Source: Beroe forskalii (taxonomy: Eukaryota; Ctenophora; Nuda; Beroida; Beroidae). Taken from it: a stretch of 64,000 nt of DNA. The notes beneath the pieces were generated by a model, which searched no databases, was not told the origin of the DNA, and saw nothing but the letters and a program-made list of their open reading frames with translations. The translations under genes were made by a program, and so were the position numbers. Of the stretch, positions 1-64,000 are shown in pieces. Positions within the stretch are counted from its first letter, which is position 1. The number at the start of each line of letters is the position of its first letter. The DNA lies in the NCBI GenBank assembly GCA_011033025.1, contig WFMF01000338.1, positions 1 through 64,000 on the forward strand, written 5' to 3'.

Positions 1-187
1 AAAAAGACCGAGAATGGTGAATATTGAAAACACTCAAATTTGATTTTATCGTCTTAAAATCGATTTATAGACACATTAAAAGCAATTTCGCGTGGCTTTT
101 AGTTCGGAAATGTTATTTTCTGTCCAAAAAACAAGGCCTTGATGCAGTAAGGGATCGACTTTCATGGCACAAATTTGCTAGCCGTTT

Positions 188-555
188 TTGATTAATTGTT
201 TAGTTTCTAGAATTTGTTTCATATCGCTTCAATACTTCCCCCACCTCAATGCTCAGCTACTCCTATCCCTTCTCCGCCTCACCTCACTCTATCACCTCAC
301 GTCTCCACTTCACTCCTCACTATTTTCCCGCACGCTTCACTCCTCCTCACTCCTCACTACTTCCCCTAATTCCTCATTACATCCCTCACTACTTCCCCTC
401 ATTCCTCACTTATTAATTTGTTATTAGAATTAACATTAAAAGAGCAAAATTCTGTTTCAAGTCAATTGTTAGTCAATGGTGCAAAAGAAATTGTACGTGA
501 CATCGATGTTATTGTATAACTAAAAGCTATGCCCAAATTCTCAAAATAGTACGAG
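188..555. repeat. Pyrimidine-rich low-complexity tract downstream of the 12-exon gene
   Basis: From about 235 to 415 the plus strand is an irregular CT-rich tract built on CTCCTCACT-like words. It lies 3' of the minus-strand stop at 556. The ORF through it is compositional and not a gene. Bases 1-187 are AT-rich and hold nothing I can identify. Confidence 0.6.
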
Positions 556-3500
556 TTATTCCATTCTGTGCTCAAATTCTGACTTTTTTATTCTTAGGAT
601 GTTAGCTAATGTAGTCTGTTCCACTGCTGTTTTGTATCTCTCCTGCTCACTCTTGATGTGGTCTGAAAGTGATGGAGATGAGCGTCAATGTATGAGCATA
701 TGGATAATCTCAGAAAGTCCCGAGGTAAGAATAATTCAACGATATTAAATATTCATTATGATCGTCAAAAGATAGACAAAGAAAGAGGCAGCAGTCTTAC
801 CACAATTCTTTAGTTTCTTTTTGAATGTTTGATGACTGGCTTCACCACCCTGCTCATTGTAGAGCCCACTGTACCACCCAAATTCCTTGACCTGATCTAG
901 CAGGTGGTCTTCGATGAAATGTATCTGTAAAAAACATCGAGTTTATACTTTCATCGAGCATTCTACGTTCCTTTCATATCTACTACACTATAAGCCATAA
1001 TAGGCAGCTGAGTTTCAAATCGAAATACCTATCACATTCCAAATTTGATTTGAATTCGAGGATAGGTGATTTTGATTGATTGAAAACCCTCATTCGATGG
1101 CGGTGGAATTTAGTGGACCCGCAGCGTACTTTTTGAAAGTCCGCCGCGGAATTGCGGGTCCGCCGCGGATTTTCCAGGGCTTGGCTAGTGCTCTGTGCAG
1201 TTTCATTTTCAATTTCTGCATATTTAATACCTATTTTTCTAAATGTTATTTTTCATTATTCTGATACCTTGGGTGGGATTGTTTTGAAGGCTTTCCTGTA
1301 GGCGATCAGGAAGAGGACTATATCCTTCTCAAGGTCGTCAACTTCTTGCCCAACCACTGTAGCGGAACTGATCTTTCTAAAAAATCTCCTGTATGCATCT
1401 GCCACCACGTTCAATGTAGAGAGCCTGTCCAAAAGCTTTTTCTTCTTCTCCTCAGAAAGCCACTTATTTTCGGAAACATTACACGTCCAAAATTGCGAGA
1501 AATCTGATTTCACGAAATTTAGAGCGTCGTTGCCATTAAGCTGTCCTCCGAAGTGGGCTTTTGGTTTTACACCAAATGTAGAACATTTTGCCATAAATGA
1601 TTCTTGGGTGGGCCCACACCGAATCATCGCATCAGATGTTGTGCCATTTCTGATAGCTTCGGTGTGTGCGTGAAAATCACTGCCATCAAGAATCCCTAAA
1701 TCTTCACAGTCCAACCATCCATGTCCGATCTTATCTGCTAATTCCGTATCGACTTCGCATGCACACTCTATTTGTGCATCAAATAGGTCTTTGCCAACAC
1801 GTTGATTCTGAAAATATTAATTAAGAAGTGACGTTGATCACAACAATTCATTGTCGCCAGTGGTAAGTTAAACTTGGAGTCTACCTCATTTCGATTGGTG
1901 CTTATATTAATATAGCCAAGATTTAGTTTATATAGTCGATTTAACAAGGTGAATGTACCAAACTATATGCCAATTTTTCAATTTCAAACGTACTTACAAT
2001 ATGTACAGATTGTACGATCATCCATTTCAACACTGGATCTGAATCATTACCATTAACCGCATGTTTGAGTAGTGGCTCAGTCTTGACGTTGTAATAGTGA
2101 GACTGTTTTGATACGTCACATCCAGTTTCTCTAAAAGGAATATGTATTTTAGTGGATTTTTCAGTTGTTTTCGTAACAGTGTAACCAATACCATTCATCG
2201 ACTCCGCTGGGGATAATGAAGAGCCCAGAGTTATATGGGACACTAGCCCATCAATGCCACTTAAATAAGTTGCGAAAATTTACGCGATGATATATGATAT
2301 TTTTTAGAATCTCACCTTGCATTGTTACGGTAATGTTCCCAAAATTCTTCTAGACTTCTGAGCATTGCTTTGTCCCTCTTACACAATGGTGTAGCCATTT
2401 CACCATGTCTAATGTAACAGAAAGGACATGGAAAGGTGCCATAGGATGTTGGCATACCAAGGCACTGAAAGTGAAAAGGAGTTGAAATTACTAAATTCCC
2501 TATATTTTTATGCTCATTAATGCCGGTTAAAATGGGACCGATGGAATAAAATGACAGATAATCCGGATCTTATAAGTAATGGATACCTGCCACTGTGCTT
2601 TTGTGTCCATGGTGAGAACGAATGTATGTGGGTTGTCTCTCTTCATTGACAATAATCGTTCCATATTGGTGTTCAAATACTTGAAATAGACACGTAAATT
2701 GTACTCTGTGTCTGGTCCGGATGAAAGCAGCATTATATAGTGATGGTATGCTGAATTTGGATTGGATTGGTTCAAAAGATTGAGGAGTAGTTTAGTACCA
2801 CCTGCATCTGTGTCCGTGAATATTTTGAACCTTAAAGTATTAGTGCATATTTGAAAACCTCTTTTTCGTAACGGAAGGAATCGATAGCATTTTTCTCTCA
2901 TAACTTACCTAATTTATACAGTAAAGCTATGAAATATTGCACACTTTACCTGTCCTATGTCACAAAGGTTCAGTTGAAATATCTGATAGATATCAGGAAC
3001 ACATAAGGAGCTATGTCCATTCAAACATTTCGTAACGGAAGGCGAGATAAATATCCACTCAAAATTTTTTTCCACAAAAATTCAATTTTTATCTCAGAAA
3101 TTGGTTGGAATTCAAATATTCCAACGGGATAACCAAATTTAACCATTTCACTTTAACATTCAGTTGGGAATTAGCAAATTTTTGAAAGTAAAAACAATTT
3201 TCTTTGACGTTAAAAATGTGTACTATTTTGTAACGGAAGGAATTGGATTTTGTAACGGAGGGAATATCGATTATCTCCATTTTCCCGCTACACACAGAGG
3301 AATTAACTATTCAGAATGGTTGTTTATCAAAGAGGCTGTCCACCTGGGCACTTTAATTTGTATTGGTGTTCGAAAATCGTGAATTATTTGCAATAAAAGT
3401 GCCACTTTGCCTAAGAACAACAAGAGAGAAATTGGTGCTTTTTCATTAGTTTAAAATGAATTACACATCAGCGGATGATTACTAAGGTAATAATCTTGTT

Positions 3501-6500
3501 CTCAAATGCAATATTGAATGAAAAACCCTTAACAGATCGGTTTTATCTCAAATTTAAGGTTACCCATATTTTTGGCTGAAAAATGAATAGGGATTTTTGT
3601 ACTTTTTTGATGGACTTTTAGGACACTGAAGCTTCATCTTGTGTAATTTTGATCATAAAATAGTATTCAAAAGTATTATCTACAATTCAATGGCTGTTTC
3701 AGTTACCAAAATGAATTTTGGCCGATTTTTGTTCAAAAATGCTAATTTTTCAGCTCTGAATTACACCTATTTTGAGTCCAAAATGGTTCCTGAAATGACA
3801 ATTTCAGGTCCAGGGACCATTTAAAACTTTCAAATGGTGCATTATATCATGTACTATGAACTGTTGTGACTTGAGAAGTAATTTCGGCCAGTTTTAAGAA
3901 AACAAACTCAATAATAAACTCCGACATCTTGCGAATTTTCAGAGAAAACTGTGGTCTGTGGCACTTTTTGGCCCATAAATTTATTGTTTTTCATCTAATT
4001 TCTGTATTTTATGGCTCTAAATTTATCTGCAGATCAAAAGCAATGAATTTAGCAAGAAAATTCGAACTTATGGCTAACAGAAGATGGATTATTGGCTTGA
4101 AAAAGTATTTTAACTCAAATTGGGACTGAAAAATTTGAAAATTGGCCAAAATTTCAGTATAATTCGATGCTTCTTCCAGTGTTTTGGCTTTCAGGGCTCT
4201 TTCTTGTTAGCATTTACATGTTTTGTGGGTAAGGAGTCAGATAGAATTAAATTAACAAAGTTATGATGATTTTCCCGAAATTCACATCAAAGTATTTCGT
4301 AACGGAAGGAGATTTATTTCTTTCATACAGGCTGCAATTCATGACATAGACTGAAATTGAACTTACAGTGATGTACCTAAGACCCTTCTGAGATAATCCT
4401 ACGACTCTAAATTGTTTCAAAGTGAATAAAGAGAGCATGAACAAAACTTTTCCATGTGAATTTCGTAACGGAAGGAGGCATTTTCACCAAAATTTGGACA
4501 AAAATCATGAAAAAATTACATGGAATTCCCGGATTTTTTCAACTGTATGAGTTAATTAGGACTCTAAGCCGACCAAAAATTATGGTTTGCCGAATTCAGT
4601 TCTTATACAATGGCTGGAAAACTATTTTGAAAATAGGTACCGAAATTCAATACAGAATGTATCATTTTCATTCATTTTCAAAATCCTCCTGAGATCACAT
4701 TTTTCAAGATTTCTACCCCAAATTTTGGATTTTGGTACTTTGAACTATGGTCAAGATCATGGTAACTTTAAATTTTGTCATTCAACTTTTTGAAATTTTG
4801 GTGCAAGTGGAACCACTTTTCAAATATGCTCATTATCAGAAAACTTTTCTAGCTGAATTAGATCTGCTGCCCCATATATGGACCTGTAAAAATTACTTTA
4901 TGATTTTTTTGTAACATAAGGGCAAAAAATGTTCGATTATTCAGAATTTTGACTTAGTCAAATAATAAAGTTGCTTTTGCCACCATGTTTGAGTATTTGA
5001 GATATCGGTTGCAAACCGGCATACTATATTTTAATTATCTATACTCACAGTAACTCTTGTAATAAGATGTCTGCATCCATGTAAACGATTGGTGCTGGTC
5101 TTAAAACTTTATCGCCCGTTTTGGTTGCTTCCTTAGCCTTCTCATCCGCTTTGAACTCCAACTTACACATAACAGATTCATACTCCAACTGAATAGTTTT
5201 TCGTGTGTTTGAAAATAAATGACTTATCCCACTTCTTTAAGGCGTATAGAATAAAAAATTTAAAAAATACAACGGAAAGCGAAATGCATCACACGAAATT
5301 CTTATAACCCATCACAACAGTTTAACTGCCAATTCGAAATTGGGTCATCACCATAATATACTTATTTACTTACGTTATTTAGTAACTGTCTCAAATACTC
5401 AGTGGTTAGACTGTCGCCCATTAGTATATTTTCTTAGAGGAGAAAAATAATTACTTTCAAAATTAGTTTACTAATTATTCATTAATCATCCTAGCGTCCT
5501 AACAATTCATCTCTTGGCACATACCGACTTGTGCAAACCGATTCGGCACCGATAAATTGTTAAATAGCAAAGTACTTTCAATTGAGCACTGCCATAATTC
5601 AACCACCTATAGGTGCTTATAGGTGCCAATATAAGGCGCCGATCATGCTGATTTCGAGCAATCTAAGTTCTTCCTCTTTTTTTCGATTAATTAACCGCCA
5701 AGCTGTTAAGAAATGTGTGCGTGAAATTTACCTTATAATTAGCTTCCGTATCATGCATGGCCTTTTCTCCTGCTACCTTGCAACCTTCTTTGACAGCCGC
5801 CCTTATCTCCCGCAGTTGATTGTAAGACAGGTTTGCGCTATGACGGAGAACACAAGCTTGGAGAGGATCAACAAGATTACTCGAGGAGGGCTTAACATCA
5901 GCTAAGTTGGCAACGAATGTTTTACTCTCCACATTCTGAACTTTCATAGTTGCTGCCAAAAGTCTCTTATTCGTATCCTCCAGTTCAGCTTTGTCACTAC
6001 AGCTGGCTGCCTAAAAATAAGAGATCATTTACATTACATTGACAAAAACTATAAATAAAAGTTATTGCAGTATGAGTAAGTCTCACTCTCAAGTCTCACA
6101 ATCAGAAAACTGTTAAACAGTCAGCGAATGCCGTCCAATCCTGAAAACTTATAGTTATACTGTTTACCTGATACTGCAATAGTGAAGTGACCGATTTTGG
6201 ATGTTTTCGTTTCACTGCATCATCCAAAAATTTTACTGGTTTGTATGGTTTCTGTGCTATTGACAGCAGCAATGGTCTTCCGTTTGTCTTCACTTCGATT
6301 TCATTTTTATTGTCAGACTTTTCCCTTAACCGTTGCAAACACGAGCTGCAGAGTTGTCAGTGTCACTGATAGACTGATAGTGATACAGATAAGGGGCCAT
6401 CCATGAAGGACGTCCGCATTTTCATTTTTCTTAATATCCCCGAATTTCATGTGACATTGACACCACCGCCTGTCAACATTGACAGTGTCAATGACACCAG

Positions 6501-6842
6501 TCAACAATTAACATCGACTGATTGCTGACTTTTCATGCGATGCTGACATTTCACATTTAAATTAACATTGGTCAGATATGAGATCTGTATGGCGATTCAT
6601 GGGTCAAAAGGCTATGTCTAATGCCTTCAAATTGTACTGTTATAGAAATATTACAATGATTATTTCATTGCTCCTCACCTCAATACTTTGTGAAGCAGTT
6701 CATCAGTATAGTCAGAAGTATCAGAAAGGAAATCACTGAGTAGCACTTTCCTCCCATGACCATATAAGGAGACGTGGCGATGTAGAGTCTTTTCTGTAAC
6801 GTCCGTATCATTATGTATACAGACGGTGCAGTAACACTTCAT
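556..6842 (-). CDS. 12-exon gene, uncharacterised 769-aa protein of a repetitive invertebrate family
   Basis: Read on the minus strand, the exons are 6842-6679 (ATG at 6842), 6345-6168, 6010-5732, 5588-5525, 5432-5374, 5188-5049, 2830-2587, 2464-2316, 2259-1998, 1807-1268, 924-801 and 662-556 (TAA). All have GT donors and AG acceptors, every junction keeps phase, and the sum is 2310 nt, exactly 770 codons. The N-terminus has C3, C5, C8, H21 and H23, a possible zinc site. A CPFC motif lies near residues 389-392, NGND near 604-607 and NEQGGEASH near 716-724. From memory these resemble a large unnamed multicopy family of cnidarians and other invertebrates that I suspect is transposase-derived; no function is known to me. 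The 2.2-kb seventh... sixth-to-seventh exon intron (2831-5048) holds a repeated 15-mer. The next gene upstream on the same strand ends 423 bp before this ATG. The 5' UTR is not defined. The exon structure is well supported; family assignment is tentative. Confidence 0.8.
2831..5048. other. Long intron with six copies of TTCGTAACGGAAGGA
   Basis: This is the largest intron of the 12-exon gene. The word TTCGTAACGGAAGGA, or a one- to two-base variant, occurs at about 2865 (inside the acceptor end of the intron), 3029, 3228, 3250, 4296 and 4462, always on the plus strand. The rest is AT-rich. Such dispersed repeats suggest an old non-autonomous element, but I could not place its ends. No ORF here looks real. 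Confidence 0.6.
6393..6540. mobile_element. Possible end of a MITE starting GGGGCCATCC
   Basis: TAA followed by GGGGCCATCCATGAAGG lies in intron 1 of the 12-exon gene. The first ten bases equal the TIR start of the MITE at 9924. I could not find a matching inverted end nearby, so this may be a solo end or chance. The region 6420-6540 has several TGACA/TGTCA words. Confidence 0.3.
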
Positions 6843-7265
6843 GCTGATTTGATACCAAAATGTGATTGCAATGCCAACATCAAAGTGAAATTTGGCATCG
6901 GAATCGCATCGTTATATCATATCACTATCAGCATGAAGTGTTACCAGTTCAATTTAGGAGGACATCATCAATATTAATCTCATTTCATTTCCTTTCCGTT
7001 AATTTGTTTCAGAATTTAATAAAACTAGATTTTCGTTATCAAATTCAATTTTCTTTTCCGTTATAATATGATACATTTCATCTCGCAATTACAAACAAAA
7101 TATGGATTATTGCTAATAAATAAATAATAAACTCATGATAAATCTGATAAATTGTGGTTTTCTATATTGACCCACAAAGTCAAAAGTTATTTACAAATTA
7201 TGAAAATTATCATATAACATTATCTGATTCTGTTCAAAGTAAATTTTAATCATGTATTTTAGTAA

Positions 7266-10200
7266 TCAAAATGTTGGACTAGTAATTTCAAGAGACTCAG
7301 AATTCTTATCCATGGCAAGTCTTTGGATTTCCTCCATCCTTAGTTTTGCTCTGGATTTTGCAGCTGTTTTTTTAGCTCGATATTTGGAGTTGCATCTCAT
7401 TTTTCGGACTCCGATCAAAAGTTCCTTGATTTCATCTTCTACTAAACTTGGATGTTCAGGGCCAAGGTTCATTATCCTTCTGGCAATGTAATTGACCTTT
7501 GGCCAATTAACTCTACATTCAATATCATATTTCTGTGGTAATTGTTTGTCAAGTTTTTTGCAAATCTGATTGAAGAGTTTCTTAAGTCTCCTATCTTGCC
7601 CAACACTAGACAATCGTCGGTATCCGTTTCGTTTGCTATAGCTTATACCAACGAATATATCGTAGCAAAGCGGAGGAATGATTGCATCAATGACCACGTT
7701 ATAATCAAGTCCTTGTTTTCGCTGATACTTGAACGGGTCCCAAGCTACACGGTAACTTTCAGTGAGGTTGATCTCCTCAGAATCAGATGCCCGGTTTCTC
7801 TTGCCTCGTGACTGATGCTCCGAGATTCCTGGGACACCATCTGCACTGCTGTCGATGATCTCATCCAACTGCTCTGGCTCATCCCTGATAGTGATATCCG
7901 GGACACCATCTGCACTGCTGTCGATGATGTCATCGTGCTCCGGATCGCGCTGCCTCCTCCCTGAATGTGAGTACTAAGTTACAACGAACTGAATTACTTC
8001 AACTGATCCCAATATGTCACTGATCCCAATATTTCAATGATCGCCCTAAATATGGTGAATGCGAGAACACTAGATAATCTCACAGATGATTCTGCATGGT
8101 TAGAGATGATTAAATAGCATTACCTCTATCAGATCGCTGCTGGCGACAAGTCTTGGGACGGGACTGTGAGGGATGGATCTCATCCAACTGCTCTGGCTCA
8201 TCCCTGATAGTGATATCCGGGACACCATCTGCACTGCTGTCGATGATGTCATCGTGCTCCGGATCGCGCTGCCTCCTCCCTGAATGTGAGTACTAAGTTA
8301 CAACGAACTGAATTACTTCAACTGATCCCAATATGTCACTGATCCCAATATTTCAATGATCGCCCTAAATATGGTGAATGCGAGAACACTAGATAATCTC
8401 ACAGATGATTCTGCATGGTTAGAGATGATTAAATAGCATTACCTCTATCAGATCGCTGCTGGCGACAAGTCTTGGGACGGGACTGTGAGGGATGGATCTC
8501 ATCCAACTGCTCTGGCTCATCCCTGATAGTGATATCCGGGACACCATCTGCACTGCTGTCGATGATGTCATCGTGCTCCGGATCGCGCTGCCTCCTCCCT
8601 GAATGTGAGTACTAAGTTACAACGAACTGAATTACTTCAACTGATCCCAATATGTCACTGATCCCAATATTTCAATGATCGCCCTAAATATGGTGAATGC
8701 GAGAACACTAGATAATCTCACAGATGATTCTGCATGGTTAGAGATGATTAAATAGCATTACCTCTATCAGATCGCTGCTGGCGACAAGTCTTGGGACGGG
8801 ACTGTGAGGGATGGATCTCATCCAACTGCTCTGGCTCATCCCTGATAGTGATATCCGGGACACCATCTGCACTGCTGTCGATGATGTCATCGTGCTCCGG
8901 ATCGCGCTGCCTCCTCCCTGAATGTGAGTACTAAGTTACAACGAACTGAATTACTTCTGCAACTGATCCCAATATGTCACTGATCCCAATATTTCAATGA
9001 TCAATGATCGCCCTAAATATGGTGAATGCGAGAACAGATAATCTCACAGATGATTCTGCATGGTTAGAGATGATTAAATAGCATTACCTCTATCAGATCG
9101 CTGCTGGCGACAAGTCTTGGGACGGGACTGTGAGGGATGGATCTCATCCAACTGCTCTGGCTCATCCCTGATAGTGATATCCGGGACACCATCTGCACTG
9201 CTGTCGATGATGTCATCGTGCTCCGGATCGCGCTGCCTCCTCCCTGAATGTGAGTACTAAGTTACAACGAACTGAATTACTTCAACTGATCCCAATATGT
9301 CACTGATCCCAATATTTCAATGATCAATGATCGCCCTAAATATGGTGAATGCGAGAACAGATAATCTCACAGATGATTCTGCATGGTTAGAGATGATTAA
9401 ATAGCATTACCTCTATCAGATCGCTGCTGGCGACAAGTCTTGGGGGACGGGACACCATCTGCACTGCTGTCGATGATGTCATCGTGCTCCGGATCGCGCT
9501 GCCTCCTCCCTGAATGTCATTTATAATAAACGTATATTAGTGAGCACTCTGACATGTCATTGAGTAATTGACCCAATGGTTTAATTGGCCATGTGCGCAT
9601 ACGCGGCTTAGCTTGGAAGCTAACGTCACGATTATTTTTATTATGTCACTGATCAATCACAATGATGTCACTGATCAATGATGTCACTGATCCCAATATG
9701 TCACTGATCCCAATATGTCAATGATCAATGATCGCCCTAAATATGGTGAATGCGAGAACAGATAGTCTCACAGATGATTCTGCATGGTTAGAGATGATTA
9801 AATAGCATTACCTCCATCAGATCGTTGCTGGCTGTTCAAAGCTGAGTTAAATGCCTCAGTTAAAGCTCTTCTGAACAATCCAGGGGGCGTCCTACCTTTG
9901 AATTGAATTGAATATCCTTATTAGGGGCCATCCAGAAATGAGCTCATCACTTGAGGTAGTGATGAGGTAGTATGTATGTAGGTTTGCAAAATGATGAGCT
10001 CATCACTTAGAGGCGAAATTTTGACATCAATCACTCTTGTAAAATTGGACCAATATTGGACCCAAGTTAGAATTTAGATGATTCAACTTAAATTACAGTA
10101 GTGACGTCAATTCAGTCTTTCATATTGAATGAGTGACGTGACATAAATCTTGAAATGATGAGATGAGGTTGGGGTATGTATCTTTCCCAAATGATTAGGT

Positions 10201-10428
10201 AGTGATGATCTAGTATATATGTATGTTCAAATAAGGCCGATTTTTGATGAGCTCATTTCTGGATGGCCCCTTAGAGCTAAATTAGGACATCATGCGACCA
10301 TTTTTCCGATTTTGATTAAAATATGCTAAATGCTTAAATTAAGAAATATTTTTAAATTAATATTCACACCAACCTGGTCTGTATCCGTTTTTGATGAAGA
10401 GACTTTGTATTTCTCGGTGGGTAATCAT
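7266..10428 (-). CDS. 8-exon gene, 518-aa protein with tandemly duplicated coding exons
   Basis: On the minus strand the exons are 10428-10374 (ATG), 9895-9812, 9509-9411, 9243-9088, 8917-8762, 8598-8443, 8279-8124 and 7960-7266 (TGA). Every internal exon is flanked by phase-1 introns and has a length divisible by three (84, 99 and four of 156 nt), so any number of copies stays in frame. The total is 1557 nt, 519 codons. The four 156-nt exons look identical by eye and encode an acidic 52-residue repeat containing DDIIDSSADGVPDI; the 99-nt exon is the same repeat with 19 codons missing. The last exon starts with another partial repeat, then a basic region of about 190 residues with a helical, charged tail (positions near 440-505). 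I do not recognise the protein. A 347-bp MITE lies in intron 1. The same strand and tail-to-head arrangement with the 12-exon gene may mean joint mobility or joint function, but nothing proves this. Confidence 0.72.
7861..9509. repeat. 319-bp tandem repeat carrying one exon and one intron per unit
   Basis: The landmark TCATCCAACTGCTC recurs at 7861, 8180, 8499, 8818 and 9144, giving periods of 319, 319, 319 and 326. A sixth, internally deleted unit ends at 9509. Each unit carries a 156-bp exon of the minus-strand gene plus its intron. The only differences I see between units are small indels in the introns. Confidence 0.95.
9924..10270. mobile_element. 347-bp PIF/Harbinger-like MITE
   Basis: The ends are inverted: GGGGCCATCCAGAAATGAGC at 9924 and its complement ending at 10270, with at least 25 bp of TIR. 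TTA lies directly on both sides (9921-9923 and 10271-10273). A 3-bp TTA target duplication plus a G-rich TIR start is the pattern known for PIF/Harbinger MITEs. It sits in intron 1 of the 518-aa gene, about 30 bp upstream of the exon 2 acceptor. Confidence 0.82.
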
Positions 10429-11030
10429 GGTTCGAAATTCTATACCTATTATTAAAATTACTCAATTATTGGGTTTATTTTGGAGCATTGATTTTCATTT
10501 GGCTGTTATTTGCGATTCTATTTCTGTATTTATTAATATTAAGCACACTCAATTCACCAGATATAGAAATAAATTAGGCGCCCGTAACGTTCGTCGGTCG
10601 ATCAGACATTACATGGACGGGCATATGTACACTCAAACATGAGAATTCACACAATTACTCAATTACAATTCGATTTTCACTGCAACTTTTGTGAATAAGC
10701 CAAATTATTAAGAAAAAAGCTTTCGAGCTTTCATACGTCTGCATATCCGAAAGTACATCTTAAATGTCTACACTCGCAGATTTCGCAAACCGTACAACGA
10801 AACAAAACATGTACGTGTTAAAATGCGTCGCGCGCAAGCAGAGTCTGAATGCACGTGCCAGGGAATAAAACTCTGGACGAAAGATGCAGCGCGCGCGTCA
10901 CATTTATGGAACGCGCTGTCATTGTCCACCGATCTTTTTTTGCGATCGTTCACCGATCTTTTTTGGATCTTTTTCGTATCTTTTTGCGATCTTTTTGCGA
11001 TCTTATTTGGACAAACTAAAATCCGGCAAT
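10429..11030. other. Upstream region of the 518-aa gene; short GATCTTTTT tract
   Basis: This contains the likely minus-strand promoter region of the 518-aa gene, but I see no clear core promoter. From 10930 to 11010 the words GATCTTTTTTGCGATC recur irregularly. Around 10800-10920 the DNA is rich in GCGCGC. Short ORFs here look accidental. Confidence 0.4.
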
Positions 11031-11099
11031 GCGATAGGGTGTTGAGCCCGTCGAGGGACTGGTTGAGCCCGTCGAGGATCTAGTTGAGCCCGTCACGGT

Positions 11100-11790
11100 G
11101 ATGTCGTGACGGGATGATATTTTTATGAGGGTGGTATGGGTGATCCCTTGTTGAAGGGTGAGCCCAGAACATCAGTGAAGCCCGAGGTTCGGTTAAGCCT
11201 GTTATGGTGAAGCCCAAGGTAAAAGTGAGCCTGGTAGGGGTGATCCCTTGTTGAAGGGTGAGCCCAGAACATCAGTGAAGCCCGAGGTTCGGTTGAGCCT
11301 GTTATGGTGAAGCCCAAGGTAGGGGTGAGCATGGTACGGGTGAGCCCCTGTATCGGGGTTATCCCATGGCATTGGTGAAGCCCGAGGTTCGGTGGAGCCT
11401 GGTATGGTGAAGCCCAAGGTAAGGGTGAGCCTGGTACGGGTGAGCCCCTGTATCGGGGTTATCCCAAGGCATTGGTAGCCCGAGGTTCGGTGGAGCCTGG
11501 TATGGCGAAGCCCGGCAATAAGATGAGCCTGGTACGGGTGAGCCTCTGTATTGGGGGTTATCCCAAGGCATTGGTGAAGCCCGAGGTTCGGTGGGGGCCT
11601 GGTATGGTGAAGCCCGGCAATTATAGGGTGAGTCTGGTATGGGCGAGACCGGTTATAGAGGTGAGCCCCGGGAAATCGGAGGAGCCCTAGATTAAGGGGA
11701 GCAGTGTACAGGGGTCTGTGACAGAGGTGATCCCAGGTTTAGGGAAGCCTCCGCACGGTGAACTCTGTAATATATGTGATCCCGGGAAAA
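11100..11790. repeat. GC-rich minisatellite, about 100-bp higher-order unit
   Basis: CCCGAGGTTCGGT recurs at about 11181, 11283, 11381, 11481 and 11580, giving a period near 100 bp. Each unit is made of approximately 10-bp subunits like GGTGAGCCC. The style resembles the minisatellites inside Elements I and II, but no TIRs were found around it. The overlapping ORFs on both strands are by-products of the array. Confidence 0.85.
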
Positions 11791-11799
11791 GGAGCATTA

Positions 11800-13780
11800 A
11801 TGCCTCCTATTCCCGGGCTCCCATACTCTGCAAACCCCATTGTACCTACCAATGTTTGTAAGTATAAGAAATTACGCGGGGTTTGAGATTGGTCAACGTT
11901 ACCACTGTCAAATTTTCAAAGTTTCAGGGGATTTATTACATAGGTAACGGATTTCTCCAAAATTAAAATCGAGGGGTTGAAAAGGGTTACCATCATATAC
12001 AGGACATTAGTATATTTTCATACCATCAATTTTAATAACTTTCATTACTGTACAGGCGTATGACAACGAAGGAGAAGACATATGGTGACAAATAAAGGAC
12101 AAGTGTGCTGCAGATATGGCTGCTGTTCTACTGCTTGACTTGGCTTCATTTTCTCATTTTGGATCTCCAACCAAGAGTTGTACCAGAACGCAGAACAGAA
12201 CTTCATCTTTTGTCAGCGGCTAATTCTGTACCAATCCCAAATCCACAACCATGCGCTCAATGCACCCATGTGCATGTGGAAGCACGTCTGTGAAAGCATG
12301 ACGCCACGCTGTTGGGAAATAAATTTCTATTGCTGTCTTTTAATCGGCCTTTTACCTCTATACTTCAAGCCATTAAATTGGGACCCCCCAGCTTTTTGGT
12401 CGATATAAAAATCGCAAAAAGGTATTAAAAATGTTATAAAAGGTAATGGGGTTTGAATCAAGGGTTTTGGAGGGGTTTAAATTTTAGATTTTCGCCTTTG
12501 TTACACTTACTGGCCTGAATCAATTTCCTCCGATCGATTTAATAATTTATATTAATCGAAAGATTTGCAGGTCGACTTAAAGATTCAGTTTGTAAAAAAT
12601 TTTTTCAAAAATTCATTCAAAATTTGAAAAACTATCGTCCAAAACTCGGCTTAGAATTGACGAAGAACAAGTTTGAAAACCCTATATGATTGCTCGTAAC
12701 CGCCCACGTGCATTGCCTTTTTTTTTTAAAGAATTCATTCCCTGCACGTGCCATAATCAATTTATAGTTTGTTTCGATATTTTTCAGTTTAATTTCGTAC
12801 GATGGCGAGTCGCGGTGAAAGTTTGAAACTTACCTTCAGGTCTCAGCGGCCTTTTAAATTTAATGAATCCAACGGAAATTTCAGGACAGTTTGAACGACA
12901 CAAAACATAAATTTGTACGGCCGGCTGCAGCGCTTAAGATTTTCGAAGAAGAAAATTTTTTGCAATTTTATAGTGCCTGTTTAAAGGCACGTTTCCCGTT
13001 TGAAACAAAATTTTCCAAATTCCTGTGTTGTCATGTTTGTGCCTAGACGCTAGACAGCATATTATATAATCGCCAAATTTGAGATCAATTTGATTTTAAC
13101 ATCCAGAGTATGTGACAAATCCTAAAAAGTGTAACTGTCTCCCCCGTCAAATATAAACTATTTCTATTTTAATTTATTCAAGAGCATCAATTCCTCAATC
13201 TGGCAATCGCTCGAGAAGTTTCGTTCAGTTGGGCCTGCTTAATTATAAAGAGTAATATTTGAAAGACCGACTGAAGCTGGATAAAATTGGCCAATAGGTA
13301 CCTATCATAAGCTAGATTTTTGAAAAAGAAGGCGGCCAGTTACATTCAAAACCTGTTGAATTTCTTTTTTCCTCGGTCCAAAGCTCTCATCTTAACAAAA
13401 TTTTCCTCGTCTGTTCAGAGCAGGGCGGCAGCCACCTTTGTCGTTTCCCCTGATTTCATAGGTAGGCAAGTAGGTAGGGAGGTACCTACTTTGATTATAA
13501 ATAGGGCTTCCAACTTGATGATGTAGGTTCCTGCGTGCATTGCATGTCTTTCGATCGAATTATCTACATCCTCATTTACTCATTTAAGTTACGGACCTCA
13601 TTTGGAGGTTACGGACCCAGGCCCACTTATAAAACCTCTTTGTTACCAATTTCAATAGGGCATTTTTGTCCCAACGCCAATGGTTGAATAATGTGCCGAA
13701 GGAAGGTGACATGCTCTTCTGTTAGTGTTTCAATTCATTCAAACATGCAATCGAGATTTTCTAAATCGTATAAGAAATGC
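11800..13780. other. No supported gene
   Basis: This is AT-rich sequence. A GC-richer stretch at 12100-12330, with AATAAA at about 12320 on the plus strand, could be the end of an exon or an old gene fragment. Two overlapping ORFs there (62 and 76 codons) give no recognisable protein. Nothing else stands out. Confidence 0.4.
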
Positions 13781-13783
13781 TAA

Positions 13784-14172
13784 GGCGACTGCATAGACTT
13801 AGGTTGATCGAAAATCAGGTTTAATGTAAAAACGCACACAAATGTCGATACAAATAATATTTTGTCATCAATTGTTTTGCATCAGTTAGAAAACGTAATT
13901 CTTCAGAAACAATTAATGGAGCCAGATGTTTGGTTTAGGCCCCCAAAACTTTTTTTAGCCAATTTGGGCCAAAAATTTGGCAAAATATACGTAAAATGGG
14001 CTTAAAAATTTTTGGAGGTCAAAATCAAAAATCCAGCTCCATTTGTTTCTGAGGAATTTTGTTTTCTAACTGATTTATAAAGAATTACGAAGAAAAAAAT
14101 ATTCAAAGCAACATTTGTGTGTGTTTTTACATTAAACCTGATTTTCGATCAACCTAAGTCTATGCAGTCGCC
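13784..14172. mobile_element. 389-bp foldback MITE, PIF/Harbinger-like
   Basis: The arms are nearly complementary for most of their length: GGCGACTGCATAGACTTAGG at the left and its complement ending at 14172. The pairing continues through the AAACCTGATTTTCGATC region and further inward. TAA flanks both ends (13781-13783 and 14173-14175). The 3-bp TAA duplication fits PIF/Harbinger MITEs. The breakpoint of the 13-kb tandem duplication falls in its loop. Confidence 0.82.
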
Positions 14173-14175
14173 TAA

Positions 14176-16772
14176 TATTTATTGTTGAATTTGTTAATTG
14201 CATTTGATTTGATACTTCACACATTGAATTATGCTTAACTGTCATTTTTTGCTTTTCTTTGGTGCAATGGTGCTTTGCTTAAATATCTACGTGATCTGAA
14301 GCTGTCACGGTTTGTTTTGACGCCATCAGGCCACGCCTGACTAGTAATGGTTTCGGTGTATAACAATTTAACAATCGCATTCTATCAAAATACATGCTAT
14401 AATACTGGTAAAAACCCTAACAAGAAGCTTCAGGTCACGTGACTAGTTTTGGGGCACGCGCGATGAAATTCTCTGATACCAAGCACCATTTCGCGCACGT
14501 ACGCATTTGTATCAAAATGAGTACGTATCATGCGCGTCGTAAAATCAGGCAGCAAAGTTGGATCAGACCCTTATTTTAAATAAATTAAAATTTTTAAATA
14601 ATGGGTCTGACGACGTCAGACAAATTTGTTTGGCGCCGATGACCCCTCGAGAATCAGCGCCGCGCGGCTGACGGGGTCATACATCAAAACAACAGTCACT
14701 GCATCAATGATTTGTCAAACGTTGTTCAGGTTCCCCCTTCGGGATCGACAGTCTGCCAGTCTGTCAATCAATGATCAATTTGTCAGGCGTTGCCTGACCT
14801 CGCGCGCACGCGAAGCGCCACGACTGCAGAGTCGTGAAACAAACAATTTTCAATAAAGGGTTGTTTATTTTCTTTTAACCTTGGGTACCTTAATATAAGC
14901 TTACTTCAACTAGAGCTCTAATTCCACCCTTGAATAGAGGGCTCTATTTTGGCAACAAATATTTTGGTCAAATATTCTTGTGCAATATGATTTGAGTCGC
15001 GTATTGCTTCAATTGATTTTTGGTTCTGATTTCACTGAAGATCCACCATAAAAGCAGAAATGACTGGTGGAGGTCATTGAATATAATGAATATAATCTTC
15101 ATCATTCACATTTGAAAACATTGACATATTCTGCAGTGATTTATAGATGCTAACTTTGCTATTTCTGCATAGATGAACCTAAAATGCAATTTGGTAGGCA
15201 AGAAAGATACTTCCACAATCTACAAAATATATATTTTGTCCTAACCAGGGCCCTGGTTTTGCACACAGAGTGTGCAGGGCGGCAAGCATATCAACACCCC
15301 TGGTTAGGGGAGTATATTTGTTCAAAGTTGAAAGTTGAAAGGATATCTATGATATGTCTTGGGTAATTTTAAAGGGTTTAGGTCAGCAATTTTTATCTAA
15401 TTTGAATTAAAAAGAAATCTTTCTTCAAGGCATCAATCTGCAAGACTTTTCTCCAACTCCATACTTGAACACCAACATTATCCCTTTAGGTAACATTTTC
15501 CAATGTAACATTTTCTAAATGTAATTGAAATTGGTGATATCCACAAATTGTCAAATCAAAGGAAAATTTCTTCTTTCAAGACATCAATCTGCAAGACTTT
15601 TCTTCAACTCTCTACTTGAACATCAACATGATCATACAATGTAAGTGACAACAAGATCTAAGATACAGATTAGTGATGTGCAGAATTTTCAGTCAATTTC
15701 CTTCTGTGCAGCTTCTGGGGTGCTTAAAATTGGTAGAGCTTTTTGATGAGTTAGGCCCCCTTGCAATTATTGTAGTCATGATATCCTAAAGTCATGATAT
15801 CCATGGGCTAGATTCCTTCATGCCTGGAATTGAATATATCCCTATTAAAATAAAACAAGTAATTTAATAAAACAAGTAATTTAATAAACAAGTAATTTAT
15901 ATTTTGTATTATTATATCAATTCTTTTCGATATATAGCAATTATGATTCAGATTTCATTGTCAATAGGCATAGAACATATTCCCAATAATTTAAACTAGA
16001 ACATATAAAATCAATTGAGAAATAATCTAGATAATAGCAATATTAAGCTAATTAAAAACAATATCTACCTTTTTATACATTAAAAAACGGTATAATATTA
16101 AAAACGATAGCAAATCCACGTGGCAAACTCCTCTAGACCACCATCACTCCATGTGGCAAAATAATTAGCTACACTTTAGCTAGAAACAACAGAGCTTTGT
16201 AACCACTTTAAAGGGCACCTCACCAAACTCTATAATGAAACAATGTTCCAAATCTAATAGTTATTATAATTCTGCCCTACAGCACTGTTTCGGCCCCTGA
16301 ATTCCAAGAAACTTGTTAACTTCAATACCACATTGCCCTATTGTGCATGAAACTTCTCATCACACTTAACAATAGCCCCTCTGCTCTAGTTAGCCTATGT
16401 GATAGTCACATGATTGAAACTCCCATACCTGCACCCCAAATACAACTCTAGCTAGTTAGCTAGTTGGTTCAAGTTAGTTCAAGTAAAAGTTGCAACTAAT
16501 CATGCTTCTTTGCTACCAAACCCACATGTATTATTAGTTACCCCCGGTACCACAGTTTAGTCACAATTCGGGTGCATTGCCTCAATGAAACTTGAACATT
16601 GCTCTTTGGTCTTTCTCTTTCTCAAGCATCAAGAAATTAAGTTATACTCTTATCAAAGAGAAGTACAGAGCAGTTGATGCATATATGTGTTTCTTTGTGT
16701 CCTTTTACTTTGCACGTGATTATAAATTTGCGAATTGGATGATTTGAAGATTTGAATATGATAGAAAATATT
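14176..16772. other. AT-rich spacer of unit 1, palindromes, no gene
   Basis: It contains two TCAGG-N5-CCTGA palindromes (14326-14340 and 14783-14797), an AT-rich inverted repeat at about 14567-14613 whose arms end in CAGACCC and GGGTCTG, and two copies of a CATCAATCTGCAAGACTTTTC segment (15430 and 15585). CTAACCAGGGCCCTGG and its partner lie near 15240-15310. I see no gene. Confidence 0.5.
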
Positions 16773-19542
16773 GGCAGGCTGCACTACCGGAAAAGATCAG
16801 CGCTGATCAGCGCCGACCCACCGCTGATCGCGATCGGCGGCGCTGATCAGCGCTGATCGGCGCTGATCGGCGCCGATCAGTTTATTGATCAGCGCTGATC
16901 AACGACACGCCGATCAACAAGCTGATCGGCTGATCAGCGCCGATGGAAAAATTAAAAATTTCATCGGCGGTCGTCAGCTGATCAGCGCCGATCGGCGATC
17001 AATCAGTGCTGATCGGCGAAATTGGCCGCCGATCAGCGCTGATCGCGCTGATCAGCGCCTACCAAAAACACCTGCATAAGAGCCTTTAGAAAACTCCATC
17101 GGCACTGATCAGCGCGATCAGCAAATCAGCGCCGATGGCAACCATAAATTCATTGATATGGACGTGTGGGTATGTTTCCCTTAAAATATAATTCCTGGCT
17201 GGCCCTGAGGAAACGTTTAATGGCAAATCCGCACCTAGGTTTTATCACAACATCAGCAACCATATCAATTGTCAACAAATAAAATTCAACAGTCTAAATA
17301 AATACAGACCCGTAGCGCCGGGCCGATTATAAGCTTACTTAAACAAATTTCTCAAATTGGACGTTGAGAACATTGGGAACAAAAATATTCCAAGTCCTGA
17401 GGTCGTAATCGAACGTATTTCGTTTATAACTCGGCTAGTCGGCTCAGGATAGACGTATTATACCTTTACTACTTTATTTCATAGACCCAACGTTGTTACG
17501 ACAGAGATGCGAAATGCGGCAACAGACGTCGTTATGACACAGAAACATCGTAACGACACATTTACGGCGTAGTAACACTGTTTACAATTACTGTATTAGC
17601 ACAGTATGTCACCGTTACGACACAGTGCTAAAAACCCGTTACGACGGTGTCACGATGACGACACTGTATTTGCTGTTATGATACAGTATCGTCGTTACGA
17701 CTCAGTATTTCGTCGTTACGACTCAGTAACGTCGTTACGATACAGTAATGCCGTTACGACACAGTAACGTTGTTGAAACAGTAAAGCCGTTACGACACAG
17801 TAACAACGTTACGACAGTATCGTCGTTACGACACAGTAAATACCGATTACAACACAGTATATTGTTACTTAGTTACTTGTTACCCATCAAAAAGCGATAT
17901 ATCAACGGGTCTTAAAAGTAAAATGGCATTTTCTGTCGTAAGTGCGCTTTATTTTGGCTATATAACAGTGTTAGTGTGTCGCACCGGTGTTGTGTGTCGT
18001 AACAATGTTTCGCCGAGTCATTACACCGTTACTGAATCGTACTTGTAACGACGACCGACGTTACTGAGAATTAACGGTCATAACGGTGTTACTGTCGTAA
18101 TCACGGTGTTACTGTGTCGTAATCGGGGGCATTTACTGTGTCATAGGGGTGTTACTATGTCACTGTGTCGTGTCGTAACGTTACTGTGTGGCCATACGAG
18201 TTTAAATGCTCCCCGTAGGACTCCGGGTACTCCCGTAGTACTCCCGGGGCACTCCGTAATTGCCCGGGGATCCTCAGGATCCCACATGGTTCTACCTGTA
18301 GTGGCCTGGTAGGACTCCCATGGGACCCCGGGGGACTCCCGTGGTACCCCGTAGAACTCCGTCGGACCCCGGGGGCATTCCCGTAGGACTTTCAGGGGTC
18401 TCCCGTAGGACCTCTGGGGACTCGAGCACTCCCGTAGGACCCCTGGGGACTCTCAGAGTACTCCCGAGTACTCCCCGTAGGGACCCTGGGGGTACCCTGC
18501 AGGGACCCCTGGGGACTCTAGAGTGCTCCCGTAGACCTCTGGGGGGCACCCCCGTAGACCCCGAGACTCCCCGGGGACCCTGCAGGGACTCCTGGGGACC
18601 CCGTGACCTCCTGGGGGTACCCCGTGGACCCCCAGACCCCTGGGGACTCCTCGAGTACTCCCCGGAGTACCCCAGACTCTGGGTAATTCTGTAGGACCTC
18701 AAATTTCGCAGACTCCTGGGGTACTCCCTTGGGACTCCTGGGGGTACCCCTGTAGGGGACCTCTGGGGTACCCCAGTAGGGACCTCTTATAGGGGACCGA
18801 GTACCCCGAAGGGACTCCTGGGAGTCTCCCCAATACTCTGCTCGTAAGACTGCCACAACCTAGGGCAGGAGGGAATGTGTCTTTCAGGTGCAAGCGGTTG
18901 GGACCACCACATCAACCAGCCGTAATCAGGGTTGGCTCATGGAGTGTGCGGGTGCTGGATGCACCCAAAGCAGACATAGGAAGGCTGTCCCTATAACTCT
19001 ATAAATCCTTCCTTCCTGACGACCTGCCGTGCGCCGCCCATCCTCTTGACCCACCCCATCCACTTTGATCAATTTATCGGACTCTTTAACGTCACCAGGC
19101 CAGCTGTAGTTCATATTTTTGCTGGAAACATACCCAATATCGTCCATTTCAATGCGGAATTTAGTAAAGTTTTGCGAGCTGGCGCCGGATCGCGCCATCG
19201 GCGCTGATCAGCGCGATCAGCGCCGATGGAGTTTTCTAAGGCTCTGGCAAGCTTTGCCGAGATCAGCGCGATCAGCGCTGACCAGCGCCAATTTCGCCGA
19301 TCAGCGCTGATTGACGCCGATCGGCGCTGACCAGATGCTGATCGGCGCTGATCAGCGCCACCAAGCGCCGACGACCGCCGATGAAATTTTTAATTTTTTC
19401 CATCGGCGCTGATCATGCCGATCAGCGCTGATCGGTGGTGTCGCTGATCAAAGGCCATCGCTGATCATGCCGATCAGCGCTTGACGGCGGTGGGTCATGC
19501 TGATCAGCGCGATCGGCGCGATTGCAAGGTGCCCATTCTGCC
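16773..19542. mobile_element. Element I, copy 1 (degraded or poorly sequenced)
   Basis: This is the same insertion as copy 2, because both are flanked by AAAATATT (16765-16772 and 19543-19550). Its left end is garbled after GGCA, and the palindromic TIR units and both minisatellites carry many indels absent from copies 2 and 3. Long ORFs on both strands from 18106 to 18893 are artefacts of the CTCCCGTAGGA minisatellite. Confidence 0.85.
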
Positions 19543-19699
19543 AAAATATTTTTTCCTTAGAATATTTCCTTTTTCTGAAATATTATTATAATGACAATGT
19601 ATGTGTCTAATACTTAAGTATATCACACATTGTATGTAAAGTAAGAAGATTTATTGAAAAAATTAATAAGCCTATTGTTTCTTCCTCTAGGCAGCTCTG

Positions 19700-22622
19700 A
19701 TGACTACCATCTCTTCCAGCAAGTATTTCAAAGTAAGATCAAAACAAGGAATTATAAACTGGGCACAGGTCATTCGTTTAGGCTCCACAGTTACTCACAT
19801 AGAGTAATCTGCGTCTCTATTGTTAAGGGATACTTGCTTTTTAGCAACAGAAGAGAGTAGCAATGATGGGCCCCCATACTCTGGAGCATCTCATTTTCTC
19901 TTGGGACCTGATTCCTATCCATACAAAGCGTTATTGGACTAGCAGCACCCCTGCTGTCTTGCTCAGGGCACTAATGCCTGGACACTAATAGATCATACAT
20001 GTTATACAGTTGATGGGTGTGAAGGATTCTCACTCTTATTTTATATATTCGGATCACATCTTCTTCCCAACACTATTTGAGGTATTTCCAAGACAGAGGT
20101 TCAATGGCATCAATGGCAAAGGTGATGATGTTGGAGTAGTTTATCAGGAGATGCAAGCTATGGAAAACTGTGCTTTTTGGGACGTGAAAACATGCACTTC
20201 AAAACATTGTAAACAAAAATGACCGGATACAAATGGGAAACTGGAGGTATAATGAAAACCTAATGAACTTCATGTTCAAATGAAAAAGTAAGTTTTCCAC
20301 AAGAAGTATTATAGTCAGGTGAATGTCATCATTTGTGGTGATATTGAGATCAATAAAGTCTTTTTGATGTTCTAATCAGTTGATGAAAGTCTTGCTAACT
20401 GTCAGTCATATGGACCTTATGAAAACCTTGACCAAAAGGGACTATTTCTGATGCTTATCATACTAAAGAAGTTAAATTCCTGCTAAAGATGAAGATAATG
20501 GCAGGGCATTGTACATGGAAAAGGACCATCCATATGTGATATAAAAGGGTCATGCTAATACAGTATTTTTATGGAATTATATGATCAAAACATCAGTTGC
20601 ACCTCTATAAAAGCACTGGCTGATGTTCCAGAGCCATACTGAAATCATCTATTTGTTGTTCACATCTATGGATCATCCAACCACATTGATGAAAATAATA
20701 TTCACGAAAAGTCAAGGCAGGCAAGCATGACAAACTTTAGAGATGTAGCTTTCAGACCATGAAGGACATGTTGAAGCAAACATGGACATGGTTAGCCAAA
20801 ATCAGATAAAGAACAGAATGAATAATCTATTCGGCCAGTTAGAAAACAAACTTCTGAATTGCTTGCTGAATTGGTCATTTTAGATGATTTAAGGTGGTGG
20901 TGAGAAAACCAGTCATATTTTATTTCATTTATTAAAATATTCAATGTCCTGAGATTTGGCTGAAGAAACTTCATCATTCTTGGAAAAACATCCTGTCTTA
21001 TTATATTGATCGTAACCTAATGTCACAATTAGTATCCCTAGTGCTCAGTTTATGAGTATCTTGAAGAAAACTGAAAAGCTATGGATAATAGAGCAACAGA
21101 ATCAGTTAGGAACCAGTGGCATGGGCTAGAATGTGAAAGGATTCTAAAATGAATGTACTGAGTTCAATGAGAAAAATCTAGATGAAGTGAAAAGGTTATT
21201 TTGCAAATTTACCCACCCTGAACTTGGAGATTGCATGAATTTTCATGAATTGGAATACAAAGGTTGAGGTTATTGAAGGATGTCTATTACATGAGATTGA
21301 AAGCGAATTGAAAGTTAGATTTATTTCTCATTTGATACAGAAAGTTTCATTCAATGATGAAAAGTCTCTACTTGGTTTGTATTCATTCATGCTTCTTTGT
21401 GAGATACAGACCTGTTACATGGTGGCCAAAATTTCATGTGAAGATGCAATCTATTAAAAAGAAGAGTTACTTGATGCCAAATGTTATATTGTTATGCATA
21501 GAACAGAATCATTAGCAGAAATGATTTTATTTTTCAAATTTGTGAGAATATAGATCAATGTCAAGAATCATAAAGAATGTCATTTGTAAATAAAATACTA
21601 CTGTAGACGTGTCACAACAGCTGTGAATAAATTAAGTCATCTACTATTGACAGTTCACAGAGCTCCAGTTGTCACAGTTGGATATAGTCACAAAGTTTCC
21701 ATGGGAGCTGCAACAAGCAGAAACTTGTTCTCTCAATCAAAGTTGCTTGAAAATTGGTGGTATTTATTATCTCCCATCTCTTAGTTGAAAAGTTGGAAGC
21801 GACTCCAGAAGAAACTTTTTAATGAGAACAAAATTACTCACATGTAGCAAACGAAAGTACTCTGGGAAGCATGTCCAAAAAATTTGAGGATTTGGCTAAA
21901 AATGTATCACCTATCCAAGGCCAACATTCCTTCAGCTCTTTCCTGCTCACTTTCGCTGCAAAGGGATTTGGTACTAATAATATCATTAAAGTTGTCAATA
22001 CTGATGAATCCAAAGAGTTTGAGAATCAGTTCACAGTTGAGCTCCCCTTATGGTCAGCCTGTGATCTTTTTACCAGTCATGTTGTTTGCTGAATATTTAG
22101 ACCAATGTGAAGGTCCCTTTTGGAAACAACAGATCAGAGGACAAGGCTTTGCTACTGTTTATAACCTTTACAACAGTCTCTGCTTCAGGTTTCATCTGTT
22201 TTCACCTGGCAGAGCATCAAATGTACAAGTTTATAATTGCAAAGCAAACTGTTGAAGATATCATAAGTGAAGGTAAACTTGGATGAGACACAAATACAAA
22301 CTGCCAAAGGTGCTCTACCAGGCTTGATTCAGAAGAAACCCTTCCTCATCTGCTTTCTCTCCGTCATAAACAACATACAGAGTGCTCCTCCTGCACAACA
22401 TGACAAAGATTTGATCATGCAATTGGAAAAAGACAACTGAATTCGACTTGCTGGAAGTATCAAAGAAGTATTTCAAGAGTCTCTCTTCTCATGAAGCTAG
22501 TTGTGTTATTTCTGTCGCCCTAAGAACAAGAAGGAAGAAATTCTCAGTAATATGTTGGGAATTCAAGTATGGAATTTACTGAGATAGACAATATTGAAAA
22601 CATGAGTTCATTGGACTACTAA
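19700..22622 (+). pseudogene. M16 metallopeptidase (C05D11.1-like), multiply frameshifted copy
   Basis: This is colinear with the gene at 32743-35690. It starts after the same acceptor (CCTCTAG at 19690) with ATG at 19700 and ends at the matching TAA. Tens of single-base indels break the frame, so the longest surviving open pieces are about 70-120 codons (for example 20010-20222 and 21884-22255). Recognisable remains include the CATCTCATTTT zinc-motif region near 19890, which has lost clean framing. The neighbouring non-coding DNA has the same indel density, so either this is an old pseudogene in uniformly decaying DNA or the segment is unpolished sequence. It also preserves correct bases at two sites where the better copy is shifted. 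Confidence 0.85.
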
Positions 22623-25600
22623 AATTTCTATACAGCTATACAGGGACTTATGGGTGAAGCAGTTTCGATCATGATGATAGTAACTGACTGTAGTTATAAA
22701 TGTGCATGTTTAGATTTTGGGACCTTGTTATAAATTGAAATATACATGGCGATCTTGCATCAAGGATATGAATGTCCAGCAAGAAAGTATCCAAGCTTTC
22801 TCTCTGCGAGTTCTGGCACACATAAATGACCAAGCAACCAAAATTAAAATACATGGGCCAACATTTAATTTCAAGGATTCACACTTCTGGAAATTTCATC
22901 CAGCCTTTGCATTGGTCTGCTCACTGTATCATCTGATGGTCGTCAGTGACACTGATGTCCTTGGAAATATACCTAAAACCCAAATGATAGTCAAAAGTAA
23001 GTAAGGAATTATGGGATTATGTTATGAGAAATTCATTTCAATAGTTTAAAATGGGTTAAGTTAGCAAAACTGATAATACCGTGTAAAAAATCTTCATTTC
23101 TTGCAGAGTATTGAAGTAGTATACGGGCCTTCTGGCTACAATATTATTCATCTTGTATCTTCTGAAGTTTGACATCGTCAGTGTCACTGATGCCCCTGGA
23201 GACAATCCTAAACCCAAATAGTAGTATCATAGCTGGGTACAAAATACAGATTGTAGATAGTACAGTTCTATCAGAACAAAATGAAAAATATCCTTGGAAA
23301 TATATTCTAAAACTTAAAACTCAAAGAATAGGAGAAGAGTTTAGATTCTACCTGTTCATACTCGTAACTAAGAACATGGTCGTCAGTGACATTGCAACTG
23401 ATGTCTCAAAGTTTCAAAAATCTAACTTCACAGTAAGTAAAAGTAAAGTTAACTTTACTAATGTATACCTGTAATTGTAATTTCTCAAGCTCACAGTTAA
23501 ATTTACAAGTTCCAAAATACAAATATAGTCCAGTGAGTTAACTGATGTAAAAGTAAATGTTAAGGATGTTTACAATTCAGAACTTAATTACTGTAATATC
23601 AGGTTAGAAAAAAGTATTTACAAATAAGTTTTCACAATTTCAATATGCTTGATAGTCTATAATACATATTTTGTTTTGTTTTCATTGATCATAGAAATTT
23701 ATATTATATCTAATTGATCTTGAATTCTAACAATCAATAGTGAGTTAGACCACAACCAGAACTTTGAGATATATCTTATTATCTTCTAAGTTAATAAAAC
23801 ATATATTTAACAGTATATTTATTTAAAGGCAGGGTAGAAACTTTTGTACTTTTATAAAGAAAATTGGAATAATAATATGTCTTGTTTTCATATTCCTATT
23901 ATATTGTCTTTGGACAGTTGGAATTCAGTCATTTACCGTACTGCTAACTAATCACACATATCATATATGTTCATTCAGCCAATTAATGGAATGAAGGTCA
24001 AAAAGAGAGGTAAAATGATCAAGTCTGTAACTGTCAATTTGTTCCCCACAAAGACCTCAGCTGTTTCCTGTTTTGTCTCTGGTTGAATCACTTGTTCATC
24101 TTTTATTATCTCTTCTCTATCTCAAGGAGATTGGTATCATATAAAGCTATACATCATGTTCAATAAGCATTAAAAAATCCCTTTTTATTCAGCCACTCAA
24201 TGGCAAAATTTCGTTCATTTCTCCTTTCGGTCCTTTCACCCTCTTTGACATTAAGCTTACTATTTACTTTTATTATTAACAAATAGGCACCCCCATGTGT
24301 CATTTCACTTTGATGAGAGAGAGCTCGTGAATGATCATCTCTTATTGCCATCACAAATGGATGCCTTTCAAAACACCTCTGTGCTCCCCATTTAAACTTT
24401 CCATGCTGCCATTTAAACCCTTTATAATACCCCCATAACTCATAAGCCAAGTATAAAAGCCTGTTGGTATGCATTTCTCCAACACGTGGACAAACTGACC
24501 ATTGCTCCTTCTAATTTCAGACTTGATAAACTGGGAATATGATGCCAAGAAGGGTACTTGGGCCATCATGGCGTCACCATTTGCTGGCAGTAGGTGAGTT
24601 TAAGTGTTTAGGAAAACACATTGTACAAGCCACTACAAGTTTACAAGTCAATTTAACGTGATCTAAAATAGTTTTAGGATCCAGTACGAAACTCTTCCTT
24701 TTCAACTTCTTTGTGGGTCATGGCGAATTCATAGTTCTACGTGTGTTTTTTCATGCACTATGTAATCGTGCATGGCTCACTGCTCAGTTTAACAGCCAAT
24801 GAGCCGTGCATCATTACGCCAGACAAAGCTAATATTGTCTTATTGCTGTAATTTTCGTTACAAGTATTGAAAAATTCAGAAATTATGAAAGTATGAATTA
24901 TGTTGTTGTTTAATGCTTATGCATATTATTTCTTTCCAAAGTTCTATCAGAAATCAGATGGATGGCTACATCTTTTTAAAGAAGGAAAATGAAGAATAGA
25001 TCTTTTGGTAATTGGTCTTCTAGAAAAATCATTACACAAAGATACTCTGTGGGAACCTTTACTGATACAATTGTAAGTACTCCTTTGGTCCAGCAAGACT
25101 TTTTAGACATTTGGATGCTTTGTCGTGTTATCTGACCTATAATGGTTTAGACATATTGGCGGACTGCAGAAACTTCCAGTGTGCATCACCTGACCGCTTT
25201 CTTATCTTTCCTGGTGAGTTAGAAGAAATAACTCAATTAGAAATACCCGACCTCTTAATTTGTTTATTAACTTAATCAGATTGATAATACGCAGTATGTA
25301 GAAGTGAAACCATGAAACGTGTATTAGTAACTTCGTAACCTGAGTGTGTGATGCGCTGTCATGTGTGTAAAGTGGCATCGTCTCATTTTACAAAGTTGCA
25401 AGATATTCGTCTGATGTGTCCTCAATTTCTGTCTACAATGGTATCTTCTATTCTGATAAATAGCTGGACAAATTGAGTGATTTCTTAGGTGATATTGACG
25501 TATCAGAGCACTACTGACGTTATCATTTCATAAGTTCATTATAAATGAACTTATGGAATCATAACTGATAACACTTGTTGTATTAGAGTAAAAGGGTTTT

Positions 25601-26916
25601 ACCAGATGTACGTAGTCCTGTACTGCCAGAGAACCATTTATAACTCTATCTGGAAGTGTGCACCTGACCGCTCTCTTTCTTTAGGGTGTTAGAATAAGTG
25701 ACCCAATTAGGAATAATTTGAGTTTCTGATTTATTTATGACTTAATCAGATTTGATAATATAATCAATCAGATTGGATAAGACGCAGTATGTAAAAAGCC
25801 ATGTAACTTGTAACTTTGTCACCTGGAGATTACAGGCATGTGTGTGTAAAGTGGCATCGTCTCATTTTACAATAAAAGTCTTCTGATGGTTCACGTCCTT
25901 AAAATCCTGTTGCTGTATCACGTCCAGAAATAGGCTGACGAAAACAGAAAATTATTTAATATCTTCTAATTGGATAAAATTATTAAGTTGACAATATCCT
26001 TGCAGCTTTGCAGATCCATGCAGCTCTGCACTCTGCAGATCTTTGCAGCTTTGTAGATAATACGAATAACAATTACATTTACACAAGTGTACCATAATTT
26101 ACACAAATTCCGTACTTGCTGCGGGACTGATTTAGATAACTTTTTCAGTTGCACTATAATCCAGAACTGTAGGCAAAACAACCTGAATGTTGCTGAAATG
26201 ATAAAAGTTTCCTTTGTCGCAGATGTATCATGATGGTGAATGGAGTGGTTTAATTGAGGTATAAAAATTAATAATTGTTATGATTTATTTTCATCCGTCT
26301 ATTGAAAGTTTATAAATTGATTATTACTAGAGTAAATTAGCCTAATGATACAAATGGGATGACTATATTAAATAGAACATTGAAATAAACTTTAGATGTT
26401 CGTTGTTCATATCACGTCACCATGATCGCCTCCTTGACCCTACAGAAAATACTAAGGACTGCTGATACTGCATGACATAGAAATGACCCAATTTAGAACA
26501 ACAACGATGATATTATACCACTTCCGCTCATCTTCGATTGTTGCAGTAACAACCTAAACATGTGAGTGGTGAGTACCAACCCTAACATAATATGCCAAGT
26601 TTAGAGCTGAAAAATCTTAAGGCCTATATTCAATTCTTTTCAAAACAATTTAAGACATTTAAGAGTATGCTAGTGGCAACAGTGATCGAAGAAGGCATGC
26701 AGGCAAAGTATGAGGTGGGCAAGTAGCTTTAATCCTCTCAATGATCAGCAAGTTGAAACAAATTTTTGCACTTCATAGGCCGAGCCACCACCAAATTATC
26801 CGAGAATAGTGTAGTGCAGCCAGTGTCCTCTTGAAGCCGTTACAGTTTATCAATAATATTCTCATGTTCCTGAGTGCACAATACATACATGTCTCCGAGA
26901 CATAACATTACACATC
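22623..26916. other. Downstream spacer of unit 1, no gene
   Basis: This is AT-rich, non-coding sequence colinear with 35691-40014. It carries degenerate GGTCGTCAGTGACACTGATG repeats (22940-23460) and a direct repeat around TGTAAAGTGGCATCGTCTCATTTTA (25370 and 25848). A hairpin with CATAAGTTCATT arms lies at about 25529-25555. No ORF is convincing. Confidence 0.5.
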
Positions 26917-27119
26917 AAAAATTTGGCAAAATATACGTAAAATGGGCTTAAAATTTTTTGGAGGTCAAAATCAAAAATCAGCTCCATTTGTTTCTGAGAA
27001 TTTTGTTTTCTAACTGATTTATAAAGAATTACCAAAGAAAAAAAAAATATTCAAGCAACATTTGTGTGTGTTTTTACATTAAACCTGATTTTCGATCAAC
27101 CTAAGTCTATGCAGTCGCC

Positions 27120-29741
27120 TAATATTTATTGTTGAATTTGTTAATTGCATTTGATTTGATACTTCACACATTGAATTATGCTTAACTGTCATTTTTTGCT
27201 TTTCTTTGGTGCAATGGTGCTTTGCTTAAATATCTACGTGATCTGAAGCTGTCACGGTTTGTTTGACGCCATCAGGCCACGCCTGACTAGTAGTAGTTTC
27301 GGTGTATAACAATTTAACAATCGCATTCCTATCAAAATACATGCTATAATACTGGTAAAACCCTAACAAGAAGCTTCAGGTCACGTGACTAGTTTTGGGG
27401 GCACGCGCGATGAAATTCTCGTACAACACCAATTTCGCGCACGTACGTACATATCCAAAATGAGTACGTATCATGCGCGTCGTAAAAAATCAGGCGTAAG
27501 TTGGATCAGACCCTTATTTTAAATAAATTTAAAATTTTAAATAATGGGTCTGACGACGTCAGACAAATTTGTTTGGCGTTGACAGACCCCTCGAGAATCA
27601 GCGCCGCGCGGCTGACGGGTCATACATCGTACGACAACACTGCATCAATGATTTGTCAAACGTTGTCTAGGTCTTACCCCTTCGGATCGACAGCGTCTGT
27701 TGTCTGTCAATCAATGATCAATTTGTCAGGCGTTGCCTGACCCCCTCGCGCGCGCGAAGCGCGCGCGCCACGACTCGCAGAGTCGTGAAACAAACAATTT
27801 TCAATAAAGGGTTATTTAATTTTCTTTTAACCTTGGGTACCTTAATATAAGCTTACTCTAACCAGAGCTCTAATTTCCACCCTTGAATAGAGGGCTCTAT
27901 TTTGGCAACAAATATTTTGTAGTCAAATATTCTTGTGCAATATGATTTGAGTCATGTATTGCTTCAATTGATTTTGGTTCTGATTTCACTGAAGATCCAC
28001 CATAAAAGCAGAAATGACTGGTGGAGGTCATTGAATATAATGAATATAATCTTCATCATTCACATTTGAAAACATTGACATATTCTGCAGTGATTTATAG
28101 ATGCTAACTTTGCTATTTCTGCATAGATGAACCTAAAATGCAATTTGGTAGGCAAGAAAGATACTTTACAATCTACAAAATATATATTTTGTCTAACCAG
28201 GGCCCTGGTTTGCACACAGAGTGTGCAGGGCAGCAACATATCAACACCCCTGGTTAGGGGAGTATATTTGTTCAAAGTTGAAAGTTGAAAGGATATCTAT
28301 GATATGTCTTGGGTAATTTTAAAGGGTTTAGGTCAGCAATTTTTATCTAATTTGAATTAAAAAGAAATCTTTCTTCAAGGCATCAATCTGCAAGACTTTT
28401 CTCCAACTCCATACTTGAACACCAACATTATCCCTTTAGGTAACATTTTCCAATGTAACATTTTCTAATGTAATTGAAATTGGTGATATCTACAAATTGT
28501 CAAATCAAAAAGGAAAATTTCTTCAAGACATCAATCTGCAAGACTTTTCTTCAACTCTCTACTTGAACATCAACATGATCATACAATGTGGTGAGCAGCA
28601 AGATCTAAGTGATACAGATTAGTGATGTGCAGGAATTTTCAGTCAATTTCCTTCCAGTAGCTTCTGGGGTGCTTAAATTGGTAGAGCTTTTGATGAGTTA
28701 GGCCCCCTTGCAATTATTGTAGTCATGATATCCTAAAGTCATGATATCCATGGGCTAGATTCCTTCATGCCTGGAATTGAATATATCCCTATTAAATAAA
28801 ACAAGTAATTTAATAAAACAAGTAATTTAATAAAACAAGTAATTTATATTTTGTAGCCATTATATCAATTCTTTTCAATGCTATAGCAATTATGATTCAG
28901 ATTTCATTGTCAATAGGCATAGAACATATTCAATAATTTAAACTAGAACATATAAAAATCAATTGAGAATAATCTAGATAATATAATATTAAGCTAATTA
29001 AAAACAATATCTACCTTTTTATACATTAAAAACGGTATAATATTAAAAACGATAGCAAATCCACGTGGCAAACTCCTCTTAGACCACCATCACACTCCAT
29101 GTGGCAAAATAATTAGCTACACTTAGCTAGAAACAACAGAGCTTTGTAACCACTTTAAAGGGCACCTCACCAAACTCTATAATGAAACAATGTTCCAATC
29201 TAATAGTTATTATAATTCTGCCCTACAGCACTGTTTCGCCCCCTGAATTCCAAGAAACTTCTTGTTAACTTCCAATACCACATTGTGCCTATTGTGCATG
29301 GAAACTTCTCATCACACTTAACAATAGCCCTCTGCTCTAGTTAGCCTATGTGATAGTCACATGATTGAAACTCCCCATACCTGCACCCAAATGCAACTCT
29401 AGCTAGTTAGCTAGTTGGTTCAAGTTAGTTCAAGTAAAAGTTGCAACTATAATCATGTCTTCTTTGCCTACCAAACCCACATGTATTATTAGTTACCCCC
29501 TGGTACCACAGTATAGCACAAGTCAAGTGCATTGACCACCTGCCTGAATGAAACTGAACATTGCTCTTTGGTCTTTCTCTTTTCTCCAAGCATCAAGAAA
29601 TTAAGTTATACTCTTATCAAAGAGAAGTACAGGAGCAGTTGATGCATATATGTGTGTTTCTTTGTGTCCTTTTACTTTGCACATTGATTATAAATTTGCG
29701 AATTGATGATTTGAAATGATTTGAATATGATAGAAAATATT
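27120..29741. other. AT-rich spacer of unit 2, palindromes, no gene
   Basis: Same content as 14176-16772: TCAGG-N5-CCTGA palindromes at 27272-27286 and 27726-27740, the CAGACCC/GGGTCTG inverted repeat at about 27506-27550, and duplicated CAATCTGCAAGACTTTTC segments. No gene seen. Confidence 0.5.
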
Positions 29742-30205
29742 GGCACATGGGCACCTTGCAATCGGCGCCGATCAGCGCTGATCAGCGCCGACCCACCGCT
29801 GATCGGCGCTGATCGGCGCTGATCAGCGCTGATCGGCGCTGATCGGCGCTGATCAGCGATTGATCAGCGCTGATCAGCGACACCGCCGATCAGCGCTGAT
29901 CGGCGCTGATCAGCGCCGATGGAAAAAATTAAAATTTCATCGGCGGTCGTCGGCGCTGATCAGCGCCGATCGGCGATCAATCAGCGCTGATCGGCGAAAT
30001 TGGCCGCTGATCAGCGCTGATCGGCGCTGATCAGCGCCTACCAAAACACCTGCATAAGAGCCTTAGAAAACTCCATCGGCGCTGATCAGCGCTGATCAGC
30101 GCCGATCAGCGCCGATCGCAAACTTACTAAATTCGCATTGATATGGACGTGTGGGTATGTTTCCTTAAAAATATAATTCCGGCTGGCCCTGGAAACGTTT
30201 AATGG
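29742..30205. repeat. Left TIR of Element I, palindrome array
   Basis: About twenty head-to-tail GCGCTGATCAGCGC/CGATCGGCG units, interrupted by short conserved spacers (ATGGAAAAAATTAAAATTTC, CCTACCAAAACACCTGCATA). Each unit is itself palindromic, so the arm can fold on itself as well as pair with the right TIR. Confidence 0.9.
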
Positions 30206-30469
30206 CAAATCCTCGCACCTAGGTTTATCACAACATCAGCAACCATATCAATTGTCAACAACAAAATTCAACAGTCTAAATAAATACAGACCCGTAGCGC
30301 CGGGCCGATTATAAGCTTACTTAAACAAATTTCGTAAATTGGACGTTGAGAACATTGGGAACAAAAATATTCCAAGTCCTGAGGTCATAATCGAACGTAT
30401 TTCGTTTATAACTCGGCTAGTCGGCTCAGGATAGACGTATTATACCTTTACTACTTTACTTATAGACCG

Positions 30470-31185
30470 CAACGTTGTTACGACAGAGATGCGAAGTAAC
30501 GGCACAGACGCTCCGTTATGACACAGAAACATCGTAACGACACATTTACGGCGTAGTAACACTGTTTACAATTACTGTAATTAGGCACAGTACGTCACCG
30601 TTACGACACAGTAAAGCAGAAACACCGTTACGACTACGTCACAGTGACGACACTGTATTGCTGTTATGATACAGTATCGTCGTTACGACTCAGTATCGTC
30701 GTTACGACTCAGTAACGTCGTTACGACACAGTAATGCCGTTACGACACAGTAACGTTGTTACGAAACAGTAAAGCCGTTACGACACAGTAACAACGTTAC
30801 GACAGTATCGTCGTTACGACACAGTAACACCGTTACAACACAGTAATATTGTTACTTAGTTACTTGTTACCCATCAAAAGCGATATATCAACGGGTCTTA
30901 AAAGTAAAATGGCATTTTCTGTCGTAAGTGCCTTATTTTGGCTATATAACAGTGTTAGTGTGTCGCACCGGTGTTATTGTGTCGTAACAATGTTACCGAG
31001 TCATTACACCGTTACTGAATCGTACTTGTAACGACGACCGACGTTACTGAGAGTGTGTCGTAACGGTGTTACTGTGGCGTAACGGTGTTACTGCGTCGTA
31101 ATCACGGTGTTACTGTGTCGTAACGGTGTTACTATGTCATAGGGGTGTTATACTGTGTCGTAACGGTGTTACTGTGTGGCCATAC
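30470..31185. repeat. Nested inverted minisatellite inside Element I
   Basis: Left of about 30850 the repeat reads CGTTACGACACAGTAA; right of about 30940 it reads TGTGTCGTAACGGTGTTACT, the reverse complement. The two arrays form an inverted repeat nested within the TIRs. The same structure is in copies 1 and 3. Confidence 0.85.
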
Positions 31186-31189
31186 GAGC

Positions 31190-31850
31190 GAATTACTCCC
31201 GTAGGACTCCCGGGGTACTCCCGTAGTACTCCCGGGGTACTCCCGTAGTACTCCCGGGGGACTCCTGTAGGACTCCCGCGGTTCTACCGTAGTACCGTAG
31301 GACTCCCGTAGGACTCCCGGGGGACTCCCGTGGTACTCCCGTAGAACTCCCGTCGGACTCCCGGGGGTATTCCCGTAGGACTTTCGGGGTACTCCCGTAG
31401 GACTCCCGGGGACTCTCGGAGTACTCCCGTAGGACTCCCGGGGACTCTCAGAGTACTCCCGGAGTACTCCCGTAGGACTCCTGGGGTACTCCCGTAGGAC
31501 TCCCGGGGACTCTTAGAGTACTCCCGTAGGACTCCTGGGGTACTCCCGTAGGACTCCCGTAGGACTCCCGGGGGACTCCCGTAGGACTCCTGGGGACTCC
31601 CGTAGGACTCCTGGGGTACTCCCGTAGGACTCCCGTAGGACCCCCGGGGGACTCTCGGAGTACTCCCGGAGTACTCCCGTAGGACTCCTGGGGTACTCCC
31701 GTAGGACTCCTGGGGTACTCTCGCAGGACTCCTGGGGTACTCCCGTAGGACTCCTGGGGTACTCCCGTAGGACTCCTGGGGTACTCCCGTAGGACTCCCA
31801 GGGGACTCTCGGAGTACTCCCGAAGGACTCCGGGGAGTCTCCCGCAATAA
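31190..31850. repeat. CTCCCGTAGGACTCC minisatellite inside Element I
   Basis: About 11-bp GC-rich subunits (CTCCCGTAGGA, CTCCCGGGGTA, CTCCTGGGGTA) repeat some 58 times. Because stop codons are rare in these words, a 187-codon minus-strand ORF rich in Ser, Gly, Pro and Tyr arises. It is not a gene: the equivalent ORFs in copies 1 and 3 differ in frame and length. Confidence 0.85.
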
Positions 31851-32111
31851 TTTGCTCGTATGACCGTTACGGTCCTAGGGATTGGGCAGGAGGGATGTGT
31901 CTTTCACAGGTGTAAGCGGTTGGACTACCACATCAACCAGCTGGGACCAGGGGCGGCTCTCATGAGTGTATGGGTGTTGAGATGCACCCAAAGCAGATAG
32001 GAAGGCTGTCCTCTTATAACTTTATAACCTCCTTCCTTCCTGACGACCTGCCGTGTGCCCATCCTCTTTGATCCAATTCCATCCACTTTGATCAATTTAT
32101 CGGACTCTTAA

Positions 32112-32578
32112 CGTCACCCAGGGCCAGCCAGAATTATATTTTTAAGGGAAACATACCCACACGTCCATATCAATGCGAATTTAGTAAGTTTGCGATTGGC
32201 GCTGATCGGCGCTGATCGGCGCTGATCAGCGCTGATCAGCGCCGATGGAGTTTTCTAAGGCTCTTATGCAGGTGTTTTGGTAGGCGCTGATCAGCGCCGA
32301 TCAGCGCTGATCAGCGGCCAATTTCGCCGATCAGCGCTGATTGATCGCCGATCGGCGCTGATCAGCGCTGATCGGCGCTGATCAGCGCTGATCAGCGCCG
32401 ACGACCGCCGATGAAATTTTAATTTTTCCATCGGCGCTGATCAGCGCCGATCAGCGCTGATCGGCGGTGTCGCTGATCAGCGCTGATCAATCGCTGATCA
32501 GCGCCGATCAGCGCCGATCGGCGGTGGGTCGGCGCTGATCAGCGCTGATCGGCGCCGATTGCAAGGTGCCCATCTGCC
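32112..32578. repeat. Right TIR of Element I
   Basis: It is the inverted counterpart of 29742-30205, including the spacers and the terminal AAGGTGCCCATCTGCC. Confidence 0.9.
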
Positions 32579-32723
32579 AAAATATTTTTTCCTTAGAATA
32601 TTTCCCTTTTTTCTGAAATATTATTATGCAATGACACAATGTATGTGTCTAATACTTAAGTATATCACACATTGTATGTAAAGTAAGAAGTGATTTATTG
32701 AAAAATTAATAAGCTCATTGTTT

Positions 32724-32742
32724 CTTCCTCTAGGCAGCTCTG
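32724..32742 (+). promoter_or_regulatory. Putative splice acceptor 5' of the M16 start codon
   Basis: TTGTTTCTTCCTCTAG ends at 32733, nine bases before the ATG. A pyrimidine tract plus AG at this place suggests a spliced 5' leader, whose first exon would lie upstream, possibly beyond Element I. It argues against a simple retrocopy. Confidence 0.5.
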
Positions 32743-35690
32743 ATGACTACTCATCTCTTCCAGCAAGTATTTCAAAGTAAGATCAAAACAAGGACTATAA
32801 CCAAGTACAGGTCATCTGCTTCAGGCCTTACAGTTACTCACATAGACACTCCAGGCCCTATTGTTAAGGGATACTTTGCTTTAGCAACAGAAGAGAGTAG
32901 CAATGATGGGCTCCCTCATACTCTGGAGCATCTCATTTTCTTGGGATCTGATTCCTATCCATACAAAGGCATATTGGACTTAGCAGCAAATCGCTGTCTT
33001 GCTCAGGGTACTAATGCCTGGACATCAATAGATCATACATGTTATACAGTTGATACTGCTGGGTGTGAAGGATTCCTCATACTCTTGCCTATATATCTGG
33101 ATCATATCTTCTTCCCAACACTATCTGATGAGGCATTCAAGACAGAGGTTCATCATATCAATGGCAAAGGTGATGATGCTGGAGTAGTTTATTGTGAGAT
33201 GCAAGCTATGGAAAACTGTGCTTTTAGACGTGAAAAACATGCACTTCAAAACACTGTGTTCAAAAATGACTGTGGATACAAATGGGAAACTGGAGGTATA
33301 ATGAAAAACCTACGAACTTCATGTTCAAATGAAAAAGTGCAAGCTTTCCACAAGAAGTATTATAGGCCAGAAAACGTGAATGTCATCATTTGTGGTGATA
33401 TTGAGATCAATAAAGTCTTTGATGTTCTTAAATCAGTTGATGAAAGTCTTGCTAACTGTCAATATGGACCTTATGAAAAACCTTGGACTGGAAAGGTTGA
33501 CTATTTCGATGCTTATCATACTAAAGAAGTTGAATTTCCTGCTAAAGATGAAGATAATGGCAGGGTTACTGTAACATGGAAAGGACCATCCATATGTGAT
33601 ATAAAAGGTCAAGAAGCACACAGTATTTTATGGAATTATATGATCAAAACATCAGTTGCACCTCTTATAAAAGCACTGGTTGATGTTCCAGAGCCATACT
33701 GTTCATCTATTTGTTGTTCATCTATGGACTATCCAACCACATTGATGAAAATAATATTCAATGGTGTCAAGGCAGGCAAGCATGACAAACTTAGAGATGT
33801 AGCTTTCCAGACCATGAAGGACATGCTGAAGCAAAACATGGACATGGCTAGAATAAAAAATCAGATAAAGAACAGAATGAATAATCTATCTGGCCAGTTA
33901 GAAAACAACCCCTCTGAATTGCTTGCTGAATTGGTCATTTTAGATGATTTATATGGTGGAGAAACCAGTCATATTTGACTTCATTTATTAAAATATTCAA
34001 TGTCCTGGAAGATTTGAAGGAAGAAACTTCATCATTCTGGAAAAACATCCTGTCTTATTATATTGATCAACCTAATGTCACAATAAATTGTATCCCTAGT
34101 GCTCAGTTTATGAGTGATCTTGAAGAAACTGAAAAGCTGCGGATAATAGAGCAACAGAATCAGTTAGGAACCAGTGGCATGGCTGAATGTGAAAGGATTC
34201 TAAATGAATGTACTGAGTTCAATGAGAAAAATCTAGATGAAGTAGAAAAGGTTATTGCAAATTTACCCACTCCTGAACTTGGAGATTGCATGAATTTTCA
34301 TGAATTAAATACAAAGGTTGAGGTTATTGAAGGGATGTTCATACATGAGATTGAAAGCGAATTTGTTAGATTTTATTTCTCATTTGATACAGAAAGTTTG
34401 ACCAATGATGAAAAGTCTCTACTTGGTTTGTATTCATCCATGTTTTGTGATACAGACCTGTTACATGGTGGCCAAAAAATTTCATGTGAAGATGCAATCT
34501 TATTAAAAGAAGAGCTACTCTTGGATGCCAAATGCTATATTGCTGGTGACAGAACAGAATCATTAGCAGAAAATGTGATTTTGTTTTTCAAATTTATGGT
34601 GGAGAATATAGATCAATGTCAAGAACTGATAAAGAATGTCATTTGCAATAAAATATTCACTGTAGATCGTGTCACAACAGCTGTGAATAAATTGTCATCT
34701 ACTATTGAAGACAGTCTACGTAGAGCTCCAGTTGTACTGTCACAGTTGGATATAGTCACAAAGTTTCATGGGAGCTGTAAATCAAGCAGAAACTTGTTCT
34801 CTCAATCAAAGTTGCTTGAAAATTTGAGAGATGACATTCCATCCTTAGTTGAAAAGTTGGAAGGACTCCAGAAGAAACTTTTTAATGAGAACAAAATTGT
34901 TCTTCACATTGTAGCAAACGAAAGTAATTCTGGGAAGCATGTCCTTAGAAATCTTGAGGATTTACAAAAAATGTATCACCTATCCAAGGCCAACATTCCT
35001 TCAGCTCTTCCTGCTCACTTTCAGCGTAAAGGATTTGGTACTAATAATATCATTAAAGTTGTCAATACTGATGAATCCAGTTATTTGAGAATCAGTCTGC
35101 CAGTTGAGCTCCCTTATGGTCACTGTGATCTTTTACCAGTCATGTTGTTTGCTGAATATTTAGGACAATGTGAAGGTCCCTTTTGGAAACAGATCAGAGG
35201 ACAAGGCTTTGCTTACTGTTATAACCTTTACAACAGTTCCTGCTTCAGGCTTTATCTGTTTTCATCTTGGCAGAGCATCAAATGTATCACAAGCTTTCAT
35301 AATTGCAAAGCAAACTGTTGAAGATATCATAGTGAAGGTAAACTTGATGAGACACAAATACAAACTGCCAAAGGTGCTCTTATCTGTGGCTTGATTCAGA
35401 AATATGAAACTCCTTCCTCATCTGCTTTCTCCAATATAGTCAACATACACAGAGGCCTCCCTGCACAACATGATAAAGATTTGATCATGCAATTGGAAAA
35501 GATAACTGAATCTGACTTGCTGGAAGTATCAAAGAAGTATTTCAAGAGTCTCTTCTCTGGTGAAGCTAGCTGTGTTATTTGCTGCCCTAAGAACAAGAAG
35601 GAAGAAATTCTCAGTAATATGTTGGGAATTGGCATGGAATTTACTGAGATAGACAATATTGAGAAATACATGAGTTCATTGGACTACTAG
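32743..35690 (+). CDS. M16 zinc metallopeptidase, C05D11.1-like, with three frameshifts
   Basis: The first frame (32743-33978, 411 codons) has the inverted zinc motif HTLEH at residues 59-63 and a third-ligand glutamate candidate, E152 in GVVYCEMQ, as in presequence-protease-like M16 enzymes. YPYKG and GTNAWT are typical of the C05D11.1/Sdd3 branch. The second frame (about 33975-35321, 448 codons) and the third (to 35690) carry the C-terminal M16 domains. Total about 982 codons, close to C05D11.1's size. Frame breaks are one missing T near 33975, one extra T near 35263 and one missing A near 35332; the last two cancel. The sister copy has the unshifted base at the latter two. The coding part has no intron, but CTTCCTCTAG at 32733 looks like an acceptor for a 5' UTR intron. 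Known relatives are peptidases or inactive homologues; substrate unknown. Confidence 0.85.
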
Positions 35691-38600
35691 TAATTTCATA
35701 CAGCTATACAGGACTTATATGAAGCAGTTTCGATCATGATGATAGTAATCCGACTGTAGTTATAAATGCATGTTTAGATTTTGGGACCTTTATATAATTG
35801 AAATATACATGGCGATCTTGCATCTAAGGATATGAATGTCCAGCAAGAAAGTATCCGTTTCTCTTCTGCGAGTTCTGGCACACATAAATGACCAAGGTCC
35901 AAAATTAGTACATGGGCCACTGATTGAATTGATCCACACCTCTGGAATTGATCCAGCCTTGCATTGGTCTGCTCACTGTATCATCTGATGGTCGTCAGTG
36001 ACACTGATGTCCTTGGAAATATACCTAAAACCCAAATGATAGTCGTAAAAAGTAAGTAAGGAATTATGGATTATAGAACATAGATAGTATCCAAATTATC
36101 AATATTTGTGCATGGGGTTGTCAGCAAAACTGATAATACCGTGTAAAAATCTTCATTTTGCAGAGTATTGAAGTAGGTATACGTCTTCTGGCTACAATAT
36201 TATTCATCTTGTATCTTCTGAAGTTTCGATGGTCGTCAGTGTCACTGATGTCCCTGGAGATAATCCTAAAACCCAAATATAGGTATCAGAAGTAAGTAAG
36301 GTATTACAGATTGTAGATAAGTATAGTTCCTATCAGAATTGGGTGGTCAGAAAAACTGATGTCCCTGGAAATATATTCCTAAAACTCTAAAACTCAAATA
36401 ATAGGAGTAAAGAAGTGAGATTCTACCCGTTCATACTGTAACTAAGAACATTGGTCGTCAGTGACATTGCAACTGATGTCCTTGGAAGTTTTCCAAAAAT
36501 CCACTGACCCGTTCTCTACAGTAAGTAAAGTAAAGTTAACTTTACTAATGTATACCTGTAATTGTAATTCTCGCTCACAGTTAAATTGCCAAGTTCCAAA
36601 ATACAAATATTAGTCCAGTGAGCTAACTGATGTAAAGTGCAATGTTAAGTGATGTCGACATAATTCAGAACTTCTTAATTACTGTATTATCAGGTTAGAA
36701 AGTATCATGTAAATAAGTTTTAAGTACCTTCAATATGCTTGATAGCCTATAATAAGTATTTCTGTTTTGTTTCTTATTGATCATAGAAATTTATATTATA
36801 TCTAATTGATCTTGGAATTCTAACAATCAATAGTGAGTTAGACCACAACCAGAACTTTGAGATATATCTTATTATCTTCTGGTTAATAAAACATATATTT
36901 AACAGTATATTTATTTAACGTGGTAGAAACTTTTTTGTACTTTTATAAAGAAAATTGGAATAATAATATGTTCCTGTTTGTCTTATTATATTGTCTTTGG
37001 ATAGTTGAATCCAGTCATTTACCGTACCATGGCTAACTAATCACACCATATCATATGTTCATTCAGCCACTAATGGAATGAAGGTCAAAAGAGAGGTAAA
37101 AATGATCGTCTGTAACTGTCAATTTGTTCCCTATGAGACCTCAGCTGTTTCCTGCTTTGTCTCTGGTTGATTCATCTTATTATCTCTCTCTATCTCATGA
37201 GATTGGTACTATAAACTTATAAAGCTATAACATCATGTTCATTACATTAAAAAACTTTCATTCAGCCACTAATGGCAAAATTTCGTTCATTTTCCTTTGG
37301 TCCTTTTCACCTCTCTTTTGACATTAAGCTTTTATTAACAAATAGGCACTTGATGTGTCATTTACCTCTTTGATGAGAGAGCTCTTCGTGAATGATCATC
37401 TCTTATTGCTATCACAAGTGGATGCTTTCAAAAACACTTTCTGTGCTCCCATTTAAACTTTCCATGCTGCCATTTAAACTTTATAATACCCCCATAACTC
37501 TATAAGCCAAGTATAAAGCCTGTTTGTATGCATTTCTCCAAACACGTGGAGAAACTGACCATTGGTTCTTCTAATCTTCGGACTTGATAAACTGGGAATA
37601 TGGTGCCAAGAAGGTACTTGGGCCATCATGGCGTCACCATTTGCTGGCAGCAGGTGAGTTAGTGTTTAGGAAACACATTGTACAAGCTTACAAGTTTACA
37701 AGTCAATTTAATGATCTAAAATAGCTGCTTTGTGATCCAAAAGTACGAAACTCTTCCTTTTCAACTTTTGTGGGTCATGGCGAATTCATAGTTCCTACGT
37801 GTGCTTTTTCATGCACTGCGTAATCGTGCATGGCTCACTGCCTGCTATCAACAGCCAATGAGCCGTGCATCATTACGCCACGCACCACAAAGCTGTGCAC
37901 ATTAGAGTTCGACATGTAATTTTCTGTTACAAGTATTTGAAAATTCATGAAATTATGAAAGTATGAATTATGCTGTTGCTTAATGCTTATGCATATTATT
38001 TCTTTCCAGTGTTCCTATCAGAAATCAGATGGATGGCTACGCATCTTTTAAAGAAGGAAAATGAAGAATAGATCTTTGCGGTAATTGGTCTTTCAGAAAG
38101 TACTCATTACACAAAGATACTCTGTGGGAACCTTACTGATACAATCGTACACTCTCCTTTGGTCCAGCAAGACTTTTAGACATTTGGATGCTTTGTCGTG
38201 TTATCTGACTCTATAATGGTTTAGACATATTGGCGGACTGCAGAAACTTCCAGTGTGCATCACCTGACCGCTTTCTTATCTTTCCGGTGAGTTAGAAGAA
38301 ATAACTCAATTAGAAATAATTCGACTCTTAATTTGTTTATTAACTTAATCAGATTGATAATACGCAGTATGTAGAAGTGAAACCATGAAACGTGTATTAG
38401 TAACTTCGTAACCTGAGTGTGTGATGCGCTGTCATGTGTGTAAAGTGGCATCGTCTCATTTTACAAAGTTGCAAGATATTCGTCTGATGTGTCCTCAATT
38501 TCTGTCTACAATGGTATCTTCTATTCTGATAAATAGCTGGACAAATTGAGTGATTTTTAGGCACTTTACAATCAAATTGACAAATATATTCATAAGCACT

Positions 38601-40014
38601 ATGATGACGTTAAAGATTATTTCATAAGTTCATTATAAATGAACTTATGGAATCATAACTGATAACACTTGTTGCATTGTGAGTGTATGGTTTTTACCAG
38701 ATGTACGTAGTCCTGTATCACAGAGAACCACGAGACCCCTATCTGGAAGTGTGCATCACCTGACCCCTTTCTTTTCTTTAGGGTGCGTTAGAATAAGTGA
38801 CTCAATTAGGAATAATTTGATTTCTGATTTATTTATAACTTAATCAGATTGATAATATAATTCAATCAGATTGATAAGACGTAGCATGTAAAAGCCATGT
38901 AACTTGTAACTTGTCACCTGAGATTACGGTGCGCTGTGTGTAGAGTGGCATCGTCTCATTTTTACAGGTTATCTGATGGATAACGTCCTTAAAATCCTGT
39001 TGCTGTATCACTTCCAGAAATAGGCCGATGAAAACAGTAAAATATTCAATATCTTCTAATTTGATTTAAAAAAAGCATTATTAAGTTAACAATATCCTTG
39101 CAGCCTTGCAGCTCTGCACTCAGCAGATCGTTGCAGCTTTTACAGAAAATACGAACTTACGAACAACAAGTTACACAAGTGTACCATAATTTACACAAAT
39201 TCCGTACTTGCTGCGGGACTGATTTAGATAATTTCTTCAGTTGCATTTCAATCCAGAACTGTAGGCAAAACAACCTGGACGTTGCCGAAATGATGTGCTC
39301 TCTTTGACGATGTATCATGCGATGGTGAATGGAGGGTTTTAAATTGAGGTATAAAATTAATAATTCGTTTATGATTTATTTTCATCCGGTCTATTGAAAG
39401 TTTATAAATTGATTATTATCGAGTAAATTAGCCTAATGATACAAATGGGACAGATCATATTAAATTAGAACATTGAAATAAACTTTAGATGTCTGCTTGT
39501 TCATATCACGTCACCATGACGCCTCCTTGACCTCTACAGGAAAATATCAAGGACTGCTGATACTGCATGATATAGGAATGACCCAATCAGAACAACAACG
39601 ATGATATTACCACTTCCGCTCATCTTCTGATTGCTGCACAACCTAAACATGTGAGTGGTGAGTACCCAACCCTTAACATATTGCGCCAAGTTTAGAGCTG
39701 TGCAATCTACTACCTATTCAATTCTTCAAAATAATTAAGACATTTACAAGAGTACAAGGCGAAGTGGCAACAGTGGATCAGCTATCATAGGCAAAGTATG
39801 AGGGTGGGGTGATAACAAGGGGTGAACTTAATCCTCTTAATGATCAAAGAAAGTTGAAACAAATTTTGGTACTTCATAGGCCGAGCCACCACCAAAATTA
39901 TCCGAGAATAACAGCGCAGCCAGTGTCCACTTGAAGCCGTTACGTTTATCAATAATATTCATGTCTCCTGAGTGCACAATAAATACATGTCTCCGAGACA
40001 TAAATATTACACAT
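35691..40014. other. Downstream spacer of unit 2, degenerate direct repeats, no gene
   Basis: GGTCGTCAGTG-CACTGATGTCC recurs near 35990, 36230, 36350 and 36450 with CCTAAAACCCAAAT nearby, a decayed repeat of about 120-240 bp. A 20-bp inverted repeat (GCGTAATCGTGCATGGCTCA and partner) lies at 37817-37876. A hairpin with 12-bp CATAAGTTCATT arms lies at 38623-38649. A segment around 38260-38480 recurs at about 38750-38960. No supported gene. Confidence 0.5.
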
Positions 40015-40489
40015 ACATGTTACGTACATGTTGATGAATGTCGACTGTTAAAGACTTAAATAGTTCATCAGGGATTGCAGTGTGGACTGTCAACGTACTC
40101 CAGCCTCTCGCATTCCAGTCGAGTAGGGAGTTGCTTTGAAAGGGTGTGTGACCCGGAACCGGTAGCTTATCCGGAAATCCGGAATTCTTACACTAAAACC
40201 TCCCCATTGGTCATTAGAATTAACGTAGGCAGAAGGTCGAATCAAAAGTCTGATTAGATGCGGTTCCTTAAGATTTGAATGAGCCACTTGGGTGATTCAT
40301 GTTGAGTCCATGATCGGCTGTTCCACGACGGTTAAACACTGTTCAATTTTTTTTCTATACCTGATCTCTGTTCTCAAGCGGTCCAGAATTCCAGATGATT
40401 CTCAGCTCAGACATGAACTCGTGAAAGCCGCGCACTGACCGTTTTAACAAAATTTTATGAGTTGGACTTTCGTGTACGCAATGTACGCT
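40015..40489. other. Single-copy sequence after the duplication, no gene
   Basis: Two overlapping ORFs of about 60 codons (40075-40287) on opposite strands look accidental. Nothing else is visible. Confidence 0.35.
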
Positions 40490-41045
40490 GCGTACAAATT
40501 TCGTAAAAGTCGATTTACTCAAAATTTCTCTTACCGATTTTCACCAAACTTTCAGGATTTCTTGGGGCACATAATTGGAGTGTACTGGGTAAGTTTCAAG
40601 GACTTTCTATGTGCCAAATCCGAGATATGACTTGAAACGTAAGGATATATTTTGAATGCGTACAAATTTCGAAAAAGTCGATTTACTCAAAATTACCGAT
40701 TTTCACCATACTTTCAGGATATCTTGGGGCACATAATTGAGTGTACTGTGTAAGTTTCAAGGAATTTCTATACAAATCCGAGATATGACTTGAAACGCAA
40801 GGATATATTTTGAATGCGTACAAATTTCAGAAAAAGTCGATTTACTCAAAATTTCTCTTACCGATTTTCAAACTTTCAGGATATCTTGGGGCACATAATT
40901 GGGAATTAACGTGCTGTGTAAGTTTCAGGACTTTCCTATGTGCCAAATCCGATGTGACTTGAAACGCAAGGATATATTTTTGAATGCGTACAAATTTCGA
41001 AAAAGTCGATTTACTCAAAATTTCTCTTACCGATTTTCACTTGAA
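40490..41045. repeat. Tandem repeat, about 168-bp unit, 3.3 copies
   Basis: GCGTACAAATTTCGAAAAAGTC or its variant starts units near 40491, 40659, 40817 and 40987. Each unit contains CTTGGGGCACATAATTG and CTTGAAACGCAAGGATATA. The unit length is in the range of satellite monomers. Confidence 0.88.
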
Positions 41046-42185
41046 TGATTTTGAGAACAAATCAACAGTTATATATACGATATATATTTATGATTTTGAA
41101 TTTACTATTATTAGTTTTTTAATTAGCTCTTTGGAAACGTAGCTTAGCCGCCCCTCCCCCGTGAACCAGCCAATGGACCGATTCTTGTTCACAGGACTCA
41201 CAAACATTTTGATTTTTGGCTGTTTTTGGTACATATTCTCACCACTCTCTCACCGGACTTCTGATCACACTTTTTAGTGTTCTCTCTTGGGATTTTGAGA
41301 ATTTTGAAGCACTTGTATACTCAATCGTTACTGTGTTAATATAAGCTTACCTGAAGGATCCGAAATTATCGTCAGAGCATTAACCAATAAGCACGCGAGT
41401 TAACGGTCAACTCGCGGTCTATATCTGGCGGACCCCGTCTTAGCTGATGTACCACCAATATAAGAAACAATATCAATTAATTCCACCTGGCCATAAATTA
41501 ATTTCCATTTCCCTACCATACATTTTAGTAATAATATGTAAGGGATTTTTACCATCCATAGATGCGATACGATATAATATATTATGTGTTGACTGTTAGA
41601 TAATTAACCATGATTTTGTACAGTTTTTTGAATTATAACATTAGCACAGATGTTTTATTAAAGAAACTGATATTTTTGAAAATTATATAAAATATTCGTC
41701 TCGTAGTACTAGTAGTACACAAGGAATGTTATAAATGTCTTATTTTTGTAACGTTTATGAGCCAACCCCTCCTTTCTATGTGTGTACATTATTTTTTGTT
41801 ATATAACGCAGAAGCGATCACTGCCAATCTTGCCAATTTGAATTTAGCAGATATTTGAAATACCCAATATACTCTTGAAATGATTTAAAAGTACTTTGAA
41901 ATAATTTAGCGAGTATAGGTAACATTTAACCTTTTGAAGTGTTAATAAGACGTATTACTGTTAGTTAATTTCTATTTTGGTTTGATATTTCGCGAGAAAG
42001 AATTATACCTTTAATCTTTTATCAAAATCACATTATGATTCACATCAACCTGTCCTGAAACGTAAGCAGTAATTATGTTATGAATATAACTTTAATTTTG
42101 TAGTTGAGGTTAAACAATAGTTTTAAGATTGGTTTTATAAATTTGAATCTGTGTTTCTTTGTAGCTTGTACTTATCCTTGAAAAG
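41046..42185. other. AT-rich, no gene
   Basis: No ORF or repeat that I can support. AT content rises towards the 28-bp array. Confidence 0.4.
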
Positions 42186-43835
42186 TCACGCATTTCACGG
42201 AATGCGTTGCACGTGCACGCATTCACGGAATGCGTTGCACGTGCACGCACTCACGGAATGTGCTGCACATGCACGCATTCACGGAATGTGCTGCACATGC
42301 ACGCATTCACGGAATGTGCTGCACATGCACGCATTCACGGAATGCGCTGCACATGCACGCATTCACGGAATGCGCTGCACATGCACGCATTCACGGAATG
42401 TGCTGCACATGTACGCATTCACGGAATGTGCTGCACATGCACGCATTCAAGGAATGTGCTGCACATGCACGCATTCAAGGAATGTGCTGCACATGCACGC
42501 ATTCACGGAAAATGCAGCACATGCACGCATTCACGGAATGTGCTGCACATGCACGCATTCACGGAATGTGCTGCACATGCACGCATTCACGGAATGTGCT
42601 GCACATGCACGCATTCACGGAATGTGCTGCACATGCACGCATTCACGGAATGTGCTGCATGCACGCATTCACGGAATGTGCTGCACATGCACGCATTCAC
42701 GGAATGTGCTGCACATGCACGCATTCACGGAATGTGCTGCACATGCACGCATTCACGGAATGTGCTGCACATGCACGCATTCACGGAATGTGCTGCACAT
42801 GCACGCATGTCACGGAATGTGCTGCACATGCACGCATTCACGGAATGTGCTGCACATGCACGCATTCACGGAATGTGCTGCACATGCACGCATTCACGGA
42901 ATGTGCTGCACACGCATTCACGGAATGTGCTGCACATGTACGCATTCACGGAATGTGCTGCACATGCACGCATTCAAGGAATGTGCTGCACATGCACGCA
43001 TTCAAGGAATGTGCTGCACATGCACGCATTCAAGGAATGTGCTGCACATGCACGCATTCAAGGAATGTGCTGCACATGCATGCATTTCACGGAGTGTGTT
43101 GCACATGCACGCATTCACGGAATGTGCTGCACATGCACGCATTCACGGAATGTGCTGCACATGCACGCATTCACGGAATGTGCTGCACATGCACGCATTC
43201 ACGGAATGTGCTGCACATGCACGCATTCACGGAATGTGCTGCACATGCACGCATCTCACGGAATGTGCCACACATTCACGCATTTCACGGAATGTGCTGC
43301 ACATGCATGCATTTCACGGAGTGTGTTGCACATGCACGCATTTCACGGAATGTGCTGCACGTCCAACCATTCACGTGCAAGCATTTCGCGGAACGCGCTG
43401 CACGTGCAATATTTCACGGAATGCGCTGCACGTGCAAGCATTTCACGGAATGCGCTGCACATGCAAGCATTTCACGGAATGCGCTGCATATGCAAGCATT
43501 TCACGGAATGCGCTGCACATGCAAGCATTTCACGGAATGGCGGAATGCGCTGCACATGCAAGCCAAGCATTTCACGGAATTGGAATGCGCTGCACATACA
43601 AGCATTTCACGGAATGCGCTGGACATGCAAGCATTTCACGGAATGCGCTGCACATGCAAAAATTTCGAGGAATGCACTGCACATGCAAACATTTCGAGGA
43701 ATGCGCTGCACATGCAAACATTTCGAGGAATGCGCTGCACGTGCAAACATTTCACGGAATGCGCTGCATTGCACGTGCAAACATTTCACGGAATGCGCTG
43801 CACGTGCAAACATTTTACGGAATGCATTCCACGTG
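42186..43835. repeat. 28-bp satellite array, about 58 copies
   Basis: The core unit is CACGGAATGTGCTGCACATG followed by CACGCATT. The centre (42260-43260) is very uniform. Both ends shift towards CGTTGCACGTGCA or CGCTGCACGTGCA forms, and the right third has 29-bp units with CATTTCACGG. As 28 is not a multiple of three and the unit has no stop in any plus frame, three overlapping 550-608-codon ORFs run through the array. They share no start context and translate to the same Cys/His-rich repeat in different offsets, so they are by-products. Confidence 0.95.
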
Positions 43836-43978
43836 TTGCCACATGCTTTGTGTCCCTGATTGTTCACGCGCACGCCCGCGCCTTATTTCTTCGAAAAGTC
43901 ACAAACACGCGGGCTTGCGCGCACAAAATAGGTCCGACAATGCACGTGAAAGCATGTGAAAGTATTTGCGCGCGAGGG

Positions 43979-44255
43979 GTCAGGCGACGGGTACGTCTCC
44001 CATATAAACGGGAGCCTTCATTATCTATGACAATGACGTCACTCAGAAAGATATAATTAAGCGCACCTAGCGCTTTAAGGACTAGGGTTAGGGTCGGGAT
44101 TAGGGTCAGGATTTGTTAGGGTTAGGGTTAGGATTCAGGTTAGGGTTTTGGTTAGGGCAATGGTTAGGTTTAGGATACAGAAAAATTGACGTTTAGATCT
44201 GTGACGTCACTCAGAGCCGTTTATATGGGAGAGATACCAGGCGACGCCTGACAAG
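43979..44255. mobile_element. Small inverted-repeat element enclosing telomere-like repeats
   Basis: TCTCCCATATAAACGG (about 43997) is matched by its perfect complement near 44216-44231. Outside these, GTCAGGCGACG and CGACGCCTGAC also pair. TGACGTCACTCAGA occurs inside both arms, in the same orientation. Between them, 44085-44170 is a degenerate TTAGGG array. The left arm is joined to GC-rich DNA after the satellite. Confidence 0.6.
44085..44170 (+). repeat. Degenerate interstitial TTAGGG-type repeat
   Basis: Words TTAGGG, TTAGGGTCA, TTAGGATTCAGG follow each other irregularly over about 85 bp. TTAGGG is the common metazoan telomere unit. The array is short, impure and inside an inverted-repeat element, so it is not a chromosome end. 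Confidence 0.75.
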
Positions 44256-45406
44256 CGCGCGCGCACGTAAAAATATGGCCATGGGATCTGGTTAGAGCAA
44301 TTCCATTCCATTTGTCACGTTTCTGTTTGTATGCACTAAAGTGACGAAGTATTATTGGTAACTCAAGTATTCATACTTCACGAATGCTACTGACAACCAA
44401 TGCAATGTGACTGTTAAAATGAAATAAACAATTTTGATATTAAATTACATCAACAAATGCCACATAAAGGTTTTTATGATTCAAAAGGTTACAAAATAAT
44501 TTCAGCCTTTTGGTAAGGTTAGGGTTTTGGTTGGCATTAGGGCAGGGAGATAAAGTGCTGTGAGGTGAAATCAAATTAGTCATCTGTTGCAATTGCATTC
44601 ATGAAGTAAGGACATGTGTTATATCAATATCACTTCTAGTGAAACATCAGTTTGGGTGATATAGTAGAGGCTGTTACGTCCCGAGGAAAAAATTTTTGAT
44701 ACACCATTTTTATCAACTTATATACAGTAATTTTGCGTGAAATTTAACATGGTGCCGATAAAAAGTCGAAAAATTTGATGTTGCTCGGTCAAAAATCAAA
44801 AACCTCTAAAAATGGGTGTTTTAGCAATTTTTTCTGGCCATGCGGTACTTTGGAATACCGGCACCTCATGAAACTCTGTCATGCGTTAAATTACATCTAT
44901 TTAAAATATGAATGAAATAAAATTGAAAAATTATTCAATGTTGCTCAGTCCATTTTTGCATTAAATGGCGAATTTACCCCAATTTTCATTTTTTTCCCTT
45001 GAGAGACCTGTTTCGTTCAATTACAATTGCAAAATTTTCATAAATTTTTTCATTATCGTTTTTCTCACGTTTAATTGAACTAATCTTGTGAATTTCATGA
45101 CTTTTCATTGAAACCATGAAGTTCGGAAAAGAATCAAAATTTATGCCGAGAACGCGCTTAGTGCTTTATTTATTTGATTTTATCTAATATGCATGAATAC
45201 GATTGTACTGTAGGCAATTTATTGTATCCAGACTCCGATCACCATGCCACATTTACAATCCATATTCAGACAGATCCGGTTTTGCCATGTCTTACACATG
45301 CTTGATATAATACACCGGTTTAAACTATAAAAGAAAGCGATAATAACAATCACAGCAGATTTGAACTACATTACAACCTACTCCAAGATATTTCTTACAA
45401 TTTCAG
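44256..45406. other. AT-rich, no gene
   Basis: I see no convincing ORF or repeat apart from another TTAGGG-like word near 44518. Confidence 0.35.
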
Positions 45407-45830
45407 GAAGAGGGTAACCGAGTTGGAGCAGAAGAGCATCAGAAGAGCAGAAGAGCATCAAAGGAAAGAACCACAGAGGTATTTACTTGAAAAGATTGGG
45501 GAGAGAAATCGGAGGGAGAGGGTTTCGAAAATTGTCTCTGATTGACAACGTTCGACTAGTTTGTGGCTTTTTCCAAGCTTTCCGATAAGAGTTTGCTACC
45601 AGCTGCTCTGGCAACTTACTACTGAACACTCCCGAACATATCCAACCGTAATATCGATATCAAACATTTTATCTCGCAGCCCAGATCTGTTTGAAGAACC
45701 ATGTTCGGATCTGACTGAATCAGACATTGGGAATACATGTAGCCCAGTCATCAGAACGAAGTTGAGGCAAATCGGGGACGACGATGATACACAGGTGGAC
45801 TCCGGTGTGAGCTTTCGGACCTCTGACTAA
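45407..45830 (+). CDS. Possible last two exons of an unidentified plus-strand gene
   Basis: A 72-nt exon (45407-45478) is bounded by TTACAATTTCAG and a GTATTTAC donor. In the frame that fits the next exon it reads KRVTELEQK-like, charged and heptad-like. The terminal exon (45680-45830) follows CTCGCAG and ends with TAA after an acidic tail containing IGDDDDTQVDS. Phases agree (2 to 2). No upstream exon was found, so the gene may begin elsewhere or be a fragment. A basic-helix tail followed by an acidic end could suit a transcription factor, but that is a guess. Confidence 0.4.
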
Positions 45831-46278
45831 ATGGTATATACCTACACTCCAAAAATTATTATTCTTTATAGCCAATTATACTAGGTAGAATCTTACCTTC
45901 CAAAATGGAAAAATGTCACAGTTGCACAGAATCAAAATGTCACACTTGGCTGAGTGGAGCGAAGCTCTCCTTCCAGCCTTATAAAAAGGAAATTCCCCTT
46001 GTCAGCAGCATTTTAAACCCCCTTGTTCGGATGCTTGGTAGAATCTTTCGAGACCAGCGTCCAGTGGGGTGTGCCGATAGTTTCATGGTTTTCATTGTTT
46101 ATATCGTGCTTTTCAAATGTACATGTTATTATTATAACTTTTTTACGTTCGTGAGGCATAAAAATGGTACCAATGAGTCATTGAGTCCGTCTGGTCGAGA
46201 TGAATAAGAATAACATAACTTTAGGGCAATTGGGGATGTCAATTTTTTTCGGAATTTCTTATATATTGGTTTCAGTAA

Positions 46279-46703
46279 GGAAAGAACCACAAAGGTATTT
46301 ACTTGAGAAGATTGGGGAGAGAAATCGGAGGAGAGGTTTCGAAAATTGTCTCTGATTGACAACGTTCGACTAGTTTGTGGCTTTTTTCCAAGCTTTCCGA
46401 TAAGAGTTTGCTACCAGCTGCTCTGGCAACTTACTACTGAGCACTCCCGAACATATCCAACCGTAATATCGATATCAAACATTTTTATCTTGCAGATCTG
46501 TTTGAAGAACCATGTTCGGATCTGACTGAATCAGACATTGGGAATACATGTAGCCCAGTCATCAGAACGAAGTTGATGCAAATCGGGGACGACGATGATA
46601 CACAGGTGGACTGCGGTGTGAGCTTTCGGACCTCTGACTAAATGGTATATACCTACACTCCAAAAATTATTATTCTTTATAGCTAATTATACTAGGTAGA
46701 ATA
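46279..46703 (+). repeat. Direct duplicate of 45463-45892, second copy of the terminal exon
   Basis: The two segments match at about 95% by eye over about 425 bp, and the spacing is 816 bp. The copy includes the last bases of the 72-nt exon, the intron and the acidic terminal exon (about 46497-46641), with a small deletion that removes CCC at the acceptor and so changes the splice phase. It could act as an alternative last exon only if another acceptor were used. Confidence 0.75.
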
Positions 46704-46874
46704 GAGTTCGTTATTCTTGCAGTGATCTAAATATTTGAATTTTATGAATCATCCACTTTTTGAGTTGTAATTGCACTCCGAGTCTGCATAACTTATATTC
46801 GAATTATCATTCTGATTAATTTGATTGACAGGTTCACCAATAATAAAAAGAACTTAAAATCGCGATTATTCGGA

Positions 46875-46924
46875 AATTGCCAGACGTTGTCTGTCTGTAG
46901 GGGGACAGACAACGTCTGGCAATT
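46875..46924. repeat. Perfect 21-bp hairpin
   Basis: AATTGCCAGACGTTGTCTGTC at 46875-46895 pairs perfectly with 46904-46924 around an 8-base loop (TGTAGGGG). Function unknown; it is short for a miRNA precursor. Confidence 0.85.
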
Positions 46925-47189
46925 CGGAAATGCGGAAATCTTGTTGCATAATAACATACTAGGGAGAAAGTGACAGTTCAAATCTGGAGCTTTTCGTTCA
47001 CGTGTAAACCCTCACCCAACCCCTCTGCCCTCGCATAAAAATCCTTGTATAACCGCAGGCCCCGGAGAGCAAGTTAGCTTCATGTCGTAATATCTTCCGG
47101 GAGCCGAGTATGGCGACAAGCGCCACTCCCGCCAACCTCCGGCACTCCTCTCTCCTCCACAGCTCCAACAACGGCAGTCCGCGTGGCTT

Positions 47190-47641
47190 AAAACGGACAA
47201 TGCAGCAGATAAGACCTTCCTTGTTTGGGTAAACGAGGAGGATCAGACCAGGATCATTTCCATGCACAAAGGTGGCGATGTGAAGGCTGTATTTGGATGA
47301 CTATCCAGGACTATCAAAGCCGTTCAAGACACCGGCAAAGATTTCCTCTTTGATCCCAAGTATGGCTACATCCATTCCTGCCTTACTAATCTCGGTACTG
47401 GTATGCGAGCTTCAGTTCACATTGACTTGCCTGGTTGGACTGCCGAGGGGACTGATGCTCAGCGAGCGGGGTGCGAGGAGCTGAACCCGTGGTAAATCAG
47501 GCGGACAAACCGGATGCACCTACGACATCTCAAACAAGCACCGTCTAGGGTACTCAGAAGTAGACCTCGTCCGGTGCATAATTGATAATTATCACGTTAT
47601 TTGAAGAGGATAAAGCTTTACAGAAGAAATATGCTCTGTAA
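47190..47641 (+). pseudogene. C-terminal phosphagen (arginine/creatine) kinase relic
   Basis: Reading plus-strand frames in turn gives [77 protein letters not shown] and a C-terminus FEEDKALQKKYAL. These are the hallmark C-terminal blocks of phosphagen kinases, including the active-site cysteine region (usually CPTNLGTG; Pro is replaced by Leu here). A TGA interrupts the frame near 47299, and frameshifts occur near 47487 and 47595. About 150 codons without introns suggest a retrocopied fragment, though no poly(A) is visible. Sequence before 47190 is not recognisably kinase. A minus-strand ORF over 46998-47267 is a shadow. Confidence 0.85.
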
Positions 47642-48652
47642 TCAGCGTGACATTTAAGAGTTTGTGACAAACATTAATAAATATTTTAACGGTAACTCCG
47701 ATTTGGAGTGGTTCTTATGTTATTCAATTTTTTGAAAACTGACTCTTTCCCGGTCCATTTTATGACTGATAATATATAATCTATAATTGTAAAGATAAAT
47801 GTGACACAATTTTCAGTATGAGGCTTATTGTACGTCGTTTATTGACACTTTAAATATCCATTGAATATCTTGTGAGTTGTAAAATGTATCTTTTAATATT
47901 TCGAAAAACTTTTCATGGTATCAACTAGAAGGATTTGTATTATGAGCTGATATTGATGAGTTAAGGCGATGTGCAATGAGTTTATTAGCCATTTGAGTGG
48001 TCTGCAGTCTGTCTAGAAAACACTTTTGATTGACCAAATAACCATTCAGGTATGTTGAATAAACATTGACCTTACAGTATAAGTAGGTTTTAGACCCGAA
48101 GTAGCCACCCTGAAGCCACCACATAGCATAGCCGCAAAAGCCACCTTACTTTATTTAAGCGTATACCTTTAATAGCAATGTATTTTTGACCTAAGTGATG
48201 TTCTTATAGCACTCCAAGAGACCTTGACACGTAATATGGATGTCATTCAATCGATATTAATCATTATTTCATCCCCAAAGCTGCTATATGCGTCCATATT
48301 TCCCTTTGGAACGAAATAGAGACAAATGGTGACATATACCGAGGCAGCAGGCCTAGAAAAAACTTTTAATTGACCAAATAACCATTCAGGTATGTTGAAT
48401 AGACATTGAACTTACAGTATAAGTAGGTTTTAGACTCGCGCTAATATGTCACCAGTGTCTCTAATTTTGTAATTTGTTCAAAATCCAGAAACATTATACG
48501 GTACAAACGCGCATTTACTTTTGTAGCGCGCAGGAATAATCTTGTATAAAGTACTTTCGTCAGCACTCACTATAGTGACAATTAAGCTAATTGGCTAATT
48601 GCTAATTACAGCTAACCAATATCGTGATTAACAATTTAAATTGCAATAATTC
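47642..48652. other. AT-rich with an 87-bp direct repeat, no gene
   Basis: A segment with TGACCAAATAACCATTCAGG occurs at about 48009-48095 and again at 48353-48438, nearly identical. Nothing coding is supported. Confidence 0.5.
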
Positions 48653-48982
48653 ATGAATAAGACTAGAGAAGCAGTTGCATGCAAAAAATTGCACCCAACT
48701 TTCTTAATTAACGCTGATATAACTGAAACAAAATTTGAGCCGCACGAATACAAAACTGTCAGCATCTGCTATGCTGACATTGCTCACCCATACAAATTAC
48801 ATGGATGCGTTCATATAGACCTCTGCTATAACTTAGGGACCACCAACCATGACAGTCATACACTTGACATAACAGCCTCTACTAATAAATCAGTTTCATT
48901 TGATTTGCTTGTTTCACTTGATCACATGTGCAAGTTTGGGGTGGCATCCTATGGTATAAATTCACCATACTACTTCCCCTAG
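48653..48982 (+). CDS. Hypothetical 109-aa ORF, may be LINE-associated
   Basis: ATG to TAG, normal amino acid composition and four cysteines spread through the protein. I do not recognise it. It stops about 70 bp before the LINE ORF1 relic, so it may be an N-terminal part of that element or a fragment of a host gene. Confidence that it is a real protein is low. Confidence 0.25.
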   Translation: MNKTREAVACKKLHPTFLINADITETKFEPHEYKTVSICYADIAHPYKLHGCVHIDLCYNLGTTNHDSHTLDITASTNKSVSFDLLVSLDHMCKFGVASYGINSPYYFP

Positions 48983-49051
48983 CTGTGCTTTAAGGGATTT
49001 TAACCAAGGCTATGGTTACTGTAACCCTACTTTGGCCAACAGTAACACCCC

Positions 49052-49965
49052 CCAACAGATACTGAGGAAAATGGGACAGAAACTGACGACCCTGATAGAG
49101 ACTGGACAGTTGTTAATAATGACAGAAAAAAATCAGTGTCGCCAACACTTACTCTAGGGAAAGCAGCTAACAGTGAGGTTGATAAATCACTCCCAATCTC
49201 AAGCCCTGATGCAAAGATACCCAAAAATTCCGAGTCCAGCAAACCAGATTGTCAATGTGTTTGTGGAAAATTAGTGGATAATATAGCCTCAGTACAATGT
49301 TCAAAGTGTGGCCTGAATTTTCATATTGACTGTGTCAACCTCACTGGACTCTCCTCAGGACATATTAAACTGTTGTCAAACTGGTGGTGTTTTGAATGTA
49401 TCAGCTTCAAGTTTTCTTCTGGTCATAAGGCAATCAGAGAATAGTTAGGGATGAGCTCAATGCAGTACGTCAGGACATTGCCAGTGTCAAAGGAACTTGT
49501 TTGGGAAACAAAAATCAGTCCATAGTGGAGTCAGGAAAGAGGTTAAGACTTATGCTGAGACTGTTAAGTCTAACCAAAAAGAGATTCTAGAAGTGTCTAG
49601 AAGCCCTGAACTTGTTAAGGACGTATGCAAGTCATTGAGCAGGGGAACAGTTGGAAGGCAAGAAGATAAAGAATGTGGTGATATCAAATGTACCTGAAGC
49701 ACCTCCCAATGTTCTAGGTGAGGCAGAGAGCAGTGCATGACATCCAATATCTGTGTTCAGATAAGATTGAAAAATGTCTCAGAGGGATATATCCACTTGT
49801 TTCAGAGCTGGAAGGGTCAGACAAGATGAGAATGGTGCTAACAAACCTAGACCTCTTGTTGTGGTCTCAAGAGTGCTGAGACAGCCAAATTTTGCTTTTC
49901 AATGATGGCAAGGAATATATAAATGTGACCAACACTGGATGTGAAAAGATTGTAATTGACTATTC
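49052..49965 (+). pseudogene. LINE ORF1 relic with PHD-like finger (CR1/L2 type)
   Basis: The open frame from about 49052 to 49444 contains a PHD-type zinc finger: cysteines in CQCVCGK, then CSKCGLNFHIDC, then WWCFEC. Such fingers are known in ORF1 proteins of CR1-like non-LTR retrotransposons. After a stop at 49442 the protein continues in other frames (TYAETVKSNQKE near 49550, NVPEAPPNVLGEAES near 49690, YINVTNTGCEK near 49920). At least three frame breaks are present. No endonuclease or RT follows in the window at this locus. Confidence 0.7.
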
Positions 49966-51488
49966 AATTGGCCAATGATCATTCTGATAACTCCTGTGGT
50001 CCAGTCATTTTGTGAAATGGTGAGTCATGATAAGTAATTGACAATCTGTTCCTAGCTTATATTGTGCCACCTATTGGTCATAGTGACATGGTATCGGAAT
50101 TTGGATTCTACTGTTGAGTTAATATGTTTTGATTGGGTAAATTATATTGAACGTGGTAAATTCCAATATCATGTTGTCATGCCATAAAAATCCCATTTTG
50201 TTTAATTTAATTAAGAAGTTAAGATAATTTTGTCTAACATAATTCTATTCAATACAATTAAATTAAAGGTAAATAATTCGACTAAATAGATATTCAATTC
50301 ACAAGTGTATATCAGAAGCAGTCTACCGATCTGTCAGTAGAAAGTCTATTGACTTATTGATGATGGATTTTTGTAATTATTAATATGAAGAATGCTTATG
50401 AAGTGCCAAATAGTTCCGTTTACAGCTGAGAAAAATCATCACCAAGAAACTGAGTGAATTTATATCAAGTAATTCGGCGGTCCTCAAGTCTTGACTTGAT
50501 TTGGAATGATAAGAATTTCTTGTGTAGTGATTCATCATAGAAGTGGAGTTTTTGAAACGCATCTACAAGTTGAGAAGTTGAGGTGCAAATACAGGTGACA
50601 TCAAATTGATTTTCAGAAAATAGCTATATCTCGTTATTGTCTATCAACTCTGAGCATTCATCGTCTAGGTGACTGTTATTACCTTATTGCCATAAAACAA
50701 TGCTAGTGACATAGAAGAATGGAATAAGTGTCTACATAACATCATTGCTGCTCTGAGAAATAAATGGTTACTACACAACAGGATTGTATTGATCTTTCAT
50801 GTATGACTGAGTGTAGCGAATGCATCTATAGACTCGGAGAGCACCATGTGTTGTGTTCTCAGGTGTAGTGTACAAGCTATACACCGGAAAGTGACCCACT
50901 CTCCGAGCTATTATCATGAAATAGGGACTTGATGTGCATCGCTCACTGTATGTGGCATTTGGAGAGCTCATTACCATACTGCTGCTATGATGCTATTATT
51001 ATATCTTATAGCTTTATAGAGGAGAGTTGATGATGTAAAATCACCATATTTTCGTATGCTGTTGGGTTAGAGAGCTGCTCCTTACAACGTTTTGAAGTTT
51101 TTACTAGGTGTTTCGAAATGGTGCATCGATGACATAGAGTCGTTAATGCTCCAATACGTATAATCCATTTTAACCGTGGTAGGGTGTGATTTCCGGGGGC
51201 GTTTTATCGACAGACAGTTTTGTTTACTTGAACTGGCATGAGCTGTCAGTTGTTTCAATTCTAAACAGGAATGTGACAGAGTATTTTATTTATACGAGAT
51301 TCCATTCGGTTGATCGTGATTCCCATTGTATATTTGCTTGAGTCAAGCATTGTACCTACTATTGTATGATTAAGAAATGGGTGAAATAGGCACAATAGGG
51401 ATTTTGGAGTGGAACTATTATAATGTCATTGCTATTGCTTAATGTAAGTATAATGAGTTGTTACTATTGGTGCGAGTTGCTGTCAGTT
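49966..51488. other. AT-rich, no supported gene
   Basis: Lies 3' of the gag stop on the minus strand. If a pol gene belonged to the gag it should be here; no RT, protease or integrase motif is visible on either strand. I could not recognise LTRs. Confidence 0.4.
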
Positions 51489-51525
51489 TTATTGATCTTC
51501 GTTGTAATGATAACTGCCTCCTGGG

Positions 51526-51533
51526 CTTATGCC
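51526..51533. repeat. Target site duplication, left (CTTATGCC)
   Basis: Identical to 54333-54340 and directly abuts the TIR end GGCACATGGG. Confidence 0.95.
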
Positions 51534-54332
51534 GGCACATGGGCACCTTGCAATCGGCGCCGATCAGCGCTGATCAGCGCCGACCCACCGCCGATCGGCG
51601 CTGATCGGCGCTGATCAGCGCTGATCGGCGCTGATCGGCGCTGATCAGCGATTGATCAGCGCTGATCAGCGACACCGCCGATCAGCGCTGATCGGCGCTG
51701 ATCAGCGCCGATGGAAAAAATTAAAATTTTCATCGGCGGTCGTCGGCGCTGATCAGCGCTGATCAGCGCCGATCAGCGCTGATCAGCGCCGATCGGCGAT
51801 CAATCAGCGCTGATCGGCGAAATTGGCCGCTGATCAGCGCTGATCGGCGCTGATCAGCGCCTACCAAAACACCTGCATAAGAGCCTTAGAAAACTCCATC
51901 GGCGCTGATCAGCGCTGATCAGCGCCGATCAGCGCCGATCGCAAACTTACTTAATTCGCATTGATATGGACGTGTGGGTATGTTTCCCTTAAAAATATAA
52001 TTCCGGCTGGCCCTGGGAAACGTTTAATGGCAAATCCTCGCACCTAGGTTTATCACAACATCAGCAACCATATCAATTGTCAACAACAAAATTCAACAGT
52101 CTAAATAAATACAGACCCGTAGCGCCGGGCCGATTATAAGCTTACTTAAACAAATTTCGTAAATTGGACGCTGAGAACATTGGGAGCAAAAATATTCCAA
52201 GTCCTGAGGTCATAATCGAACGTATTTCGTTCATAACTCGGCTCAGGATAGACGTATTATACCTTTACTACTTTACTTATAGACCGCAACGTTGTTACGA
52301 CAGAGATGCGAAGTAAAGGCACAGACGCTCCGTTATGACACAGAAACACCGTAACGACACATTTACGGCGTAGTAACACTGTTTACAATTACTGTAATTA
52401 GGCACAGTACGTCACCGTTACGACACAGTAAAGCAGAAACACCGTTACGACTACGTCACAGTGACGACACTGTATTGCTGTTATGATACAGTATCGTCGT
52501 TACGACTCAGTATCGTCGTTACGACTCAGTAACGTCGTTACGACACAGTAATGCCGTTACGACACAGTAACGTTGTTACGAAACAGTAAAGCCGTTACGA
52601 CACAGTAACAACGTTACGACAGTATCGTCGTTACGACACAGTAACACCGTTACAACACAGTAATATTGTTACTTAGTTACTTGTTACCCATCAAAAGCGA
52701 TATATCAACGGGTCTTAAAAGTAAAATGGCATTTTCTGTCGTAAGTGCGTTATTTTGGCTTTATAACAGTGTTAGTGTGTCGCACCGGTGTTATTGTGTC
52801 GTAACAATGTTCCCGAGTCGTTACACCGTTACTGAATCGTACTTGTAACGACGACCGACGTTACTGAGAGTGTGTCGTAACGGTGTTACTGTGGCGTAAC
52901 GGTGTTACTGCGTCGTAATCACGGTGTTACTGTGTCGTAACGGTGTTACTATGTCATAGCGGTGTTATACTGTGTCGTAACGGTGTTACTGTGTGGCCAT
53001 ACGAGCGAATTACTCCCGTAGGACTCCCGGGGTACTCCCGTAGTACTCCCGGGGTACTCCCGTAGTACTCCCGGGGGACTCCTGTAGGACTCCCGCGGTT
53101 CTACCGTAGGACTCCCGGGGGACTCCCGTGGTACTCCCGTAGAACTCCCGTCGGACTCCCGGGGGTATTCCCGTAGGACTTTCGGGGTACTCCCGTAGGA
53201 CTCCCGGGGACTCTCGGAGTACTCCCGTAGGACTCCCGGGGACTCTCGGAGTACTCCCGGAGTACTCCCGTAGGACTCCTGGGGTACTCCCGTAGGACTC
53301 CCGGGGGACTCCCGTAGGACTCCTGGGGACTCCCGTAGGACTCCTGGGCTACTCCCGTAGGACCCCCGGGGGACTCTCGGAGTACTCCCGGAGTACTCCC
53401 GTAGGACTCCTGGGGTACTCCCGTAGGACTCCTGGGGTACTCCCGCAGGACTCCTGGGGTACTCCCGTAGGACTCCTGGGGTACTCCCGTAGGACTCCTG
53501 GGGTACTCCCGTAGGACTCCCAGGGGACTCTCGGAGTACTCCCGAAGGACTCCGGGGAGTCTCCCGCAATAATTCGCTCTTATGACCGTTACGGTCCTAG
53601 GGATTGGGCAGGAGGGATGTGTCTTTCACAGGTGTAAGCGGTTGGACTACCACATCAACCAGCTGGGACCAGGGGCGGCTCTCATGGGTGTATGGGTGTT
53701 GAGATGCATCCAAAGCAGATAGGAAGGCTGTCCTCTTATAACTTTATAACCTCCTTCCTTCCTGACGACCTGCCGTGTGCCCATCCTCTTTGATCCAATT
53801 CTATCCACTTTGATCAATTTATCGGACTCTCAACGTCACCCAGGGCCAGCCAGAATTATATTTTTAAGGGAAACATACCCACACGTCCATATCAATGCGA
53901 ATTTAGTAAGTTTGCGATCGGCGCTGATCGGCGCTGATCGGCGCTGATCAGCGCTGATCAGCGCCGATGGAGTTTTCTAAAGCTCTTATGCAGGTGTTTT
54001 GGTAGGCGCTGATCAGCGCCGATCAGCGCTGATCAGCGGCCAATTTCGCCGATCAGCGCTGATTGATCGCCGATCGGCGCTGATCAGCGCTGATTGGCGC
54101 TGATCAGCGCTGATCAGCGCCGACGACCGCCGATGAAATTTTTAATTTTTTCCATCGGCGCTGATCAGCGCCGATCAGCGCTGATCGGCGGTGTCGCTGA
54201 TCAGCGCTGATCAATCGCTGATCAGCGCCGATCAGCGCCGATCAGCGCTGATCAGCGCCGATCAGCGCCGATCGGCGGTGGGTCGGCGCTGATCAGCGCT
54301 GATCGGCGCCGATTGCAAGGTGCCCATCTGCC
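51534..54332. mobile_element. Element I, copy 3: inserted in the gag ORF
   Basis: It is 2,799 bp, with the same ends, TIRs and internal arrays as copy 2, to which it is nearly identical. Target duplication CTTATGCC lies at 51526-51533 and 54333-54340. A second, independent insertion site with its own exact 8-bp duplication fixes the element's ends. Its internal ORFs (52949-53569 minus, 52666-52848 plus) are array by-products. Confidence 0.95.
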
Positions 54333-54340
54333 CTTATGCC
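54333..54340. repeat. Target site duplication, right (CTTATGCC)
   Basis: Directly follows the TIR end CCCATCTGCC of Element I copy 3. Confidence 0.95.
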
Positions 54341-55108
54341 TATATCCTCACTGTATATTTGGTCTGTCATGCCTTGTTGATTACCATATTCCATTTGGTT
54401 TACAGCCATTTTTTCAACCATGTTTGCCAGATTTGAAATTCTAGCATTGATCATATTACCTCCTTGATTTGTCATAGAGTTTACCTGGTGTGCTGGTACC
54501 TTAGATGCCTCGTAGCAACTTTCCAACAAGATTGCCAAGTCAAGCAGTTGGTCAATGTGCATTTCCGTGTGCTCCCGAAGTCGAGCGGAAATTAGAGGAT
54601 GGTTCATATTCTTCATGAACTGTTGTCGTAGATTCGCCTCTCTCACTCGCTGCTGGTCAGCTCCTGGGTAAGCCATTTCCGCCATCCTAGATAGATCCAC
54701 GAAGAAATCGTGCACTTTCTCAGTCTTTAGTCTTTTCCTGGCCGACATTTCTGTAATATATTTGTCGGTGTTGTTAGCGTGGTATCCTTCGGCTTTCTTC
54801 AATATGTCCACGATTTCTTGGAAGGTTAGATCTTGGTCAAGGAATCGTGAGATTCCTCTTAGTGCAGTGTCGTCCAAGTGGGCCACTAGTAGACTGAGTA
54901 GCATGTCGTCAGGAACTTGGAGAGATTGGCAGTAGGAATGAAATCTTTGGAGAAAGATTAGCAAATCTGAACCGTGTTTGAAAGGTTGCAGATTTCTAAT
55001 GTATTGGACTGGTGCCATTCTCATTCCCTGGAGACCCTGGTAAGGAGGTGGAGCTTCTGCTGGAGGGACATTGGGAGCAGCTGCTGCTGCTGGTTCGTTG
55101 CCTGCCAT

Positions 55109-56883
55109 TCCTGTATCAACGCTATTGGAATAAATGATTAATTAAGTATGATATTGAATAAATGGAATCATAAGCACTGCTACTATGTTCAATTTATTAA
55201 CTCCGTACTTGATGTTTTTAGAAGTCTTGATATTTTTGTTAACCAAATTAAGTTTACTGCCATCAAAGTGTGGAATCATGACCATAAAATTAATGGCACT
55301 ATTATTGCCTATAGTAGGATGTGACATATGGAAGTATGGATAACATGAGGTATTGAATATGCAATGAGGCATACTGATAAGGTAATGCGATGAAATTAAG
55401 GTTTTGAGGTATAAAATGTCATTTTGTCTGCGGTATAGTAATGTCATGAGGCATGTTGGAAAAGTAATATGACATAAGGCATTAGATATGCCATAAGTTA
55501 AAGTGCGTTCAAGTTTCTGGATATATACATTATACCTGGAATTGGTACTGTTATAACCGTCTGCATTTGGTTGTGGAAACTATGAAGTAGGTATAAGGTC
55601 TGTCAACAATGACCATGGGTATTATGTATTTTACGCCATTGAAAGTTGCCCCAAGATTTAATTCATTCTTATGATTCCTACAAATTACAATAGTTATGAG
55701 AAGATAGCATATAGTTAATTCTGATGGGATCTGTGACGATGTGAAAACATACCGGTTGCTGCTAAGGTATGCTAAGCTATTACGCTGTGGCAGTTATCCT
55801 AATTTAGCTTATTATCGAGATTATGTAAATTCTTTTCACGATAGTAGTGGTATACTCAAAGATTGAAATGGAATTGTTATTTTTAGTTGTACATGTCAGA
55901 TGATAATTTCTCTTAGGAAGATGGTAGACCTGCAGTATCCCCCAGCCTACGCATGCCTCACGCATGAGACACGAGCCCAACGGTACGCAGCCAGGCGAGT
56001 TCCGGAGAGGCAACGGCTTCCCAAAATTAGCCGATGACTGGATCACTACCAGTGCAAGTCGGAAACACCCCCTCTTTTCCACTCAGCCATCTGGGATCCA
56101 AACTGAGTGGGGAACTTGGACGTGCTACTCCCCCATCCCGAAAGAGAAAAGCGTGAGTAATGTTAGTAAAAAGAATGATTTAGTAAAAAGAATGATTTTT
56201 ATTCATCTCCAAAATGTACAATTCAAAACACACACACAAAATACAAATGAGGCCTTGCTGTTAGGATAATGTTTTCTGTAAGCCTAGACAAGTCAAAGTA
56301 AGCTAAAAAGGTACTTATTTAACTAATTAAATACAAGGGTATAACAAGTCAAATAAAGGCAGTTTGTGGGGAAATCTGTTAAGTTGATGTGTTTACTTAT
56401 ATTGATTCCTAATGAATACAGTTTTTCTATAAAAATTAGATATTTTACTTGCATTCTTCATGGTTGAGCTTAGCTACAATTTGATGATATCTAAATTTGA
56501 AAATGGTCCTAACATGTCCACATTTGTAGAACCCATGTCTCTGGGTTAGAAAAGCAAACTAGACAGTTAATAAATGGTATAGGGCACTCTTATACCAGTG
56601 TGCAGTGTGGGTGTTTGTGTTATACATTCACACCCACAATTTGACTATACAGGATGATGAATCATCCTGTATAGAGTTTGGACTGCACAAATTGAGAGCT
56701 TTCTATTTACTATATTGACCACACGAAGCAATTCAGGCCTCATAAACTGGTCCGAATCTCTAGCACACCCATGGTCAAACTGCACTGTTTGAGAAGCCTA
56801 AGGTAGAGATCGGCCAATTTAAATAAATAACGACCAAAAATGGCAGAGCAGAAGCTGTGGCTGGAGAAAGGAGCACAGTGGCG
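55109..56883. other. Mostly non-coding; one exon-like GC-rich stretch
   Basis: At about 55930-56151 the plus strand is open and GC-richer than its surroundings, contains FPKLADDWITTS, and ends at a good donor (AAAGC|GTGAGT). It may be an exon, but no partner exon was found. A perfect hairpin with CTATACAGGATGAT arms lies at 56645-56674. The rest is AT-rich, with scattered GGCATNNGATATG-type words (55340-55500). Confidence 0.4.
56645..56674. repeat. Perfect 14-bp-arm palindrome
   Basis: CTATACAGGATGAT, two bases, then its exact complement. Near it, GTGTGGGTGT and ACACCCAC also pair (56607-56637), giving two adjacent hairpins. Confidence 0.8.
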
Positions 56884-57254
56884 GGCATAATCCACGATTT
56901 TTGCAAGTACACCTGAATTCGCCGCGAATTCGCCGCGAATTCAAGTGAATTCAGGTGAATTCAGGTGAATTCGGCGGGAGTTCGCCAAAAAATTTTGGCG
57001 GACTCCGCCGGACTCCGCCGGAGTCCGCCGCGAACTCCGGCGAATTCACTTGAATTCACCTGAATTCGCCGCGAATACGCGTATTCGGTGTACTAGTTCG
57101 CCAATTTTCCAGTTCACCCAGGTGAACTGCCAGTTCGCGGCGAATTCGCGGCGAACTAGTTCGCCTGAATTCAGATGCCGGAGTCCGCCTGAGTTCGCCG
57201 GAGTCCGCCTGAGTTCGCCGGAGGGAAACTTGCCCAAAGCCCAAATCAGTACGA

Positions 57255-57355
57255 ATTTAACAAATTAGCGATCGGCGATGAAGGAAAATTGCGTTATCGC
57301 AATTGCAAAGGCTCTTCTTATACCTACAGGTGTTTTTGGTCGGCGCTTTGCTCTA
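57255..57355 (+). repeat. Stretch shared with Element I's inner TIR
   Basis: AAAGGCTCTTCTTATACC...CAGGTGTTTTTGGTCGGCGC parallels AAGGCTCTTATGCAGGTGTT and TTGGTAGGCGCTGATCAG in Element I (about 32257-32300). CGAATTTAACAAATTAGCGATCGGCG parallels CGAATTTAGTAAGTTTGCGA next to it (about 32178-32200). Order and spacing agree. Confidence 0.7.
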
Positions 57356-57929
57356 ACCAGATCCCGATTGCAGAGTCAACATGGGGAACGGATTCTAGGT
57401 CGGGGACTCTGGGTCGGCGGTGGCACACCAGGGTGGACTCTGGGTCGGGAGATCCCCACAGGGTGGACTCTAGGTCAGGAGCCTCTTCACTTTATATAAA
57501 CTACCTAAAGCCTGGATCGATTTATACCGAGAATCTCGGTTAATCCAGATGACAGAGCCCGTATGGAGGGTACAATCATGCGATCCGATGTATCATTGTG
57601 GAGACACTGGGGACTCACGATACACGGTGTCAGCATGTGATCCGCCACATCACAATTTACACTATCCCATACCGCTTGTTGGCTCATGTCATCGGAGGGA
57701 TACGTGATACGGGACGTTCATGCGAGCACAACCCCATGCTAATTCGTCAGGATATCGTCCCACTTAGGTAACGAGGTCTCATGAAGTCTGCAAACCCTTG
57801 ACACGACAGATGGGAGACAAGCTTGGAGGTGGATCAAGCGGAGCTGGCAGCTGCTAGTGTCTGAACCTCATACCCACTCTGCAGACACCCTCCTGCAGAC
57901 TGCCGGACCCTCAGACAAGCTGATATGCT

Positions 57930-58190
57930 CCTCTACGACAACGCCTCAGGTGATCATCCGGGCTACCAGTGACAAACTCACGATCCTAGCAGAAAGCTCT
58001 TGCCGTTTCCTCGATGGAAACTTCAAGTCCTAACCCCAGATCCTTGTCATCCATGCGGAGCTCTCATCCCTCACAGAAGACAGATCCTGGTGCCTCCCCA
58101 CGGTCTGCATTCTCCTCACCCACAAGGACTTAGCCATTTACGCCTATATGCGCCGATACTGGTTTTTTGTCCTCAACCGAATCAGCGATG
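57930..58190 (+). pseudogene. Decayed MULE-type transposase segment
   Basis: One plus frame reads PQVIIRATSDKLTILAESSC, then RFLDGNFKS, a stop codon, then PQILVIHAELSS and CLPTVCILLTHKDLAIYAYM. This follows the catalytic-core layout of Mutator-like transposases: an IIRAT-like strand, a short stretch, FLDGTFK with the first catalytic aspartate, P..f..LyvIH, then LP.v..LL..K....Y. At least one stop is present, and a shortened stretch after FKS suggests a small deletion. The inverted copy at the window end (63850-64000) repeats its last part. Upstream (57500-57930) may be further coding relic that I cannot read. Confidence 0.62.
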
Positions 58191-58285
58191 TCCTAAGTCG
58201 TCAGGGGTCAGGCAACACCTGACAATGACGTCACAGATCTTGATGTCAATTTTTTCTAGTGTCCTAATCAAAACCCTAACCTAAA

Positions 58286-58748
58286 GGAGCCGTCACATAT
58301 TATGTCATCACTTTTTGCCCATTTTCAACCCCCTCCCCTGTCTGTCATCACTTGTCATCATTGGCTGACCCCTCCCCATGATGACGTCAGCATTGACCAA
58401 ACCCCCCTCCTTTTTTCAAAACAAATTTTGACTATTTTGAATCAAAACAACCGACATGAAATATCAACTATGTACGTGTGGTGATTCATATCGTTAAATT
58501 CATTTAAAAAAATGGTTCTAATTGTCATAGACGAACATCCAGTTAGTTTGGAAATATATATATCATATCAAAGAAATGAAATGGGTACATCAAAACAAAA
58601 TATTATGAACGAAAAAGTTTGGATATCGTATTTTCAATTTAGAAAAATTCAATATTTTCGCTGACGTCAACCAACCCTTCCCCCCCTCCCCCCCAAAACC
58701 CCGTAGATTTGCCCCCCCCCCGGTGATGACGTAAATGTGAGGGTCCCC
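58286..58748 (-). mobile_element. MITE in Element II, copy 1
   Basis: GGAGCCGTCACATATTATGT at 58286 and a corrupted complement near 58748. It is the reverse complement of 63313-63799. From 58680 on it shows C- and G-homopolymer runs absent from the sister. Confidence 0.75.
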
Positions 58749-59119
58749 AATTTCTTTTTGGAAAAATTAGACTTTGGGGAAATTCATCTTATCTACATAA
58801 GGGCCCAAATTGACAAAGTTCCTTCAAAGTTCATGAAATTTGGGGGCTGAGTTTGATTCCCCAATTCGCCAAGTTCATATTGGGGTTGGGGACATCATTA
58901 AAAACCCGGGGAAATTTTTTCGCCTGGGGGAATTGGGGCGAATAGACCCCCAAAACGGTTTTAATTCAGGTAATTCGGGGGTTTGCCAGAGTCCCCCGAA
59001 CTCCGGGGGCTCCGGGGGTCCGCCAAAAAGGCGAACTTCCGAATTTACCAATTCACCTGAATTCCCTTAATTCCGGGGGAATTCCGGGGAATTCAGGTGT
59101 CTTAAAAATCTGGAATGCC

Positions 59120-59748
59120 CCCTGGTTTGGGTTCATATGCCCCCTTGGGACCACCGGGCTCCCCTCAGGGGGCATACTAGGTAAAAACAAGGTCAAGATG
59201 GGAGTAAATTCATTTTAACTTCCTAAATATTTAAACGTTACATGCTTTTTCAAATTTTTTACACTAGTATGTATTAGTATGAAGAGTTGTTTGTATAGCA
59301 TTGTAACAATTGACTATCAGGAAGACCTGATGCATCGTGTGTTACATACTCTCATTAAAACATGAAAGCCAATGACATCCATATTGTTGTTGTTCATTGA
59401 AATCAGTTGCAAACGTTTTGGACTGTCATTCACTTTACAACACATTTCATTTCGTTTTCCCTTCGCGTTTGGTTGAGGATGGATTCTTTGATTGTGTTAT
59501 TATTAACTTATAATTTATCCAGACTTTTGATTCAAAACACTTCATAGCTCTATGCCCTATGGAGAGGTTTGTTGGGCATTACCATATTTCCACATATCCA
59601 CCATCCCGAGTCATGGTCATTCCTGAGTGAAACCTCGATCCAAATTCTGTATTCATAAGAGCACAGTAAAATAAGAACACAAACATTGGTCTGTTCATTC
59701 ACACTTTCACATACTTACATAATTTGGTAGAGACATAACTATTGTTGA
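59120..59748. other. 3' flank of the LINE relic, no gene
   Basis: Probably includes the LINE 3' UTR on the minus strand. No target duplication or tail repeat could be identified. The first 50 bases belong to the distorted segment. Confidence 0.35.
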
Positions 59749-62700
59749 CTAGGTATCCTTTGCAAGAAACTCAGTAAAGTTTTCTTTGCACCAACTCTCT
59801 GGCTGCCGCATTTGGGCAGACAATAGAGAATTCCTTAAAAGATTTTTGATCAAGTTTTCATCATTTCCAAGTTCAATATTTACCATACCTTTTCTAAAGT
59901 TGTTCCATAGCCAGGGTGCCTTATAAGAAAAATATATAGATGGCATTGGTGTTAAGAAGCGGTTGACATTTCGATGGGATCGATTCAAAGACTGGTAGAG
60001 GGGTTCTCCAGACTGGTTCTCCAGACTGAATTATTTTCACTAGTTCTGTGATACATCTTAACCGATATAAGTTCTGTACAGTAAGTAGGCTATGGCTAAT
60101 GAATAATGGTTTAGATGGTTCTCTACTATAAAATTCTATGCCGAGCTTTTGATCACCAAATGGTCTAGCTCGCACACAAGTGCGAAATTTCTCCAAATAA
60201 GACTCAGTATCACCAAAAATTATACGTAGGGTAAAGCGGGGTGAAGTGGGACAATTTGAGACATATTCAGGTGCCACAGTCACACTTTTAACGAAAAATT
60301 AATTTTTGGTTGATGATTTTAGCAATAAACCCATCCTCTTTCCATAGAATTGGTCGAAAAATCTCAACTAATGGTTTCATATAGAAAAAAGCTGTCATCT
60401 TTTCCAGCATGTCCCACTTCACCCCTCATGTGGAGGTAAAGAGGGACAGTCTCTGTAGCCCTGAGATAACCATTTGAGAAGTTCATTCTTCATTGGACAT
60501 GTACAGTTCTTTAGAATAAGTCGAATAAACCACCTTGGAACAGAAAGATTGAGTCTAATTGGGCAAATTGGAGGAATTGAATGAATTGGTCCACTTTACC
60601 CCAAAAATTATTCTTTTAGATTTAAACTTTTTCAAATTTCATAAAGTGGTTCATATGGCCAAACATGGAAAATAAGTACCTCTTTGGCAAGAATTTTGGT
60701 TTTGGTCATTTTACAGCCTTTTTTAAAAAATGTCTCACTTTACCCGCTCACCTAAAAAACTTCGTAAATTTGTTGTATGGGAACCATTTATCGATTTTTT
60801 CTCCATTGCAACGGTTCAGTTGTCATCTGGAGTGAAACCCAAAATGACGAAATTTAATGAGAAAAATGTAATTACCTATAATTAGCACGTTGTGGGGAAA
60901 GAGGACACTGATAGTTAACAAGGATAATTATCACAATATAAGCAATAAAAAGCATTTACAATTCATAATTTGTTTACTAAAACATCACCTTATAAGTTTC
61001 TCTGGCATGAAATTTTATTTTCATTGAAAATCATGTTAATGGGGAAATGGGACAGTCAAGTCAGATCAAATGAAATCATGTATTCCTAAGGAAACAATTA
61101 TGCCGTGGAGGTTGTTTTCATCAAGATTTTTTCACTTTGGTTGTAGTATACTTTATTTTTCTTGAAAATAGCACTAAATGATATGGTATAATAATTTTGG
61201 GGGAAAGTAGGACAGTTGCGCAAAAATTGTCAAAAATTCAATAAAAATCTATAATTTTAATTCAGTGATGCTGTATTAAAAGTTTTAATAGGCATTATTG
61301 ATATTCTCACATACATAAGTCACAAAAAACAGGGCGATTTTCGATTAGTTCCATACTTTTTATCAATTGTCCCACATTACCCCAATCCAATAATCAAGAT
61401 TAAATTCCTGTTCCACTTTCCCCACTCACCTGTAAAGTCTTGTTGGCAATAGAATTCCATCTAAATTATAACAAATAAATGTCTAGATCATTATAAAATC
61501 AATTGTTATTGCTGTACCACTTTACCCCACAATGGGTAAAATATATAAAATATGACTGTCCCACTTTGCAGTGGCTTTTATTGCATGAAATACTGTTGGG
61601 GTGTTGCTTTGGAAAATTTTCGAAAATTTGTCCCACTTTACCCCACATCGGTCGTATGCATCATATTGACAGTGTTCCTCTTTACCCAAAGTGTAGTCTT
61701 CACCATAGCTTTGCATAGGTGAAGGTTTTTTGAAATTTCGTTAAGTGTCCCACTTTCCCCCCAGGTGTTCCATTTCACCCCAATTTGTCCCTCTTTACCT
61801 CCTGTCCCACTCCACCCCGTTTTACCCTAAACATTTTTTCTGAGTACGAAATAATGGTTCTAGGTTACTTAAGGCTACCCCACCCCAAACTGATATTGCA
61901 TAGCTAAGATGAGATTCAAAGAGAGAGTGGTAAATCTGCTTATAAAGCTTAGTTGGAAGAAAATTTACAATTCGGTATAGCCTCCCACATGCACTCTTAA
62001 GAGTTCTGTTAAGCTTTGAAATGTGGGGTTTCCAGGAGAGTTTTTCATCTATTAATACTCCTAAAAATTTCGTTTCATTGACTTTCTTGATAATTTTACC
62101 GTTTATTGATAGATTTAATTCTGGTGCCAGATTGTCGGCCCCCTTCTTGCTTGGAGAGAAGAGCATGTAGCAACATTTCTTTGTATTTATATGTAGTAAA
62201 TTGGATTCCATATATCTGGATATATTAGATAAGATCTTATTTGCAATCAAGTATGCTTCTTCTCTAGTACTCCCAGTAACAAATATGTTAGTGTCATCTG
62301 CAAACAAAATTATTTTACAGTTTTCAGCAGAGTTACAGATGTCATTTATGTAAAGTATAAAAAGAAGGGGGCCGAGAACTGAGCCTTGTGGGACACCAAA
62401 ATTTACTGGCAGGGTTTCTGAAGTTTCATTAAGTACACTTACAAGTTGTTTCCTGTCAGATAGATAGCTTTTGATAAGATCTAGTGCATTGCCATTGATA
62501 CCATAGTGGCTTAGCTTATCAGTTAGTATTTGGTGGTCGAGTGTGTCGAATGCCTTACTTAAATCAATAAATATTCCAAGGGTGTGCTTTTTTAGTTTAA
62601 CTTGATTCCGTATGTATGTAACAGAGTAGTTCAAAGCATGGTTAGTAGAGTGGCCTTTTCTGAAGCCATACTGATTTTCATATATAACATCATTATCTTC

Positions 62701-62894
62701 CAAGAATTGATAGAGATAAATTGAATATTAATTTTTCAAATATTTTGCCAAATATTGGTAAGGTAGATACAGGTCTGTAGTTCTCCATTAATTCTTCATT
62801 ATCTTTCTTATAAATAGGACTTATTCTTCCTGTTTTGAGTTCATTGGGAAAATATCCCTCAGCCATGCATTTGTTATACATTCTAGTTAACACT
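59749..62894 (-). pseudogene. LINE reverse transcriptase relic, 5'-truncated and interrupted
   Basis: On the minus strand, 62894-62705 gives the RT N-terminal part (ENYRPVSTLPIFGKIFEKLI). After a one-base shift near 62710, 62700-61830 carries FIDLSKAFDTLDH (motif A), GVPQGSVLGPLLFILYINDI (motif B) and FADDT (motif C). A 1.6-kb element (60229-61827) interrupts it; the protein resumes at RIIFGDTESYLEKF and ends with a TAG near 59749 after a second shift near 59990-60030. Motif forms fit the CR1/jockey group. The 5' part is missing, replaced by the end of Element II at 62895. Confidence 0.85.
60229..61827. mobile_element. 1.6-kb TA-flanked element with TIR-like motif repeated throughout
   Basis: It starts GGGTAAAGCGGGGTGAAGTG and ends with the near complement (23 of 25 bases). 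TA lies on both sides (60227-60228 and 61828-61829), and removing the element restores the LINE reading frame at this point. TA duplications are typical of Tc1/mariner-type elements. GTCCCACTTTACCCC-like words, or their complement, occur at least 16 times inside; complement forms dominate the left half and forward forms the right. No transposase ORF. Confidence 0.85.
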
Positions 62895-64000
62895 GGCATA
62901 ATCCACGATTTTTGCAAGTACACCTGAATTCGCCGCGAATTCGCCGCGAATTCAAGTGAATTCAGGTGAATTCAGGTGAATTCGCGGCGGAGTTCGCCAA
63001 AAAAAAATTTTGGCGGACTCCGCCGGAGTCCGCCGGAGTTCGCCGCGGACTCTGGCGAATTCACCTGAATTCACCTGAATTCGCCGCGAATACACGCGTA
63101 TTCGGTGTACTAGTTCGCCAATTTTCCAGTTCACCCAGGCGAACTCAGGTGAACTTGGGCGAACTTGGGCGAACTCAGGTGAACTCAGTTCGCGGCGAAT
63201 TCACCTGAACTTTGAAGGAACTTTGTCACGTCTGGCACGCTTATGTGAGACTAAGATGCAATTCACAATGTCTACCAATATATGCGTGTCGTCATGGATC
63301 CAAAGAACCTTAGGGGAGCCGTCACATATTAGGTCATCACTCGACGGGAGGGAGGGGGTTTTCAAATGCTGACAGGTGATGACAGGGGGGAGGGAGGGGG
63401 TTTAAGGTTTGCCGACGTCAGCGAAAATATTGAATTTTCTAAATTCGAAAATACGATATTCAAACTTTTTCGTTCACAATATTTTGTTTTGATGTACCCA
63501 TTTCATTTCTTTGATATGATATCTATATTTCCAAACTAACTGGATGTTCGTCTATGACAATTAGAACCATTTTTTTTAACGAATTTAACGATATGAATCA
63601 CACCACACGTACATAGTTGATATTTCATGTCGGTTGTTTTGATTCGAAATAGTCAAAATTTGTTTTGAAAAAGGAGGGGGGTTTGGTCAATGCTGACGTC
63701 ATCATGGGGAGGGGTCAGCCAATGATGACAAGTGATGACAGACAGGGGGAGGGGGTTGAAAATGGGCAAAAAGTGATGACATAATATGTGACGGCTCCCT
63801 GATTAGGACACTAGAAAAATTGACATCAAGATCTGTGACGTCATTGTCAGGTGTTGCCTGACCCCCTGACGACTAAGGACATCGCTGATTCGCTGAGGAC
63901 AAAAACCAGTATCGGCGCATATAGCCGTAAATGGCTAAGTCCTTGTGGGTGAGGAGAATGCAGACCGTGGGGAGGCACCAGGATCTATCTTCTGTGAGGG
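62895..64000 (-). mobile_element. Element II, copy 2: inverted, runs off the window
   Basis: It begins GGCATAATCCACGATTTTTG inside the LINE relic. Its TIR (to about 63225) is clean compared with the matching end of copy 1 (58815-59119). Then come the MITE (63313-63799) and the start of the MULE-like relic (63850-64000), in reverse order relative to copy 1. Confidence 0.85.
63313..63799 (+). mobile_element. 487-bp MITE in Element II, copy 2
   Basis: GGGGAGCCGTCACATATTAG at the left, complement GTGATGACATAATATGTGAC...GGCTCCC at the right: TIRs of about 28 bp. Left flank TTA, right flank TGA, so a Harbinger-type TTA duplication is possible but not exact. Present at the same place in both Element II copies, so it entered before Element II spread. 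Confidence 0.78.

What the first reader, a model, noticed from the sequence alone, without database searches (positions are those of the whole stretch)
51526..54340. Element I: a 2.8-kb foldback transposon with palindrome-array TIRs and exact 8-bp target duplications
Two independent insertions (CTTATGCC at 51.5 kb, AAAATATT at 29.7 kb) define identical ends, GGCACATGGGCACC. The TIRs are about 465 bp and mostly made of 14-bp palindromes GCGCTGATCAGCGC, so each arm can fold alone or with its partner. Inside, a minisatellite is itself arranged as an inverted repeat. I know no named family with this combination. An 8-bp duplication with long TIRs suggests Mutator-like; hAT and P remain possible.
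Basis: partly seen in the sequence, partly recalled or inferred. Interest (0 to 1): 0.78.

Follow-up and report, generated by a model that had tools for sequence, protein, structure and literature searches.

The report
Foldback jumping gene, probably Merlin type
This is a non-coding jumping gene whose two ends are packed with short mirror-image repeats; its insertion marks and its resemblance to transposase-bearing neighbours in the same animal genome suggest that a Merlin-type enzyme moves it, which would be an unusual build for that family.

Summary
A 2,799-bp element sits at 51534-54332 between two copies of CTTATGCC. An empty copy of its target exists elsewhere in the same assembly (166 of 180 bases identical, no gap, one CTTATGCC). 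It belongs to a large family in a 216-Mb animal assembly: of 34 paired copies, 24 have exact 8-bp duplications and 0 have 9. Sizes run from 70-bp hairpins to 5.3 kb; no transposase was recognised in the copies examined.

Merlin (IS1595-type transposase) fits best. The genome holds at least 35 Merlin-domain places, of which I read 15. Eight show a GGCAG tip like this family's, and one-to-two-turn tandem arrays inside it are common. Their flanks share this family's target preference. One complete 2.7-kb Merlin has an exact 8-bp duplication and a palindromic 166-bp inverted repeat.

Against: no Merlin with this family's own ends was found, and a second tip block, CCGAC at 18-22 (7 of 15 Merlin loci), is absent here. 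Host MULE and hAT ends were not examined. I call it a non-autonomous foldback Merlin: a new variant of a known kind. Mobilisation by Merlin is inferred.

The parts
51526..51533 (.). left target-site duplication CTTATGCC
   Evidence: single copy in the empty site
51534..52024 (+). left terminal inverted repeat (491 bp), tip GGCACATGGGCACC, 10-bp palindromic array from position 20
52543..52659 (+). 19-bp minisatellite, left half of an inner inverted pair
52871..52994 (-). 19-bp minisatellite, right half of the inner inverted pair
53011..53553 (.). 11/44-bp minisatellite in the middle domain; the long open frame over it (52952-53596, minus) has no Pfam match
53832..54332 (-). right terminal inverted repeat (501 bp), tip GGCAGATGGGCACC read inward
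54333..54340 (.). right target-site duplication CTTATGCC
29734..29741 (.). left duplication AAAATATT of the second copy
29742..32578 (+). second independent copy of the element, 2,837 bp
32579..32586 (.). right duplication AAAATATT of the second copy
16773..19542 (+). indel-rich duplicate of the 29.7-kb insertion (same flanks), not an independent insertion

Best explanation
A non-autonomous cut-and-paste DNA transposon with foldback architecture, most likely of the Merlin superfamily. A Merlin (IS1595-type, DDE) transposase made elsewhere in the genome recognises the GGCA(G/C)ATG tips and probably the roughly one-turn array behind them, cuts the element out, and inserts it at an AT-rich, GAAATTTC-like site with 8-bp staggered nicks; repair gives the 8-bp duplication. 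SHOWN by sequence: ends, 8-bp duplications, the empty site, many copies, no recognised transposase in the copies examined, arms able to form hairpins, Merlin transposase genes in the same genome. INFERRED: that a Merlin enzyme is the mover, that the arrays bind it, and that arrays change length in 10-bp steps by slippage helped by their self-complementarity.
For: 24 of 34 copies with exact 8-bp duplications, 0 with 9. Ungapped empty site. Tips start GG, and PMC8101967 gives Merlin hallmarks as terminal GG, TIRs of 24-462 bp and 8- or 9-bp duplications (passages). At least 35 Merlin-domain places in the genome; six transposases aligned have invariant D, D, E. Of 15 Merlin loci read, 8 show a tip starting GGCAG (L079, L080, L082, L088, L089, L091, L093, L094). 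One complete Merlin, C171:120483-123218, has TSD CAATTTTC on both sides and a 166-bp palindromic TIR at 99.4%. Merlin left flanks (8 of 8 above the background mean) fit the family's target profile, p = 7e-6, rough.
Against: No Merlin gene was found between this family's own ends; the one near place, on C1107, was a 168-bp mini copy. The Merlin tip block CCGAC at 18-22, present in 7 of 15 Merlin loci, reads CAATC in this family. 0 of 16 fetched Merlin stretches contain the family's GATCRGCGC unit. Strict palindromy was not above shuffles in 6 of 8 other end-defined or arm samples (L082, L083, L089, L091, L093, L094). Ends of host MULE and hAT elements were not read.
Confidence: 0.75

Rival explanations
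1. A Mutator-like (MULE) foldback element: moved in trans by a host MULE transposase.
For: 46 MULE-domain places in the genome. PMC4079207 (passages) says most foldbacks seem to belong to Mutator and reports 8-10 bp duplications for Tetris.
Against: Duplications are 8 bp, never exactly 9, in 34 copies. Tip start and target profile are shared with host Merlins. No listed family end lies within 10 kb of a MULE place (lists; lists show only the first places).
Confidence: 0.12
2. A hAT or P-type non-autonomous element with 8-bp duplications.
For: Both make 8-bp duplications (recalled); 23 hAT-domain places in the genome.
Against: hAT and P tips as I recall them do not begin GGCAG. PF21787: 0 hits, but no control genome rang, so absence is not shown. 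No listed family end lies within 10 kb of a hAT place (lists).
Confidence: 0.07
3. A transposase superfamily not tested or not yet described moves it; the likeness to Merlin (GGCAG, AT-rich target, one-turn arrays) is chance or convergence.
For: No autonomous copy was found; CCGAC block missing; KDZ search (0 hits) had no control; 10-11 bp arrays also occur in another repeat of the window of unknown kind.
Against: Several independent likenesses to host Merlins point the same way.
Confidence: 0.05
4. Not a transposon: a satellite or assembly artefact.
For: Much of the length is tandem repeat, and one window copy is an indel-rich duplicate.
Against: Fixed ends, different 8-bp duplications at different sites, ungapped empty site.
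Confidence: 0.01

Closest known systems
Merlin superfamily (eukaryotic relatives of IS1016/IS1595)
   Same: Terminal GG, 8-bp duplications, long inverted repeats possible (24-462 bp in PMC8101967, passages), internal tandem repeats reported there; GGCAG tip shared with host Merlins.
   Different: No transposase gene; arms of about 500 bp filled with a 10-bp palindromic unit; lacks the host Merlins' CCGAC block.
Sea urchin TU elements (recalled; no call showed their duplications)
   Same: Recalled: foldback structure, outer domain of about 15-bp tandem repeats, 8-bp duplications, heterogeneous middles. The nearest described combination that I know.
   Different: Tips and unit could not be compared; superfamily not seen in anything I read. 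One search found one paper, PMC4079207, whose passages only list the sea urchin among foldback hosts.
Drosophila foldbacks: FB, Tetris, Galileo
   Same: Long TIRs with internal tandem repeats, variable middle domain, non-autonomous copies, and (Galileo, per PMC4079207 passages) repeats that hold extra transposase-binding sites.
   Different: Tetris duplications 8-10 bp and no superfamily assigned with certainty; Galileo belongs to P. No host P domain was found here (no control).
MITEs (miniature inverted-repeat elements)
   Same: The 70-209-bp copies are short hairpins with the same tips and often exact 8-bp duplications.
   Different: The window copies are 2.8 kb with arrays and minisatellites inside.

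Membership tests
Merlin superfamily | terminal 5'-GG at both ends | tested here: met
   GGCAC/GGCAG tips
Merlin superfamily | 8- or 9-bp target duplication | tested here: met
   24 of 34 exact 8 bp, 0 of 34 exact 9 bp; empty site
Merlin superfamily | DDE_Tnp_IS1595 transposase inside the element or in a partner with the same ends | tested here: not met
   none recognised in the copies examined; no Merlin gene found within the same ends. Only 15 of 35 Merlin places were read, so a partner may exist
Merlin superfamily | tip resembles that of Merlin elements in the same genome | tested here: inconclusive
   GGCAG shared with 8 of 15 Merlin loci read; CCGAC block at 18-22 (7 of 15) not shared
Merlin superfamily | same target-site preference as host Merlins | tested here: met
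   8 Merlin left flanks against the family profile, p = 7e-6, rough; only one of the 8 is a proven duplication
Mutator-like (MULE) | duplications mostly of 9 bp or more | tested here: not met
   0 of 34 with exact 9 bp; that MULEs mostly make 9 bp or more is recalled
Mutator-like (MULE) | MULE transposase in a partner with the same ends | tested here: inconclusive
   46 MULE places, none near a listed end, but MULE ends not read
hAT | hAT transposase in a partner with the same ends | tested here: inconclusive
   23 hAT places, none near a listed end, but hAT ends not read
P superfamily | P-type RNase H transposase in the genome | tested here: inconclusive
   PF21787: 0 hits, but no control genome rang
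Foldback structural class | long inverted repeats with internal tandem repeats around a variable, non-coding middle | tested here: met
Sea urchin TU elements | sequence of tips and 15-bp unit | not testable with these tools
   no TU sequence or Repbase/Dfam available

The most novel reading that the evidence does not exclude
The Merlin transposons of this animal share one design: a short fixed tip (GGCAG-N12-CCGAC) followed by a TIR array whose unit is about one or two helical turns (11, 12 or 21 bp), with a different unit sequence in each family. That would be a row of phased binding sites on one face of the DNA that is kept while its sequence is replaced. This family, with a 10-bp unit, is the extreme case: the unit became self-complementary and turned a Merlin element into a foldback, so that Merlin joins Mutator and P as a superfamily that reached that form.
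Probability: 0.4. Interest if true: 0.6.

Novelty: new variant of a known kind. Interest (0 to 1): 0.45.

Why it matters
Foldback elements are linked to inversions and to the birth of satellite DNA, and have been tied to Mutator and P transposases (PMC4079207, passages). A Merlin-linked foldback would support the idea that the form arises repeatedly from different transposons. Because one genome holds several Merlin families with different one-to-two-turn arrays, the role of such arrays (enzyme binding or mere slippage) could be tested directly.

Tried and rejected
Autonomous partner: I looked for long open frames in 22 elements and in L069-L078, scanned eight of the longest frames with Pfam (five no match; three weak matches of low-complexity frames below the curated cut-off), and compared listed end places with hAT, MULE and Merlin places and with an inner TIR stretch (40 of 131 candidates scored). 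The nearest cases were C1107 (2.7 kb; a complete 168-bp mini copy) and C891 (10.6 kb away, not followed). The place lists are capped. L041 (6.4 kb between ends) was rejected as a wrong pairing: it holds a 138-bp mini copy with its own duplication and a 7TM receptor frame. L039 and L040 (7.0 and 8.5 kb) lack duplications and were not resolved; they were kept in the count of 34. Left out of that count: the outer L041 pair, a weak L076 pair, eight loci with only one end in the stretch (L069-L075, L078), and the 16.8-kb duplicate.

Homogenisation of the two arms within a copy was rejected for the window's subfamily: by my tally (L049 read in reverse) 13 of 14 arms are closest to the same-side arm of another copy. 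Gaps between arms are often multiples of 10 (1073 of 2665 gaps of 5 or more), but the pairs are not independent and a periodic sequence favours such gaps. General palindromy of host Merlin TIRs was rejected: above shuffles only in L079, L080 and the L088 array (the row printed as 'L087 arrays' is L088 sequence). KDZ and P domain searches gave 0 hits without any control. Repbase and Dfam are not available here. A full-text search for the 14-mer found 0 papers.

Full report
CHECK. The element lies at 51534-54332 between two copies of CTTATGCC. Its arms are 491 and 501 bp, 96.4% identical as inverted repeats. Perfect palindromes of at least 8 bp cover 68% of the first 300 bp against 13% in dinucleotide shuffles, 0 of 200 shuffles as high. 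The left arm folds alone at -196.7 kcal/mol, z = -20.9. Inside, a 19-bp minisatellite forms an inverted pair, followed by an 11/44-bp minisatellite; the long open frame over it has no Pfam match. A second independent copy is at 29742-32578 with AAAATATT. The copy at 16773-19542 has the same flanks with small indels and is a duplicate of that insertion.

FAMILY. The window lies in a 216-Mb assembly of 1134 contigs. The 27-base end with up to 3 mismatches is found 65 times forward and 48 times reverse, reversed control 0 and 0; a 17-base version with up to 1 mismatch 70 and 58 times, control 0 and 0. Of 34 paired copies read, 24 have an exact 8-bp duplication, 4 match at 7 of 8, 4 at 5 of 8, 1 at 1 of 8 and 1 at 0 of 8; none has 9 exact. 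Pairing left and right flanks of different copies gives 1 exact match in 1122. By size, 11 of the 34 are 70-209 bp, one is 639 bp, 20 are 2.5-5.3 kb, and two of 7.0 and 8.5 kb lack duplications. Two minis folded as single strands form long hairpins, z = -11.5 and -10.3. The middles differ between subfamilies. L058 is inverted-repeat over its whole 3,171 bp and has telomere-like CCCTAA repeats inside.

EMPTY SITE. The flanks of the 51.5-kb copy, joined with one CTTATGCC, match C547:663369-663548 over all 180 bases. Read directly, 166 of 180 bases agree, without a gap and with one CTTATGCC. This shows a precise insertion with an 8-bp duplication.

WHAT MOVES IT. No transposase was recognised in the copies examined. 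The genome has at least 35 Merlin/IS1595 domain places, 46 MULE and 23 hAT; KDZ and P domains gave none, but without a control that rang. I read 6 Merlin places in 3.4-3.5 kb each and 9 more in 901 bases upstream, 15 of 35. Six transposases align with an invariant D, D and E, and the two scanned with Pfam match DDE_Tnp_IS1595. Tips starting GGCAG were seen in 8 of 15: L079, L080, L082, L088, L089, L091, L093 and L094; L090 has a near variant, and in L081, L083, L084, L086, L087 and L092 I could not define an end. Boundaries rest on comparison of two or more copies for L079/L080 and L091/L093/L094, and on inspection alone for L082, L088 and L089. One Merlin is complete on both sides: C171:120483-123218, 2736 bp, duplication CAATTTTC, TIR 166 bp at 99.4%, made of palindromic repeats of the TAGACGTCTA type.

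SHARED DESIGN, AND WHERE IT FAILS. GGCAG-N12-CCGAC occurs in 7 of the 15 Merlin loci (in five families by my grouping: L079/L080, L082, L088, L089, L093/L094) and in 0 of 438,002 positions of the window and family loci; L091 has GGCAG without it, and L094 has it twice. Behind it lie tandem arrays of 11 bp (L082, L089, L093, L094; also L090), 12 bp (L088) or 21 bp (L079, L080), starting at positions 23-33 except in L094 (97); L083 has 11-bp arrays in inverted arms, and an upstream array of L092, not tied to an end, has 15 bp. This family has GGCAG (GGCAC on one side in the window's subfamily) and a 10-bp array from position 20, but CAATC where those Merlins have CCGAC. In the rest of the window 10 of 37 arrays have periods of 10-11, 9 of them in another palindromic repeat at 56.9 and 62.9 kb, so such periods are not unique to Merlins. 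Strict palindromy exceeds shuffles in L079, L080 and L088 but not in L082, L083, L089, L091, L093, L094 or L092. The family unit GATCRGCGC is absent from all 16 fetched Merlin stretches, L079-L094.

TARGET. A profile from the 24 exact duplications has the symmetric consensus GAAATTTC. The left flanks of 8 Merlin tips score 0.5 to 4.2 against a background mean of -1.0 (p = 7e-6); the family's own sites, each left out in turn, average 0.3 (p = 8e-4). Overlapping background words make both p-values rough, and only one of the 8 flanks is a proven duplication.

COMPARISON. PMC8101967 (passages) gives Merlin's hallmarks as TIRs of 24-462 bp with terminal GG and 8- or 9-bp duplications, and reports tandem repeats inside Merlin elements. 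PMC4079207 (passages) says most foldbacks seem to be Mutator, with exceptions, and that the form may arise independently in different lineages. In the listings (open-access library only) I saw no title or abstract start that describes a foldback Merlin. Sea urchin TU elements, recalled, are the nearest described combination.

VERDICT. A real, precisely inserting, non-autonomous foldback family, most likely mobilised by a Merlin-type transposase. The assignment is inferred: no copy with the same ends and a transposase gene was found, one block of the host Merlin tip is missing, and MULE and hAT ends were not read.

Noticed in passing
window 16400-19700 versus 29600-32720: The same insertion with the same flanks appears twice, the first copy full of small indels: a duplicated segment or an uncorrected stretch of the assembly.
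   Followed up: partly
window 56885-57225 and 62896-63220: Another repeat built of 10-11-bp palindromic units (GAATTCGCCGC, GAATTCAGGT), starting GGCATAATCCACGATTTTTGC at 62896; by eye a relative also lies in L091. Its other end and duplications were not defined.
   Followed up: partly
L058 (C899:41870-45040): A full-length inverted repeat of 3,171 bp with the family's tips and telomere-like CCCTAA repeats inside.
   Followed up: no
L080 about 2230-3085: Downstream of the Merlin transposase a complete element seems to hold a second, proline-rich coding stretch (by eye).
   Followed up: no
L057, L069, L070 (C858): Three family ends on one contig share the same left flank, suggesting a segmental duplication or assembly duplicate.
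   Followed up: no
window 42187-43825: Long 28/29-bp tandem array (about 42 copies of a CACGCATTCACGGAATG-type unit in its first part) outside the elements.
   Followed up: no
L073 2728-3210: A family copy lies just beside an exon with an immunoglobulin I-set domain.
   Followed up: partly
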